Source: Clostridia bacterium (GTDB lineage: Bacteria > Bacillota > Clostridia > Oscillospirales > Butyricicoccaceae). Taken from it: a DNA stretch of 64,000 bases. This document shows, piece by piece, positions 1 to 64,000 of the stretch. The notes beneath the pieces were generated by a model. The model was not told the DNA's origin and did no database searches. It worked only from the letters and a program-made list of their open reading frames with translations. The stretch spans positions 1 through 64,000 of the forward strand of contig JAJPXP010000043.1 of NCBI GenBank assembly GCA_021205365.1. The letters are read 5' to 3'. The position numbers and the translations under genes were made by a program. Position 1 is the stretch's first letter. Each line of letters begins with the position of its first letter.

Positions 1-167
1 GCTACCTCAACGCCATGGAACTGCTCTGCCATCTTTGCCATCGTACGCTGGAAAATAATTGGCTCACCTACTGCATGACCCAATACAACACGGTCACCGT
101 TTTTAATAAGAGAAACAGCCTCTTCCGGCGCCATGGTATGCTCTTTATAATATTCCTGCCATCCCAT
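1..167 (-). CDS. Acetyl-CoA hydrolase/transferase family (probable 4-hydroxybutyrate CoA-transferase), N-terminus only, truncated by window edge
   Basis: Minus-strand reading from ATG at 167: MGWQEYYKEHTMAPEEAVSLIKNGDRVVLGHAVGEPIIFQRTMAKMAEQFHGVEV, typical CoA-transferase N-terminus; adjacent to a 4-hydroxybutyrate dehydrogenase-like gene. Confidence 0.75.
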   Translation of the reverse strand, partial: MGWQEYYKEHTMAPEEAVSLIKNGDRVVLGHAVGEPIIFQRTMAKMAEQFHGVEV

Positions 168-395
168 TATTATATATCCTTCTTTCTTCAGTTATGCTGA
201 AACATGGTATATCTGAAAACGGAATGGGTGAATGTTTCAGATATGCCTTAATAAACTCCGGAAAACCTTCTTATGGTAAAAATCCACAGGGATAGGAGAG
301 GCATGTCCATGCTGCATACGGATGAAAAATAACAACAATGGTTATTTTCTCTCCGCGAATACAAGCAGCATGTCCATCCTCCCCTTATCTATTTC

Positions 396-1517
396 TTAAA
401 ATGCTTTTTTGTAAATATCCAGAATATCTTCTTCTGTCAGTTCAACATAGTTGTTGTTCAGCAAACGCTGCTGGGTTTCCAGTACATTCTTTGCAAATAC
501 TGGCAGCTCGTCAACAGTAACGCCGTGCTCACGCAGCGGATCCTTCTTGAGGACATCGTCCATCAGCTTGTACAGGGCTTCCAGAGCAAATACCGGCTCA
601 GTGTCCAGATGCTTTGCTAGGATTTCTTCCAGCTGATTCAGCTTGCCGATCGGCTTCTTTGCCTGATACTTGCGCATAACGTCAGCAAACATCAGCTGGT
701 TTGCCTGACCGTGCGGGATGTGATGTACGCCGCCGAGCGGATAGCTCAGTGCATGAACTGCTGCACAGCCTGCATGGCCAAATGCGATACCTGCAAAGTT
801 GGAAGCACGCAGGAACTCCGGTGCATTCTTCTTCCAGCCATTCTTATCGCCGCTGGCAACTGCTGCCTTCCAGCCGTTCAGGATCAGATCCAGAGCACGC
901 TCAGAGAACAGCTCGCTGATTGCACAAGCGTTCGGGCTGAGGAAAGACTCAACTGCATGAATCATTGCATCAATAGAAGATGTTGCAAATACGCCATACG
1001 GCAGGCTTGCCAGCATACCCGGGATCAGTGCTGCTTCTGTAGCAAACATTGCCGGAGATACGATGCCCTGCTTGATACCCTTGGTGGTACGGTTGATGAT
1101 AGAAATGTTGGTTACTTCACTGCCGGTGCCGCAGGTAGTCGGAACGATAACCAGCGGATGTACCTTGGACAGATCAGCCATGCGGTCATACAGGTCATCT
1201 ACCTTATCCTCTGCATTTGCAACAGCAATAACCTTTGCGATATCGATGATCGTGCCGCCGCCAACTGCAATAATGCGGTCATACTTCTTGTCGCGCAGCT
1301 CGTCAAGGATAGCATCAACCATAACATCGGTCGGCTCACCTACACCGTACTTTTCCTGGAACAGTGTCTGGCAGCCCAGCTCCAGTTTTTCAATGACCGG
1401 GCTGTAAATGTATTCGTTGGTCAGAATCAGATCATTTGCGCCCAGATTTGCTTCCTTTGCATAGGTACCAAAATCTGCATACTCCGCAACAGCGGGAATT
1501 AACTGAAATGCTTTCAT
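396..1517 (-). CDS. Iron-containing alcohol dehydrogenase, probable 4-hydroxybutyrate dehydrogenase
   Basis: MKAFQLIPAVAEYADFGTYAKEANLG...; Fe-ADH motifs GGGTIIDIAKV, PTTCGTGSEVT, HALSYPLGGVHHIPHGQAN. Start placed at internal ATG 1517, just after the iolB stop. Confidence 0.8.
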   Translation of the reverse strand: MKAFQLIPAVAEYADFGTYAKEANLGANDLILTNEYIYSPVIEKLELGCQTLFQEKYGVGEPTDVMVDAILDELRDKKYDRIIAVGGGTIIDIAKVIAVANAEDKVDDLYDRMADLSKVHPLVIVPTTCGTGSEVTNISIINRTTKGIKQGIVSPAMFATEAALIPGMLASLPYGVFATSSIDAMIHAVESFLSPNACAISELFSERALDLILNGWKAAVASGDKNGWKKNAPEFLRASNFAGIAFGHAGCAAVHALSYPLGGVHHIPHGQANQLMFADVMRKYQAKKPIGKLNQLEEILAKHLDTEPVFALEALYKLMDDVLKKDPLREHGVTVDELPVFAKNVLETQQRLLNNNYVELTEEDILDIYKKAF

Positions 1518-1534
1518 TGTTGTGCACCCTCCAA

Positions 1535-2326
1535 TCAGATATCCGGGAAATACTTTGCGCCCGGTGCAGTTACCCACTCATATTCCGGTACGGTGGTGGT
1601 AATGATGTTCTTGTCGTCCTGCAGACGGATGCACCACAGATAATACTCTGCGTAACCCGGTGCTGCTGCCTGAGAATGGGTTACATTTTCCGGCATACCA
1701 GTCAGGTCATTGTTCTTTACCTTGTAAGCGTCATCGCCATACTCAGCCAGGCCATAGCCGTTTTCCGGCAGGAACTTGTAGTAGTACAGTTCCGGCTCAA
1801 CATGCTGATGCGGTGGGTAAGAAGACCACTTGCCCGGGAAGTGTACAACTTCACCGATGAAGAAGTTGGTCTCAGGGCAGTTGGAACGGTCAAAGAAGGT
1901 ACGAACCATACGGGTGGATGCTTCGTTCATCTGGCCAGCGCCACGCTCCTCGTTTGCACACAGGCAATCTTCCGGACGCATCAGCTTTGCTTCAAAGCTG
2001 CGCTTGTTCTCGGTGCGTGCCATTGCGATTTCTGCATCCTTGGTGCAGGTGATGGTAACTGCGGTATTCTGCGGAACATGCAGCACAATTGCGCCTTCAT
2101 GGAAGCAATCCTTGCGCTCAACAGCTTCGGTCTTGCCGTCCCATGCGAAGGTAACAGCACCGCTCATCAGATCATAAACAACTTCCTGTGCATAATCAAA
2201 GTTCATAACGTCGCCAGCAGTCATCTTAACAACGCCGAACTCCATTCCCATCATTTCCGGATTCTCTACTGCGGAAACCATCTTGTTGTAGCCCTTCTCA
2301 AACGGACCATTTGCAGTGTATTTCAT
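1535..2326 (-). CDS. iolB: 5-deoxy-glucuronate isomerase
   Basis: 263 aa, PPHQHVEPELYYYKF and family-wide IolB similarity; upstream SD aaaggag; adjacent to iolD. Confidence 0.9.
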   Translation of the reverse strand: MKYTANGPFEKGYNKMVSAVENPEMMGMEFGVVKMTAGDVMNFDYAQEVVYDLMSGAVTFAWDGKTEAVERKDCFHEGAIVLHVPQNTAVTITCTKDAEIAMARTENKRSFEAKLMRPEDCLCANEERGAGQMNEASTRMVRTFFDRSNCPETNFFIGEVVHFPGKWSSYPPHQHVEPELYYYKFLPENGYGLAEYGDDAYKVKNNDLTGMPENVTHSQAAAPGYAEYYLWCIRLQDDKNIITTTVPEYEWVTAPGAKYFPDI

Positions 2327-2359
2327 AATCGCTTGCTCCTTTTGAATGTTTCAGGTACA

Positions 2360-2395
2360 GCAAAGCCGCCCGCTCTATTTCTGGGGCGGCTTTGC
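2360..2395 (-). repeat. Perfect 12-bp stem-loop upstream of iolB
   Basis: GCAAAGCCGCCC - 12 nt - GGGCGGCTTTGC, no U-tract. Confidence 0.7.
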
Positions 2396-2470
2396 CGGAT
2401 AGGTATAGGTGTTAAATATATAGAAGAATATAATCAAGTATTGAGTTTGTAGCTCTGCATTTGGGATTTT

Positions 2471-2497
2471 CCACACTGCGGCAAAACCGCAGTGTGG
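2471..2497 (-). repeat. Perfect 11-bp stem-loop between iolD and iolB
   Basis: CCACACTGCGG - CAAAA - CCGCAGTGTGG, no U-tract on either strand. Confidence 0.75.
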
Positions 2498-2606
2498 AGA
2501 TGTGAGAAAAGTGTAAGTGCATTTAGAGAATGTATCACAATGCAGAGGATGTTGGAGATGTTTGCAATAACAAGCTCAATACATTCTCAACTAACTCTAA
2601 GTATAG

Positions 2607-2639
2607 TCCTGAAGGGGGAAGGAGAATCCCCCTTCAGGA
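2607..2639 (-). repeat. Perfect 12-bp stem-loop between iolD and iolB
   Basis: TCCTGAAGGGGG - AAGGAGAAT - CCCCCTTCAGGA, no U-tract. Confidence 0.75.
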
Positions 2640-2692
2640 ACAGGAGAGAGAAATTCTTGGAGAGTTTCTCAGGAGATGTGTGAGCGTATTTA

Positions 2693-4645
2693 TTAATACA
2701 TTCTAGCTTCTGCCAGATGTGCATCGATGCGCTTACGGCCTTCCTGAACAGCCTCAGACTTGGAAGTAGAAGCTACACCAATGTGCCACCAGGACTCATA
2801 GCCTTCAGCCATGGTCTTCGGCAGAACCTTAGCATCGATGATGCAGGAACCAGTTTCCTTCTTTGCCTCCTGAACAGCCTTGCGGAATTCGTCCGGAGTC
2901 TTTGCATAGAATGCCTTCATGCCGTAGCCTTCGCCAACCTTGCCGAAGTCAGTGTAGCAGTACTTGCCGTCCAGCTTGCCGGTTTCCTCATTGCGGTAAC
3001 GCATTTCGGTTGCCAGGGAGCCAACGCCGTTGCCCATCTGCAGGTTGTTGATGCAGCCGAATGCAGTGTTGTCGAATACAACGACTGTAATCTTTGCATT
3101 TTCCTGAATAGCGGTCGGGATCTCAGAGTTCAGCATCATGAAGGAGCCGTCGCCTACCAGTGCGTAAACTTCCTTCTCCGGCTCAGCCAGCTTAGCGCCG
3201 AATGCGCCAGCAATTTCGTAACCCATGCAGGATGCGCCGTATTCCATGTTGTAGGAATCCTTCGCATCAGTTACCCACAGACGCTCCAGGTCTGCCGGCA
3301 GGGAACCTGCTGCTGCAACAACAATTGCATCGTCATCAATCTCTTCACGCAGGATACCAACTGCATTGGACTCAGTGATGGTACCGCCGATATCGTTAAC
3401 GAAGTCGTTCATGATCTTTTCGGTCCAGGACGGTACACACGGAACGAACTTGCCTTCGCCGAAGCCTTCGCCATGATACTGTACGCCCAGAACGCTCAGG
3501 CGCTCCTTCTCCCAAACCTCACGGATTTCCTGAATCTCGGTGGTGTAGCCGGACTGATACTGCTCAGCCTTCAGCTCTTCCATGATAGCTTCCAGTGTTA
3601 CCTTTGCATCGCCTACGCAGCGGGTTGCATCCAGCTTCTCAGCATGGAACTCGGAAGTGTTGATTGCCAGAATCTTGATGTCCGGATTGCGGAACAGTAC
3701 CCACTTGGAACCAGTTACGAAGTCATTGAAACGTGTGCCTACGCCGATTACCAGGTCAGCATCCTTGCACAGTGCGTTTGCTGCCAGACCACCGGTTACG
3801 CCTACGCCGCCAACGGAGAGCTCGAAGCTGTCCGGCAGAGCGGAGTGACCTGCCTGAGTCTGAGAAACCGGAATGTTGAATTCCTTAGCGAATTCCATAA
3901 CGGTCTCGCCTGCTTCGGAGTAACGAACGCCGCCGCCGGAGATCAGGAGCGGCTTCTTGGAAGCCTTGATCATTTCAACTGCCTGCTTGATTTCGTAATC
4001 ATCAGCACAGCGGCGGGAAATGTGATGTACTCTCTTCTGGAAGAAGTAATCCGGATACTCGAAGGACTCGCCCTGTACATCCTGCGGCAGGCTGATGGTA
4101 ACAGTACCACAGTTAGCAGTGTCGGTCAGAACACGCATTGCGTTAACCAGTGCCGGCATCAGCTGCTCCGGACGGCTAACACGATCCCAGTACTTGGAAA
4201 CCGGCTTGAAGCAATCAGAAGCGGTAACACTCAGATCGCTCGGGCTTTCCAGCTGCTGCAGAACCGGGTCCGGCTGACGGGTTGCAAAAGAGTCTGCCGG
4301 GAACAGCAGCAGCGGAATGTTGTTAACGGTTGCAGTCAGAGCAGCAGTTACCATGTTGCAGGCACCCGGTCCGATCGAAGACGAACAAGCAATGATCTTG
4401 CGGCGGTTATTCTGCTTTGCGTAAGAAATAGCAGCGTGTGCCATACCCTGCTCGTTACGGCCCTGATAAACTCTCAGATGACCCGGATCTTCGTCCAGGG
4501 CCTGGCCCAAGCCAACTACGATGCCGTGACCAAAGATGGTAAAGATGCCATCTACGAACGGCTCTACTTTGCCATCCATTTCGATGTACTGCTGATTCAG
4601 GAACTTAACAACTGCCTGACCAACTGTCATTTTTGTTTTGCTCAT
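2693..4645 (-). CDS. iolD: 3D-(3,5/4)-trihydroxycyclohexane-1,2-dione hydrolase (ThDP-dependent)
   Basis: 650 aa ThDP enzyme; YQGRNEQGMAHAAISYAKQ, GDGSFMMLNSEI; IolD-like along full length. Confidence 0.92.
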   Translation of the reverse strand: MSKTKMTVGQAVVKFLNQQYIEMDGKVEPFVDGIFTIFGHGIVVGLGQALDEDPGHLRVYQGRNEQGMAHAAISYAKQNNRRKIIACSSSIGPGACNMVTAALTATVNNIPLLLFPADSFATRQPDPVLQQLESPSDLSVTASDCFKPVSKYWDRVSRPEQLMPALVNAMRVLTDTANCGTVTISLPQDVQGESFEYPDYFFQKRVHHISRRCADDYEIKQAVEMIKASKKPLLISGGGVRYSEAGETVMEFAKEFNIPVSQTQAGHSALPDSFELSVGGVGVTGGLAANALCKDADLVIGVGTRFNDFVTGSKWVLFRNPDIKILAINTSEFHAEKLDATRCVGDAKVTLEAIMEELKAEQYQSGYTTEIQEIREVWEKERLSVLGVQYHGEGFGEGKFVPCVPSWTEKIMNDFVNDIGGTITESNAVGILREEIDDDAIVVAAAGSLPADLERLWVTDAKDSYNMEYGASCMGYEIAGAFGAKLAEPEKEVYALVGDGSFMMLNSEIPTAIQENAKITVVVFDNTAFGCINNLQMGNGVGSLATEMRYRNEETGKLDGKYCYTDFGKVGEGYGMKAFYAKTPDEFRKAVQEAKKETGSCIIDAKVLPKTMAEGYESWWHIGVASTSKSEAVQEGRKRIDAHLAEARMY

Positions 4646-4706
4646 AATGTGCTTCCTCCTCTGAAAAACCTGTTATTTTCTCCTCACCGCCCTGCGGTGT
4701 CTTTGT

Positions 4707-4736
4707 TTTTGATGGTTAAAGTATATCATTTTCACC
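4707..4736 (-). promoter_or_regulatory. Putative extended -10 promoter element of iolD
   Basis: Minus strand GGTGAAAATGATATACTTTAACCATCAAAA; TGaTATACT extended -10; near-identical to the element upstream of iolE (8324-8353). Confidence 0.5.
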
Positions 4737-5067
4737 AAATTCCGTCTTCTAATTTCTTGTTTTTTCGTTTTTATGACGATCTCCCATCTGTTTTTTCAAG
4801 TCCTTGCTGTTATTTGGCACATATTTTTCGGTTTTTACCTGCAAATTTTTTAATTCTTGCTTTTAAATGCCTATACCCCCTGAAATAAAAAATTTGAATT
4901 TTATTCAATATCCTGCGATTTGTTGTAAAACCGCCCTTTCACAGGCCTTTTTTCCCACCGAATGCAGAGCCGCAAATCCGTGCAACATAACAAAATTTTT
5001 TACATTGTTTTTCTGTTTTTTTGGCGATATAATAAGAATATCGAAAATTAAAATGAGGTGAATATTT

Positions 5068-6015
5068 ATGGGACAGCAACAGCCGCTCAATGCGCAATGT
5101 TTTGTAAAAAAAGCATTCCTGCCATTGTTTTCAAAAAAAAATGATCCACAGCTCCTGTATGTCTGCAAAATCAGCCCGGATGTCAGCAACCGCCATCCGC
5201 GTATTATGCACTCCCATGACGATCTGGTGGAGCTGGTATTGATTTACAGCGGTGCAAGTGAATACTTGATTCACGATAAAAAATATGCTGTCAAAGCAGG
5301 CGATCTGCTCGTTTATAATTCCAATGTTGTACACGACGAAAACTCTACACCGGATTCCGAGCTCGGCTTTTTCACAATCGCCGTCGGTGACCTGAATATG
5401 CTGGATCTGCGCCCCAATGCCCTGATTCCCGACGATGCAGGCTACCTCTTCCCAACCGGTCATCATTTTGAAGAACTCCGTCAGCTGTTTGAAATGATGT
5501 TCCGCAACCTGTCTGAAGGTGAGCCCTATGCGGAACGATTTTGCAACAGCCTGATGCATGCACTCCTGGACAGGGTGCTTTGCATTGTAAATGCGCCAAC
5601 CCCTGGTATTGCACCGGAAATGCCGGAAGTTGACGAACCCAATATCCTGGGCAGCCGTGTGAAAAAATACATCGACCAGCATTATACAGAACCAATCACA
5701 CTGCAATCCATGGCAACTGACCTGCATGCCAGTCCATGCTATCTTTCTCATGTCTTCAAGGATATGAGCGGCTATTCCCCCATCCAGTATCTTCTGCGCC
5801 GCCGCATTGGCGAAGCACAGACATTGCTGATTACAACGGACTATCCTGTTACACAAATCGCAGGCATGGTCGGTTATGATACACAGAGTTATTTCAATAT
5901 GCAATTTACAAAGAATGTCGGCATATCACCGAAAAAATTCCGTCAAAACTATATTGTTGCTGAAAAAGAGATCAAACCAGCCGTTAAAAGAAAACCGAAG
6001 AAAAAAAGCAAATAA
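5068..6015 (+). CDS. AraC family transcriptional regulator with N-terminal cupin domain
   Basis: HSHDDLVELVLIYSG cupin and C-terminal double HTH (KYIDQHYTEPITLQSMATDLHASPCYLSHVFKDMSGYSPIQYLLRRRIGEA); divergent from iolD. Confidence 0.88.
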   Translation: MGQQQPLNAQCFVKKAFLPLFSKKNDPQLLYVCKISPDVSNRHPRIMHSHDDLVELVLIYSGASEYLIHDKKYAVKAGDLLVYNSNVVHDENSTPDSELGFFTIAVGDLNMLDLRPNALIPDDAGYLFPTGHHFEELRQLFEMMFRNLSEGEPYAERFCNSLMHALLDRVLCIVNAPTPGIAPEMPEVDEPNILGSRVKKYIDQHYTEPITLQSMATDLHASPCYLSHVFKDMSGYSPIQYLLRRRIGEAQTLLITTDYPVTQIAGMVGYDTQSYFNMQFTKNVGISPKKFRQNYIVAEKEIKPAVKRKPKKKSK

Positions 6016-6039
6016 ATATAGTATATTGGGATATATGCA

Positions 6040-6067
6040 AAGCCCGCCTGCAAAATGCAGACGGGCT
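6040..6067. terminator. Stem-loop downstream of araC-type gene
   Basis: AAGCCCGcCTGC-aaaat-GCAGaCGGGCTT; weak T tract. Confidence 0.5.
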
Positions 6068-6122
6068 TGCCGTTTCAGTAGAGATAAAATTTATATTATG
6101 GAATAATGGAAGAAAGTCAAAA

Positions 6123-7259
6123 TTATGCGTCCATTTCGGAAACCTTAACCCATCTGCCTTCCTTAGCAGAAGTAGCCATTGCTTCCAGAATCTTATCTAC
6201 CTCGTGACCATATGCCATGTCAATGCTAACATCGCGGTCTTCGGTGATTGCAGTCAGGATATCATGCGCCTGAACGGACATAATTTCATTGTAAGCAATG
6301 CCCTGCTCGTCGGTGCCGCAGAAGTTTGCGTAATCGCCGTTGCGGGTGTTGCCCTTGATTACCTTGTAGCCGCGTTCCTTCGGATCACAATCATTGGAGT
6401 AATACAGCAGCTCGTTGATACGGGTCATTTCAAATTTAACGCTGCCCTTGCTGCCCTGAATTTCATATGCAAGGCTAACCGGACGAGCTACAGAAATACG
6501 GCTGGAGGACATAGAGCCAATGCGTCCATCCTCATACTTAACGATAACATAAATCTGGTCATCGGTATCGATATCCAGGGTCTTGGTGTTATCACGAGCA
6601 TCCGGGCGCTTGTTATACGGAGTATCCCAGGAAGCAAAAACTTCTACGATCTTCTTGCCAACGATCATGTCAGACAGGCTGACAATATGTGCGGTCAGAT
6701 CGCCCAGTGCGCCGGTGCCAGCGGTTGCTGCTAACTGTCTCCAGGTTGCCGGAGTGGTCGGATCTGCGCAGTAAGAGCAATCGAACTCGCCGCGGAATGT
6801 AACGAAATCGCCCAGCTTGCCCGATTCCATCAGTTCCTTTGCCAGGATGTTTGCCGGGCATTTGGTGTAAATGAAGTCAACCAGGGTCTTAACGCCTGCT
6901 TCCTTAACAGCGTCAACCATCTTCTGGCCTTCTTCCAGTGTATTTGCCATCGGCTTCTCGCACAGAATATGCTTGCCTGCCTTAGCTGCTTCGATTGCAA
7001 TGTCAGCATGGGTAAAGTTCGGTGTTGCAATGATAACCAGATCAACGTTCGGATCGTTGACAACATCATGCCAGTCAGTGGTAACCTTCTTATAGCCAAA
7101 GCGCTCTGCAGCCAGCTTTGCAGCCTTCTCATTTGTGTCTGCTACGATCTCAAATACCGGCTCAACATCATGATATGCCTGACGTACATTGGTCAGACCG
7201 ATCGAATGAAAGCTACCCATCCAGTTGGAGCCGCAAAGGCCAATTCTTACTTGCTTCAT
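6123..7259 (-). CDS. Gfo/Idh/MocA family oxidoreductase (inositol/scyllo-inositol dehydrogenase-like)
   Basis: MKQVRIGLCGSNWMGSFHSIGL..., AGKHILCEKPMA motif; in the iol cluster. Start at second ATG. Confidence 0.85.
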   Translation of the reverse strand: MKQVRIGLCGSNWMGSFHSIGLTNVRQAYHDVEPVFEIVADTNEKAAKLAAERFGYKKVTTDWHDVVNDPNVDLVIIATPNFTHADIAIEAAKAGKHILCEKPMANTLEEGQKMVDAVKEAGVKTLVDFIYTKCPANILAKELMESGKLGDFVTFRGEFDCSYCADPTTPATWRQLAATAGTGALGDLTAHIVSLSDMIVGKKIVEVFASWDTPYNKRPDARDNTKTLDIDTDDQIYVIVKYEDGRIGSMSSSRISVARPVSLAYEIQGSKGSVKFEMTRINELLYYSNDCDPKERGYKVIKGNTRNGDYANFCGTDEQGIAYNEIMSVQAHDILTAITEDRDVSIDMAYGHEVDKILEAMATSAKEGRWVKVSEMDA

Positions 7260-7316
7260 AATAATATTCTCCTTTACCATAAATATGTATTACTAATATT
7301 TTAATATAAAATACAA

Positions 7317-8249
7317 TTAGATATCGTATCCAATACCCTTGAGGTATTCTACGCTTGCCTTTACATTAGCAAGGCTGTTCTCTACATTGCGCGGATCGCA
7401 TTCCTGCTCAATGGTGATGTAGCCGTTGTAGCCAATCTCAGCCAGAACATCTGCAATTGCACGATAGTCCAGCATGCCCTTACCGATCGGGCACATGGAA
7501 CCCTTTGCACAGCCTTCAAAGAAGCGGATATGCTCGCCCATAACCTCGTCATAAACCTTCTTGTCGATGTCCTTGAAATGTACATAATCCAGACGATCCT
7601 TGTACTTTCTCAGCCATTCAACCGGATCCATGCCTGCATATGCCAGATGACCGGTATCCAGTACAAAGCCAGCCATTTCATTCGGGATCTCTTCTGCCAG
7701 ACGGTCAATCTCATCAGCAAATTCGATATAGCCGCCGCAGTGCGGATGCAGTACCGGACGTACGCCATAGCTGTTTGCCTTCTCACACAGTCCCTTAAAA
7801 TGGGAAATCAGCTTGGCCCAGCCAGCATCGTCCAGACGCGGAGAGCGATCAGAATGACCTGCTCCATAGTCTCGCTCATCAGAGCTGTAGAAATCCATAA
7901 CCGTCAGGTACGGAGTAGGCCAACGCTGGCCATCCTCGCGCGGCAGCGGCGGAAGCTTGGTAATCAGGGAACAGATACCGTCAACCTGCTTCAGCAGCTT
8001 TTCATAGTTCTCATCGCTATACATATCATCAAAGATTGTACCCGCAACAATGGAAAGGTTGTTCTTATTCAGTTCAGCAGTTACACCTTCGATATCATCG
8101 GTCGGAATCCAGCCGTTCGGTCCAAGCTCAATGGCACGATAGCCTGCTTCATGTGCTTCACGCAGGACACGCTGATAGGTTGGAAGATTCGGATTTGTGA
8201 TATCATCGACACCCCAGCAGCACGGTGCGCCGCAAATTTTAATACCCAT
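7317..8249 (-). CDS. iolE: Myo-inosose-2 dehydratase-like TIM-barrel protein
   Basis: 310 aa; MGIKICGAPCCWGVDDITNPNLPTYQRVLREAHEAGYRAIELGPNG, VLHPHCGGYIEF, LDTGHLAYAGMDP. Confidence 0.85.
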   Translation of the reverse strand: MGIKICGAPCCWGVDDITNPNLPTYQRVLREAHEAGYRAIELGPNGWIPTDDIEGVTAELNKNNLSIVAGTIFDDMYSDENYEKLLKQVDGICSLITKLPPLPREDGQRWPTPYLTVMDFYSSDERDYGAGHSDRSPRLDDAGWAKLISHFKGLCEKANSYGVRPVLHPHCGGYIEFADEIDRLAEEIPNEMAGFVLDTGHLAYAGMDPVEWLRKYKDRLDYVHFKDIDKKVYDEVMGEHIRFFEGCAKGSMCPIGKGMLDYRAIADVLAEIGYNGYITIEQECDPRNVENSLANVKASVEYLKGIGYDI

Positions 8250-8323
8250 TTGTATTCCTCCTTATTTTTCTGCTTCTTTTTTGGTTCGTCATGTTGTTTT
8301 TCATTTGTACGTGTGAATGTATC

Positions 8324-8353
8324 TTTCGATGGTTATAGTTTATCAATTCGACC
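8324..8353 (-). promoter_or_regulatory. Putative extended -10 promoter element of iolE
   Basis: Minus strand GGTCGAATTGATAAACTATAACCATCGAAA, closely matching 4707-4736. Confidence 0.5.
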
Positions 8354-8747
8354 GATATTTTTCTTTCAATATCTTTCTTTTTTGTAAAAATACACAAAAC
8401 AAATTTTTAATCCTCGAAAACCGGGATTTTTTTCACAATTTTTTCTATTTTTTCAACGATTTTTCGGTTATTTTTTGCCAGATAAATTTTCAGGACGTGT
8501 TCTGATTTCCCACAATTTTTAAATTTTCCGCTTTTTGTCTCCCAAATTACCCCGTTTTCATCCCCAGTGCATCGTATGCGCTGGTACTTTTATGCTGCGG
8601 ATTTCTCTTGCTGCTCCAAAGAACGCCGATATATGGAAATTTTTACATATCTCATAAAACGCAAGATCTTCTATTTACATTTCCACATTACATATGATAT
8701 TTTTTAATTATGAGATTGGTGTCTGTCATGTTGCAGGAGGTGTTTCA

Positions 8748-9605
8748 ATGAAAAACAGCAACGCGTTTCCAACCGCAACATTCGTAAATACACATTTTGT
8801 AGATGAAAAATATCATGAACGGCATTCCCAGCTGATCCACCGGCATGACGACGTAATTGAATTGTTGTACGTAATGCAGGGATCTGGCAGCTATCTTGTG
8901 GGTGACCACAGCTATGTTGTACAGCCAGGGAGCCTCGTAATCTGTAATGCCAATGTGCTGCACGGCGAGCCTCCATTCCAAAAGCACAACTTGCAAAGCT
9001 ACTGCTGCGTACTGTCCGGTCTCCAGCTCCCCGACCTTCCTCCCAATACATTAATGGGAGGTTCCCTTCATCCTGTATTGTTTTTTTCACAGGATAAGGC
9101 CGACATCGAAAATATTATGCTCACGATGCACTCACTGAACACACAGTCCGATGAATACCATCAGGTATGTAATCTGCTTGCAAATGCTCTGCTGAATATT
9201 GTATATATGAAACTGCAGAAGCGTCAAAAGCCAACCGAATTCAATCAAAAAGGCAATGAGGACTTTATTCAGAACATCACACAGTATCTGGATGAACATT
9301 ATATGGAAGCAATCTCCCTGCAGGATCTGGCGAGCATCTTTCATATGAGCCACTACTATTTTTCTCATATATTTAAAATCGAAACCGGCATTTCTCCTAT
9401 GAGATATGTTATGTACCGCCGAATCGGTGAAGCACAGAACATGCTGATGAATACCGAAATGACCATCGGAACGATCGGCGAAACGCTCGGCTTTGGCGAC
9501 AACTGCCACTTTAGCTCGATGTTCAAAAAATATGTGGGCATTACACCGACACAATACCGAAAGCATTTCCAGCTCCAGCGCAATAGCCAAGAGGAAGGTT
9601 CGTAA
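8748..9605 (+). CDS. AraC family transcriptional regulator with N-terminal cupin domain (paralogue of 5068-6015)
   Basis: HRHDDVIELLYVMQGSGSYLV; QYLDEHYMEAISLQDLASIFHMSHYYFSHIFKIETGISPMRYV; SD caggaggtg before ATG 8748; divergent from iolE. Confidence 0.87.
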   Translation: MKNSNAFPTATFVNTHFVDEKYHERHSQLIHRHDDVIELLYVMQGSGSYLVGDHSYVVQPGSLVICNANVLHGEPPFQKHNLQSYCCVLSGLQLPDLPPNTLMGGSLHPVLFFSQDKADIENIMLTMHSLNTQSDEYHQVCNLLANALLNIVYMKLQKRQKPTEFNQKGNEDFIQNITQYLDEHYMEAISLQDLASIFHMSHYYFSHIFKIETGISPMRYVMYRRIGEAQNMLMNTEMTIGTIGETLGFGDNCHFSSMFKKYVGITPTQYRKHFQLQRNSQEEGS

Positions 9606-9773
9606 TGAATCTTCCTCTTGTTATTTTTTCACAAATTTCAATGATCTGTTTTGTAGGGCACCGCAAGAATTTACAAATCAAAGCTGATTTTCGGCGAATT
9701 TAGGCGAAAATCACAACAAGAAAATCCTAACTATTTTCAAAACTTCTTTCTATAATAAAATCATAAAGCATTC

Positions 9774-10105
9774 ATGAATGTAGCAAAGCAAATATCGACA
9801 AAAAGAAGATTTAGAGATTCAAAACGGCGTTGTAAAATGCCGCAGCTGACAAAGGGAGAAAAGGCCAAGGGTGGTTTTAAGCGCAACCTACTTGTTTCGA
9901 TTAATAACCTGCTTTTCCAGGCAACTCTGATACTGTAGACTGGCATCTAGTCCATTCTACATCTGCTAAACAGATGATTATCACACTGTATGCGTTCAAT
10001 CCGATCATCATCTGAGGCATTGCAGTTGTTGTCCTGCTGTTCTGCAAGCCGGATTAAGATGATATCAAGATTAGTCCGAAACCGCAGGACGCGATCCCAC
10101 GGTAA
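9774..10105 (+). pseudogene. Decayed membrane transporter remnant (N- and C-terminal pieces, internal deletion, in-frame stops)
   Basis: Frame from 9774: ...MPQLTKGEKAKGGFKRNLLVSINNLLFQATLIL*; separate frame to 10105: SAKQMIITLYAFNPIII*GIAVVVLLFCKPD*DDIKISPKPQDAIPR*. Confidence 0.5.
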
Positions 10106-10129
10106 ACTGTAATACAAGGAGTGTTTTCA

Positions 10130-10951
10130 ATGAAGAATATTAAAATTGGTGCCTGCGATTGGGCCCTCCCGGGTTCCGGTCTGTATGCAACGCAGATTGC
10201 TGCATCTGTCGGTTTAGATGCGCTTTCTTTGAAAATCGGTCTCTATGAGAATGATTATCCGATTACACAGCCCGAAATGCAGAAAATCTACCTGAGCGAA
10301 CAGCAGAAATACGGAATTGAGTATTGTGCAATTGCTTTGAACGATTTTGACAATATTCCGATGCATGCTCGCAAGGGCACAAAGGAATATGACATTGTAT
10401 GGGATCTGCTGAAGCGTGCGGTTTCCACCGCAAAGGCGCTCGGCGTACAGATCATTCAGGTACCTGGCTTCGCTGCCAGCGAGGTGAAAACCGAGGAAGA
10501 CATGGAGCACAGCGCCCGTGCATTCCAGTATCTGTGTGATGCTGCTGGTGAAGCCGGCATTTCCGTTGCTGGCGAGAACCTGATGACCCCAGACGAGTTC
10601 AAAAAGATTCATCAGATGGTTGACCGCAAAAACTTCTATCTGTATTTCGACAGCCAGAACTACAACGTATTCCGTGGTTATTCTGAAACAGATATTCTGG
10701 AAGGTCTGTATCCTTATATGTGCAACCAGCTGCACGTCAAGGATGGCGATGTCATGAGCGGCGGCCTTCTGGGTTCGGGTCCGTGTGACTTCTTCAGCAC
10801 AATCGACTGGCTGGACAAGCATGATTACACCGGATACATTCTGCTGGAGAACTATTATGACCAGCTTCCGCTTCGCTTGCAGGACGAAAACCCGTATGAA
10901 CTGCTCCGTCAGGATATCGCAATCCTGAAAAAGGCAATTCAAACAGCATAA
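10130..10951 (+). CDS. Sugar phosphate isomerase/epimerase (IolI/IolH/IolE-like TIM barrel)
   Basis: MKNIKIGACDWALPGSGLYATQIAASVGLDALSLKIG...; upstream of iolG. Confidence 0.8.
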   Translation: MKNIKIGACDWALPGSGLYATQIAASVGLDALSLKIGLYENDYPITQPEMQKIYLSEQQKYGIEYCAIALNDFDNIPMHARKGTKEYDIVWDLLKRAVSTAKALGVQIIQVPGFAASEVKTEEDMEHSARAFQYLCDAAGEAGISVAGENLMTPDEFKKIHQMVDRKNFYLYFDSQNYNVFRGYSETDILEGLYPYMCNQLHVKDGDVMSGGLLGSGPCDFFSTIDWLDKHDYTGYILLENYYDQLPLRLQDENPYELLRQDIAILKKAIQTA

Positions 10952-10997
10952 CATTTGTCAATCATTTTACAAACGATCAAGATAAGGAGACATTATT

Positions 10998-12005
10998 ATG
11001 AAAGTAGCAGTAATTGGCGCAGGACGCATTGGCCGTGTCCACATCGAAAACATCAGCACCGGCGTTCGTGAGATGGAGATCAAGACGGTTGCTGATCCGT
11101 TCCTGAATGATGACGCTATTGCATTCTGCAAGAGCTTTGGCGTTGAAAATGTTACCAAGGACGTTGATTCCGTTTTTGCAGATCCGGAAATCGAAGCAGT
11201 TCTGATCTGCTCCTCCACCGACACACACGCTGACCTGATTATCCAGGCTTGTGAAGCTGGCAAGCACATCTTCTGTGAGAAGCCGGTTGACCACGATGTA
11301 GAGCGTGTACGCACCGCTCTGGCTGCTGTTAAGAAGGCTGGCGTTAAGCTGCAGATCGGTTTCGTTCGTCGTTTCGACCACAACCATCGCGGCGTATACG
11401 ATGCAGTACGCAGCGGCAAGATCGGTACTCCGCATATCCTGAAGATCAGCTCCCGTGATCCGCAGCCGCCTACGATCGAATATGTTCGCCGTTCCGGTGG
11501 TATCTTCTATGATATGATGATTCATGACTTCGACATGATCCGCTTCCTGGCTGGCTGCGAAGTTACCGAAGTTTACGCAAAGGGTGCCGTTCTGGTTGAC
11601 CCGGCAATCGGCGCAGAAGGCGACGTTGACACCGCACTGGTTACTCTGACCTTCGAGAACGGTGCAGTCGGCATCATCGACAACAGCCGTCAGGCAGTTT
11701 ACGGCTATGACCAGAGACTGGAAGTATTCGGTTCCGAAGGCTCTGTTCAGGACGAAAACGATATTCCGAACACGGTTGTTGTATCCCGTGCAGATGGCAC
11801 TACCTACGGCACCTGCTACAAGGTAATGTGGGATCGCTACACCCAGGCATTCATTGATGAAATGAAGGCATTTGCAGATTCCGTTATCAACGATAAGGTT
11901 CCGCCAGTAACCGATCTGGATGGCCTGTATCCGGTACTGATGGCAGCAGCTGCTAACAAGTCCATCAAGGAAGGCCGCCCGGTTAAGATTTCCGAGGTTG
12001 AGTAA
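10998..12005 (+). CDS. iolG: Inositol 2-dehydrogenase
   Basis: MKVAVIGAGRIGRVHIENIS..., AGKHIFCEKPVDHDVERV, RRSGGIFYDMMIHDFDMIRFL: IolG signatures. Confidence 0.88.
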   Translation: MKVAVIGAGRIGRVHIENISTGVREMEIKTVADPFLNDDAIAFCKSFGVENVTKDVDSVFADPEIEAVLICSSTDTHADLIIQACEAGKHIFCEKPVDHDVERVRTALAAVKKAGVKLQIGFVRRFDHNHRGVYDAVRSGKIGTPHILKISSRDPQPPTIEYVRRSGGIFYDMMIHDFDMIRFLAGCEVTEVYAKGAVLVDPAIGAEGDVDTALVTLTFENGAVGIIDNSRQAVYGYDQRLEVFGSEGSVQDENDIPNTVVVSRADGTTYGTCYKVMWDRYTQAFIDEMKAFADSVINDKVPPVTDLDGLYPVLMAAAANKSIKEGRPVKISEVE

Positions 12006-12045
12006 GATCATTCCAACTGGAACGATTCATACACACGTGTTTTCG

Positions 12046-12065
12046 ATATGTCAATATTGACATAT
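12046..12065. promoter_or_regulatory. Perfect 20-bp palindrome between iolG and symporter gene (candidate operator)
   Basis: ATATGTCAATATTGACATAT. Confidence 0.5.
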
Positions 12066-12074
12066 ACCCTTGTC

Positions 12075-12113
12075 TCCCATGTCCGGCAAAAATCCCATAG
12101 GCCGGGCATGGGA
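12075..12113 (+). repeat. 13-bp intercistronic stem-loop
   Basis: TCCCATGTCCGGC - 13 nt - GCCGGGCATGGGA (one G-U pair), no U-tract. Confidence 0.65.
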
Positions 12114-12155
12114 TCATGACAAATGAAGAAAGGTCTATAGAAAGAGGATAAAAAT

Positions 12156-13817
12156 ATGATTTGGACTATCGCTACATTCCTGTTTTTTACAGCATTGGTA
12201 GCTGTTATCTCCTATGTCAAGACCAAAGGTGACGATACAGAAACTGCGGAAGGCTATTTTCTTGCAGGACGCGGACTTCCGGGTCTTGTAATTGCCGGTT
12301 CCCTGCTGCTGACAAACATTTCAGCAGAGCAGCTGGTTGGTACCAACGGTCAGACATGGGCAACGAACATGAGCCCGATGGGTTATGAGGTTGCTGCTGC
12401 ATGTGCTTGTATCGTAATGGCATTGTTTACCGCTCCCCGTTATCTGAAGAGTGGTATTGCAACCATCCCGCAGATGCTTGGTCTGCGCTATGACAGATCC
12501 ACACAGCTGTGGTTCGGTATTGCTTACATTGGCATGTTCCTGCTGATCCAGATGCCGATCATCCTGTACTCCGGATCTCTGGTATTTGAGAACATCTTCG
12601 GCGTATCCGCAATTATCGGCGTAGATAAGTTTACATCCGTATGCATCCTTTGCGTTGTCATCACAATTATCGGTTCGATTTATGCAATTGCAGGTGGTCT
12701 GAAGGCCGTTGCAGTATCTGACACCATCAACGGTGCAGGCCTGATTATTGGCGGCTTCATGATTCCGTTCATTGCACTGCATGTACTGGGTCAGGCATCC
12801 GGCGGCTCTGGCATGGGCGACGGCTGGCATCTTCTGACACAGAACTATGCTGAAAAGCTGAACTCTATCTCTCCTGCAAACGCTGTTGCTCCGGAAGTTC
12901 CGTGGCCGACCATCGTTCTCGGTCTGTTCTTCCTTTGCACCCAGTCCTGGAACACCAGCCAGTCTTTTATTCAGCGAGTTCTCGCTGCAAGAGACCTGAA
13001 GGAAGCGCAGAAGGGTGCTCTGATGTGTGCATTCATGAAGATCCTTGGCTTCCTGTATCTGGCACTGCCAGGCGTTATCGCTTACGCACTGTTTGAAGTA
13101 CAGGGTAACCAGATCAGCATGATGGACGATGCTTACCCGCAGCTGGTTCTGCAGGTTGTACCGGCACCGCTGATGGGCTTCTTCGCAGCCGTTATGTTTG
13201 GTGCAATCCTGTCTTCGTTCAATTCCGTACTGAATTCCATCAACACCATGTTCACCATGGATATCTACAAGAAGTTTATCAACAAGGATGCTGACGATCT
13301 GAAGCTGGTTTCTATTGGCAAAAAGGTTGGTATCGTATTCGCAGTCATCGCTACCTGTGTTGGCCCGATGATCTACTTCTTCCCGGCTGGTCTGAAGACC
13401 TTCCTGGATTCCCTGACCATGCTGATTGGTCTGCCGGTAATGTCCGCAGTATTCGGCGGCTTCTTCTTCAAGCATCAGCCGAAGTGGAGCGCACGCTTCA
13501 TCCTGATTTTCCACATCGTATGCTACGGTGGATTCATGCTGCTGGCTCCGTCTTACGAACTGTTCGGTGCAGGCACTGGCGACATCCATTACCTGTATGC
13601 AGTATCCATCCTGCTGCCACTTGAGATCATTATCATCGGCCTGTTGAGCAAGTACAACAAGAACAAGAATCCGGAAGACACTGGCTGGGTTCAGGAAGAC
13701 GTTCAGGCTGTTGATCTGACTCCGTGGAAGTATCGCTACGTTGCAGCTGCTGTCATCTTTATCGGTGTTGTAATCTGCTACGCTGCATTCTCCCCGCTCG
13801 GCTTCGGCTCATACTAA
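12156..13817 (+). CDS. SSS (SLC5-like) sodium:solute symporter, probable inositol transporter
   Basis: 553 aa polytopic; GYFLAGRGLPGLVIAGSLLLTNISAEQLVGTNGQTW is the SGLT/SSS signature. Confidence 0.88.
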   Translation: MIWTIATFLFFTALVAVISYVKTKGDDTETAEGYFLAGRGLPGLVIAGSLLLTNISAEQLVGTNGQTWATNMSPMGYEVAAACACIVMALFTAPRYLKSGIATIPQMLGLRYDRSTQLWFGIAYIGMFLLIQMPIILYSGSLVFENIFGVSAIIGVDKFTSVCILCVVITIIGSIYAIAGGLKAVAVSDTINGAGLIIGGFMIPFIALHVLGQASGGSGMGDGWHLLTQNYAEKLNSISPANAVAPEVPWPTIVLGLFFLCTQSWNTSQSFIQRVLAARDLKEAQKGALMCAFMKILGFLYLALPGVIAYALFEVQGNQISMMDDAYPQLVLQVVPAPLMGFFAAVMFGAILSSFNSVLNSINTMFTMDIYKKFINKDADDLKLVSIGKKVGIVFAVIATCVGPMIYFFPAGLKTFLDSLTMLIGLPVMSAVFGGFFFKHQPKWSARFILIFHIVCYGGFMLLAPSYELFGAGTGDIHYLYAVSILLPLEIIIIGLLSKYNKNKNPEDTGWVQEDVQAVDLTPWKYRYVAAAVIFIGVVICYAAFSPLGFGSY

Positions 13818-13865
13818 ACAGTTTATTAATACTCTCTATTTTTTCATAAAACTCTCATTCAGTAA

Positions 13866-13905
13866 TCGGCGTTTCTCATTTCGGGGAGCGCCGATTGCAT
13901 TTTAA
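13866..13905 (+). terminator. Rho-independent terminator after symporter gene
   Basis: AATCGGCG ... CGCCGATT gcatttt. Confidence 0.6.
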
Positions 13906-13974
13906 CAGAAATTTATTTTTTTTCATCTTATTTTATTGTATAATAAAAACATCATTAAAAAAGGAGATTTACAT

Positions 13975-14271
13975 ATGGAAGCTTCTATTCTCGTTACCGT
14001 CCGTTATACCGTCAAAGAAGGTCTGCGCGATACTTTCTATCAGCAGATCGTAGAACAGGGCATCGATACTGCATCCCGTGCGGAGGCAGGCAATTACAAA
14101 TACGACTACTATTATCCGCTGGACTCTGACCGCGATATCTGCCTGCTTGAAATCTGGAGCGATGCAGAAGCACAGAAAGCACATGCGGAAACCCCGCATT
14201 ATCAGCAGCTGTCCAAGCTGAAGGCTGCTTATGTTGAGCAGGTTCAGCTCAAGAGCTATTCGATTGGATAA
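13975..14271 (+). CDS. Antibiotic biosynthesis monooxygenase (ABM)-fold putative quinol monooxygenase
   Basis: MEASILVTVRYTVKEGLRDTFYQQIVEQGID...ICLLEIWSDAEAQKAHAETPHYQQL. Confidence 0.78.
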   Translation: MEASILVTVRYTVKEGLRDTFYQQIVEQGIDTASRAEAGNYKYDYYYPLDSDRDICLLEIWSDAEAQKAHAETPHYQQLSKLKAAYVEQVQLKSYSIG

Positions 14272-14301
14272 TAGAATCCGTCATTCTTTCAATCCACAAA
14301 C

Positions 14302-14355
14302 GAAAAAAGAATGTCTGTCTCCACAGCTGTGTGAACAGGCATTCTTTTTTATTTT
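14302..14355. terminator. Bidirectional terminator
   Basis: aaaaaagaatg-ctgt...acag-cattctttttt between convergent genes. Confidence 0.65.
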
Positions 14356-14388
14356 AATATGCAATCAATCTGATCGGTTATCGTATCG

Positions 14389-16875
14389 TTATTCAAATCC
14401 CCGGATTCGCTCTACGATGGAACCTTTTCTCTGCATACTATGATATGCAGCCAGAGGAATCACGGCACACAACAAAGCAATTAGTAATGCTGCGGCTGCA
14501 ATTGGCAGAATCGGTACAACAAACGGCACATCCCGATAGTTCATCGACTGATACAGCACATAGGTGACACCCAAGCCTATCGTCAGTACAACGCCCAGCG
14601 ATGCACCTGCATACAGCAGTCCCTCGCGGATGAGCAGCCACCTGACCTGTTTTCCTGTCATACCAATACTCTCCATCACAGAAAGCTCAACCTGCCTGCT
14701 CTGGATATTGCCCACAGAAGCGTTCAGATAATTCATCATGCCGATGAATGCAAGCACAAACGCAATACCAACGCCAATGCCCATCATATTCCCCTGCGCC
14801 TGCTTCACTTCTTCCAGTGCCTCAAGCTTGGACTCATGGTTAAAGTCCTCGTGATATGGACTGGCGTCAATCATATGCAGGATATCTCGCTCTGTCGCTG
14901 CATCGTACTCCTCCTGATATTTCACACGGACCTTCGACATATAAGGATTCTCGACGATCCCCTTCACGAAGCTGTCACTCACGATCATAGTCGGCGTCGT
15001 TCCCAGCATATTAGCATAATAGGTGTCTGCCGTTCCGCCTTGGATCGTCATCTGAAATACCTGATCCTTCTGTCCATCCAAATAAAATGATATCGGTTTG
15101 CCGATCATCTTTTCTTTGTCCAACTCGAGCCAATCCATAAATAGAATACACGTATTTCCCGCAAGAAAGTTTGCTTCATCTATCGGCTGTTCCAGCGTTG
15201 CATTCAGGCATTCAAATTCCTGCTTATCAATACCGACAAGGAATGAGCAATACTTTTCCGGATGCTGCTGGTAATCCTCTTGGTCGTAGTCGTCCTCCAT
15301 CCACATATCATAAAATTCCCGCATCCAGTAATCCGCAAAGTCGGGTTCCCACGGTACAACGATTTGCGCATTGACAATCGGGTGCACTTCACTAATCCCT
15401 TGATTCTGCCGTAATTCTTTTAAAAAGCTGTCGTCAATCAGAGGTTTCCATTTGTCTTTTGTTTCCATCTGCATCGTATCATTGCTAATAATCATATCTC
15501 CATCCATATAATCAGAAACAATGGTTCGCGGGCCTTGGCTCTGCACGAGCGTCACCATGCACAGGAAAAATGACAAGCAGATACCGAGCGCAGCAACAAC
15601 GATCACCGTCTTTTTCTTGTCTCTTCCCATCTGCTCACGTGCCATCCGCCAGAGAAGACTTCCGTTTCCTGTTTTTCGTGAAAGCCTCTTCCTTGCTTTC
15701 GACCGATAGCCCAGCGCTTCAATCGGTGTGACTGCGGTTGCCATTTTTGCCGGCTTCCTGCTTCCCACATAGATGGTCAGCACAGCAATCAGAAGGGTTA
15801 AAAGGAAAATAACCGGATGAAAGCTAATGTGGATATCATTTTCGCGGATACCAAGGGTTTTGACAACAGTTGGAATCAAGCCAAATGAAGTTACAACACC
15901 GACAAGTAAGCCAATCGCAATTCCAACTGCCCCAATCAACAGCATCTGTTTCTGTACCAGCCGATATACCTGCTTCTCCGTCATACCTATCGTTTGCAGC
16001 AAACCATAATACCGCACATTGCCGGAAACAGACAGATAGAGAATATTGTAAATCAGTAGATAAGCACTCACACAGATGACGAAAATCAGGCCAAGCAATC
16101 CCAATAAGATCTGTACGGAGTTTGCAACCTCTGACGTCAGCAAAAACCGCTGCTTTTTGCCGAGCTGTAAGCTCTGCTCCAAAGCATCCAGAGTTTTTTG
16201 TGTGACAATCCGAGCGTTCAATTTCAGATATAAAAATCCACGTCCAGGATCTTCCAGCGTAAAGCCGGACTGGTCAAAAAATGACTTGGAAACATAAAAA
16301 ACCTTTTTGTCTCCGTAGCCGTCCCATATGCCGGAAATCGTAAATTCCTTTGTATGATCGCCGTTGTTGTCATAATACGTAACGGTGAACGAATCACCGA
16401 CATCCAGTCCCTCAAAACCACAGTCCTTTAAGGCCTCCTGCGTTGTCATGACCTCGTTGTCCTTCTTCGGATAGCTGCCCTTTACCTCGTTCATTGCAGG
16501 CTCCTTGATGGTATTCCACATCGTCTCATCCGACCATATGAACGTCGAGTGAAGTGTACTGTCATATTCTGTACTGACTGCCCATGCAGCAAAGCCCTCT
16601 GTACCAATCTGCGCAATATTCGGGTTTTGCTCGCAGGTTTTTCTCTGTTCTTCCGTAAATCCACCATACAGAAATGCGTCAAAATCTCCGCCATTTAAGC
16701 GGATATTCTGCACCCGCTGCATTTGCATCCATGTCCCGCCGACGGTCAGAATGGTAAACAGCATAAACGCGGACAGCGCAATCGCCAGAATCATGATGCC
16801 GTTTCTGCGTTTGTTGCTGACAAGCGAACGCTTTGCCATGCGCGTAATGACAGCGCCATTATTATTTTTCAGCAT
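14389..16875 (-). CDS. ABC transporter permease, FtsX/MacB-like fold
   Basis: ~828 aa with TM segments near N-terminus, centre and C-terminus (LLQTIGMTEKQVYRLVQKQMLLIG; VMESIGMTGKQVRWLLIREGLLY). Confidence 0.87.
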   Translation of the reverse strand: MLKNNNGAVITRMAKRSLVSNKRRNGIMILAIALSAFMLFTILTVGGTWMQMQRVQNIRLNGGDFDAFLYGGFTEEQRKTCEQNPNIAQIGTEGFAAWAVSTEYDSTLHSTFIWSDETMWNTIKEPAMNEVKGSYPKKDNEVMTTQEALKDCGFEGLDVGDSFTVTYYDNNGDHTKEFTISGIWDGYGDKKVFYVSKSFFDQSGFTLEDPGRGFLYLKLNARIVTQKTLDALEQSLQLGKKQRFLLTSEVANSVQILLGLLGLIFVICVSAYLLIYNILYLSVSGNVRYYGLLQTIGMTEKQVYRLVQKQMLLIGAVGIAIGLLVGVVTSFGLIPTVVKTLGIRENDIHISFHPVIFLLTLLIAVLTIYVGSRKPAKMATAVTPIEALGYRSKARKRLSRKTGNGSLLWRMAREQMGRDKKKTVIVVAALGICLSFFLCMVTLVQSQGPRTIVSDYMDGDMIISNDTMQMETKDKWKPLIDDSFLKELRQNQGISEVHPIVNAQIVVPWEPDFADYWMREFYDMWMEDDYDQEDYQQHPEKYCSFLVGIDKQEFECLNATLEQPIDEANFLAGNTCILFMDWLELDKEKMIGKPISFYLDGQKDQVFQMTIQGGTADTYYANMLGTTPTMIVSDSFVKGIVENPYMSKVRVKYQEEYDAATERDILHMIDASPYHEDFNHESKLEALEEVKQAQGNMMGIGVGIAFVLAFIGMMNYLNASVGNIQSRQVELSVMESIGMTGKQVRWLLIREGLLYAGASLGVVLTIGLGVTYVLYQSMNYRDVPFVVPILPIAAAALLIALLCAVIPLAAYHSMQRKGSIVERIRGFE

Positions 16876-17551
16876 AACCGGCACCATCCTTTACAATTTT
16901 ACCATCTTCAATATGGACAATCCGGTCTGCCAGCTGCGCAATATCGTGGTCATGAGTAATCAGGATAATGGTCTGCTGGAACTTTTTTGCCGCCAGCTTC
17001 AACAGTCCCATAACATCATGGCTGGTTGCCGTATCCAGATTTCCCGTTGGCTCATCCGCAAGGATAATCGCAGGCTTGGAAGCGATTGCCCGTGCAATGG
17101 CAACCCGCTGCTGCTGGCCACCCGATAAAGTATGCGGCAATGCTTCACGCTTTTCTTCCAGCTTCAGAAGATGCAGGATTTCATCCACAAATTCCCGGTC
17201 AATATGACGTCCATCCAGTTCAATTGGCAATACAATGTTTTCATATACATTCAAATCGGGTACAAGATTGTAATTTTGAAAAATAAACCCGACTTTACGG
17301 CGGCGGAAAATTGCCAGCTGCTCCTTGTTCAATTCTGCCAAATTCCTTCCATCAATCCAAACAGAGCCGTCTGTCGGTATATCCAGTCCACCCAGCAGAT
17401 GCAGAAGCGTACTCTTTCCACTGCCTGACTTTCCGATAATCGAAATAAATTCCTGTTCCTGTACAACAAAATCCACACCGTCCAGTGCTTTCACTGTATT
17501 TTCCCCGAGTTTATAATATTTCTTTAGATTTCGTGTTTTCACAGCTTCCAT
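16862..17551 (-). CDS. ABC transporter ATP-binding protein (MacB/LolD/BceA type)
   Basis: Walker [10 protein letters not shown], signature LSGGQQQR, Walker [13 protein letters not shown]. Confidence 0.92.
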
Positions 17552-17619
17552 TGAGAATGCCTCCTTTTTTGTTTCTGAGGTAAGCATACCGTATAAAAAT
17601 CACAAACTGCTCTCAATTT

Positions 17620-18561
17620 TTAATTATCACAATAATGTGATGATTCATTCGGCAGATACACCCGGAAGTCTGATCCCTGTCCCAGAGCAGAGCGAACCTC
17701 AGCATATCCTCCCTGAAGCTCTGCAATCCGTCTGGTCAAGTACAAGCCAATGCCGATTCCCTCCAAATCATGCACCTCTGGTTCCCGGTAAAAGCGCGTA
17801 AAAATTTCAGCCTGACGTTCCTGGGCGATACCTTTGCCTGTATCCTGCACACTAATTTTTGTGAACATCTCCTGTCTGGTCACAGCAATGTGGATGTCCC
17901 CGCCTGGTTCTGTATATTTCACTGCATTATCCAGCAAATTGAAAACCGCTTCTTCCGTCCATTTGGGATCATGGAAAAGCCTGATTTGTGTATCGCAGTC
18001 CACCGATAACCGAAGCCGTTTTTTCTCCGCCTTCGGTACAATCGCAGCGACGGCATGTCCCAATGTATCAACCAGCCTTGCGTTCTGCTGCTGAATCTGC
18101 ATACTGCCGGTTTCCAGCCGTGACATTTTTATCATGCTCTGCAACAGGAAATCCAGTTTTTCTGTCTGGCGTTCCATATTGGTCAAAAACTCTCTTTCCC
18201 GGGCAGATTCCGATTCTGACTGCAAAATTTCCAGATAAACCTTGATATTGGCGATCGGTGTTTTTGTCTGATGGGAAATATCTGAAATCAGCTCTTTGAT
18301 CTGCTGCTTTTCCCGCAATACCTCTGTATTTTTCTGTTTCCAAACATGGGCAACACGCTGCAGTTTTTCACTTACTTTGCCCCAGAGTGTGTCCTCTATT
18401 TCTTCTAAGCCTGTGATCTCCTTTTCCGATAAAATACAATCCAGAAATTGTTCCAGCCGATCTGCAAATAAATATACCTCATGCTGCAGCCGCCACAGCT
18501 TCCATGCAAACAGGGCTGCTATCAAAACAGCACCTATTGTTATGATTATCCATCCAGCCAT
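17620..18561 (-). CDS. Sensor histidine kinase
   Basis: Single N-terminal TM; ISDISHQTKTPI H-box; N-box FNLLDNAVKYTEPGG; DTGKGI, GIGIGLYLTRRI. Confidence 0.9.
   Translation of the reverse strand: MAGWIIITIGAVLIAALFAWKLWRLQHEVYLFADRLEQFLDCILSEKEITGLEEIEDTLWGKVSEKLQRVAHVWKQKNTEVLREKQQIKELISDISHQTKTPIANIKVYLEILQSESESAREREFLTNMERQTEKLDFLLQSMIKMSRLETGSMQIQQQNARLVDTLGHAVAAIVPKAEKKRLRLSVDCDTQIRLFHDPKWTEEAVFNLLDNAVKYTEPGGDIHIAVTRQEMFTKISVQDTGKGIAQERQAEIFTRFYREPEVHDLEGIGIGLYLTRRIAELQGGYAEVRSALGQGSDFRVYLPNESSHYCDN
17626..17641. promoter_or_regulatory. Candidate response-regulator operator upstream of ABC genes
   Basis: ATCACA-ATAA-TGTGAT. Confidence 0.55.
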
Positions 18562-19217
18562 TGATATCCCATCCCATACACATTAGAAATATATTTGTGG
18601 TTTTCATCTTCGATTTTCTTGCGCAGTCGGTTAACATTGACAGCCAGTGCATGTTTATCAACAAACTGTCCGCCGCTGTCCCACAACCGTTCCAACAGAA
18701 TATCATAAGTCAATAGCTGTCCGGTATGAGAGCTTAGCTCATGCAGCAGGCGAAGCTCTGTCGGCGTGAAAGGCTGCTCCCGCCCATTTACAGACGCTTT
18801 TGCCTGATCGAAATCGATATATAAAAAGCCATCGTCAAAAACCCGGTTGTTTGATTCCATATTCCGCTTTAAAATCACAGCGATTCGTTTCAAAAGGATT
18901 TTCATAGAGAAGGGCTTGGTCACATAATCCTCTGCCCCTAGCTCATAGCCCTTTAAAATATCCTCTTCCAGATCTCTTGCTGTGAGAAAAAGCACGGATG
19001 CTTTCTTCTTATCCTTCATCCACGCACAAAAGGCAAACCCTTCCCCATCCGGCAAATTGACGTCCAGCAGCACCAATTCAGGTTTTTCTGCCAGATAGAC
19101 CTCTTTTGCTTCCTGCAGGCAATGTGCAGAACAAACAGAATAGTTTTCTTTCTCCAAAGCATACGCAATACCACGATGCAGCTCCCAATTATCTTCTATT
19201 ATCAATATTTTTTGCAT
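18546..19217 (-). CDS. OmpR/PhoB family response regulator
   Basis: Receiver (LLDVNLPDGEGFAFC, TARD, KPFSMKILLKR) plus winged-helix C-terminus. Confidence 0.92.
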   Translation of the reverse strand: MQKILIIEDNWELHRGIAYALEKENYSVCSAHCLQEAKEVYLAEKPELVLLDVNLPDGEGFAFCAWMKDKKKASVLFLTARDLEEDILKGYELGAEDYVTKPFSMKILLKRIAVILKRNMESNNRVFDDGFLYIDFDQAKASVNGREQPFTPTELRLLHELSSHTGQLLTYDILLERLWDSGGQFVDKHALAVNVNRLRKKIEDENHKYISNVYGMGYQWLDG

Positions 19218-19281
19218 GGTCCTTCCCTTTCCTTTGTACTTATATCATATTGTAGCATACAACGGCAGCATATGTGAAACT

Positions 19282-19297
19282 ATCACAGGATTGTGAT
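19282..19297. promoter_or_regulatory. Candidate response-regulator operator upstream of regulator gene
   Basis: ATCACA-GGAT-TGTGAT, same arms as 17626-17641. Confidence 0.55.
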
Positions 19298-19324
19298 AAT
19301 TCACCCGCTTTCACAAATCTACAG

Positions 19325-19353
19325 TTGAACCTGTTTTTTCTTTGCAGTACAAT
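19325..19353 (+). promoter_or_regulatory. Sigma-A-type promoter of aminotransferase gene
   Basis: TTGAAC - 17 nt - TACAAT, ~30 nt upstream of the ATG at 19384. Confidence 0.6.
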
Positions 19354-19383
19354 ATTACTATATGATCTCCAAGGAGTACAGCT

Positions 19384-20595
19384 ATGAAATATGATTTTAC
19401 TTCTATCATAGACCGCCGTGGTAAGGATGCCATGGCAATAGATGGCATCGGTAACATGCCTGGTTTTGCACCGACTGCACCAAAAGAGGGCTTTGATATC
19501 ATCCCCATGTGGGTAGCGGACATGAATTTTGCTACTGTCCCGACCATTTCAGAAGCGATCATTGCACGTGCAAAGCATCCGGCTTTCGGCTACTTCCAGC
19601 CCACAGAGGAGTATTTTGCTTCGATCATAAAATGGCAGGAAACCCGCAATGGTGTCACCGGTTTATCAAAAGAATGCATCGGCTATGAAAACGGCGTTCT
19701 GGGCGGGGTTATTTCCGCACTGAACTGTGTCTGCTCCAGAGGTGACAGGGTACTGGTACATTCCCCTACCTATGTTGGTTTCACCATGTCTTTAAAAAAG
19801 AATGGCTATCGCATGGTCCGCAGCCCGCTCAAATTAGACGAAACAGGTGTCTGGCGCATGGATTTTGAGGATATGGAACGCAAGCTGTCCGAAAAGAAAA
19901 TCCATGCCGCCATCTTATGCAGCCCGCACAATCCCAGTGGACGCGTATGGGAACGCTGGGAACTGGAAACCTGTATGAAACTGTTCAAAAAGTACGATGT
20001 ATATGTCATTTCCGATGAGATCTGGTCTGATCTGATACTGAATGGCCACAAGCACATACCAACACAGATGGTCAGTGCAGATGCACGCCAGCGTACCGCC
20101 GCAGTCTATGCACCGAGCAAAACCTTTAATCTCGCGGGCCTGATTGGCAGCTACCATATCATTTATAATACATGGTGGCGCGACCGTGTAGAAAGGGAAG
20201 CTTCTCTGTCCCACTATAATGACATGAATGTCCTCTCCATGCATGCCCTGATCGGCGCCTACAAACCGGAAGGCTATGAATGGGTAGATGAGCTGTGTGC
20301 CGTACTGTCTCAAAATATCAATTATGCCTGTGATTTTATCCATGAGCATTTTTCCGGTGTGGAAGTCTCCAAAGCCGAGGGCACCTATATGCTGTTTATC
20401 GACTGTGCAAAATGGTGTGAAGCACACGGCAAAACGCTGGGCGAGGTAGAACAGGCCTGCTGGGATGTCGGCGTTGCCGTTCAGGACGGACGCATGTTCC
20501 ATGGTTCGAGCCATATCCGTATGAATCTGGCGCTCCCATTCAGCCGTGTACAGGAAGCATTCCGCCGTCTGGAGCAGTATGTGTTTGTGGAATAA
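19384..20595 (+). CDS. MalY/PatB family PLP-dependent aminotransferase (cystathionine beta-lyase-like)
   Basis: IIPMWVADMNFATVPTI, LCSPHNPSGRVW, YAPSKTFNLAGL (PLP Lys). Confidence 0.88.
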   Translation: MKYDFTSIIDRRGKDAMAIDGIGNMPGFAPTAPKEGFDIIPMWVADMNFATVPTISEAIIARAKHPAFGYFQPTEEYFASIIKWQETRNGVTGLSKECIGYENGVLGGVISALNCVCSRGDRVLVHSPTYVGFTMSLKKNGYRMVRSPLKLDETGVWRMDFEDMERKLSEKKIHAAILCSPHNPSGRVWERWELETCMKLFKKYDVYVISDEIWSDLILNGHKHIPTQMVSADARQRTAAVYAPSKTFNLAGLIGSYHIIYNTWWRDRVEREASLSHYNDMNVLSMHALIGAYKPEGYEWVDELCAVLSQNINYACDFIHEHFSGVEVSKAEGTYMLFIDCAKWCEAHGKTLGEVEQACWDVGVAVQDGRMFHGSSHIRMNLALPFSRVQEAFRRLEQYVFVE

Positions 20596-20787
20596 TCAGA
20601 GGCGGTGATAGGTTCTCCGTCGAAGCCAAACACATTGTCGGAAATACGAGACTTCGGAAAGCTTATTCCATCATTGAGCAATTTGATCCTGTTTTTTTCC
20701 TCTTCTCTTTTGCAGTCTTCTGTGTTATAATGTATAAAAATTGTTTGGAGTATTTCCAAACGGATTCAAAACAATTGAATAAGAATA

Positions 20788-21090
20788 ATCGGTGCCTCTG
20801 CCTGCGGCTTTCGCGCAGAGACAGAGGGTAAAAGGGAAACAGGTGCAAATCCTGTACGATCTCGTCACTGTGATGGACGAGCACGGAGCAATTGTGCTTC
20901 GGCACGGTCACTGGCTTTTATGCTGGGAAGGCTGTTTCGTGCGATGACCCCTGAGTCAGGAAACCTGCCGCTTATTGGTACAGGAATTTCTATTCCAGAT
21001 CACGAGGTATTGATCGTACTGTTTTTGATACTGCGTTTGGCAGAGGATGGATTTGTATGGCTCTTTACTGTTAAAGGGCCTTTTTCTTTT
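20788..21090 (+). promoter_or_regulatory. Cobalamin riboswitch with terminator expression platform
   Basis: ggtgcctctgcctg...gggaaacaggtgcaaatcctgtacgatctcgtcactgtgat...ggtcactggc...tgctgggaaggc...gatgacccctgagtcaggaaacctgcc; then GGCTCTTTA-ctg-TTAAAGGGCC-TTTTTCTTTT. Confidence 0.88.
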
Positions 21091-21169
21091 CATGCTGACA
21101 GATTGGAGTATATTTCTGTATCTTCCTGTATCCAATTGTTTGACACAATTTATTTAGGAGGGTTACATA

Positions 21170-22183
21170 ATGAAAAAACTAACCGCTGTACTGCTCGTTC
21201 TGTCTGTAACCGTGGCTATGCTTCTGGCAGGCTGTGGTTCCAATGCATCTAACGACAACCAAAGTGCTGGTTCTGCAGGCTCTGCATCATCCACCACTGC
21301 TACCGGCTCCGGCGAAGCTGCCGCAGATGACGATGAAAACTACGACACCGGTAATGCTTCCCTGGATAACATCCGCAATCAGGATGACATCGGTGACAAC
21401 GAACTGCTGGTACTCAGCTTCGGCACCAGCTACAATGACAGCCGCCGCCTGACCATCGGCGCAATTGAGGACGATCTGGAAAATGCATATCCGGATTTCT
21501 CTGTCAGAAGAGGCTTTACTGCAAATATCATTATTGACCACATTCAGAAGCGCGACGGTATTCTGATTGATGACGTGGATGCTGCTATGAATCGTGCTGT
21601 TGACAATGGCGTTAAAAACCTGGTAATCCAGCCGACCCATCTGATGAATGGTCTGGAATATGACGAGCTGGTAGAGCAGGTTGGTCAGTATTCCGACGCA
21701 TTTGAAAAGGTTGCAATCGGTGAACCTCTGCTGACCAGCGAGGACGATTTCAAGCGCGTGGAAAAGGCTATCACCGAGTGGACCGCTGAGTATGATGACG
21801 GCGAAACCGCAATCTGCTTCATGGGCCACGGCACCGAGGCGGAATCCAATGAAGTTTACCAGAAGATGCAGGATCTGCTGGCAGCTGACGGCTATGACAA
21901 CTACTATGTAGGTACTGTTGAAGCAGAGCCGTCTCTGGATGACGTTCTGGCAAAGGTTCAAGCTGGCAACTACAAGCGTGTTATACTGGAACCGTTGATG
22001 GTTGTAGCTGGAGACCATGCGAATAACGATATGGCCGGTGATGAAGAAGATTCCTGGAAGACTACGTTTGAGAATGCCGGTTATGAAGTAACCTGCCTGC
22101 TCCGCGGTCTGGGCGAGAATGAAGCTATCCGCCAGATTTATGTTGAGCATGCACAGGCAGCTATTGATTCCCTGAATCAGTAA
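21170..22183 (+). CDS. CbiK-type cobaltochelatase family protein exported as a lipoprotein
   Basis: Signal peptide/lipobox MKKLTAVLLVLSVTVAMLLAGC; CbiK motifs LLVLSFGTSYNDSR, CFMGHGTEAESN, EPLMVVAGDHANNDMAGDEEDSWK. Confidence 0.85.
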   Translation: MKKLTAVLLVLSVTVAMLLAGCGSNASNDNQSAGSAGSASSTTATGSGEAAADDDENYDTGNASLDNIRNQDDIGDNELLVLSFGTSYNDSRRLTIGAIEDDLENAYPDFSVRRGFTANIIIDHIQKRDGILIDDVDAAMNRAVDNGVKNLVIQPTHLMNGLEYDELVEQVGQYSDAFEKVAIGEPLLTSEDDFKRVEKAITEWTAEYDDGETAICFMGHGTEAESNEVYQKMQDLLAADGYDNYYVGTVEAEPSLDDVLAKVQAGNYKRVILEPLMVVAGDHANNDMAGDEEDSWKTTFENAGYEVTCLLRGLGENEAIRQIYVEHAQAAIDSLNQ

Positions 22184-22238
22184 GCGTAAATTGTAATACG
22201 TAAGGGGCGGCTCGGGGCAATCTCGTGCCGTCCCTTTT

Positions 22239-23162
22239 TTGAAAGGTGAGACAAAAACTATGACAAAGACAAAAGTTTTTTCTGCTATTATGGCTTTTGC
22301 TATGATGCTGTCTGTTCTGTCCGGCTGTGGCGGAAACACCAATGGGAACCCGGCTACTTCCGTGGATACCGGATCCGCTGAAAGCCAGGTTGCCACTGCC
22401 GATGAAATGACCACACAGGAGGAAGTTGTGGAAGACGGCATGGAGCCCATTGCCGGCGATCAAGTGAAAGATGGTGTATATGATGTCACCGTGGATTCCA
22501 GCTCCAGCATGTTCAACATCACAGAATGTGAGCTGACTGTAAAAAATGGTGAAATGACTGCGGTCATGACCATGGGCGGTACCGGTTATCTGTATGTTTT
22601 TATGGGGACCGGTGAGAAAGCTGTCAAAGCGGCTGAAAGCGAATATATCCCATTTGAAGAGAAGGACAGCGGCGAGCATACCTTTACTGTTCCAGTAGAA
22701 GCGCTGGACAAAGGCATTGCCTGCACTGCGTTCAGCAAAAATAAGAAAAAGTGGTATGACCGCACCCTGGTATTCCGTGCGGATTCCTTGCCAATGGATG
22801 CCTTTGCTGAGGGTGTGATTACTACACCGGAAAGCCTGCATCTGGCAGACGGTACTTATACGGTTCATGTTGCACTGGAAGGCGGTTCCGGCCGCGCAAG
22901 CGTGGAATCTCCGGCTGAGCTGACCGTGAAAGACGGCGAGGTAACAGCAAAGCTTATCTGGAGCAGCTCAAACTATGATTATATGAAGGTAAATGGAGAA
23001 CAGTATAATCCGGTAAATACAGAGGGAAATTCTGCATTTGAGATTCCGGTTACTGCTTTTGACTATAAAATGCCGGTTTCCGCAGATACCACTGCCATGA
23101 GTACACCACATGAGATCGAATATACCCTGTATTTCGATTCTGCCACAATTGAAGCAAAATGA
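22239..23162 (+). CDS. Lipoprotein with two tandem related beta-type domains (NEAT-like, function unknown)
   Basis: Lipobox VLSGCGG; repeat DGVYDVTVDSS..ECELTVKNGEMTAVM vs DGTYTVHVALE..PAELTVKDGEVTAKL. Confidence 0.65.
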   Translation: MKGETKTMTKTKVFSAIMAFAMMLSVLSGCGGNTNGNPATSVDTGSAESQVATADEMTTQEEVVEDGMEPIAGDQVKDGVYDVTVDSSSSMFNITECELTVKNGEMTAVMTMGGTGYLYVFMGTGEKAVKAAESEYIPFEEKDSGEHTFTVPVEALDKGIACTAFSKNKKKWYDRTLVFRADSLPMDAFAEGVITTPESLHLADGTYTVHVALEGGSGRASVESPAELTVKDGEVTAKLIWSSSNYDYMKVNGEQYNPVNTEGNSAFEIPVTAFDYKMPVSADTTAMSTPHEIEYTLYFDSATIEAK

Positions 23163-24307
23163 GACGACTGAAAAAATGTCTGTCCCTTGTGCTGGTGTTC
23201 TGCCTGTGTCTAGCTGGCTGCGGTACAGCCTCCATATCGCAGCAAACTGGCACATGGTCAGAAATGGAATCCATTGGCAGTATGGATTTGCAGTATGCCA
23301 ATCAGTTCCGTGTGGATTACTATGAAGGCGGTTTTTCCCTCATTACCATCCGTGATACCGATCAATTCCTGGTTGTCCCCAAGGATGCTGACATACCGGA
23401 AGGACTGGGCAATGGTATTACCGTGCTGCAGCAGCCAATTGAAAATATCTATGTGGCGGCATCCTCTGCTATGGACTTATTTGGCGGGCTGGATGCAATA
23501 GACAACGTCCGTATGACCAGTACCAAACAATCTGACTGGAGTCTGCCGGAAGTACAGCAGGCAATAGAGGATGGGGATATCCTCTATGTCGGGAAATACA
23601 ATACACCGGATTACGAACAGGTCCTTTCAGAAAACTGCGGCATGGCAATTGAATCCACGATGATTTATCACAATCCCGAAACCAAAGAACAGCTCGAAAG
23701 CCTCGGCATTCCGGTCATGGTAGAGCATTCCAGCTATGAATCTCATCCATTGGGACGCATGGAATGGATCAAACTCTATGGCCTGCTTCTGGGAAAAACT
23801 GAGGAAGCAGAAGACTTTTTCAACCAGAAGGTAAACCAGTTGGACACCATTCTGACGGAAGAAAGTTCAGGGAAAACCGTTGCATTCTTTTATATCAGCT
23901 CCACTGGTTATGTCAATGTACATAAACCCGGAGATTATATTTCCAAAATGATCGAACTGGCTGGAGGAAGCTATGTGCCTACAGCGGATGATTTGAAGGT
24001 GGAAGAAAATGCGCTGTCCACCATGAACATGCAGATGGAAGCATTTTATGCAGCTGCGCAGGATGCGGACTATATCATCTACAACAGCACGATTGACGGT
24101 GAACTGGATACCATCGACCAGCTGCTGGGAAAAAGCTCCCTGCTCGCAGATTTTAAGGCAGTAAAAAATGGAGATGTCTGGTGCACAGAAAAAAATATGT
24201 TCCAGCAATCCACAGGCGCCGCAGATATGATTTCTGATCTGCATGCCATTGTTACCGATGAAGCGGATAACAGTGACCAGCTTACCTTTTTACATCGTTT
24301 GAAGTAA
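23159..24307 (+). CDS. ABC transporter substrate-binding lipoprotein (BtuF/FepB-like), probable corrinoid-binding
   Basis: LCLAGCGT lipobox; type III SBP features (IEDGDILYVGKYNTPDYEQVLSENCGMAIES...); ATGA overlap with upstream gene; riboswitch operon. Confidence 0.82.
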   Translation: MRRLKKCLSLVLVFCLCLAGCGTASISQQTGTWSEMESIGSMDLQYANQFRVDYYEGGFSLITIRDTDQFLVVPKDADIPEGLGNGITVLQQPIENIYVAASSAMDLFGGLDAIDNVRMTSTKQSDWSLPEVQQAIEDGDILYVGKYNTPDYEQVLSENCGMAIESTMIYHNPETKEQLESLGIPVMVEHSSYESHPLGRMEWIKLYGLLLGKTEEAEDFFNQKVNQLDTILTEESSGKTVAFFYISSTGYVNVHKPGDYISKMIELAGGSYVPTADDLKVEENALSTMNMQMEAFYAAAQDADYIIYNSTIDGELDTIDQLLGKSSLLADFKAVKNGDVWCTEKNMFQQSTGAADMISDLHAIVTDEADNSDQLTFLHRLK

Positions 24308-24320
24308 CAGGAGGAATGAC

Positions 24321-25334
24321 ATGAAACAGAAGCGTTCTGTCCGATATGCCATCAGCTATGTTGTGCTGGCAGTGCTTCTCTGCGCTTTGCTCGTCCTGAA
24401 TCTGAATGCAGGCAGTGTCAATCTGTCCATCGGGCAGGTGCTTCGTATTTTAACTGGACACAGCACAGAAAATACAGCGATTATCTGGGAAATCCGCCTC
24501 CCCCGCCTGCTTGCAGCAGCAATTTTAGGCGGAGCACTCTCTGTTTCCGGTTTCCTGCTGCAAACCTTTTTTGCCAATCCGATTGCTGGCCCGTTTGTAC
24601 TGGGTATTTCTTCCGGTGCAAAACTGGTCGTTGCTCTGGTTATGATTTTTTTCCTGGGGCGCGGCATTATCTTAGGCTCTGCTGCATTGATTCTCGCTGC
24701 TTTTGTCGGTTCGATGATTTCCATGGGCTTTATTCTGCTGATATCAAGCCGGGTGAAAAAAATGTCTTTACTGGTTATCAGCGGTGTTATGATCGGCTAT
24801 ATCTGCTCTGCTGTGACAGATTTTGTCGTTACCTTTGCAGATGATTCCAATATCATCAATCTGCACAACTGGTCAATGGGCAGTTTTTCCGGCATGAACT
24901 GGGGCAATGTCAAAACGATGACAGTGGTTGTAGCTGTTTCCCTGATTTTGACCTTCCTGCTGTCCAAGCCAATGGGTGCTTATCAGTTAGGCGAGGTTTA
25001 TGCACAAAATCTTGGCGTCAACATTAAGCTGTTCCGGGTGGAACTGATTGTATTATCAAGTATTTTATCCGCCTGTGTCACCGCTTTTGCCGGACCGATT
25101 TCCTTCGTCGGAATTGCAGTCCCGCATCTGGTAAAAAGCCTGTTCCGCACAGCAAAACCAATTGTCATCATTCCCGCCTGTTTTCTCGGCGGTTCTGTGT
25201 TCTGCCTGTTTTGTGATGTCATTGCACGGACAGTATTTGCACCGACAGAACTCAGTATCAGCTCAGTCACTGCTATTTTCGGCGCACCAATTGTCATTTG
25301 GATGATGCTGCACCGCAACACACGGAAAGGATAA
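24321..25334 (+). CDS. ABC transporter permease, FecCD/BtuC family
   Basis: IWEIRLPRLLAAAILGGALSVSGFLLQTFFANPIAGPFVLGISSGA. Confidence 0.9.
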   Translation: MKQKRSVRYAISYVVLAVLLCALLVLNLNAGSVNLSIGQVLRILTGHSTENTAIIWEIRLPRLLAAAILGGALSVSGFLLQTFFANPIAGPFVLGISSGAKLVVALVMIFFLGRGIILGSAALILAAFVGSMISMGFILLISSRVKKMSLLVISGVMIGYICSAVTDFVVTFADDSNIINLHNWSMGSFSGMNWGNVKTMTVVVAVSLILTFLLSKPMGAYQLGEVYAQNLGVNIKLFRVELIVLSSILSACVTAFAGPISFVGIAVPHLVKSLFRTAKPIVIIPACFLGGSVFCLFCDVIARTVFAPTELSISSVTAIFGAPIVIWMMLHRNTRKG

Positions 25335-25340
25335 AACGCA

Positions 25341-26453
25341 ATGAAAGAAGCGATTCTTCATACGGCAAAGCTTACTGTCGGCTACAACAAAAAAGCGTTA
25401 ATCCATGATATTGAAATCGCTGTCCGTCCGGGACAGATTTTAACCTTAATCGGCCCAAATGGCGCTGGAAAATCCACAATTTTGAAGAGTATCACGCGCC
25501 AGCTGGAACCGATTTCCGGTACGGTGTGGATTCAGAACCAATCGATCCAGCAAATCCATGAGCGGGATTTTGCCCAGACAGTGTCGGTTATGATGACCGG
25601 CTGGACAGAACCAGAGCTGATGCTTTGTGAAGAGGTCGTGGAATCCGGCCGTTTTCCCTATACTGGGCGGCTGGGGCTTTTATCTGCACATGACCACAAT
25701 AAAGTAAAGGAAGCCATGGAGCTGGTACATGTGACAGACTTAGCCGGACGCAATTTCAACTGTATCAGTGACGGGCAGCGACAGCGCGTTATGCTCGCCA
25801 GAGCAATCTGCCAGGAGCCGGATATTCTTGTTTTAGATGAGCCGACTTCTTTTCTTGACATCCGGCATAAGCTGGAGCTGTTATCCATTCTAAAGGAACT
25901 AGTACAGCAGAAGCAGCTTGCTGTTATCATGTCCCTGCATGAAATTGATCTGGCACAGAAGATATCAGATTATGTCCTGTGCATCAAACATGACCGGATT
26001 GACCGCTGTGGAACACCGGAAGAGATTTTTACTGCGGATTACATCCGTCAGCTGTATGGTGTCAACCACGGCAGCTATAACGGTTTTTATGGCTCTCTGG
26101 AGCTGGATGCACCCAGGGGTGAACCGCAAATTTTTGTCATCGGCGGTAGTGGCTCCGGTATTCCGGTTTACCGGAAATTGCAGCGTTCCGACATCCCCTT
26201 CATCGCAGGCATCCTGCATGAAAATGATCTGGATTATCCGGTTGCAAAAGCATTGGCTGCTGAGGTAATCACCGAAGAAGCTTTTGAACCAATCCGTGAA
26301 CCAGCAATCTGGAAGGCAACCGAAGCGATAAGCAGATGCTCCAAGGTTATCTGCTGTCTGGAGCACTTTGGCTCCGGTAATCAGGGAAACCTGCGGCTGT
26401 TAGAGCTGGCAAAGCAGCAGCATAAACACATCACAACAATGGTTATAGTATGA
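25341..26453 (+). CDS. ABC transporter ATP-binding protein (BtuD/FecE-like) with ~110-aa C-terminal extension
   Basis: Walker A GPNGAGKST, SDGQRQRVMLARA, ILVLDEPTSFLD; after ~255 aa an added domain PQIFVIGGSGSGIPVYRKLQRSDIPFIAGILHENDLDYPVAKAL... Confidence 0.87.
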   Translation: MKEAILHTAKLTVGYNKKALIHDIEIAVRPGQILTLIGPNGAGKSTILKSITRQLEPISGTVWIQNQSIQQIHERDFAQTVSVMMTGWTEPELMLCEEVVESGRFPYTGRLGLLSAHDHNKVKEAMELVHVTDLAGRNFNCISDGQRQRVMLARAICQEPDILVLDEPTSFLDIRHKLELLSILKELVQQKQLAVIMSLHEIDLAQKISDYVLCIKHDRIDRCGTPEEIFTADYIRQLYGVNHGSYNGFYGSLELDAPRGEPQIFVIGGSGSGIPVYRKLQRSDIPFIAGILHENDLDYPVAKALAAEVITEEAFEPIREPAIWKATEAISRCSKVICCLEHFGSGNQGNLRLLELAKQQHKHITTMVIV

Positions 26454-26455
26454 AG

Positions 26456-26490
26456 AAAGACGCCGATATCCGGCGTCTTCTCTATTTTGA
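26456..26490 (+). terminator. Terminator of the cobalamin operon
   Basis: AAGACGCCG-ATATC-CGGCGTCTT followed by ctctatttt. Confidence 0.65.
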
Positions 26491-26629
26491 TGTCTTTTCG
26501 CAACTCTTCTTTGAATCGCCCAGCTTTTCTTATATATCCTGTTTTCACTTCAGCTTTACAGCTGGAACGAACGATGCTACAATAATACTATTCTGTCAAC
26601 AGAAAATACTTTTAGAAAGGAAAACCTGT

Positions 26630-27637
26630 ATGCTCTCCGTTTTTTCCTATGCATTTAACGCAATTGCACCGATTCTGCTTCTGATCCTCCTGGGCTATTA
26701 TCTCAGGATAAAAGAGGTCTTTCCCCTCAGCTTTTTTAAGACAGTGAACCGGTTTGCCTTTCATTTCTGTTTTCCAGCGCTGATGTTTGTCAATCTCTAT
26801 TCTCTGGACAGTATCCGTGAAATTGATATAAAGCTGGTAGCCTATCTGATGACAAGCCTTGTCATCATTACCATAGTTGGTATCATCCTTTCGCAGCTGA
26901 TTACCGATGTTCGAAACCGAAAAGGCGTTCTGATTCAAGCCGGTTTCCGTTCCAACTTCGCTATCATTGGGCTGCCACTATCCGAAGGGCTTCTCGGCCC
27001 TTCCGGAAGTGCATTGTGTGCGACACTGCAGGCACCGACTGTCATTTACTTCAATGTGGTTTCCGTTCTTGCCTTGACCATTTATTCCGACGATGCAACA
27101 TTTCATGTCAAAAAACTTCTGGCGAACGTGGCAAAAAATCCTTTGATCCAAGGCTTATGCGCTGGGGTAATTGCCCTCATCATCCGTGAATGTATCCCTT
27201 GCAATGCCGACGGTTCTCTGGTATTTTCGCTTTCCGGAACCCTGCCATGGCTTTATACGACGCTGGAATATATCGCTCGCATCGCGACTCCGGTCTGCCT
27301 GATTATGCTTGGCGGACAGTTTAATTTTTCTGCTGTCCATGGTATCCGGAAAGAACTGATTTGCGGTGTTTGCATGCGTTTGATTCTGGCTCCGGTGCTG
27401 GGCTTCGGCATGGCATTTGCCGCTGTACATTTCGGCCTGTTGGATTTGTCTCCCAATGCCGTCGGCGTCATGATTGCAGCGTATGGGTCTCCCATTGCCG
27501 TATCCAGCGCAGTGATGGCACAGGAAATGCATGCGGATGATGTCCTTGCGGGACAGATTGTCGTTTGGACTTCCCTGCTGAGCATGATAACCATTTTTGT
27601 TATGGCAGTTCTGTTCCGTTCCATGGGAATACTTTGA
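26630..27637 (+). CDS. AEC family transporter (auxin efflux carrier-like permease)
   Basis: MLSVFSYAFNAIAPILLLILLGYYLRIKEVFPLSFFKTVNRFAFHFCFPALMF; 10-TM-like hydrophobic pattern. Confidence 0.85.
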   Translation: MLSVFSYAFNAIAPILLLILLGYYLRIKEVFPLSFFKTVNRFAFHFCFPALMFVNLYSLDSIREIDIKLVAYLMTSLVIITIVGIILSQLITDVRNRKGVLIQAGFRSNFAIIGLPLSEGLLGPSGSALCATLQAPTVIYFNVVSVLALTIYSDDATFHVKKLLANVAKNPLIQGLCAGVIALIIRECIPCNADGSLVFSLSGTLPWLYTTLEYIARIATPVCLIMLGGQFNFSAVHGIRKELICGVCMRLILAPVLGFGMAFAAVHFGLLDLSPNAVGVMIAAYGSPIAVSSAVMAQEMHADDVLAGQIVVWTSLLSMITIFVMAVLFRSMGIL

Positions 27638-27785
27638 TAATCAACGAAAAACAGTGTCTGTATATCAGCTGCGTTCTGAAATATTCCTATCGGAATAACG
27701 TCTATTGGAAAGAAAGGTGATCTATCGTGAAACGCTGCATTGTATTGACCGGAATAGCATAAAAATTTTATTTCAGGAGGTTACT

Positions 27786-28415
27786 ATGTCTATTCCGGAA
27801 AACACGCTTTATCCCCGCACCGGAGATACGCAAACAATTTATTTAAAAAATGCCATTACGAATCCCAACATCACCGTTGGTGATTTTACAATGTACAACG
27901 ATTTTGTGCATGACCCTGTGCAATTTGAAAAGAATAATGTACTTTACCACTATCCTATCAATCATGACAAGCTAGTGATCGGAAAATTCTGTTCCATCGC
28001 ATGTGGCGCACGATTCCTGTTTACCAGTGCCAATCATACACTTCATTCATTATCTACCTATCCATTCCCTCTATTTTTTGAAGCGTGGGGATTGGATAAA
28101 AAAGATGTTACAAGCGCATGGGACAACCGTGGAAATATCGTGATTGGCAACGATGTATGGATTGGATATGAAGCCGTGATACTATCCGGCGTAACGGTTG
28201 GAGATGGAGCAATTATTGGCTCCTGTGCCGTAGTTACAAAGGATGTACCACCATACACCATTGTTGGAGGTGTTCCCGCCAAACCAATTCGGAAACGCTT
28301 TTCTGATGAAACCATTGCCCATTTGATGGATCTTCAATGGTGGAACTGGTCATACGATAAGATTGCACAAAACATCGAATCAATCCAGTCAGGCAATATA
28401 GAAGCCTTGCAATAA
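27786..28415 (+). CDS. CatB/Vat-family hexapeptide acetyltransferase (xenobiotic/streptogramin acetyltransferase-like)
   Basis: LYHYPINHDKLVIGKFCSIACGARFLFTSANHTLHSLSTYPF...IVIGNDVWIGYEAVILSGVTVGDGAIIGSCAVVTKDVPPYTIVGGVPAKPIRKRF; SD aggaggt. Confidence 0.82.
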   Translation: MSIPENTLYPRTGDTQTIYLKNAITNPNITVGDFTMYNDFVHDPVQFEKNNVLYHYPINHDKLVIGKFCSIACGARFLFTSANHTLHSLSTYPFPLFFEAWGLDKKDVTSAWDNRGNIVIGNDVWIGYEAVILSGVTVGDGAIIGSCAVVTKDVPPYTIVGGVPAKPIRKRFSDETIAHLMDLQWWNWSYDKIAQNIESIQSGNIEALQ

Positions 28416-28449
28416 TTCATTTACGCGAATAACATCATATTACAGACCA

Positions 28450-28490
28450 CAAAAACGGCGCAGATTACTCTGCGCCGTTATCTTTTTCCA
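28450..28490. terminator. Bidirectional terminator
   Basis: aaaaACGGCGCAGA-TTAC-TCTGCGCCGTtatcttttt between convergent genes. Confidence 0.75.
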
Positions 28491-28495
28491 CTATA

Positions 28496-29752
28496 TTATT
28501 TTGCGTTGGACAGCATCAGCTTAATACGGTTTTCCTGATTGATACGGGATGCGCCCGGATCATAGTCAACGCTGACAATATTGGCATTCGGATACTGCTC
28601 ACGAATCTTACGGATCATACCCTTGCCTGCAATATGGTTTGGCAGACAGCCAAACGGCTGGGTCAGCACAATATTCGGAACATCTTCCTCAATCAGCTCG
28701 ACCATTTCCGCCGGAAGCAGCCAGCCTTCTCCCATTTTAACACCAGGACTGATAATCTTCTGGGATAGCTTGCGTACCTTATCAAATTCCATCATTGGAC
28801 GGAAATGCCCATCCTTTTGGATTGTACGAATCATATCCTTCTGCTTATCCAACAGGAAACGGTATACTGCCTGCATCACAGCCGCACTCTTGACAGAACG
28901 TCCATACAGCTGGAAGTCAATGATACCGTTATAAATACAATACAGGCAGAAGTCCATCAGGCCAGCCAGAACCGGTTCTGTTCCTTCACCCAGCAGGAAC
29001 TTTTCCAAATTGTTATTACCCAATGGGGAAAATTTTACATAAATCTCACCGACGATGCCAACCCGCTTCTTAGAACCAAAGTCCTTGAGTTCAATCTGGG
29101 CAAAACGCTTGCAGATCAAAATATACAGCATCTTGACATGGCTGTAATGGATGAATTTATCTGCCTGGAAATCCTTGGTGATTTTCCGTACCAGATCATC
29201 CACTGCCTTGTCACAGTCACCCTTGCACACTTCATATGGACGGCACTGGTTATAGATATGCATGATGAAATCGCCTAGCAGCACGCCATACGCAACCTGG
29301 ATAAATGCCTTCGGTGTCAGTTTAAAGCCCGGATTTGCATTCTTTTCCAGGCCGGAAAAGTTCAAGGAAATGACCGGAATATAGCCCATACCGTTTTTAA
29401 TTAGTGCCTTGCGCAGCAGATGGATATAATTGGATGCACGGCAGCCACCGCCGGTCTGGGTAATCATAACAGCAACCTTGTGCAGGTCATACTTGCCGGA
29501 TTCCAGCGCATCAATAAACTGGCCGATAACCAGCAGCGCCGGATAGCAGGTATCATTGTGTACATTTTTTAGACCGCATTCTGCAATCTGCGGCCCTTCT
29601 GTTTCCAGAACCTCCATATTATAACCATAGGTTTTCATAATAGAGGTAATCAGCTTCAGCTGTACTGGCAGCATATTCGGAACCAGAATGGTATAATCCT
29701 TTTTCATGTCCTCCGTAAATGGAACATGTGGAAGCTCACGATTTTCCGGCAT
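28496..29752 (-). CDS. Acyl-CoA dehydratase activase-related protein, C-terminal part (DUF2229/HgdB-like)
   Basis: 418 aa; DTCYPALLVIGQFIDAL, FGCLPNHIAGKGMIRKIREQYP; own SD gaggagg within the upstream gene. Confidence 0.75.
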   Translation of the reverse strand: MPENRELPHVPFTEDMKKDYTILVPNMLPVQLKLITSIMKTYGYNMEVLETEGPQIAECGLKNVHNDTCYPALLVIGQFIDALESGKYDLHKVAVMITQTGGGCRASNYIHLLRKALIKNGMGYIPVISLNFSGLEKNANPGFKLTPKAFIQVAYGVLLGDFIMHIYNQCRPYEVCKGDCDKAVDDLVRKITKDFQADKFIHYSHVKMLYILICKRFAQIELKDFGSKKRVGIVGEIYVKFSPLGNNNLEKFLLGEGTEPVLAGLMDFCLYCIYNGIIDFQLYGRSVKSAAVMQAVYRFLLDKQKDMIRTIQKDGHFRPMMEFDKVRKLSQKIISPGVKMGEGWLLPAEMVELIEEDVPNIVLTQPFGCLPNHIAGKGMIRKIREQYPNANIVSVDYDPGASRINQENRIKLMLSNAK

Positions 29753-32708
29753 TCTTTCTTCCCTCCTCTACAGCAGCAATCATACTGCGGATACGGATCT
29801 TTGCCGCACCAAGATTGTTAATTTCGTCAATTTTCAACTGTGTATAAATCTTTCCGCCTTCTTCGGTAATAGCACGCATTTCATCGGTTGTGATCGCGTC
29901 GATGCCGCAGCCGAAGGATACTAGCTGGATAATCTGTGCATCCGGTCTGCGAACCGCCCAGTTTGCAGCGGCATACATACGGGAATGGTACGTCCACTGG
30001 TTTAGGACATTGACAACCGGCATTTCACCCAACGGCGCTACTGCGTCCTCGGATACAATGACCATGCCATAGGACTGAATCAGGCGGTCAATACCGTGGT
30101 TGATTTCCGGGTCAATATGATATGGACGGCCTGCCAGAACCGCAATTTCCAGACCATGCTCCTCTGCATAGGCAATCGCCTTTTTGCCCTCTGCGGCAAT
30201 ATCAGCATAGTAACGGTCCAGCTCTGCATAAGCTGCCAGAGCAGCTTCCTTCACCAGGCGCTTGTTGATATGCTTATATTTTTTTGCAAACAGCTCTGTC
30301 GCAGACTTGATAAAATCCTTTTGCCGTCCAAGCTCATAATATGGCATCATGAAGTCAACATCCTTCAGATGATTCATATTCGCAATCAGCAGCTCCGGAT
30401 AATAGGCAACGACCGGGCAGTTATAACAGTTTGCCGTTCTGTGTTCATCCAGATTATAAGTCATGCATGGGTAGAAAATGGAATCCACACCCTTGCTGAG
30501 CAGGTTTTCGATATGTCCATGAATCAGCTTTGCCGGATAACAGACGGTATCCGATGGAATGCTGTTCTGGCCGAGCGCATACATAGAGCGTGTGGATACA
30601 TCCGACAATACCACCTCAAAGCCAAGCCTGGTCAGGAAGGTATGCCAGAACGGCAGCAGTTCGAACATATTCAGGCCAAATGGAATACCAATTCGTGCCT
30701 TTGCCTTGTCCGGCAGCTTCTTGTCCCGATATTCCTGCAAACGCTTGAGTTTATAATCATACAGATTCGGCAGCTTAAGCTTGTCACCGCCGCCCAGCGG
30801 ACGTTCACAGCGGTTGCCGGAGATAAACTTACGTCCACCCGGGAACATAGAAACAGTCAGAGAGCAATGATTGGTACACATACCGCACTTTACGGTATTG
30901 GAGGTATGGATAAAGCTCTGCAATTCTTCCTGAGAAATCAGGGAGGACTGTTCCTTCTTATTTGCCTGTGCATGCAGAGCCGCGCCATATGCACCCATCA
31001 GACCTGAAATTGCCGGACGGGTTACATTTCTGCCAATTTCCATTTCGAAGGAACGCAGAATTGCATCATTCAGGAAGGTGCCGCCCTGTACAACGATATG
31101 CTTGCCCAGATCATCCGGGGAATGTGCGCGGATAACCTTATACAATGCATTCTTCACAACACTGACAGACAGGCCGGAGGAAATGGCGTCGATGCCAGCG
31201 CCATCCTTCTGTGCCTGCTTGACAGAAGAGTTCATAAATACAGTACAGCGGGAACCGAGGTCAATCGGATGCTTGGCAAACAGACCCAGACGGCAAAATT
31301 CCTCGATGCTATATCCCATGGAACGCGCAAACGTTTCAATAAAGGAGCCGCAGCCGGAAGAACATGCCTCATTCAGGGAAATATTATCAATACAATTATT
31401 GGCAATCTTAAAGCATTTGATGTCCTGCCCACCGATATCAATAATAAAATCAACATTCGGCTCAAAATGACGCGCTGCCTTAAAATGTGCCATGGTCTCA
31501 ACAAGACCAAAATCAATACCAAAAGCGTTCTGGATCAATGCTTCACCGTAACCGGTGACAGCAGAACCGGCAATTTCAATTCGGTCACCGCACAATTCAT
31601 ACAGCTTCACCAACTGTTCGCGCACAACATCGACCGGATTGCCTTTATTCGGACTGTAATAATTAAACAGCAGCTGATGATCTTCTCCAATCAACACGAG
31701 CTTGGTCGTAGTGGAGCCGCAGTCAATGCCAAGATAAGCCTTGCCTCTGTACATTGTTACATTTTCACGCATGATATCGCTGGAGTTATGACGATTCCGG
31801 AACTCTCTGTATTCCTCCTCATCACGGAACAGCGGGTCCAGTGTAGCCGTCTTGACCGGCTCACCTGCTGTCCGTTCCAGTGTATCCAGCAGTTCATCAT
31901 AGCTATATTGTCTGCTATTGGTATCCTTTGCATAAACAGCGGCACCTGCTGCAATCGCATACGGCGCCAGCGCCGGAAAGTGCGCATGTTCATCCGACAG
32001 CTTCAGCGTTTCCTGAAAACGTTTTTGCAACCCTTTAAAGAAGAACAGCGGGCCGCCAAGAAACAGGACATCGCCTTCAATATCACGGCCCTGCGCCAGA
32101 CCTGCTACCGTCTGGTTCACAACTGCCTGGAAAATCGAAGCTGCAACATCCTCCTTTCGTGCGCCTTCATTCAGCAGCGGCTGGATATCGCTCTTAGCGA
32201 ATACACCACAGCGGGATGCAATGGTATAAATCCGGTCTGCGTTCAGGGACAGACGGTCCAGCTCATTCGGCTGGACATCCAACAGAACTGCCATCTGGTC
32301 AATAAAGGCTCCTGTGCCGCCTGCACAGGAACCATTCATTCGTTCTTCCAGCTGACCAGTTAAGAAAACAATCTTGGCATCCTCACCTCCAAGCTCGATG
32401 ACAACATCGGCCTTCGGTACAAAGGTGCCAACACACTTACGGGTTGCAAATACTTCCTGCACAAAGTCAACACCGCTTGCCTTGGCTACACCAAGTCCTG
32501 CTGAACCGGTAATTGCTGCACGGATCGATGCTTTTCCAATGACCTTCTTTGCATCACGAAGCATTTCACAGGCTTTTTCACGTACTTTGGAAAAATGACG
32601 TTCATACTTCTGATACAGAATTTCCAAACGGCCAGTCTTTTGATTTTCTCCGGCCGCCACCATTTTTACGGTTGTAGAACCGATATCAATTCCTAAATAC
32701 ACATTCAT
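29736..32708 (-). CDS. Acyl-CoA dehydratase activase (two BcrAD/BadFG ASKHA ATPase domains plus DUF2229-like region)
   Basis: MNVYLGIDIGSTTVKMV ... GRQAYLGIDCGSTTTKLVL-type duplication (LGIDIGSTTVK and LGIDCGSTTTK); SCAGGTGAFIDQM; ACSSGCGSFIETFA. Confidence 0.85.
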   Translation of the reverse strand: MNVYLGIDIGSTTVKMVAAGENQKTGRLEILYQKYERHFSKVREKACEMLRDAKKVIGKASIRAAITGSAGLGVAKASGVDFVQEVFATRKCVGTFVPKADVVIELGGEDAKIVFLTGQLEERMNGSCAGGTGAFIDQMAVLLDVQPNELDRLSLNADRIYTIASRCGVFAKSDIQPLLNEGARKEDVAASIFQAVVNQTVAGLAQGRDIEGDVLFLGGPLFFFKGLQKRFQETLKLSDEHAHFPALAPYAIAAGAAVYAKDTNSRQYSYDELLDTLERTAGEPVKTATLDPLFRDEEEYREFRNRHNSSDIMRENVTMYRGKAYLGIDCGSTTTKLVLIGEDHQLLFNYYSPNKGNPVDVVREQLVKLYELCGDRIEIAGSAVTGYGEALIQNAFGIDFGLVETMAHFKAARHFEPNVDFIIDIGGQDIKCFKIANNCIDNISLNEACSSGCGSFIETFARSMGYSIEEFCRLGLFAKHPIDLGSRCTVFMNSSVKQAQKDGAGIDAISSGLSVSVVKNALYKVIRAHSPDDLGKHIVVQGGTFLNDAILRSFEMEIGRNVTRPAISGLMGAYGAALHAQANKKEQSSLISQEELQSFIHTSNTVKCGMCTNHCSLTVSMFPGGRKFISGNRCERPLGGGDKLKLPNLYDYKLKRLQEYRDKKLPDKAKARIGIPFGLNMFELLPFWHTFLTRLGFEVVLSDVSTRSMYALGQNSIPSDTVCYPAKLIHGHIENLLSKGVDSIFYPCMTYNLDEHRTANCYNCPVVAYYPELLIANMNHLKDVDFMMPYYELGRQKDFIKSATELFAKKYKHINKRLVKEAALAAYAELDRYYADIAAEGKKAIAYAEEHGLEIAVLAGRPYHIDPEINHGIDRLIQSYGMVIVSEDAVAPLGEMPVVNVLNQWTYHSRMYAAANWAVRRPDAQIIQLVSFGCGIDAITTDEMRAITEEGGKIYTQLKIDEINNLGAAKIRIRSMIAAVEEGRKNAGKS

Positions 32709-32914
32709 ATAATAACCTTTTTCCTGCATCCTGACCAGTATTTCAGGACCGCATGTCAAACAGAATTTTAATAAAAAACCATTAACATCATCTTAATCAT
32801 TTTCACTGGAATAGTCAACATTTCTCCGATGCCTTCCACACAAAATTTGATTATTTTACAAAATCGAAACACTCCCGACATCATTTTGGAAACTCTTTGC
32901 ACAATAAAATAAAA

Positions 32915-32942
32915 GAAGGCTGGCAGTCAAAACCTGCCAGCC
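32915..32942 (-). terminator. Terminator of the adenylation-protein gene
   Basis: GGCTGGCAG-tcaaaac-CTGCCAGCC; T-rich on minus strand. Confidence 0.65.
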
Positions 32943-32960
32943 CGAAAGCCTCTTATGGAA

Positions 32961-34406
32961 TTAATCATGCAGCTTGGAATAATCCAGCTTACCCTTTTCA
33001 TTCATCGGAAGCGAGTCAATAATACGAACAATGCCCGGAATCATATGTGCCGGCAGATGATTTCTTGCAGCGGCACGAATCTGTCCCGGTGTCATCTCAC
33101 GGTTAATTGTAACATATGCTACCAGATTGCCGTATCGCTCTACAACACCACAACCGGTAACACCCTTGATACGGGTCATGCTGTTCTCAACATCGCCCGG
33201 CTCCATACGGTTGCCCTTTACCTTAATCATACTGTTCATACGGTTGCTCCAGAACAGATACTTTCCATCCTCTGTTTTAAAGCCGATATCACCAGTACGA
33301 TATGCACGCTTTCCATCTATTTCACAGTATCCGCCCGGAATGCCGCTGCGATAGCCCGCTGTGATACTGTCACCGACAAGAACAATTTCACCTTCTTCAC
33401 CATCTGCAAGAACGGTGTCTCCCTTCATAACACGGATATCCACCGCAGAGGTATCCACCTGGCCAACCGGAATACGGTCATCGCACATGTCATCCGTGAT
33501 CTGCGCCGCACTGACGTTACAGGTAGCTTCGGTTGTACCGTATCCATTGAATACACACAGGTTTTCATCGAAACGCTTGAGCAGGCGGCGAACAGTACCT
33601 GGATGCAGCGATTCACCGGTTAAGTAAACAACTCGGAGCTTCGGCATCATATCACGCTTAAAACGATCACTGCGCATCAAAAATTCTGCCATTGTCGGTG
33701 TCGTAACAAGCAGCACCGCTTCGCTCTTTTCAATATGCGGATACAGCTGTTCGATATGCTTCTGCTGTTCCGTATCGGTAGTAACAAGCGTACGACCATG
33801 GGTCAGGGCATAATAAATATCAACAAGGGAAAGGTCAACAGAGAACATCATCATGTTCAATACCGAACCTTCCATTTCCGGCGTCAGCGGAATGATCGTG
33901 TCAATCCACTGAATGAAATGATTCAGATTTTTCCGCGTTACCTGAACCATTCTCGGTTCCTTCGCATCTCCGGAACTGATAGAGATCATATAAGCAAGCT
34001 CATTTTCGTCAATGCTCTCCGGCAGGACAACCTCGTTTTTCGGCGGATTGCCAGACAATGTAATAATATTTTCAGTCGGAGCGTCTCCTGCACCCGCAAA
34101 CCCACGTCCAACCGCGCAAAGAACCATATCTGCATCAGCCTTAGCTGCAATATTTTTTCTGCGTTCGGCAGGCTGCTGCGGGCTGATCGGAGTATACGCG
34201 GCACCTGCACGAAGACATGCCAGATATGCAATCAGCATACTGAATTCCTTATGTCCATAAACAATGACGCGCTTTGCTCCGCGAGCTACAAGATGCTTAG
34301 CCAGATTTTCACTTCTGCGGTACAGATCTCCATAAGTGATAGAACCTGCTGATGAAATAACAGCTGTCGTTTCCTCAGGATTGGTAAAAATCGATGAAAT
34401 ATCCAT
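32961..34406 (-). CDS. AMP-binding/adenylation-domain protein, DltA-like, stand-alone, atypical core motifs
   Basis: FNGYGTTEATCNVSA, AYRTGDIGF, IKVKGNRMEPGDVE, MNEKGKLDYSKL; A3 region reads MISISSGDAKEPRMVQVT. SD aggagag before ATG 34406. Confidence 0.78.
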   Translation of the reverse strand: MDISSIFTNPEETTAVISSAGSITYGDLYRRSENLAKHLVARGAKRVIVYGHKEFSMLIAYLACLRAGAAYTPISPQQPAERRKNIAAKADADMVLCAVGRGFAGAGDAPTENIITLSGNPPKNEVVLPESIDENELAYMISISSGDAKEPRMVQVTRKNLNHFIQWIDTIIPLTPEMEGSVLNMMMFSVDLSLVDIYYALTHGRTLVTTDTEQQKHIEQLYPHIEKSEAVLLVTTPTMAEFLMRSDRFKRDMMPKLRVVYLTGESLHPGTVRRLLKRFDENLCVFNGYGTTEATCNVSAAQITDDMCDDRIPVGQVDTSAVDIRVMKGDTVLADGEEGEIVLVGDSITAGYRSGIPGGYCEIDGKRAYRTGDIGFKTEDGKYLFWSNRMNSMIKVKGNRMEPGDVENSMTRIKGVTGCGVVERYGNLVAYVTINREMTPGQIRAAARNHLPAHMIPGIVRIIDSLPMNEKGKLDYSKLHD

Positions 34407-34558
34407 AGCTATCTCTCTCCTGTCCATAAAATAATAATACAAAACAACATAACACACAAACGAAATCAATCATAGTTAAAATATATCATGTTAAGCGGTA
34501 TCTTTCAACCGAAATCCATCTTTTTTCCCTTAATTTCTGATTTTTATATAAAAATATC

Positions 34559-34587
34559 TTGACAGAAACAGTAAAAAGTATTAGGAT
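34559..34587 (+). promoter_or_regulatory. Promoter upstream of SAM riboswitch
   Basis: TTGACA - 17 nt - TAGGAT. Confidence 0.5.
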
Positions 34588-34607
34588 AATCCCATCAAGT
34601 AAATATC

Positions 34608-34745
34608 CTTATCAAGAGTGGTGGAGGGACCGGCCCTATGAAACCCGGCAACCTGCTGATGCAAGGTGCTAAATCCGGCGGCATATCAGATCGAAAGATG
34701 AGGGATCATTCGGCGCTCTGTACTCCGCAGAAGCGCTTTTTCTTT
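34608..34745 (+). promoter_or_regulatory. SAM-I (S-box) riboswitch with terminator
   Basis: cttatcaagagtggtggagggaccggccctatgaaacccggcaacctgctgatgcaaggtgctaaatccggcggcatatcagatcgaaagatgaggg; then gcgct...agcgc-ttttt; upstream of metK. Confidence 0.92.
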
Positions 34746-34785
34746 TGTTTACAATAAAAATATCGAATAGAAAGAGGAATTTTTC

Positions 34786-35970
34786 ATGGGCAAGTATTTA
34801 TTTACGTCCGAATCCGTTACGGAAGGACATCCGGACAAAATCTGCGACCAGATTTCTGATGCAATTCTCGATGCCATTATCGAAAACGATCCGACTGCAC
34901 GTGTTGCGTGCGAAACGACTGTAACCACTGGCATCATCTCCATCATGGGTGAGATTTCCACCAATACTGTTGTTGATTATGCAAAGATCGCACGTAAGAC
35001 CGTGCGCGAAATCGGCTATGACCGCGCAAAATACGGCTTTGACTGCGACACCTGCGCTGTTGTAACCAACATTGATGAGCAGTCTGCCGACATCGCAATG
35101 GGTGTTGACAAGGCACTGGAGGCCAAGGAAGATGCGAACCTGGATCTGACTAATGGCGCCGGCGACCAGGGTATGATGTTTGGTTATGCCTGCAATGAGA
35201 CACCTGAGCTGATGCCGCTGCCAATCTCTCTGGCTCATAAGATGGCAAAGAAGCTGACAGAAGTACGCAAGGACGGCCAAGTAGATTACCTGCGTCCGGA
35301 TGGCAAGACACAGGTTACTGTAGAATATGATAAGGCAGGCAAGCCGCTTCATATTGACACCGTTGTTCTTTCCACCCAGCATGGCCCGGATGTGTCGCTG
35401 GATCAGATTCGAGAAGATATGATTCAACTGGTTATCAAGCCGACGCTTCCTTCTGACCTGTTTGATGAAAATACCCGCATTTTTGTCAACCCGACCGGCA
35501 GATTCGTCATCGGCGGCCCGCAGGGTGACTCCGGCCTGACCGGCAGAAAGATCATTGTTGATACCTATGGCGGTTCTGCACCGCACGGTGGCGGCGCATT
35601 TTCCGGTAAAGACCCGACAAAGGTTGACCGTTCCGCTGCTTATGCTGCACGTTACGTTGCAAAGAACGTCGTTGCTGCAGGCCTGGCAGACAAGTGCCAG
35701 GTACAGCTGGCTTATGCAATTGGTGTTGCACAGCCGGTTTCCATCCGTGTTGAAACCTTTGGTACCGGTACATACGAAGACGACGTGCTGGAAGCTGCAG
35801 TGGAAAAGGTATTTGACCTGCGCCCAACTGCTATTATCCGTGATCTTGATCTGCGTCACCCGATTTACCGTCAGCTGGCCGCTTATGGTCATATGGGCCG
35901 TACGGATCTGAATGTTGCATGGGAGAAGACGGACCGCGTCGATGCACTGAAGGCTGCTATTGCCGAATAA
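34786..35970 (+). CDS. metK: S-adenosylmethionine synthetase
   Basis: [56 protein letters not shown]. Confidence 0.97.
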
Positions 35971-35989
35971 TTTATCACAATATAACGCT

Positions 35990-36020
35990 ACCCGCATCCC
36001 TTGGGATGCGGGTTTTCTTT
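35990..36020 (+). terminator. metK terminator
   Basis: CCCGCATCCC-TT-GGGATGCGGG-TTTTCTTTTT. Confidence 0.8.
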
Positions 36021-36035
36021 TTGCCCATTTACAGA

Positions 36036-36065
36036 AAAACAGGCTGTGGAGCAATCCACAGCCTG
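36036..36065 (-). terminator. Terminator of the sugar ABC operon
   Basis: CAGGCTGTGGA-GCAA-TCCACAGCCTG; T-tract on minus strand. Confidence 0.75.
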
Positions 36066-36091
36066 CATTTAAGAGAATCGAGAGATAATTT

Positions 36092-37078
36092 TTACGTTCT
36101 AACCGCATTCTTTCTCATATCAACTACTACAGATACTACGATGATGAGGCCCTTGATAACCTGGGTCAGGTTGTCGTTAGCGCCCAACAGAACGAGGCCG
36201 TTGTTGATGATACCGAGAATCAGGATACCGGACATAACGCCGGACATCTTACAAATACCACCAGTCTGGGATGTACCACCGATGGTAGCAGCAGCGATTG
36301 CGTCGAACTCGTACTGCAGACCGTTGGTAGACGGGTCAGCAGAACCGGTACGAGCTGCCAGCATAGCGCCAGCCAGACCAGATACCAAACCACACCACAT
36401 ATAAGTAAGGATCAGGTTCTTCTCTACGTTGATACCAGCTACACGAGCTGCCTGACGGTTGCCGCCGATAGCGAAAATATTCTTACCAAAACGGCACTGG
36501 GTCATCATGAACCAGGAAATAATGAATACGATCAAGAAGATGAATACAACCATCGGAATGCCAGCAACCTTGAGAACTGCAAAGTTACGGAAGCTCTGAT
36601 CCAGGTTGGATACCGGAGAGCTGGAGTACATCTTAGCAAGTGCTCGACATATCAACTGTGAACCAAGGGTTGCAATGAACGGATGAATATGTGTGCAAGC
36701 TACCAGCCAGCCGCAGATGATACCAACGATGCCGCCGATAATCATAGCAACAACGATACAAAGGATAGCCGGTAGATGAAGACCGATCAGACGGGTCGGC
36801 AGGTCAGCCTGCTGTGCCAGAGATGCGGATACTACTGCTGACAGAGCTGCTACAGCGCCAGGACCAAGGTCGATACCAGCGGACAGAATACACCAGCAAA
36901 CACCACAGGTGATGATGCCCTTAACGGACTCGGAAGATACCAGCGTGGTGAGGTTTGCTACAGTAAAGAATGCCGGACGTACAGCGGTCAGTGCAATTGC
37001 CAGAACAATAAGTACAAACCACATTGCATTGTCGGACATAAATTTTTTGAAATCAAAGCCCTTTTTTGTTGCTTCCAT
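36092..37078 (-). CDS. RbsC/XylH-family sugar (probable inositol) ABC transporter permease
   Basis: MEATKKGFDFKKFMSDNAMWFVLIVLAIALTAVRPAFFTVANL; AIGGNRQAARVAGINVEKN. Confidence 0.88.
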   Translation of the reverse strand: MEATKKGFDFKKFMSDNAMWFVLIVLAIALTAVRPAFFTVANLTTLVSSESVKGIITCGVCWCILSAGIDLGPGAVAALSAVVSASLAQQADLPTRLIGLHLPAILCIVVAMIIGGIVGIICGWLVACTHIHPFIATLGSQLICRALAKMYSSSPVSNLDQSFRNFAVLKVAGIPMVVFIFLIVFIISWFMMTQCRFGKNIFAIGGNRQAARVAGINVEKNLILTYMWCGLVSGLAGAMLAARTGSADPSTNGLQYEFDAIAAATIGGTSQTGGICKMSGVMSGILILGIINNGLVLLGANDNLTQVIKGLIIVVSVVVDMRKNAVRT

Positions 37079-37097
37079 TATAGAGTCTCCCCTTTCT

Positions 37098-38633
37098 TTA
37101 TTGAGCAACGGCGAAGTCGTTCTTCTCGCCATGTGCATAGGTTAACAGTTCCTGCGAGTCATATGGATCGCCACCGTCACGATTACGCGGAATGATACCC
37201 ATCATATGTCCCTCATACATGACCAAAATACGGTCAGCCATACCGGATACCTCCGGAAGCTCGGAGGAAATCATGAGGATTGCCTTACCTTCACCCGCAA
37301 GCTTGGTGATAATGGCATGGATTTCAGACTTCGCGCCGACATCGATACCACGGGTCGGTTCGTCTACAATCAGGATATCCGGATCAAGCAACAGCCAGCG
37401 TGCCAGCAGAACCTTCTGCTGGTTACCACCAGACAGGTTCATGATTCTCTGTCTCATAGACGGTGTCTTGGTACGCATTGCCTGATTCCATTTCACTGCG
37501 TCAGCTTCCATCTTCTTATGATTCTGGGGGAAACCATAATTTTTCAGACTTGCCATTACAGTATTTTCTGTAATATCGAGCAGTCCAAAGATACCATTGC
37601 CGCGACGGTCCTCTGTCAGAAGGCCGATGCTGTTTGCGATAGCGTCTTCAGGGCTCTTAATGTTAACTTCCTTCAGACCATCTCCCCTATCCAGGTAAAT
37701 CTTGCCGGCAGTTCTCTTGCGCATGCCGAAGATAGTCTCAACGATCTCCGTTCGGCCTGCACCTACCAGACCTGCAAAACCAAAGATTTCGCCGCGATGT
37801 ACTTCAAAGCTTACGTTTTCAAAAGACTTACCGGAAGCCAGATCTTCAACCTTAAGGATAACGTTACCGATTTCACAGTCAACCTTCGGGAACATGTTGC
37901 CTACCTGACGGCCTACCATCATTTCAACAACCTTATCTACGTTCAGGTTTGCTGCACGGTCTGTACCAATGTATTCACCATCACGGAATACGCTGATGTC
38001 ATCACTGATGCGGAAGATTTCTTCCATTTTATGGGAAATGTAGATGATTGCTACGTTCTTGGACTTCAGGTCAGCAATGATGTCGAACAGATGCTCTACT
38101 TCAGTCTCTGTCAGAGCGGAAGTCGGCTCGTCCATAACTACTACCTTGGTGTCATAAGATACTGCCTTTGCAATTTCTACCATCTGCTGCTGTGCAACCG
38201 TCAGATTGCGCATCATGTCATCCGGATTCAATGCGAGCTTCCACTTTTCAAACAGCTCAATTGCTTCCTTACGCGCTCTTGCGTGATCACACATCAGCTT
38301 GTTCTTCATCGGGAATCTGCCGAGCCAGAGGTTCTCGCATACGGTACGATCCGGTACTGGAGAAAGCTCCTGATGAATCATGGTAATACCAGCATTCATC
38401 GCCTGGAGCGGACTCTTGAACTCGACTTCTTTTCCGTTGAAAATAATTTTGCCAGAGGTGCACGGCTGAATGCCAATCAGGCACTTCATCAGTGTCGATT
38501 TACCTGCACCATTCTCACCCATCAGAGTGTGAACGGTACCGGGGCGAACCTTCAGCTGTACGCCTTTCAGAGCTTTAACGCCCGGAAATTCCTTGACAAT
38601 GTCATGCATTTCGAGGATATATTCTTCACTCAC
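37098..38633 (-). CDS. RbsA/MglA-family sugar ABC transporter ATP-binding protein (two ABC domains)
   Basis: 511 aa; GENGAGKSTLMK, NLSGGNQQKVLLARWLLLDPDILIVDEPTRGIDVGAK. Confidence 0.92.
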   Translation of the reverse strand: MSEEYILEMHDIVKEFPGVKALKGVQLKVRPGTVHTLMGENGAGKSTLMKCLIGIQPCTSGKIIFNGKEVEFKSPLQAMNAGITMIHQELSPVPDRTVCENLWLGRFPMKNKLMCDHARARKEAIELFEKWKLALNPDDMMRNLTVAQQQMVEIAKAVSYDTKVVVMDEPTSALTETEVEHLFDIIADLKSKNVAIIYISHKMEEIFRISDDISVFRDGEYIGTDRAANLNVDKVVEMMVGRQVGNMFPKVDCEIGNVILKVEDLASGKSFENVSFEVHRGEIFGFAGLVGAGRTEIVETIFGMRKRTAGKIYLDRGDGLKEVNIKSPEDAIANSIGLLTEDRRGNGIFGLLDITENTVMASLKNYGFPQNHKKMEADAVKWNQAMRTKTPSMRQRIMNLSGGNQQKVLLARWLLLDPDILIVDEPTRGIDVGAKSEIHAIITKLAGEGKAILMISSELPEVSGMADRILVMYEGHMMGIIPRNRDGGDPYDSQELLTYAHGEKNDFAVAQ

Positions 38634-38669
38634 GTTTTGTTCACCCTGCCTTTCCTACCTTCTTGATAA

Positions 38670-38702
38670 TTGGGGGCGCCAGACATCGTCCGACGCCCCC
38701 AA
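38670..38702 (-). repeat. Intercistronic stem-loop between substrate-binding and ATPase genes
   Basis: TTGGGGGCG ... CGCCCCCAA. Confidence 0.65.
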
Positions 38703-38756
38703 CGTCTCAACTTAAATTACGTTGTTATACTTCTCTCTCTTGTATAACGTTTGCGA

Positions 38757-39791
38757 TTAGAGATAATCAGCTACGTTGTCAGCGGTTACCGGCTCAAACG
38801 GGATCCAAACGATAGAATCGCTGTAAGATTCACCGGTATCATCCTTGACAAACTCGGTGCCTTCATTAGCCGGCTTGCCAGCCATCAGATTCAGAGCAAC
38901 TTCTATGCCGCCCTTACCCTGACCAGTTGGGTTCTGGAATACAGTCATAGCCATCTTGCCAGCCTGTACAGCAGCAGCGCCGTCTGCGGTGCAGTCGATA
39001 CCAACGATCGGGAAGGAGGATGGATCGACATTGGCAGCCTCACAAGCTTCAACAGCACCCAGTGCCATTGCATCGTTGTTGGAGATAATGCAGTCAAACT
39101 GCTGACCGGAAGTCAGAATCGGGCTAATCTTGTTCATAGCCTCTGCGCGGTCATACTTACCAGCCAGATCAACTACGGAAGTAGCATTGATGCCGTAATC
39201 CTTCAGAGCCTGCAGAACACCTGCACAGCGCTTGATCTGGGAAACCTGACCCAGTTCGCCCTGAAGCAGTACATACTTGATGTCGGTCTTTCCCTGAGCC
39301 TTGAAGTACTCAGCCAGATACTCACCCTGGTAATAGCCGGAGGTATCCTCGTTGGAACCACAGTAACCAACATTCTCTGCATTCAGAACATTCAGATCAG
39401 ATGGCGGACGGTTTACAAATACCAGCGGAGTATCGCCGGCAGCGTCTACCAGAGACTGTGCTGCATCGGAATCAACCGGTACAACCAAAACTGCAGCGTC
39501 GCCGCCGTTTACAGCAGTCTCAATGTACTGAATCTGCTTTGCAGCATCGTTCTGTGCGTCCTGAGAAGTCAGCTTAACACCTGCAGCCTCTGCTTCCTTC
39601 AGTGCAGATGCTTCCAGAGTGGACAGGAACTCGTCACGGCTGGACATAACCAGCGTCATGGTACCATTCTCTCCGGATCCAGTGGATTCTGCGGAACCGG
39701 AATTGCTGCTGCCACTAGAGCCGCAGCCTGCCATCATGCCAACGCAAGTAGCGCCAACAAGCAGCATAGCCATCATTTTCTTGAGTTTCAT
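38757..39791 (-). CDS. RbsB-like sugar/inositol ABC transporter substrate-binding lipoprotein
   Basis: Lipobox MMAGCGSS; periplasmic-binding-protein/LacI fold (VVPVDSDAAQSLVDAAGDTPLVFVNR; IISNNDAMALGAVEA). Confidence 0.9.
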   Translation of the reverse strand: MKLKKMMAMLLVGATCVGMMAGCGSSGSSNSGSAESTGSGENGTMTLVMSSRDEFLSTLEASALKEAEAAGVKLTSQDAQNDAAKQIQYIETAVNGGDAAVLVVPVDSDAAQSLVDAAGDTPLVFVNRPPSDLNVLNAENVGYCGSNEDTSGYYQGEYLAEYFKAQGKTDIKYVLLQGELGQVSQIKRCAGVLQALKDYGINATSVVDLAGKYDRAEAMNKISPILTSGQQFDCIISNNDAMALGAVEACEAANVDPSSFPIVGIDCTADGAAAVQAGKMAMTVFQNPTGQGKGGIEVALNLMAGKPANEGTEFVKDDTGESYSDSIVWIPFEPVTADNVADYL

Positions 39792-40398
39792 AGTTTCTCT
39801 CCTCTTCTTTTTTGCTTCGCATGTTTGGGATTACATGCTCAGCTTTTGATGTATTAAGAATATCACTCGAATGTTACAATTGCAAGACTTTCCGTATTTC
39901 TTTTGCCCCAAGCTAAAGATTTCATGCAATTCTTCCAAGTTTATTCTTATTTTTTTGTGCAACATAAACATTCACTTTATTGCTCAACTACAACGCTATT
40001 TTTTCTTGTTGATTCTTTTGTGTACTTTTTACATCATTTTATTGTTTTTTATTGGTATTTTTCCTAATAAATTGTTATTATTTCATATTCCATTTCTTTT
40101 TCTTGCTTATTTTCGTCAAAGATTATTTGTGCAATTTGTCTTTTTTCTGATAATTTTCCGGATTTATTTGTCTTTTCTCCCTTTTTTTAGTATCAAAAAA
40201 TTGCTGTTGCTTTCTGTTTTTCTTACTGTTTTTTTGAAGTTACCATATTTTTCACAATTGTTCTGAATCTGCCTTAATATGCGCTCTCCCATTTCGCCTC
40301 CTTTGCCTCCCGGCATCCCATTTCATCGGTGTTTTTCCCGCGTGTTCCTTGCTTTTTATGCTCTAAACGTTTATACTTATAAAATAAAGGAGGTTCCC

Positions 40399-41394
40399 AT
40401 GAAAATTAAAACAATACTCATATATATATGCATTATTGTCGTTGTCCTCTGTGGGTGTGCCTTTGGTGCATACAAATATTTCTTCGGCAACCTGACACAT
40501 GACGATTCTTTCCAATATGCAGTCAGCGATGCTGTCGACCGGCTTGCGGTCAAATCTTATAACGATCTGGAGCATGCCAATATCAAAAATATTGCAATCT
40601 TCGGCATCGACAGCAAGGACAGCGATAAAGGCCGCTCTGACGCGACCATGATTCTTTCCATCGACTACGAGCACAATAAAATCAAGCTCTGCTCGATTGC
40701 CCGTGATACCCTCGTATATATCCCTGATAAGGATGTCTACGAAAAATTCACACATGCTTACGCATATGGCGGGGCCGAGCTTGCGGTAAAAACCTTAAAT
40801 ACCAATTTCAATCTGGACATTACCGATTATGTTGCCGTCAATTTCAGCGAAATGGCCGATATTGTCGATATGCTCGGCGGCGTCGAGGTTGATTTGTCTG
40901 AAGACGAAATCAAATACATCGGTAACAATGCGTCTGCATCCGGCCTGACTGCGGGAAGCAGTGTTACTCTAAACGGTGAACAGGCAGTATCCTATTCCCG
41001 TATCCGCTATCTGGACAATGATAATGTCCGTGCAAGCCGTCAGCGCGAAGTTCTGAACAGTATTTTCAACAAAGCCCGCAACATGTCTGCAACGCAGTAT
41101 CCCGGTCTGATCCGTCAGGGCTTGGGTCTGTGCACGACATCGTTAGATTATACTGAAATTCTGAATTATGCGCAGGTTCTCCTTTCCGATGATCTGACTT
41201 TGGAGCAGAATGCGCTTCCGGGTGATGATCTCGACGCTTGGGGAGGAATTATGTCCTCCAGCGGTGCATGGTGCTATATTTATGACCTGCATGACGCATC
41301 GGACAAACTGTTTACCTTTATTTACGAGGATATTTACACCAATTCGGATGTTACGCTTCCGGAGGCTACGGTTGACAAAAGCTTTGTAGATTAA
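40399..41394 (+). CDS. LytR-CpsA-Psr (LCP) family cell-wall glycopolymer ligase
   Basis: IAIFGIDSKDSDKGRSDATMILSIDYEHNKIKLCSIARDTLVYIP; VNFSEMADIVDMLGGVEVDL; YSRIRYLDNDNVRASRQREVL. Confidence 0.9.
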   Translation: MKIKTILIYICIIVVVLCGCAFGAYKYFFGNLTHDDSFQYAVSDAVDRLAVKSYNDLEHANIKNIAIFGIDSKDSDKGRSDATMILSIDYEHNKIKLCSIARDTLVYIPDKDVYEKFTHAYAYGGAELAVKTLNTNFNLDITDYVAVNFSEMADIVDMLGGVEVDLSEDEIKYIGNNASASGLTAGSSVTLNGEQAVSYSRIRYLDNDNVRASRQREVLNSIFNKARNMSATQYPGLIRQGLGLCTTSLDYTEILNYAQVLLSDDLTLEQNALPGDDLDAWGGIMSSSGAWCYIYDLHDASDKLFTFIYEDIYTNSDVTLPEATVDKSFVD

Positions 41395-41402
41395 AGTATG
41401 TT

Positions 41403-41433
41403 GCTGCCCTGCATTGCAGGGCAGCTTTTCTTT
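41403..41433 (+). terminator. Terminator after LCP gene
   Basis: GCTGCCCTGCATTGCAGGGCAGC-TTTTCTTT. Confidence 0.75.
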
Positions 41434-41576
41434 GTCATCTTCTAAATTACTTTTGGATATTTCCTTTGTTTTTCTTTACAAAAGTGTAGTGTTTTGGTAC
41501 ACTTATGAGAAAGAGTTGGTTGGATGCTGGCAATTGTTTGGCCAGCATTCTTGTGAAACAAGAAAGGAGTCACATT

Positions 41577-42674
41577 ATGTCCTACGGTATAAAGTCTCCT
41601 GCAAGATATATGCAGGGTAACGGTGAATTGGCTAATCTCGGCCGCAATGTTAAGAAGATGGGAGAAAAATTCCTTGTCCTCTGTTCCCCGAACAACAGAA
41701 AACGTGTCGGTGCTCAGATCGAAGAAAGTCTAAGATCTGTCGAGAAAGAGGTTGTGTTCTGCGAGTTTAATGGTGCATGCACCAAGGCAGAAATCTCCCG
41801 TGTTATGGAAGTTGTAACCGAAAACAACTGCGATGTCGTCATCGGCGTTGGCGGCGGCAAGGTAATCGACACAGCGAAAGCTGTTGTTACCAATCTGGGC
41901 GGCTACCAGCTGGTTATTATTCCAACGGTCGCTTCCAACGACTCTCCGTGCAGCGGCGTAGCTGTTATTTATAATGATGCAGGCGTTGTCATTAAGGCTT
42001 TGATGATGAAGCGCAATCCTGACTTGGTTCTGGTTGATACCGCTGTTATCGCCAAGTCTCCTAAGCGCCTGCTGGTTGCCGGCATGGGTGATGCACTTGC
42101 CACCTGGTTTGAGGCTCGTGCATGCAAGGCATCTGGTGTTAAGACGATGGCTCGTGGCCAGTGCTCCAACACTGCTTTGATGATGTCTAAGCTGTGCTAT
42201 GATATCCTGATCCGGGACGGTGCAGGTGCACTGGAAGCACTCGAAGCAAAGGAAGCCAATGATGCGCTGGACAATGTTGTAGAAGCATGTATTTACCTCA
42301 GCGGTGTTGGCTTCGAGAGCGGCGGTCTTGCTGCAGCTCACGCTATCAACGATGGTTTTGCTTATGTTCCGCAGGCACATGGTATGTACCATGGTGAAAA
42401 AGTAGCGTTCGGCACCATTGCCCAGCTTGTTCTGGAAAATGCGTCCGAAGAAGAAATGCACGAAGTTCTGTCCTTTATGAAGATGGTTGGCCTGCCGATG
42501 ACACTGGCTGACCTGGGCATTACAGATATCAAGGAAGAAGAAATCCGCAAAGCTGCGGAGGCTGCTGTTGTTCCGACACAGTCCACCAAGAATCTGCGCA
42601 AAGATATTACTGCCGATGAGGTTTATGCTGCCATTATGGAAGCTGACAGGACCGGCGCCGCATTTCAGGCATAA
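41577..42674 (+). CDS. gldA: Glycerol dehydrogenase
   Basis: MSYGIKSPARYMQGNGELANLG; GVGGGKVIDTAKAV; TVASNDSPCSGVAVIY; HGEKVAFGTIAQL. Confidence 0.88.
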   Translation: MSYGIKSPARYMQGNGELANLGRNVKKMGEKFLVLCSPNNRKRVGAQIEESLRSVEKEVVFCEFNGACTKAEISRVMEVVTENNCDVVIGVGGGKVIDTAKAVVTNLGGYQLVIIPTVASNDSPCSGVAVIYNDAGVVIKALMMKRNPDLVLVDTAVIAKSPKRLLVAGMGDALATWFEARACKASGVKTMARGQCSNTALMMSKLCYDILIRDGAGALEALEAKEANDALDNVVEACIYLSGVGFESGGLAAAHAINDGFAYVPQAHGMYHGEKVAFGTIAQLVLENASEEEMHEVLSFMKMVGLPMTLADLGITDIKEEEIRKAAEAAVVPTQSTKNLRKDITADEVYAAIMEADRTGAAFQA

Positions 42675-42716
42675 CTCTTTCTACATTATATAAATATAAC
42701 GATTGGAGGTACGCTT

Positions 42717-43517
42717 ATGGCAACTGCATACAGCCCCAATGAAGAATTTCATCTGAAAATCAAATCTGGTGACATTGGCGGATATGTCATCCTTCCCGGT
42801 GATCCCGGACGCTGCAAACAGATTGCAGCCCTGTTTGACAATCCACAGAAAATTGCAGCAAACCGTGAATTTACCACGTATACTGGTACACTCGATGGTG
42901 TAAAAGTCAGCGTTGCCTCCACTGGTATCGGCGGCCCCTCTGCTGCTATTGCCCTGGAGGAACTGATCCACTGCGGTGCACACACCTTTATCCGCGTCGG
43001 TACTGCTGGCGGAATGCAGCCAGAGGTGCTGGGAGGCGATTTGGTCATCGCCACCGGTGCTGTCCGCATGGACGGAACCGGCAAGGAATACGCACCGATT
43101 GAATATCCGGCAACCGGACATTTCGATGTTGTGCAGGCACTGCATCACGCGGCATCCAAAGCCGGATACCGGTTCCATGTCGGCGTAGTGCAGTGCAAGG
43201 ATTCCTTCTATGGGCAGCATGAACCGGAAAACATGCCAGTTTCCGCTGACCTGGAGCAGAAATGGAAGGCATGGCTCGGCTGCGGCGCTCTGGCAAGCGA
43301 AATGGAGTCTGCAACCTTATTTATTGTTGCAGCGGTACGGCGTGTACGTATCGGTTCTATTCTGCTTGTTTTGGGCAATCAGACCCGCCGCGCCATGGGA
43401 TTGGAAGATATTCAGGTACACGACACCACCCATTGCATCCAAACTGCGGTTGAAGCATTACGCCTGCTAATTGCGGCAGATGGTGAGAACAATACGATAC
43501 CATATAATAATGTATAA
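42717..43517 (+). CDS. udp: Uridine phosphorylase
   Basis: [48 protein letters not shown]. Confidence 0.88.
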
Positions 43518-43544
43518 ATTATTCTAATGAAAAAATAATACAGA

Positions 43545-43612
43545 AAACCGGCATTCTCAAAAGACTTCTCAAGTCCTAAGAAATGCCGATTTTCTGCTTT
43601 TTCCTGTATTTC
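43545..43612. terminator. Bidirectional terminator
   Basis: AAAACCGGCATT ... AATGCCGATTTT between convergent genes. Confidence 0.55.
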
Positions 43613-43667
43613 TCTGCGCAAGTTACGATTATCATTGCATTTTGCAGAAGTCCTTACCGCTTTTAGG

Positions 43668-44519
43668 CTACGGGTTAACCAGCACACCGATACCCAGCAG
43701 ACCCGGTCCGGTATGAATTGCCATGGATGCAGTGATCTGGCTTTCCGTGACAATCGTCCCCTTTTTTGTGATTTTTTTCAAAAACGGTTTCACCTCTGCC
43801 ACCACATCCGGTGCAGCGCCATTCATCAGCGCAAACCATGCTGGCTGTCCGCCGCACATGTTCTGCACATGCTGCAGCATCTTTTCCTTGCCCGCCTTTG
43901 CGCCGCGGATTTTTTCCACAGTGTAATACGAACCCTCTTCATTGCAAGAAATAATCGGCTTGATTTTCAGCAGGCTGCCTGCTACAGCTGCTACGCCGCC
44001 AATACGTCCGCCTTTGCGCAGATACTCCAGTGTATCCATATAAAAGAATACCTTGGAATCCTTTATCTTTTCCGTCAGACGTTCGCAGATTTCCTCAAAC
44101 GGAACATTCTTCTCCAGCTGTACTGCAGCCCACATTGCCAGCAGGCCAGCGCCAATGGAAATATTTTTTGTATCCAATATAAAAGAGGTCAGCTCCGGAT
44201 GTTCATTGAAAACCATCTGTGCAGTCTGGCAGGTACTGCTCAGCTTACTGGAAATGAAAATACCAATGACATTCTCATATCCTTCGCTCTTGATTTCATC
44301 GATCATGTCATAGTAATCCTGCATAGTCGGTGTAGAAGTATGCGGAATTTCTTCCGGGAAGCGCTTATATACTTCATATGCCAGCGCTACGCTGTCCAGA
44401 TGGTGTTCATTTTCATAGGAAACACGCAGCCGGAGTACCTTAATATGATGCTTTTTAATAAACGCCTGCGGAATATCGCAGCCGGAATCTACGAGAATGA
44501 CTGTATTTCTCTTTTTCAT
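43668..44519 (-). CDS. DegV family (fatty-acid-binding) protein
   Basis: MKKRNTVILVDSGCDIPQAFIKKHHIKVLRL; TSTPTMQDYYDMI; IFISSKLSSTCQTA; LEYLRKGGRIG. Confidence 0.88.
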   Translation of the reverse strand: MKKRNTVILVDSGCDIPQAFIKKHHIKVLRLRVSYENEHHLDSVALAYEVYKRFPEEIPHTSTPTMQDYYDMIDEIKSEGYENVIGIFISSKLSSTCQTAQMVFNEHPELTSFILDTKNISIGAGLLAMWAAVQLEKNVPFEEICERLTEKIKDSKVFFYMDTLEYLRKGGRIGGVAAVAGSLLKIKPIISCNEEGSYYTVEKIRGAKAGKEKMLQHVQNMCGGQPAWFALMNGAAPDVVAEVKPFLKKITKKGTIVTESQITASMAIHTGPGLLGIGVLVNP

Positions 44520-44685
44520 AACATGTTCCTCACATCGAAAATAGTTTTGATAACCATATTCAATAGTATTACATATCGCGCCATATTTGTCAAGTATACC
44601 CGCTATATGCACGGAAAATATTTTCCTTTCCTCTTGCTGTTGCTGTCGTTTTCTGCTAAAATATCCAACCAGAGGAGTTGATTTC

Positions 44686-45075
44686 ATGGAAGAACAGAAC
44701 AACACAGCCTTTTCCCTGACTGCAGAAGAATTGGAATTCTGCATTTCCACACTTCAGATCGAGATAGAAGAAGTGGAACGTACTATAAAGGATAAAAACA
44801 TTGCCATAGATGAACGTATTGAGCTGAAGGCATACATAAAAAAGCTGGATAGCATTCAGGACCAGTTCCTGACGGAGGACAATGCCTTTCTCTCAATTGA
44901 TCTGCTGCAGGTTTATCATCTGGTGCAGCAGCAACGGGATTATATGAATGATATTCTTGACAAGGAAACCATGTCCCTTGATATGCGTCGGGAAGGACAG
45001 CAGAACCTGCGTACAGCAAACAGTATTATGCGCAAGCTGCGAAACTACTTCAAAAAATTTGAAATCGATGTGTAA
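44686..45075 (+). CDS. Conserved-looking hypothetical protein, 129 aa, charged/helical
   Basis: MEEQNNTAFSLTAEELEFCISTLQIEIEEVERTIKDKN...; SD agaggag. Confidence 0.6.
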   Translation: MEEQNNTAFSLTAEELEFCISTLQIEIEEVERTIKDKNIAIDERIELKAYIKKLDSIQDQFLTEDNAFLSIDLLQVYHLVQQQRDYMNDILDKETMSLDMRREGQQNLRTANSIMRKLRNYFKKFEIDV

Positions 45076-45078
45076 ACA

Positions 45079-45108
45079 AAAGGCTCCCGCCAGAACGGGA
45101 GCCTTCTT
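45079..45108. terminator. Bidirectional terminator
   Basis: AAGGCTCCCG-ccagaa-CGGGAGCCTT. Confidence 0.75.
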
Positions 45109-45111
45109 CTT

Positions 45112-46080
45112 TTATACAAGATAACGTCCAATCTTTGGGATTTTCCGGATCAGGAAGGTTAGCAGACCGGAAACCACCAGCAGCAGAACCGATGCTGCAA
45201 CAACGAACAACGTAGTCGGCAGCATAATGCCGTACAGATTCAATACATAGCACAGAACTGCAAGCAGGATCGGATGAATCAGATAAATACCGAAACTGAG
45301 CTGTGCCAGCCTGGAAATCGGCCGGAGCACCTTCGCAGAAAGCCGCATTCCTGCCAGTGTATTTTTTACAACCAGGAACAGCGCCATAGCGATCAGCACA
45401 GCATCCGGCGAAAGAATCATCAAGGCCGGATCTCTGGAAAACATGGAAGAACCCATCCAGATGCCACGCAAGGCCAGAATCAGGCAAATGCCGCCTAACA
45501 GATACAGAATGCGAAGCTGTCTTCGGTTCATCATTGCTGTACGCAGATACCAGCCTGCTGTAAACACAGCCAGATATCCAAAACCCATCATGGCATAATC
45601 CGCCATATGTGTTGTTCCCAGCTGCAGCTGGAAAAATGGATAAACACAACCGATCACCAGCCCAAACAAAACGACATACCAAAGCTCTCTCGTCTGTGCC
45701 ACACGGGTAAAGACACGCATGATCGGCGAAAATGCGTATAAAATAATCATGACAAACAGAAAATTCAAATAAAAACTGCCGCCGCTCAGCATACCGCTGA
45801 TAACGCCGCCTGTTGCCCGATTGACAGCCAGAGCAACACATCCCCAAACAATATACGCCACAATAATATGCAGCCCATATTTCTGTGCCATGTCCCTTGC
45901 ACTGATATACCAGCTGCTGTCAAGGAAAAACATGCCGCTGAGCATGACAAACATCGGTGCTGCCCATGTCAGCAATCCGCTGACGCCAGTACAGCCCGCA
46001 GCCATGGACGTGCTGAGGAAAACCACCGCGATACAGCTGAGTGCCCGCAGCACATCCGGGTAAACCATTCTACGTTTCAT
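45112..46080 (-). CDS. Acyltransferase 3 family membrane protein
   Basis: 322 aa polytopic; MKRRMVYPDVLRALSCIAVVFLS; LSFGIYLIHPILL. Confidence 0.82.
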   Translation of the reverse strand: MKRRMVYPDVLRALSCIAVVFLSTSMAAGCTGVSGLLTWAAPMFVMLSGMFFLDSSWYISARDMAQKYGLHIIVAYIVWGCVALAVNRATGGVISGMLSGGSFYLNFLFVMIILYAFSPIMRVFTRVAQTRELWYVVLFGLVIGCVYPFFQLQLGTTHMADYAMMGFGYLAVFTAGWYLRTAMMNRRQLRILYLLGGICLILALRGIWMGSSMFSRDPALMILSPDAVLIAMALFLVVKNTLAGMRLSAKVLRPISRLAQLSFGIYLIHPILLAVLCYVLNLYGIMLPTTLFVVAASVLLLVVSGLLTFLIRKIPKIGRYLV

Positions 46081-46208
46081 TGTACAAAATCAACCTTCTT
46101 TAATCATTATGTTAAATTCCATATCTTTTTCCATGTATACATCATACCACATTGGAAAAACTAAAGGAACCCGAAATGAATTGAAATTTTGTGAAGGAAG
46201 TGTGAATT

Positions 46209-47144
46209 TTGACAAATTCCCAGAAATGCGGGATTATCGGCTGCGGCAGCGTCGGCGCTGCAGCTGCCTATACCCTTGCCACACATGGATTGTTTTCTGA
46301 GCTGGTGCTCATCGATATGAATCGGAAGCGTGCCCATGGTGAAGCCATGGATATCAGCCATGGTATTTCCTTTTCCCAGCCGTGCCGTGTCATTGACGGT
46401 GATTACGATGATTTGAAGGATGCATCCCTTGTCATTATTGCTGCTGGCGTCGGGCAGAAACCCGGCGAAAGCCGTCTGGATCTGCTGACACGCAATGCTG
46501 CTGTCATGCGTTCTATTATCACCGAAATCAAGCGTGTCTGCCCGGACACCATCCTGCTGATTGTATCCAATCCGGTAGATCTGCTTACCGGAATTGCTTT
46601 ACGCATTTCCGGCTTCCCGCCGGAACATGTTATCGGTTCCGGCACCGTTCTGGACACGGCACGTCTCAAATTCCTGCTGGGGCAGCAGCTAAAGGTGGAC
46701 AGCCGGAATGTCCATGCCTTTGTCATCGGTGAGCATGGCGACAGCGAACTTGCTGTCTGGTCCAGTGCGAATATCTCCGGTATTGATTTGGACGATTATT
46801 GTGCCGGACGCAATATTTCCGATGATTTTTCCAATCTGTTTGAATCTGTTCGCCATGCAGCCTATGAAATCATCGAAGGCAAAGGGGCAACCTATTATGG
46901 CATTGCCATGTCCGTGCTGCGCATCGCAACCTGCATTGTACGCGGCGAACACGGAGTCCTTCCGGTTTCCTGCCATGCCAGCGGGCATTATGGCCTGACA
47001 GATGTCTGCATCGGTCTTCCCTGCGTCATCGGAAGAAATGGCATTGAAACCGTACTGGATATCCCGCTGAGCGAAGGTGAAATGCATCAGCTGCAGCGCT
47101 CTGCCAAAACATTAAAAAGTGCACTGGATGAGCTGAATCTGTAA
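46209..47144 (+). CDS. ldh: L-lactate dehydrogenase (TTG start)
   Basis: [72 protein letters not shown]. Confidence 0.88.
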   Translation: MTNSQKCGIIGCGSVGAAAAYTLATHGLFSELVLIDMNRKRAHGEAMDISHGISFSQPCRVIDGDYDDLKDASLVIIAAGVGQKPGESRLDLLTRNAAVMRSIITEIKRVCPDTILLIVSNPVDLLTGIALRISGFPPEHVIGSGTVLDTARLKFLLGQQLKVDSRNVHAFVIGEHGDSELAVWSSANISGIDLDDYCAGRNISDDFSNLFESVRHAAYEIIEGKGATYYGIAMSVLRIATCIVRGEHGVLPVSCHASGHYGLTDVCIGLPCVIGRNGIETVLDIPLSEGEMHQLQRSAKTLKSALDELNL

Positions 47145-47171
47145 CAATCAAGCCATCTGTTCCCCTTCCGT

Positions 47172-47205
47172 CCACTGCCTTTACCGGCAGTGGATTTTCT
47201 TTCCC
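47172..47205 (+). terminator. Terminator after ldh
   Basis: CCACTGCC-tttacc-GGCAGTGG-attttctttcc. Confidence 0.65.
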
Positions 47206-47285
47206 TTCGTTGACTTATTCCTATGAAACCGCTATACTAAACATATCATCTGGTATCAGAAAGATACCACAGGAGGGATTGCCTC

Positions 47286-48395
47286 ATGAAATCCATCACA
47301 AAAATTGTAATCACCGGCGGCCCCTGCGGCGGCAAATCCACGGCAATGACATGGATCGAAAGCAATTTATCCAAGCAGGGATATAAAGTGCTGTTTATCC
47401 CGGAAACTGCCTCAGAACTCATCCTCGGCGGCGTAGCACCATGGACAGTCAACACGAACTATGACTTCCAGAAAGCGCTGGTTTCTTTGCAGATTCAAAA
47501 GGAACGTGTCTTCCAGATGGCTGCCGACAATATGGATGATGAAAAAATTCTGATTATAGCTGACCGCGGCATTCTGGATAACAAAGCCTACATGACCAAT
47601 GAAGAATTTGACTCCCTGTGCCATGAACTGGGCGGGAGCGAAATTTCTTTTCGCGACAATTATGATGCGGTATTCCATCTTGTCACCGCTGCACAGGGCG
47701 CCGAAAAATTTTATACACTTTCCAACAATCAGGCACGCACAGAAACACCGGAACAGGCAATTGCCATGGATCAGAAGATTATCACTTGCTGGACTGGTCA
47801 TCCTTACCTGCGTATTATTGATAACTCCACCGATTTCAATACGAAAATGAAGCGGCTGGTCAATGAAATTACCCAGTTCCTCGGCGAACCGGATGCATTT
47901 GAAGCTGACCAGAAATATCTGATCCGCATGCCGGACCTGGAAAAGCTGGAACAGCTGCCCAACTGCAAAAAGATTGATATTATCCAGACTTATCTGCTCA
48001 GTCCCCATGAAAATGTGGAGCTTCGAGTGCGGCAGCGCGGCAGCCGCGGCAATTACATCTATATAAAAACCACAAAGACAACTGCTCCGGATGGCAGGCG
48101 CATTGAAACCGAACAGCGGCTGACCCAGGATGAATATTTGAACCTTTTGATGGATGCGGACACCTCCCTGCGCCAGATACGCAAGAACCGTTACTGCCTG
48201 ACAGAGAATAACCTGTATTTTGAAATCGATGTCTATCCGTTCTGGAAGAACCAGGCAATTCTGGAAGTGCAGGTTAACGATGCAGGCCAGCCGATCATAT
48301 TTCCAGATTATCTTTCCGTCATCCGCGATGTAACCTATGATGATACCTACAAAAATTATTCCCTTGCGCGGGAAATCCCTCCGGAGAATCTATAA
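47286..48395 (+). CDS. P-loop kinase-like (AAA_28) plus C-terminal CYTH/triphosphate-tunnel-like domain protein
   Basis: ITGGPCGGKSTAM Walker A; LIIADRGILDNKAYM; C-terminal ELRVRQRGSRGNYIYIKTTK...EIDVYPFWKNQAILEVQV. Confidence 0.78.
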   Translation: MKSITKIVITGGPCGGKSTAMTWIESNLSKQGYKVLFIPETASELILGGVAPWTVNTNYDFQKALVSLQIQKERVFQMAADNMDDEKILIIADRGILDNKAYMTNEEFDSLCHELGGSEISFRDNYDAVFHLVTAAQGAEKFYTLSNNQARTETPEQAIAMDQKIITCWTGHPYLRIIDNSTDFNTKMKRLVNEITQFLGEPDAFEADQKYLIRMPDLEKLEQLPNCKKIDIIQTYLLSPHENVELRVRQRGSRGNYIYIKTTKTTAPDGRRIETEQRLTQDEYLNLLMDADTSLRQIRKNRYCLTENNLYFEIDVYPFWKNQAILEVQVNDAGQPIIFPDYLSVIRDVTYDDTYKNYSLAREIPPENL

Positions 48396-48402
48396 GGCGA
48401 CA

Positions 48403-48433
48403 GGCGTGCTGCACATGCAGCACGCTTTTTCTT
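48403..48433 (+). terminator. Terminator after kinase-CYTH gene
   Basis: GCGTGCTGCACATGCAGCACGC-TTTTTCTT. Confidence 0.75.
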
Positions 48434-48444
48434 ATCATAACAAA

Positions 48445-48486
48445 AACAGCACGCATTTCCGTCTGACAGGATATCCGTGCTGTTTT
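48445..48486 (-). terminator. Terminator of sstT
   Basis: AAAACAGCACG ... CGTGCTGTTTT. Confidence 0.6.
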
Positions 48487-48554
48487 ATCTGTTATTGAAT
48501 TGGGTGCTATCTGAAAACAAAGAAAATGCTTGACTTTTCAGCTATGCGCTGGAA

Positions 48555-49781
48555 TCAGAATTTGACCTCTCTGCCTTCCTTCATCCACTCACGGAATTCT
48601 GCTGTTGCTGCAAACAGAACGTCACCGGAGGAATTGATTGCCGTTTCGAAGGAATCCTGTACCACGCCGATGATAAAACCAACTGCTACAACCTGCATCG
48701 CTATGTCATTGCTGATACCAAACAGGGAACAAGCCATCGGAATCAGCAGCAGAGAACCGCCTGCAACGCCGGATGCGCCGCATGCCGCAACCGTAGCCAG
48801 AAGGCTCAGAATGATTGCAGTCGGAATGCTGACGTTCACGCCGACTGTATGTGCCGCTGCCAGTGTCATAACGGTAATGGTGATTGCAGCGCCATCCATA
48901 TTGATGGTAGCGCCCAGCGGAATGGATACGGAATACACATTTTTATCCAGTCCCAGGCGGTCACAGAGTGCCATATTCACCGGAATGTTTGCTGCAGAGC
49001 TACGGGTAAAGAATGCCGTCACGCCGCTTTCCTTGAAGCAGCGGAATACCAGCGGATATGGATTGCGATGAAGGCAGATCGCTGCAATCAGCGGATCGAC
49101 GATCAGCGCAATGGCAAGCATACAGCCAACCAGCAATACCAGAAGTTTGCCGTAGTCTGCGAAAATGCTCAAGCCGTTTTCAGAAACAGAGCTGAATACC
49201 AGGCCCATGATGCCAAACGGGGCCAGATTGATAATCCAGCGTACTGCCTGCGAAACTGCATCCGAAATATCCTTCAGCGCTTCCTTGGTATGCGGTGCAG
49301 CCAGCTTTTTCAGAGCCAGTCCAAGAATAATGGACCATGCCAAAATGCCGACATAGTTTGCATTCGCCAGCGCATCAACAGGATTGGATACAATATTATT
49401 TAGCAAGTTCATGAATACTTCGCTAATGCCGCTCGGCGGTACAGTATCTGTCGTGGATTCTGCCAGTTTCAATGTCACCGGAAACAGAAAGCTTGCAAAT
49501 ACAGCCATGACTGCTGCCAGCAATGTACTCAGCATATATAGGAAGATAACCGTCCGGAATCGTTTGCCGATGCCGTCCGTTGCCTGTGACAGAGAGCTCA
49601 TAACCAAAACAAATACCAGAATCGGCGCAATTGCTTTCAATGCACCAACAAAAATTGTACCAAGGATTGAGATAGCAGTCGCCTGTGGTACAACAAGCGC
49701 GAGAATGACACCAATAATGAGCCCCACAACAATGCGCAGGATCAGGCTGGTGTCATTCCATTTTTTTACGAGATTGCCCAT
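48555..49781 (-). CDS. sstT: Serine/threonine:sodium symporter (DAACS family)
   Basis: [73 protein letters not shown]. Confidence 0.92.
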
Positions 49782-50178
49782 GCTTTTGCCTCTTTTCTCA
49801 AAATATCTTTTTTATCATATCATATTCCTTTTGATTTGACAACAAAAAGTATCTTTCTGACGCTTTTTGTTGTTTTTGCTTTCTTTTTCCGGCATCCCGT
49901 CCGCTGTATTTGCTCCGCGCTGCCTGTATGCATATTTTATCACTTTAGGTCAAAATTTTTTCAAAAAAAAAGATTACCCTCAGCTTACTTTTTGTTCACC
50001 ATTTTCCGCCCATATAAAGTTATATTCGCTATCTGTTTCAGCGGTTTTTCCATCATTTTTCCGAACTTTTTTAAACTCCAAAGTTAGCCTCCGTTCGGAT
50101 TTGTTTCATTTTTCCGCATTTTTCCGGTTGATTTATTTCAAATCTGTGCTACAATATAGAAAAAGATTTAGGAGGTAA

Positions 50179-50355
<177 letters not shown>

Positions 50356-50383
50356 TTGCAAAAAACTTGCATAAGTACACAAT

Positions 50384-50428
50384 AAACGAAAAGACTCTAT
50401 GTTTTGACATAGGGTCTTTTCGTTTTAT
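50384..50428. terminator. Bidirectional terminator
   Basis: ACGAAAAGACtCTATGT-TTTG-ACATAGgGTCTTTTCGT. Confidence 0.75.
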
Positions 50429-50463
50429 GCGCGACAGAACAGCCAGCATCCGTATTTCTTCTG

Positions 50464-52242
50464 TTAACGCAAATTATTTTGATCCATTTGTTCGAGAATC
50501 CGGCAGATCAGCCCGGTACGCTGGAATGGTGTCATCAGATAATATCCATCCACATATGGCGCAATCTGTTTTGCAATCTCTGTGGAAATCTCCACCGCAA
50601 GCTCTTCACCTTCCGCACGGTTCTTCCCTTCATACAGCTCCGTGATTTTTTCATCCACACGAATACCGTTGATTTCACTGTCCATGAACCGGGCATTTCT
50701 GGCGCTTACCACCGGAATAATACCGCCTAATATATAGCCATCCAGCTCTTCCCTCGCCCGTTTCAGGTTTTCAAAGGCCTGCGGCGTAAGAATTGGCTGG
50801 GTCAGGAAGCCAATCATGCCTCTTTCCAGCTTCGCCTTTGCCAGCCGCAGCTGCACATCAAAATTCAATGCATTGACATTGAGTGCACCAAACAGGTGGA
50901 ATGGCGTTGGTAAAACCGTCTGTCCCAATCCGGAAACAAAGGCTGCCAGCTTACGGGAATTGAACTGATACACGCTTTTAACTTCATCGCGTTCCGCGGT
51001 CGGAATCGGGTCTCCGGTGACCAGCAACAGATTACGGACGCCTTCTGCATACAGCCCCATGAGCAGTGCCTTGGTTGCATTCAGATTGCGGTCACGGCAG
51101 GTCATGTGCGGAAGTGCATCCAGATTCAGCTCCCGCCGGATTTTGCAAGCCAGCAGGCTGGAATCCATGCGTGCACGGGCAATCGGGCAGTCTGCAATGG
51201 TAATGATATCCACATTTGCCCCCTTCAGCATCCATGCGCCATGCATAAACTTGCTCAGATTGACATCGGCCGGTGGGTCCAGCTCCACTGCAACAACCTT
51301 TTTGCCCTTTTGCAGCTTTTCCCAAAACAGGCTGTCCTGCAGGGTATCCGTAGCTTCTATCTGTTGTTTTTTCCGTGACTTCGGGATACTTCTGGTATGT
51401 CCGGTCAGCGCTTCCCTCGCCTGTGCTATATGTACCGGTGTGGTACCGCAGCAGCCGCCGAGAATAACCGCGCCTTCCTTTGCCATTTCCTTCAGCTGGG
51501 CTGCAAAGTATTCCGGATCACCTTCATAAAAAGAGCGGTTATTGATGACAACCGGATAGCCTGCATTCGGCATCAACGCGAGTGTCATATCGCTGTGATC
51601 AAGCTCCTGTACCAGCTCCAGCATATGCCTGGCACCGCAGACACAATTGAAGCCGACAGCATCCGCTGCCGCACAGCCCTTCATTTCCTCCAGCAGATTG
51701 GCTGCAAAGCTGCCATCCCTGGAAAATCCATCCGGCTGGATGGCAAATGTTGTGATAACATAAGCATCCGGTACTTTGGATTTGATATATTCTGCCGCTT
51801 CTTTCAATCCTTCCGCATTGGCATTGGTTTCAAACAGGAAATTTTTTGCGCCGTGCTGCAGGAAACAGTCAACCACATACTGATATTCTTCCCGAATATC
51901 CATGGTTTCCGGCAAGCCAGAAATCGGGCCAATATCCGCAAATACAAACGCATCATATTTTGCAGCTGCTTCTTCTGCCAGCTTCCAGCCAGCGGCAATG
52001 GTTTTCTCAACCAGCTCTTCATTGCCCTGAAATGTGACACGGTTGACAGCAAACGTATTGGTCTTCACTGCCTTACAGCCAGCATCCAGATATTCCCTGT
52101 GAATATCGGCAATCAGCTCCGGCTGACTCAGATTGGCAAGCTCACAGCCGCTTCCAACAGAATGGTTCCTGGCAGAAAAATAGGTCCCCATGCCACCGTC
52201 GAACAACAATAAATTCTGCTTTAAATAATCTCGTAAATCCAT
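50464..52242 (-). CDS. Bifunctional homocysteine S-methyltransferase / methylenetetrahydrofolate reductase
   Basis: N-terminal LLFDGGMGTYF...VILGGCCGTTPVHI; C-terminal MTHFR (VVAVELDPPADVN, CRDRNLNATKALLMGLYAEGVRNLLLVTGDP). Confidence 0.9.
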   Translation of the reverse strand: MDLRDYLKQNLLLFDGGMGTYFSARNHSVGSGCELANLSQPELIADIHREYLDAGCKAVKTNTFAVNRVTFQGNEELVEKTIAAGWKLAEEAAAKYDAFVFADIGPISGLPETMDIREEYQYVVDCFLQHGAKNFLFETNANAEGLKEAAEYIKSKVPDAYVITTFAIQPDGFSRDGSFAANLLEEMKGCAAADAVGFNCVCGARHMLELVQELDHSDMTLALMPNAGYPVVINNRSFYEGDPEYFAAQLKEMAKEGAVILGGCCGTTPVHIAQAREALTGHTRSIPKSRKKQQIEATDTLQDSLFWEKLQKGKKVVAVELDPPADVNLSKFMHGAWMLKGANVDIITIADCPIARARMDSSLLACKIRRELNLDALPHMTCRDRNLNATKALLMGLYAEGVRNLLLVTGDPIPTAERDEVKSVYQFNSRKLAAFVSGLGQTVLPTPFHLFGALNVNALNFDVQLRLAKAKLERGMIGFLTQPILTPQAFENLKRAREELDGYILGGIIPVVSARNARFMDSEINGIRVDEKITELYEGKNRAEGEELAVEISTEIAKQIAPYVDGYYLMTPFQRTGLICRILEQMDQNNLR

Positions 52243-52243
52243 T

Positions 52244-54577
52244 TTATCCTAACACTTTCTTTGCAACATCAACAGATGCCTTTGCATCCTTTGTATAAAA
52301 ATCTGCGCCGATTTCCTCTGCATAATCTGCCGTGAGTACGGCGCCGCCTACCATGACCTTGCAGTCATGACCGGATTTGCGCAGCGCCTCAATGGTCCGC
52401 CGCATGGAATCCACGGTAGTTGTCATCAGTGCAGACAGGCCAATCAGCCGGACATCCTCTGCTATGGCAGCATCCACAACCTTCTGAACCGGTACATCGC
52501 GACCAAGGTCAATCACCTGATAGCCGTAATTCTCCAGCACAACGCGGACAATATTTTTGCCGATATCGTGGATATCACCTTCCACGGTGGCCATGATGAT
52601 TTTACCCTTGGATACGCTTTCGCCGCCGCGCTTGGCAATTCGCAGCTTAATCAGGTCAAAGCCCGCACAGGCTGCATTGGCAGAATTAATCAGCTGCGGC
52701 AGGAAAATCTGCTGCTTTTCATATTTTTCACCTACCAGATCAAGGGCAGGGATCAGCTTCTGATTGATTACATCCAGCTCGGACATGGTCTCCAGCAGCT
52801 GTTCTGTCAGGTCGGCAGTTTCCTGCTTCAAACCCTTGAGTACAGCGGTTTCCACTGTCATTTCCTTTGGTGCTGCACTGCTCTTCTGCTCCGGCTCCAC
52901 ATTGGCAAAGCGTTCAATATAGGCTTCGCAGTTCGCATCTTCACCCGAAAGTGCACGATACGAAACCACCGTATCCATAATCGGTTTTAAATTTGGATTG
53001 ATAATCGGCAGATCCAAACCACAGTACATTGCCTGTGTCAGGAAGCTGGTTGTAATATTGTTTCTTTCCGGCAGGCCGAAGGAAATATTGCTGACGCCCA
53101 GTACGCAGTGCAGCCCAAGCTTTTCATGCACCATACGTACCGCTTTCAGTGTTTCCACTGCCTGTTCCTGCTGTGCAGAAATGGTCAAAGTCAGGCAGTC
53201 AATCAGGACGTCTTCCTTTGGAATGCCGTGCTTCATGGCATTTTCCAGAATCTTCTCTGCCATGGCAAAACGGGCTTCTGCTGTCTGTGGAATACCGGAT
53301 TTATCCATCGTCAGGCCGACAACAGCGGCGCCATATTTCTTCACGATCGGCAGAATTCCATCCAGCTTGTCCTGTTCCGCATTGACGGAGTTGACAATTG
53401 CCCTGCCATTGCAGGCACGCAAACCAGCTTCAATTGCTTCCGGGTCAGAAGAATCAATCTGCAGCGGCAGAGAGACAACACTCTGCACTGCCTTGACAAC
53501 CTGCACCATCATTTCTGCTTCATCGATCCCCGGCAGGCCCACATTGATATCCAGAATATCCGCACCGGCATCCTGCTGCTCAATGGCACGCTCCATAATA
53601 TAATTGAAATCCCGTTCCCGCAGAGCCTGCTGGAAACGTTTTTTGCCGGTCGGATTGATGCGTTCACCAATCACACGCACACCGTCAAAATCTGTCATAT
53701 GGCTTGCAGAGCAGACGCCCCGTTTGCGTTCCGAACGGATATCCTCTGCGGCATCCGTCAGTCCAGACAATGCCGCAATAAAATCTGGCGTGCTGCCGCA
53801 GCAGCCGCCAAGGATGGAAACGCCCAATTCAGGGAACTTGGCCATCTGACGCGCAAATTCCGCTTCATCCATGTCATATCCACCGGTTGCGGGATCAGGA
53901 AGTCCAGCATTCGGCTTGACAATAATCGGCTTGTCCGTCCATTTGCGCATCTCTACAATCAACGGATAAATTTCCTCCGGGCCAAGGGAACAGTTGATGC
54001 CCATAGCCGCTACATCCAATCCATCCAGTGTTGCTGCCATGCTCGCTACGGTCGTTCCGGTAAAGGTACGCCCGGTTGCTTCGAAGCTCATGGTCACCCA
54101 AATCGGGAGATTGGTCTGCTCTCTTGCCGCCAGGACCGCTGCTTTAACCTCATACAGATCCGTCATCGTCTCAAACACGACGAGATCCGCTCCGGCTCTT
54201 TCACCTGCCTGAACCATTTCGGAATAAATTGCATAGGCATCCTCAAAGGATAACGTGCCCAATGGCTCCATCAGCTCACCGATTGGGCCAACATCCAATG
54301 CAACCTTTGCCCGTCCGGCAGCTGCCTTCTTTGCAATGGCAACATTTTTGGAAACCAGCTCTTCTACGCCATGCCCCGTTCCGGCAAGCTTATGTGCGTT
54401 CGCGCCAAAGGTATTGGCATAAATGATATTGCTTCCGGCGTCTACATAGCTGCGCTGGATTTGTTCCAGAATTTCCGGGTGCTGTGTGCCGAAAATCTCC
54501 GGCCTTTCACCCAGTCCAAGTCCTGCCGCCTGCAGCATGGTACCCATAGCGCCATCCAGTAATGTTAAATTATTCAT
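52244..54577 (-). CDS. metH: Cobalamin-dependent methionine synthase (Hcy-, folate- and B12-binding domains, no activation domain)
   Basis: MNNLTLLDGAMGTMLQAAGL; GGCCGSTPDFI; GERINPTGKKRF; B12 motif GDIHDIGKNI; length ~777 aa. Confidence 0.93.
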   Translation of the reverse strand: MNNLTLLDGAMGTMLQAAGLGLGERPEIFGTQHPEILEQIQRSYVDAGSNIIYANTFGANAHKLAGTGHGVEELVSKNVAIAKKAAAGRAKVALDVGPIGELMEPLGTLSFEDAYAIYSEMVQAGERAGADLVVFETMTDLYEVKAAVLAAREQTNLPIWVTMSFEATGRTFTGTTVASMAATLDGLDVAAMGINCSLGPEEIYPLIVEMRKWTDKPIIVKPNAGLPDPATGGYDMDEAEFARQMAKFPELGVSILGGCCGSTPDFIAALSGLTDAAEDIRSERKRGVCSASHMTDFDGVRVIGERINPTGKKRFQQALRERDFNYIMERAIEQQDAGADILDINVGLPGIDEAEMMVQVVKAVQSVVSLPLQIDSSDPEAIEAGLRACNGRAIVNSVNAEQDKLDGILPIVKKYGAAVVGLTMDKSGIPQTAEARFAMAEKILENAMKHGIPKEDVLIDCLTLTISAQQEQAVETLKAVRMVHEKLGLHCVLGVSNISFGLPERNNITTSFLTQAMYCGLDLPIINPNLKPIMDTVVSYRALSGEDANCEAYIERFANVEPEQKSSAAPKEMTVETAVLKGLKQETADLTEQLLETMSELDVINQKLIPALDLVGEKYEKQQIFLPQLINSANAACAGFDLIKLRIAKRGGESVSKGKIIMATVEGDIHDIGKNIVRVVLENYGYQVIDLGRDVPVQKVVDAAIAEDVRLIGLSALMTTTVDSMRRTIEALRKSGHDCKVMVGGAVLTADYAEEIGADFYTKDAKASVDVAKKVLG

Positions 54578-55253
54578 GGCAGGAGCCACCTTCCTTTCGA
54601 TAGGGGCAGGTCAAGAACATACTGCAAACTTCACAGCCCCGTTTTCTCAATTTCTGCGGTCGATCTGAAATACCCATGATGGCAGTGACCGATTTCCGCG
54701 GTATCATAATATAATTCGGCGTTACAGTTAAACCAATCCGCCTTGTTGTATTCAATGCTTCACAAAGGCGAACCTGTGTATGCAATGGCAGATCCCCATA
54801 ACCGGGGCTGAACCGGTCTGTCAGATACAGTCCATCGCGCTCCAACTGCTCCCGAAGATCAAATTCAAAGTGGTCACAGACATTTTCTATCGCTGTGCTG
54901 GCGCAGGAATCCATAATGACAGCGTCCGCCATATCCGTTACCTCCCGGCGCATCAAAAGCTGTTCGATACGCGGGCCAAGGGTGACAGCCAGCAGGACAG
55001 CCTCCTGACAATGTAACAGAATCTCCGGCATGTCCTTCCCTTCGAGCGGAAAGCCTTTGATTTCCCCATTGCTGACTGGCAGCCTGCGATAAACCAGCCG
55101 GGGATCAGATGCCTTCATGACTTCCTCTATACATCGGTGAATCTGTCCTTCCAGCTCCGCAGGGCATTCCTGTCCTCTATGACCCAGATACATCAGGATT
55201 TCATTGTAATTCAACCGTGTTAACCTTGCTTCCAACTGTCGTTCACCTCGCAT
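54570..55253 (-). CDS. Stand-alone methionine synthase activation (reactivation) domain-like protein
   Basis: FSPGYGDLPLHTQVRLCEALNTTRRIGLTVTPNYIMIPRKSVTAIMGIS; stop codon overlaps the metH start (ATGAATAA). Confidence 0.85.
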   Translation of the reverse strand: MRGERQLEARLTRLNYNEILMYLGHRGQECPAELEGQIHRCIEEVMKASDPRLVYRRLPVSNGEIKGFPLEGKDMPEILLHCQEAVLLAVTLGPRIEQLLMRREVTDMADAVIMDSCASTAIENVCDHFEFDLREQLERDGLYLTDRFSPGYGDLPLHTQVRLCEALNTTRRIGLTVTPNYIMIPRKSVTAIMGISDRPQKLRKRGCEVCSMFLTCPYRKEGGSCHE

Positions 55254-55426
55254 TGCCCACTATTATACCATGATATGATACATTACGCAAATCCGAAAAC
55301 GGACCGCCTGTATCATGATTTTCCTCTGAAAGGATTCCCCATCAGAAGAAATTTTATATCTATTTCTCTTTTTCATGAAAAAAGGCTGCAATCCTGCGAT
55401 TACAGCCCTCTCATTATTCCATTCAA

Positions 55427-56695
55427 TTACATATTTTCCAGTCTGAGACGGACAGAATCACGGTGTGCCGGCAGACCTTCCACATCTGCAAAATGCATGG
55501 TCGGCTGGGACAGATTGACACAGCCCTGCTTGCTAACAAACTGGTGGAATGGCGTCTTGATGAACGTGCCAACCCATACGCCATTGGAGTATCTTGCTGT
55601 ACCCATAGTCGGCAGAGTATGGTTCGGCCCGGACACAAAGTCACCAAACGCTACCGGAGCATAATGTCCGACAAACATGGAACCGTAATGCAGCATTTTC
55701 TGCGCTACTTCCCGTTCATTTGAAACCTCTACCTCCAGATGCTCCGGGGCAGTCAAATTGGAAAAGGCAATAGCCTCCTCGATATTATCCGCCAGATAAA
55801 CCTCGCCATTGTTCTGCCAGGACTGGATTGCGACATCCTTTGTTTCCAATGTATCCAGCAGACGGTCAAGCTCCTTTAGCGTTTTCTCAATGGTTGCTTC
55901 ATCCGTGCATACCAGAATTGCCTTTGCATTCGGGTCATGCTCTGCCTGACCCAGCAGATCAATGGCAAGGAACGTCGGATTTGCAGATTCATCTGCTACA
56001 ATCAGTACTTCACTCGGACCTGCAAGGCTGTCAATACCGACATCACCGAGCACCTGCCGCTTTGCTTCGGTTACAAACTGATTGCCTGGCCCGACAATCA
56101 GGTCAACCTTTTCTATGCTTTCCGTTCCATAGGCAAAGGCTGCAACGGCCTGCGCGCCACCCATGCAATAGATTTCATCTGCACCGGCAATATCCATCGC
56201 AACCAGTACCGCCGGATGGATCGTACCATATCCCTTATATGCCGGCGAACATGCTGCAACCTGCATCACACCGGCTGCTTTTGCCGTCACGATGCCCATC
56301 AAAGCAGAGCTTGGCAGCGGATGCCTGCCAGCCGGAACATAGCAGCCGCAGCGTTCCACTGGAATCATGCGGTGCCCGATCTCCACACCTTCTACGCGGC
56401 TCTGAATATTTAAATCCTTTAAGCATTCCCTCTGCTTTTCCGCAAAAAATTTGATCTGCCCTGCAGCAAACCGGATGGTATCAATGGTTTCCTGATCCAC
56501 CTGCTCATAGGCTGCCTTGACAGCCTCCGGGGAGATTTTTACAGTATCAATATCCATATGGTCAAACTTTGCTGCATATTCAATCAGTGCCGTATCACCA
56601 TTCTGCCGGACATTGTCAATAATATCCATAACGGTTCTGGTCAGGGCAGAATCCCGCTGATAGGTCTTTTTTTCTGCCTGCTTTAAGATTTTCAC
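55427..56695 (-). CDS. hisD: Histidinol dehydrogenase
   Basis: RCGCYVPAGRHPLPSSALMGIVTAKAAGV; VDLIVGPGNQFVTEAKRQV; DSLAGPSEVLIVADE; GPNHTLPTMGTARYSNGV. Confidence 0.93.
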   Translation of the reverse strand: MKILKQAEKKTYQRDSALTRTVMDIIDNVRQNGDTALIEYAAKFDHMDIDTVKISPEAVKAAYEQVDQETIDTIRFAAGQIKFFAEKQRECLKDLNIQSRVEGVEIGHRMIPVERCGCYVPAGRHPLPSSALMGIVTAKAAGVMQVAACSPAYKGYGTIHPAVLVAMDIAGADEIYCMGGAQAVAAFAYGTESIEKVDLIVGPGNQFVTEAKRQVLGDVGIDSLAGPSEVLIVADESANPTFLAIDLLGQAEHDPNAKAILVCTDEATIEKTLKELDRLLDTLETKDVAIQSWQNNGEVYLADNIEEAIAFSNLTAPEHLEVEVSNEREVAQKMLHYGSMFVGHYAPVAFGDFVSGPNHTLPTMGTARYSNGVWVGTFIKTPFHQFVSKQGCVNLSQPTMHFADVEGLPAHRDSVRLRLENM

Positions 56696-56858
56696 GTTTG
56701 TGATTCCTCCTGATATATCATTTCCAGTTCGTTTTCCAGAGCAGCTCTGAAAAGCCGAAGAAAGTTCTGTTTATTTCGTTTTATTATAGCTGATTTTGTA
56801 ATAAAAGGAAAGTATATGCAAAAACTTTCGATCTCTATCTTTACCGCAGCTTTATATA

Positions 56859-57614
56859 TTACAAATCAATTTCCAGCAACACCGGGCAATGGTCACTGCC
56901 CATGATGTCTGTCAGGATCTCCGCCTTTTGAATCTTATCCTGAATGCGGTCAGATACAATAAAATAGTCAATCCGCCATCCGGCATTGTTCTGCCTTGCC
57001 CGGAAACGGTACGACCACCAGCTGTATACACCAGTCACATCGGGATACAGATACCGGAACGTATCCGTAAAGCCGGATGCCAACAGCTCAGTCATCTTGG
57101 CACGCTCTTCATCGGAAAAGCCTGCATTTCCATGATTGGTCTTTGGATTTTTCAGGTCAATTTCCTCATGGGCAACATTTAGGTCGCCACAGATGATAAC
57201 CGGCTTGACATCATCCAATTCCTTTACATAATCCCGGAAATCATCCTCCCACTGCATCCGGTAATCCAGACGCTTGAGTTCGCTCTGGGAATTTGGTGTA
57301 TAGCAGGTCACCAGATAAAATTTTTCATATTCTGCCGTGATCATACGTCCCTCATGGTCATGGATATCCATTCCCATGCCGCATACAACTTCAATCGGCT
57401 TTTGTTTGGTGAACAATGCCGTACCGCTATAGCCCTTCTTCTCGGCGCTGTACCAGTATTCCTCATAGCCTTCACAGTCTACATGTGCCTGTCCCGGCTG
57501 CATTTTTGTTTCCTGCAGACAGAACATGTCCGCATCCAATGTATTAAAAATATCCTGAAAGCCCTTGCCTAAGCAGGCACGCAGGCCATTTACATTCCAG
57601 GAAATCAGTTTCAT
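56859..57614 (-). CDS. xth: Exodeoxyribonuclease III
   Basis: MKLISWNVNGLRACLGKGF; FCLQETKM; GDLNVAHEEIDLKNPKTN; GSDHCPVLLEI. Confidence 0.93.
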   Translation of the reverse strand: MKLISWNVNGLRACLGKGFQDIFNTLDADMFCLQETKMQPGQAHVDCEGYEEYWYSAEKKGYSGTALFTKQKPIEVVCGMGMDIHDHEGRMITAEYEKFYLVTCYTPNSQSELKRLDYRMQWEDDFRDYVKELDDVKPVIICGDLNVAHEEIDLKNPKTNHGNAGFSDEERAKMTELLASGFTDTFRYLYPDVTGVYSWWSYRFRARQNNAGWRIDYFIVSDRIQDKIQKAEILTDIMGSDHCPVLLEIDL

Positions 57615-57724
57615 AGCATTTTCCTCCGATGATGAAGCTTTCTTGCTGTCATTGTATCATACCGGAAATGATATCTCAACAATCCATCTGGTTATTTTGT
57701 ATCTGCCCGGCTACACCGAAAGAA

Positions 57725-57757
57725 GAAAAGATGCAGATTTCCCCTTCTGCATCCTTT
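57725..57757 (-). terminator. Terminator at end of his operon
   Basis: GATGCAG-aaggggaaat-CTGCATC then TTTTCTTC on minus strand. Confidence 0.65.
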
Positions 57758-57763
57758 TTCCTC

Positions 57764-58096
57764 TTACTTATCTTCCTTTTTCCAAATTGGGTCCTGGAAA
57801 AAGCAGGTCCGATTGCCAGTATGGCAGGTCGGTCCCTTCGGGATACCGCGGTAAATCAGTGTATCATCATCACAGTCTGTCAAAATTGCACTGACAAAGA
57901 TGTAATTTCCAGAAGTTTCCCCCTTATTCCACAGTTTTTGACGGCTGCGGGAGAAAAACCATGCCGTCCCAGTATCCATTGTGTTCTGCAATGCCTGCTT
58001 GTTGGCATAGCCCAGCATCAGGACTTCATTGTTTCGTTCATCCTGACAGATCACCGGAATCAATTCGCTTTTTTTGAAAAATTTATCTAAATTCAT
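57764..58096 (-). CDS. hisI: Phosphoribosyl-AMP cyclohydrolase
   Basis: ALQNTMDTGTAWFFSRSRQKLWNKGETSGN; CDDDTLIYRG. Confidence 0.93.
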   Translation of the reverse strand: MNLDKFFKKSELIPVICQDERNNEVLMLGYANKQALQNTMDTGTAWFFSRSRQKLWNKGETSGNYIFVSAILTDCDDDTLIYRGIPKGPTCHTGNRTCFFQDPIWKKEDK

Positions 58097-58104
58097 TGCT
58101 TTCC

Positions 58105-58878
58105 TCACAATCTGACCGGAATATGTTTGCTGTGCAGATATTCTTTCACCTGCGGAACGGTCAGTTCCCCATAATGAAACAGGGAAGCTGCCAGCGCTGC
58201 ATCTGCACCGGTCTGCTCAAATACATCAGAGAAATGGCCCAATGTACCACAGCCGCCGGATGCAATCACCGGAATGCCAACTGCATCTGCCACCATTCTG
58301 GTGAGGTTCAATTCAAAACCGGATTTGGTGCCATCCTTATCCATAGAGGTCAGCAGGATTTCACCTGCACCCAGCTCATATACTTCCTTTGCCCATGCAA
58401 CAGCATCCAGGCCAACCGGCTTTCTGCCGCCTGCCACATATACTTCATAGCCGCTCGGGCATTTTTCCAGATCATCGCAGCTGCGTGCATCAATTGCAAC
58501 AACCACACACTGGCTGCCAAACTTTTTTGCAGCATCTGCTACCAGCTGCTTGTTCTTGACAGCAGCAGAATTGACAGAAATCTTGTCCGCACCAGCACGC
58601 AGTAATTCCTTAAAATCATCACTGGTACGGATACCACCGCCAACGGTCAGCGGAACGAATACCTGCTGCGCCGTGCGGCGTACCACATCTACAATGGTAT
58701 GCCGGTCTTCATAGGTTGCCGTAATGTCCAGAAAAACAATCTCATCCGCGCCCTGCTGGGAATAGAAGGTTGCCAGTTCCACCGGATCACCCGCATCACG
58801 CAGATTGACGAAATTCACGCCTTTTACAACACGTCCGTCATTGACATCCAGACAGGGAATAATTCGTTTTGCCAGCAT
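58105..58878 (-). CDS. hisF: Imidazole glycerol phosphate synthase cyclase subunit
   Basis: [51 protein letters not shown]. Confidence 0.96.
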
Positions 58879-58881
58879 ATG

Positions 58882-59604
58882 TTACGCCTCCCCTGCTGCC
58901 ACGGCAATCGCCTGTTTCACATCCAGCTGGCCGGTATAAACTGCCTTGCCGGCAATCGCTTCTTGAATGCCCATATCACGCAGCTTTGCAATGTCTTCCA
59001 GTGTGGAAACACCGCCGGAAGCAACAATGCCACAGGAAACGGCATCGCGCAACGCCTGCAGCTGTGCAAAGTTCGGGCCAGATAGCATACCATCCTTATC
59101 GATATCTGTAAAGATAATGGTCTTGACGCCATAGGATTCCATCAGCTTTGCAAATGCAATATAATCTGTACCGCTGTCCTTTATCCAGCCCTCAGTACGC
59201 ACGGTACCATTCAATGCATCGATCCCGACCGCAATTTTATCGCCATATTTTTCACATGCTTCTTTGACAAACAGTGGATTTTTTACCGCTGCAGAGCCAA
59301 TGATAACACGCTTGACGCCCAGATCCAGCACGCGTGCCACATCCTCCATGCAGCGGATACCGCCGCCCAGCTCAACCGACGCGCCGGTTTCCTCAATCAC
59401 ACGGCGCACAACCGGATAATTTGGATGCGTACCATCCTTTGCACCATCCAGATCGACCATATGAATCAATCCCGCTCCGGCTTCCAGAAAAGCCTTTGCT
59501 GTATCAACAGCATCTTCTGCAACCTTGTGTGCAGTTGCATAATCGCCTTTTACCAGACGTACACACATCTGGTTATGCAGGTCAATTGCAGGTAAAATTC
59601 TCAT
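58882..59604 (-). CDS. hisA: ProFAR isomerase
   Basis: MRILPAIDLHNQMCVRLVKGDY; ELGGGIRCMEDVARVLDLGVKRVIIGSAAV. Confidence 0.94.
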   Translation of the reverse strand: MRILPAIDLHNQMCVRLVKGDYATAHKVAEDAVDTAKAFLEAGAGLIHMVDLDGAKDGTHPNYPVVRRVIEETGASVELGGGIRCMEDVARVLDLGVKRVIIGSAAVKNPLFVKEACEKYGDKIAVGIDALNGTVRTEGWIKDSGTDYIAFAKLMESYGVKTIIFTDIDKDGMLSGPNFAQLQALRDAVSCGIVASGGVSTLEDIAKLRDMGIQEAIAGKAVYTGQLDVKQAIAVAAGEA

Positions 59605-60218
59605 TCTGCTCCTCCTACCATTTTGCCGAAGTTGCGCAGGATGGTCATACCGACCTCACCGCTCTTTTCCGGGTGGAACTGACTGCCATACATCTGCCCG
59701 CGGCCCACCAGCGCTGTCACCTGGTCGTTGTAATCACAGGTAGCAATCAGGTCATTTGCATCTGCCGGACACATTTTAAAGGTATGTACAAAGTAGACAT
59801 AGGCCCCTTCCGGTACATCTGCCATCAGCGGGTCATTTTTATGATATTCCAGACCGTTCCAGCCAATCTGCGGTAATTTCAGGTCTGTATCAATTTTCTG
59901 AACACGTCCCGGCAGTAGGCCAAGCCCCTTGGTCAGCTTCATTTCATCACTTTCTTCAAACAGCATCTGCGCACCCAGGCAGATACCCAGAAACGGGCGT
60001 GTCTTTGCCGCGTGAATCAGAGATTCCGTCAGTCCGGACTCATGCAGTGCCTGCATAGCATCCGGAAACGCACCCACGCCGGGCAGAATGATGCCGGAGG
60101 CACCTTCCATCAATGCAGGCGAGGTGACAATTTTATTTTCCAGCCCGAGAAAATCCAGAGCCTTAGAAACACTCATCAGATTTCCTGCGCCGTAATCGAC
60201 AATTCCAATATATCCCAT
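59601..60218 (-). CDS. hisH: Imidazole glycerol phosphate synthase glutaminase subunit
   Basis: MGYIGIVDYGAGNLMSVSKAL; FLGICLGAQMLFEESDE; GSQFHPEKSG. Confidence 0.95.
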   Translation of the reverse strand: MGYIGIVDYGAGNLMSVSKALDFLGLENKIVTSPALMEGASGIILPGVGAFPDAMQALHESGLTESLIHAAKTRPFLGICLGAQMLFEESDEMKLTKGLGLLPGRVQKIDTDLKLPQIGWNGLEYHKNDPLMADVPEGAYVYFVHTFKMCPADANDLIATCDYNDQVTALVGRGQMYGSQFHPEKSGEVGMTILRNFGKMVGGAE

Positions 60219-60231
60219 CGTATGCCTCCTG

Positions 60232-61296
60232 TCACTGCATCGACGAACAGATATCCGTCAGTTCTTCCAGCAGAACCGCATTTTCCTCTGCACTGCCGGT
60301 GGTAATACGCAGCATTTCATATTTCGGGAAACAACGGATACTGATGCTGCGCTTTTTCAGCTCTTCATAAATATCCGAACACTTCGGGGTGCGCAGTACA
60401 ACAAAGTTCGTATGTGTCGGCAGTACGTTGAACACATCATATTTCTGAGCTAGCTCTGTGCACGCCTGTTCCAGCTCATTTTTGCGTGCTACAATCGCTG
60501 CACACTGTTCCTTCTGCCAGCTGGTGTCCTCCAGCACAATGCAGGCTGCCAGCTGGGTCATCGAGTTGATGTTATATGGAGAGCGGGTCTTGTTCAGTTG
60601 GTCAATCAAATCCTTGTAAGCAATGATAAATCCACAGCGCATCGCGGCACAGCCATATGCCTTGGACAGCGTCTTCATCACCAGTACATTTTCCAGTGCA
60701 GTGGAAACATCCAGAATGCTCTGATCCCAGAAGTCCATATATGCTTCATCTACAACAACCAGAGTATCCTCCAGCGCCATACAGATGCGGACAGCTTCTC
60801 CATGGTCGAATCCCTGTCCGCCCGGATTGCATGGATTGGAGAAAATCAGGATATCCGGCTTTTCTGCCTTTGCGCGGTCAATGACCTCCTGCTCCGTCAG
60901 CGCAAATTCGCCGTCCTTAAGCATATTAACTACTTCCAGCTCCGCAACCTCTGCATAGAACTGATACATGGAAAAATCCGGGGACAGAACCATCACCTTG
61001 CCGCCGCGCGGTGCAAAGGTATTCATAATCAGGGAAATCAGTTCATCCGAACCATTGCCGACAACAATGTTGTCCGGCGCAATGCGGTATTCCCGTCCCG
61101 CCAGGCGGCGAACATCTGTCACAGCCGGATCAGGGTAACGGTTAAAATCAATGGTATCAATGCCTGCCGCAATGGCATCACGAAGCTCCTCCGGCAGGGA
61201 AAAATAGCTTTCATTTGCATCCAGCTTAATCTGATAAATGTCTTCCCCCGGCTCATATGGGGTCATGGAAGACAGCTTTTCCGGTAATGTAATCAT
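60232..61296 (-). CDS. hisC: Histidinol-phosphate aminotransferase
   Basis: DIYQIKLDANESYFSLPEEL; VGNGSDELISLIMNTF; TLSKAYGCAAMRCGF. Confidence 0.92.
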   Translation of the reverse strand: MITLPEKLSSMTPYEPGEDIYQIKLDANESYFSLPEELRDAIAAGIDTIDFNRYPDPAVTDVRRLAGREYRIAPDNIVVGNGSDELISLIMNTFAPRGGKVMVLSPDFSMYQFYAEVAELEVVNMLKDGEFALTEQEVIDRAKAEKPDILIFSNPCNPGGQGFDHGEAVRICMALEDTLVVVDEAYMDFWDQSILDVSTALENVLVMKTLSKAYGCAAMRCGFIIAYKDLIDQLNKTRSPYNINSMTQLAACIVLEDTSWQKEQCAAIVARKNELEQACTELAQKYDVFNVLPTHTNFVVLRTPKCSDIYEELKKRSISIRCFPKYEMLRITTGSAEENAVLLEELTDICSSMQ

Positions 61297-61456
61297 GCGT
61301 ATTCCTTCCTCTGGTTTGAACAGACTATAATAGCACAGTTGATCACAGGACATTTCTTTCAATGCCTCCCCCATCGGAGGGATGTGTCCGCGCCGACTGC
61401 GCCGACGGAAGGAGTTCTTTATAAATTCCTGTATCTGTTCTGCTACGATCGAAACG

Positions 61457-62104
61457 TTACTTTTCTGCTTCCAGGCCAGCCTGCAGCTGCTGCGTCAGGC
61501 GCTGAATCTGCTGCTTTTTCAGCTTCATGCTCGCCAGATTGACAATCACACGTGCACTGATCGGCGCTACGGTCTCATACGGTTCCAGACCATTTTCCTT
61601 CAAGGTGGTTCCGGTCTCTACGATATCAACAATGGCATCTGCCAGCCCCAGCAGCGGAGCCAGCTCCACGCTGCCCTCAATTTTGATGATGTTGACATCC
61701 ATATTTTTGCGAGAGAAAAAGTCCTGTGTTACTTTCGGGTATTTGGAAGCAATGGTGCGGGTGTGATAACCTGCATAGAAGTCCTCTCCCTTCTTGCCAC
61801 ACAGGCAGAACCGGCATTTGCCAAAGCCAAGGTCAAGCGTTTCATAAAAAGCGCCGCCCTTTTCCATAATGGTGTCCTTGCCGACAACACCCATATCACA
61901 AACACCCTGTTCGACATAGGTGATAACATCCGCCGCCTTGGACAGTACCAGCTCAATATTGGAGTCCGGCAGCCGGAAAATCAGCTTACGGGAGCCGGAA
62001 CGCAGTTCACTGACATCATAGCCGGAATGCTCCAGAAGTGCCAATGTTTTCTTTTCCAGTCTGCCCTTGGTCAGGGCAATACGAATGGTATTTTCCGGTG
62101 TCAT
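61457..62104 (-). CDS. hisG: ATP phosphoribosyltransferase, short form
   Basis: IRIALTKGRLEKKTLALLEHSGYD; GVCDMGVVGKDTIMEKG; IKIEGSVELAPLLGLADAIVDIVETGTTLKENGL. Confidence 0.94.
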   Translation of the reverse strand: MTPENTIRIALTKGRLEKKTLALLEHSGYDVSELRSGSRKLIFRLPDSNIELVLSKAADVITYVEQGVCDMGVVGKDTIMEKGGAFYETLDLGFGKCRFCLCGKKGEDFYAGYHTRTIASKYPKVTQDFFSRKNMDVNIIKIEGSVELAPLLGLADAIVDIVETGTTLKENGLEPYETVAPISARVIVNLASMKLKKQQIQRLTQQLQAGLEAEK

Positions 62105-63285
62105 GCCTGCACCTCCATTTCCTTGACTGCGCCATCGCGGAAGATGACCAGTGTGCGGTACCCTTTTCTCTTTGCCATCTGCATGGCCTCTTCTTCTGTA
62201 TTGCACGGGGCAAGCTCAGCCAGCTGGCTGTTGTCATGGACATAATCCAGCGCGGCCTTCAGATCGCTGATTTCACAGAATACCAGCTCCTGTGCCGTAA
62301 TTTCCTTTTTCAGGTCAACGGAATCCGACAGTGCATCGATATCAATGGCAAAGCCGGTTGCCGGGATATCCCTGCCAAACTTAGCACACAGGTTGTCGTA
62401 CCGTCCGCCGGTCAGCACCGGAGAGCCTGCGCCACCCATATAGCCGCGGAACATCATGCCCGTGTAATAATCGATCTCCTGTACGGAGCCGAGGTCAATC
62501 ATGACATTCTCGCCAAAGCCTGCGGCTGTAATCGCATCAATCAAATCACGCAGGTATTCAACTGCTCCTAAAACTTCCTGATTATCTGTCAGCTTGGAAA
62601 CCTCTTCCAACACTTCGCCGCCGCCAAACAGGGTCGGCATTGCCTTTAGTGCGCGGTATGCATCCCTGTCCTGATACGGCGCCAGCTCATCGCCCAGTGC
62701 AGCATAGGATTTGTTTTCAATATGGGAACGGATGCGCTCTGCAGTCTCTGCATCCACATCCAGTGATGTAATCAATGCCTTATAGATCGCCGCATGGCTC
62801 AGCTCAATGCGGAACGGCTCACCCTTCACAGCTGCCAGCGCCTCGAACGCTGCCGTCAGGATGTCCAGATCTGCCATCATGCCCTTTGCTCCCAGCAGCT
62901 CAGCGCCTGCCTGCATGACTTCTGTGGAATGTCCACGGTGGAACGAGCTTGCACGGTGTACCTTCTGAATATAATACAGACGCAGCGGCAATGCATCATC
63001 ATCCAGCTTGGTGGTAACAACACGTGCAATCGGTGTGGTGTTATCCGGGCGCATCACCAGCAGTCTTCCATTGCGATCAGTCAGCTTATACATGGTCTCC
63101 TGGCCAATGGAAGATCCTGCCTGTACAAATACGTCATAATATTCCAGCGACGGGGTAATAATCTCATCATATCCGCGTTCTTCCAGCAGATTGCGGATTC
63201 TTCTCTCATTCTGCCGGAACAGGCGTGTTGCCGCAAACAGGCGGTCACGGCTGCCCTCTGGCGTCGAGATTGCATACTGATTCAT
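62101..63285 (-). CDS. hisZ: ATP phosphoribosyltransferase regulatory subunit
   Basis: HisRS-like: TPSLEYYDVFVQAG, MYKLTDRNGRLLVMRPDNTTPIARVV; overlaps hisG start. Confidence 0.92.
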   Translation of the reverse strand: MNQYAISTPEGSRDRLFAATRLFRQNERRIRNLLEERGYDEIITPSLEYYDVFVQAGSSIGQETMYKLTDRNGRLLVMRPDNTTPIARVVTTKLDDDALPLRLYYIQKVHRASSFHRGHSTEVMQAGAELLGAKGMMADLDILTAAFEALAAVKGEPFRIELSHAAIYKALITSLDVDAETAERIRSHIENKSYAALGDELAPYQDRDAYRALKAMPTLFGGGEVLEEVSKLTDNQEVLGAVEYLRDLIDAITAAGFGENVMIDLGSVQEIDYYTGMMFRGYMGGAGSPVLTGGRYDNLCAKFGRDIPATGFAIDIDALSDSVDLKKEITAQELVFCEISDLKAALDYVHDNSQLAELAPCNTEEEAMQMAKRKGYRTLVIFRDGAVKEMEVQA

Positions 63286-63337
63286 AACTCTATAACCTCT
63301 AATTTTAGTTTATCATTTTATCACTTTAGCGCGTTAA

Positions 63338-63366
63338 TATGATACCACCCCTGTACCCTGCTGTCA
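63338..63366 (-). promoter_or_regulatory. Sigma-A promoter of hisZ operon
   Basis: Minus strand TTGACA - 17 nt - TATCAT, ~50 nt upstream of hisZ ATG. Confidence 0.7.
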
Positions 63367-63397
63367 AGGGTTCTGCGCCATGTTACAAAAAGAATGG

Positions 63398-64000
63398 TTA
63401 AAACAGCGAGACCTGCGTGCTTTCCGGCATATCAGCAAGTACCCCAATCCCCGCCAGCATTTCTACAACGCTCTTGGAAACACGGGAGCAACGGATAATG
63501 ATTTCCTCCTGCGACAGGAACTCACCGTTCTTGCGCTCCTCTACAATCGCCTGTGCAGCCTGTTCACCTACACCTGGAAGAGATACAAACGGTGGAATCA
63601 ATCCATTTTCCGTAATCAGGAACCGGGTTGCATCGGATTGATAGATGTCCATCGGCGCAAAGGTAAAACCACGATGGTAAAATTCATGGACAACCTCCAA
63701 TGTTGTCATCATGTCCTTTTCCGCCGCAGAAATGGTCTTATCCCGTTCCTTTTGCTGCAGCTCATGGATTTTATCCACACAAACGGTATCGCCTAAAATC
63801 ATGCAGGAGGCATCAAAGCCCTTGGCACGGATCGAAAAATAAGCGGAATAAAATGCCAGCGGCTGATGCACCTTAAACCATGCAATCCGGTATGCCATGA
63901 TAACATATGCCACAGCATGGGCCTTCGGGAACATGTACTTGATCTTTTTACACGAATCAATATACCATTCCGGTACATCCTGTGCCCGCATGGCTTCTTC
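63398..64000 (-). CDS. polC: DNA polymerase III PolC-type alpha subunit, C-terminal part (continues past window edge)
   Basis: VPEWYIDSCKKIKYMFPKAHAVAYVIMAYRIAWFKVHQPLAFYSAYFSIRAKGFD...SLPGVGEQAAQAIVEER...CSRVSKSVVEML. Confidence 0.93.
   Translation of the reverse strand, partial: EEAMRAQDVPEWYIDSCKKIKYMFPKAHAVAYVIMAYRIAWFKVHQPLAFYSAYFSIRAKGFDASCMILGDTVCVDKIHELQQKERDKTISAAEKDMMTTLEVVHEFYHRGFTFAPMDIYQSDATRFLITENGLIPPFVSLPGVGEQAAQAIVEERKNGEFLSQEEIIIRCSRVSKSVVEMLAGIGVLADMPESTQVSLF

Follow-up and report, generated by a model that had tools for sequence, protein, structure and literature searches.

A palindromic operator shared by two promoters suggests an autoregulated two-component–ABC transporter module, similar but not identical to Bce-like systems, in a Clostridia genome

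Bce-like modules are defined by a histidine kinase with two contiguous transmembrane (TM) segments joined by a linker of fewer than 11 residues, and by a permease with exactly 10 TM segments, of which TM7 and TM8 flank a single large loop (PMC3023708). The box of Bce regulators has the consensus TNACA-N4-TGTAA (PMC9020739). In a second system, the GraR box AAGTGACA-N4-TGTCATTT is embedded in the 3′ end of graS, ahead of vraFG, and induction is lost when the box is mutated (PMC3128592). YbbP, in turn, is a fusion of two half-transporters that has two extracellular domains and a pair of linking TM helices (PMC5985334); a YbbAP-TesA complex has been reported, in an abstract that names no two-component partner (PMC12646458).

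The window analyzed here, a stretch of 64,000 nt from a Clostridia bacterium (Butyricicoccaceae; GenBank assembly GCA_021205365.1, contig JAJPXP010000043.1), carries on its minus strand four adjacent genes in the order response regulator, histidine kinase, ABC ATPase, and permease, as expected of a Bce-like module and in the same order as in four orthologous loci. The first gene encodes an OmpR/PhoB-type regulator of 223 aa (18546-19217, minus strand), assigned to this family by the presence of both a receiver and a winged-helix domain (Pfam Response_reg, PF00072, and Trans_reg_C, PF00486, above cut-off). It overlaps by 16 bp with the gene of a 313-aa sensor histidine kinase (17620-18561, minus strand; Pfam HisKA and HATPase_c). 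After a gap of 68 bp follow a 229-aa ABC transporter ATPase of the MacB/LolD type (16862-17551, minus strand; Pfam ABC_tran, with NCBIfam LolD/MacB-like matches below cut-offs) and, overlapping its gene by 26 bp, a fused double MacB/FtsX-type permease of 832 aa (14389-16887, minus strand). The source genome holds at least five regulator-kinase-ABC sets. Elsewhere it contains a further copy of the permease gene in a degraded state (L038:1186-2919, G000:C37), which is 76-78% identical over two pieces, lacks the middle part, has an internal stop, and is adjoined by no regulator, kinase or ATPase genes.

Two exact copies of the palindrome ATCACA-N4-TGTGAT accompany these genes, with the coordinates and arms that an earlier note on this DNA had assigned to them. 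Operator 1 (19282-19297, minus strand; ATCACAGGATTGTGAT, minus-strand form ATCACAATCCTGTGAT) is located upstream of the response-regulator promoter. Operator 2 (17626-17641, minus strand; ATCACAATAATGTGAT, minus-strand entry ATCACATTATTGTGAT) is the distal site of the ABC promoter; it overlaps the last codons of the kinase gene, 75-90 bp upstream of the ATPase ATG at 17551, again as described before. The genome scan proposed in the same note gave no excess of random matches: the two exact sites of the window are also the only ones in the whole genome of 2,804,925 bases, compared to a chance expectation, based on base composition, of 0.20 per genome and 0.0046 per window. When up to one mismatch was allowed, seven sites were found in the genome versus three for a reversed control. 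The five non-exact sites have no evident promoter context, and were thus rejected as further regulon members in this genome; at least four of them fall within long ORFs, and no listed gene lies downstream of the fifth (L007).

A consensus scan predicted a response-regulator promoter at 19249-19278 (minus strand, 10/12 matches), composed of the −35 box TTCACA (19278-19273), an 18-nt spacer, and the extended −10 box TGC-TACAAT (19254-19249), with a TG before the −10. The hexamer reads TACAAT in four of five orthologues (here and below, five includes the window) and TAAAAT in L073. For the ABC genes, the predicted internal promoter has the −10 box TATGCT (17583-17588, minus strand), which is kept as TATGCT or TATCCT in the five orthologues, and no −35 box. 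In the place of the latter stands a head-to-tail direct repeat with an 11-bp period (17600-17615, minus strand), TGAGA (17615-17611)-N6-TGTGA (17604-17600), whose halves start 27 and 16 bp before the −10 box in the window as well as in the orthologues; both halves are TGTGA in L073. Head-to-tail half-sites are the typical arrangement for OmpR-family regulators (PMC6222199) and, judged by its sequence, the ABC promoter appears to offer just such a pair, about 11 bp apart. This proximal repeat is absent from the regulator promoter of the window, which has a −35 and an extended −10 box, so that regulation there could differ in sign or strength. On the plus strand, a plausible promoter for a divergent PatB-type C-S lyase gene, TTGAAC-N17-TACAAT, was seen at 19325-19353; operator 1 is close enough to it that the regulator might affect the PatB-type gene in this genome.

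Conservation was analyzed in the modules of four other genomes (L071, L072, L073, and L074), namely two congeners (G005 and G006), a Frisingicoccus-labelled MAG, and a Lachnospiraceae MAG, which harbor the same four genes with permeases 79%, 77%, 81%, and 60% identical to that of the window, respectively. All four carry the box at both promoters, with a single arm mismatch in only one of the eight copies. At the ABC promoter, the distance from the box centre to the −10 box is 45 bp in all five modules. For the regulator promoter, three modules have distances of 45, 46, and 45 bp, whereas the window and its 60% relative have 35 bp, one helical turn less; here, the upstream flanks cannot be aligned between orthologues except for the box and the −10. 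In L072 (G005), the kinase gene stops before the ABC box, which therefore lies outside the kinase coding sequence, indicating that coding constraint is not the reason for its conservation. Exact copies of the palindrome were also found outside the module in the congeners, at G006:C164:31550-31565 (L102) and G005:C115:673-688 (L103), one of them at a contig end just before TTGACA and the other ∼290 bp before a sodium-solute symporter gene; these are possibly due to chance. One or two more matches to a looser pattern occur outside the module in G005 and G006. The extra matches in G005, G006, and G010 were not accepted as regulon members, their number being about that allowed by chance.

More distant cousins of the module in two other genera (L105 and L106), with regulators 44% and kinases 44-45% identical to those of the window, keep the box as GTCACA-N4-TGTGAC before the ABC gene. 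In L106, the ABC promoter has the direct repeat at identical spacing, and TGTGA-N6-TGTGA is found at the same distances at the regulator promoters of both cousins. The distance between distal site and −10 box is 71 bp in the cousins versus 45 bp in the window, a difference that is not a whole number of helical turns. The recognition helix differs between window and cousins although the TGTGA half-site is common to both, which is compatible with shared as well as with separate specificity. In L105, the kinase gene is followed by two transporter units, each preceded by its own GTCACA-N4-TGTGAC. The extra unit, between the kinase and ATPase genes (L105:850-3760), encodes a small exported protein, two membrane proteins, and another ABC ATPase, and carries its own copy of the composite operator. 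In still more distant four-gene modules (L079, L083, L085, L086, L089, and L090), the internal promoter ahead of the ABC gene is conserved but contains a different motif, and the regulator gene shows no recognized box; their kinase-ATPase intergenic regions share a strongly conserved block, AATCTTTCAAAA..TGTTAGATT, then GAAAGAATGTGGAAAGATT, before the ABC gene. Thus, the internal promoter seems to be the more general feature, and this particular box is confined to one branch, as a clade-specific layout. The main proposal of the earlier note, namely that the two-component system and its transporter are connected by one regulator box and that there is an internal second promoter, is supported by the restriction of the box to the module, its presence at both promoters in five genomes, its phasing with the promoters, and its retention before the ABC gene in two other genera.

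At the protein level, a single TM segment (residues 1-19) was found in the kinase, and no extracellular domain; this bears out the architecture previously read from the sequence, and the four orthologous kinases have one TM segment as well. Two TM segments with a short linker are present in the kinases of the cousins L104-L108. The permease was correctly recognized before as a MacB/FtsX protein (Pfam FtsX and MacB_PCD), but its TM segments, formerly placed in three positions, had to be revised: hydropathy and an AlphaFold2 model agree on a total of eight TM segments, grouped in four places as 1 + 3 + 1 + 3. Two large extracellular domains of ∼200 and ∼250 residues follow TM1 and TM5, the second of them preceded by a single TM segment (427-445), so that the check for a BceB-type topology, which had also been suggested, came out against the BceB pattern. 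The model used was built from a 37-sequence alignment (pLDDT 80, pTM 0.70); a model from five close permeases was discarded (pLDDT 38). A profile of the 37 permease relatives matched YtrF (2e-30) and MacB (3e-26) ahead of BceB (4e-12). In a comparison with the PDB, the predicted structure had its best fold match in E. coli YbbP (E 5e-23, TM-score up to 0.54, at 13% identity in the alignment), with BceB at 4e-12. A corresponding ranking of the regulator against the PDB was dropped for classification, as it did not separate BceR-like from other OmpR-type regulators.

Could the locus nevertheless be a true Bce-like antimicrobial-peptide detoxification module of the BceRS-BceAB family, with a standard kinase and permease? 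Gene order, box type, and the location of the box, ahead of the ABC gene and at the 3′ end of the kinase gene, would all match, and the two-TM, short-linker kinases of the cousins point in the same direction. We regard this as unlikely, since the topology of both membrane proteins in the window contradicts it, BceS ranks low among the kinase matches, and the permease is far closer to YtrF and MacB by profile, and to YbbP by predicted fold, than to BceB.

A further question is whether the box belongs to the adjacent regulator at all. With operator 1 located between divergent promoters, the box could be the operator of another transcription factor that controls, for example, the PatB-type gene. 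However, a second copy is found at the ABC promoter, far from patB, the box is present in G005 (L072/L039) and G006 (L074/L040) although no PatB-type gene adjoins the module there, and it accompanies the regulator-kinase-ABC genes into other genera, which makes an unrelated factor decidedly improbable. To a role of the palindromes as RNA hairpins (attenuator or terminator), or to their being chance repeats, we give very little credence. The inverted arms could pair in a transcript, and operator 1 does form a hairpin in the predicted fold; yet operator 1 lies upstream of its own −10 box, neither operator has a terminator-like site or an Rfam match, the ABC-region transcript folds no better than shuffled sequences (z = −0.69), and the arms keep their sequence rather than covary. 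Chance repeats are opposed by the 0.2 exact sites expected per genome.

We therefore consider it likely, from sequence evidence, that these genes form a self-contained, autoregulated two-component–ABC transporter module, whose OmpR-type regulator would bind both promoters and induce the transporter from the internal one. In such an autoregulated module, the kinase would phosphorylate the regulator, which would then recognize TGTGA half-sites and bind inverted TCACA-N4-TGTGA pairs at two places, ahead of its own promoter and ahead of the internal promoter located between the kinase and ATPase genes. The regulator may in addition occupy the head-to-tail TGAGA-N6-TGTGA of the latter promoter; as this repeat stands at the place of the −35 box, transcription of the transporter would depend on an activator. 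The regulator promoter, with its own −35 and extended −10 boxes, would allow a basal level of expression, which the regulator would then modulate, most likely as an activator. As no part of the kinase is exposed outside the membrane, the probable source of its signal is either the membrane or the transporter, by analogy to BceS, which receives its signal from BceAB, and the inducer may be an envelope-active compound.

It is conceivable, and here we are more tentative, that eight-TM, two-domain YbbP-like permeases acting as sensors for one-TM kinases represent a separate class of sensory transporter modules in these Clostridia. If so, BceB-type permeases with their one large loop would not be the only transporters through which sensing takes place. 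Modules built in this way, with regulator, kinase, and ABC genes, are frequent in these genomes. The mapped operator pair, together with a promoter geometry common to several genera, provides a ready reporter for what such modules sense, which could also be used to probe whether transporter-based sensing extends beyond BceB-type permeases.

Among the known systems, BceRS-BceAB and PsdRS-PsdAB share with the present module the four-gene order, a kinase without an extracellular domain, a TNACA-N4-TGT-type box before the ABC gene, and a type VII transporter. In contrast to these systems, the module described here combines a kinase with one TM segment (versus two) and a permease with eight TM segments (versus ten) and two extracellular domains (versus one), and its regulator gene carries a box, too. 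A two-site model has reportedly been published for BceR promoters; it is not used as evidence here. The fit to TNACA-N4-TGTAA boxes put forward in the earlier note is approximate: the resemblance to BceR and GraR boxes is real, and the left arm and the spacer length agree with this consensus, whereas the right arm, TGTGA, is one base off. GraXRS-VraFG of Staphylococcus aureus is similar in having a palindromic box with a 4-nt spacer in the 3′ end of the kinase gene that drives the transporter operon (PMC3128592). However, graXRS lacks autoregulation, and its promoter carries no box; GraR controls a wide regulon, whereas the box described here is confined to the module. With YbbAP of E. coli, the transporter has in common two fused MacB-type halves in one chain, two extracellular domains, and a separate ATPase, in line with the result of the fold comparison; the additional pair of linking TM helices in YbbP (10 TM segments in all) is missing from the present permease, which has eight. 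No described system of this build was found in the literature searched. The module is thus, as previously suspected, related to the Bce modules but distinct from them in its one-TM kinase and YbbP-like two-domain permease: its control layout is Bce/Gra-like, yet it falls outside the Bce-like definition in the topology of both kinase and permease, and should not be filed as Bce-like.
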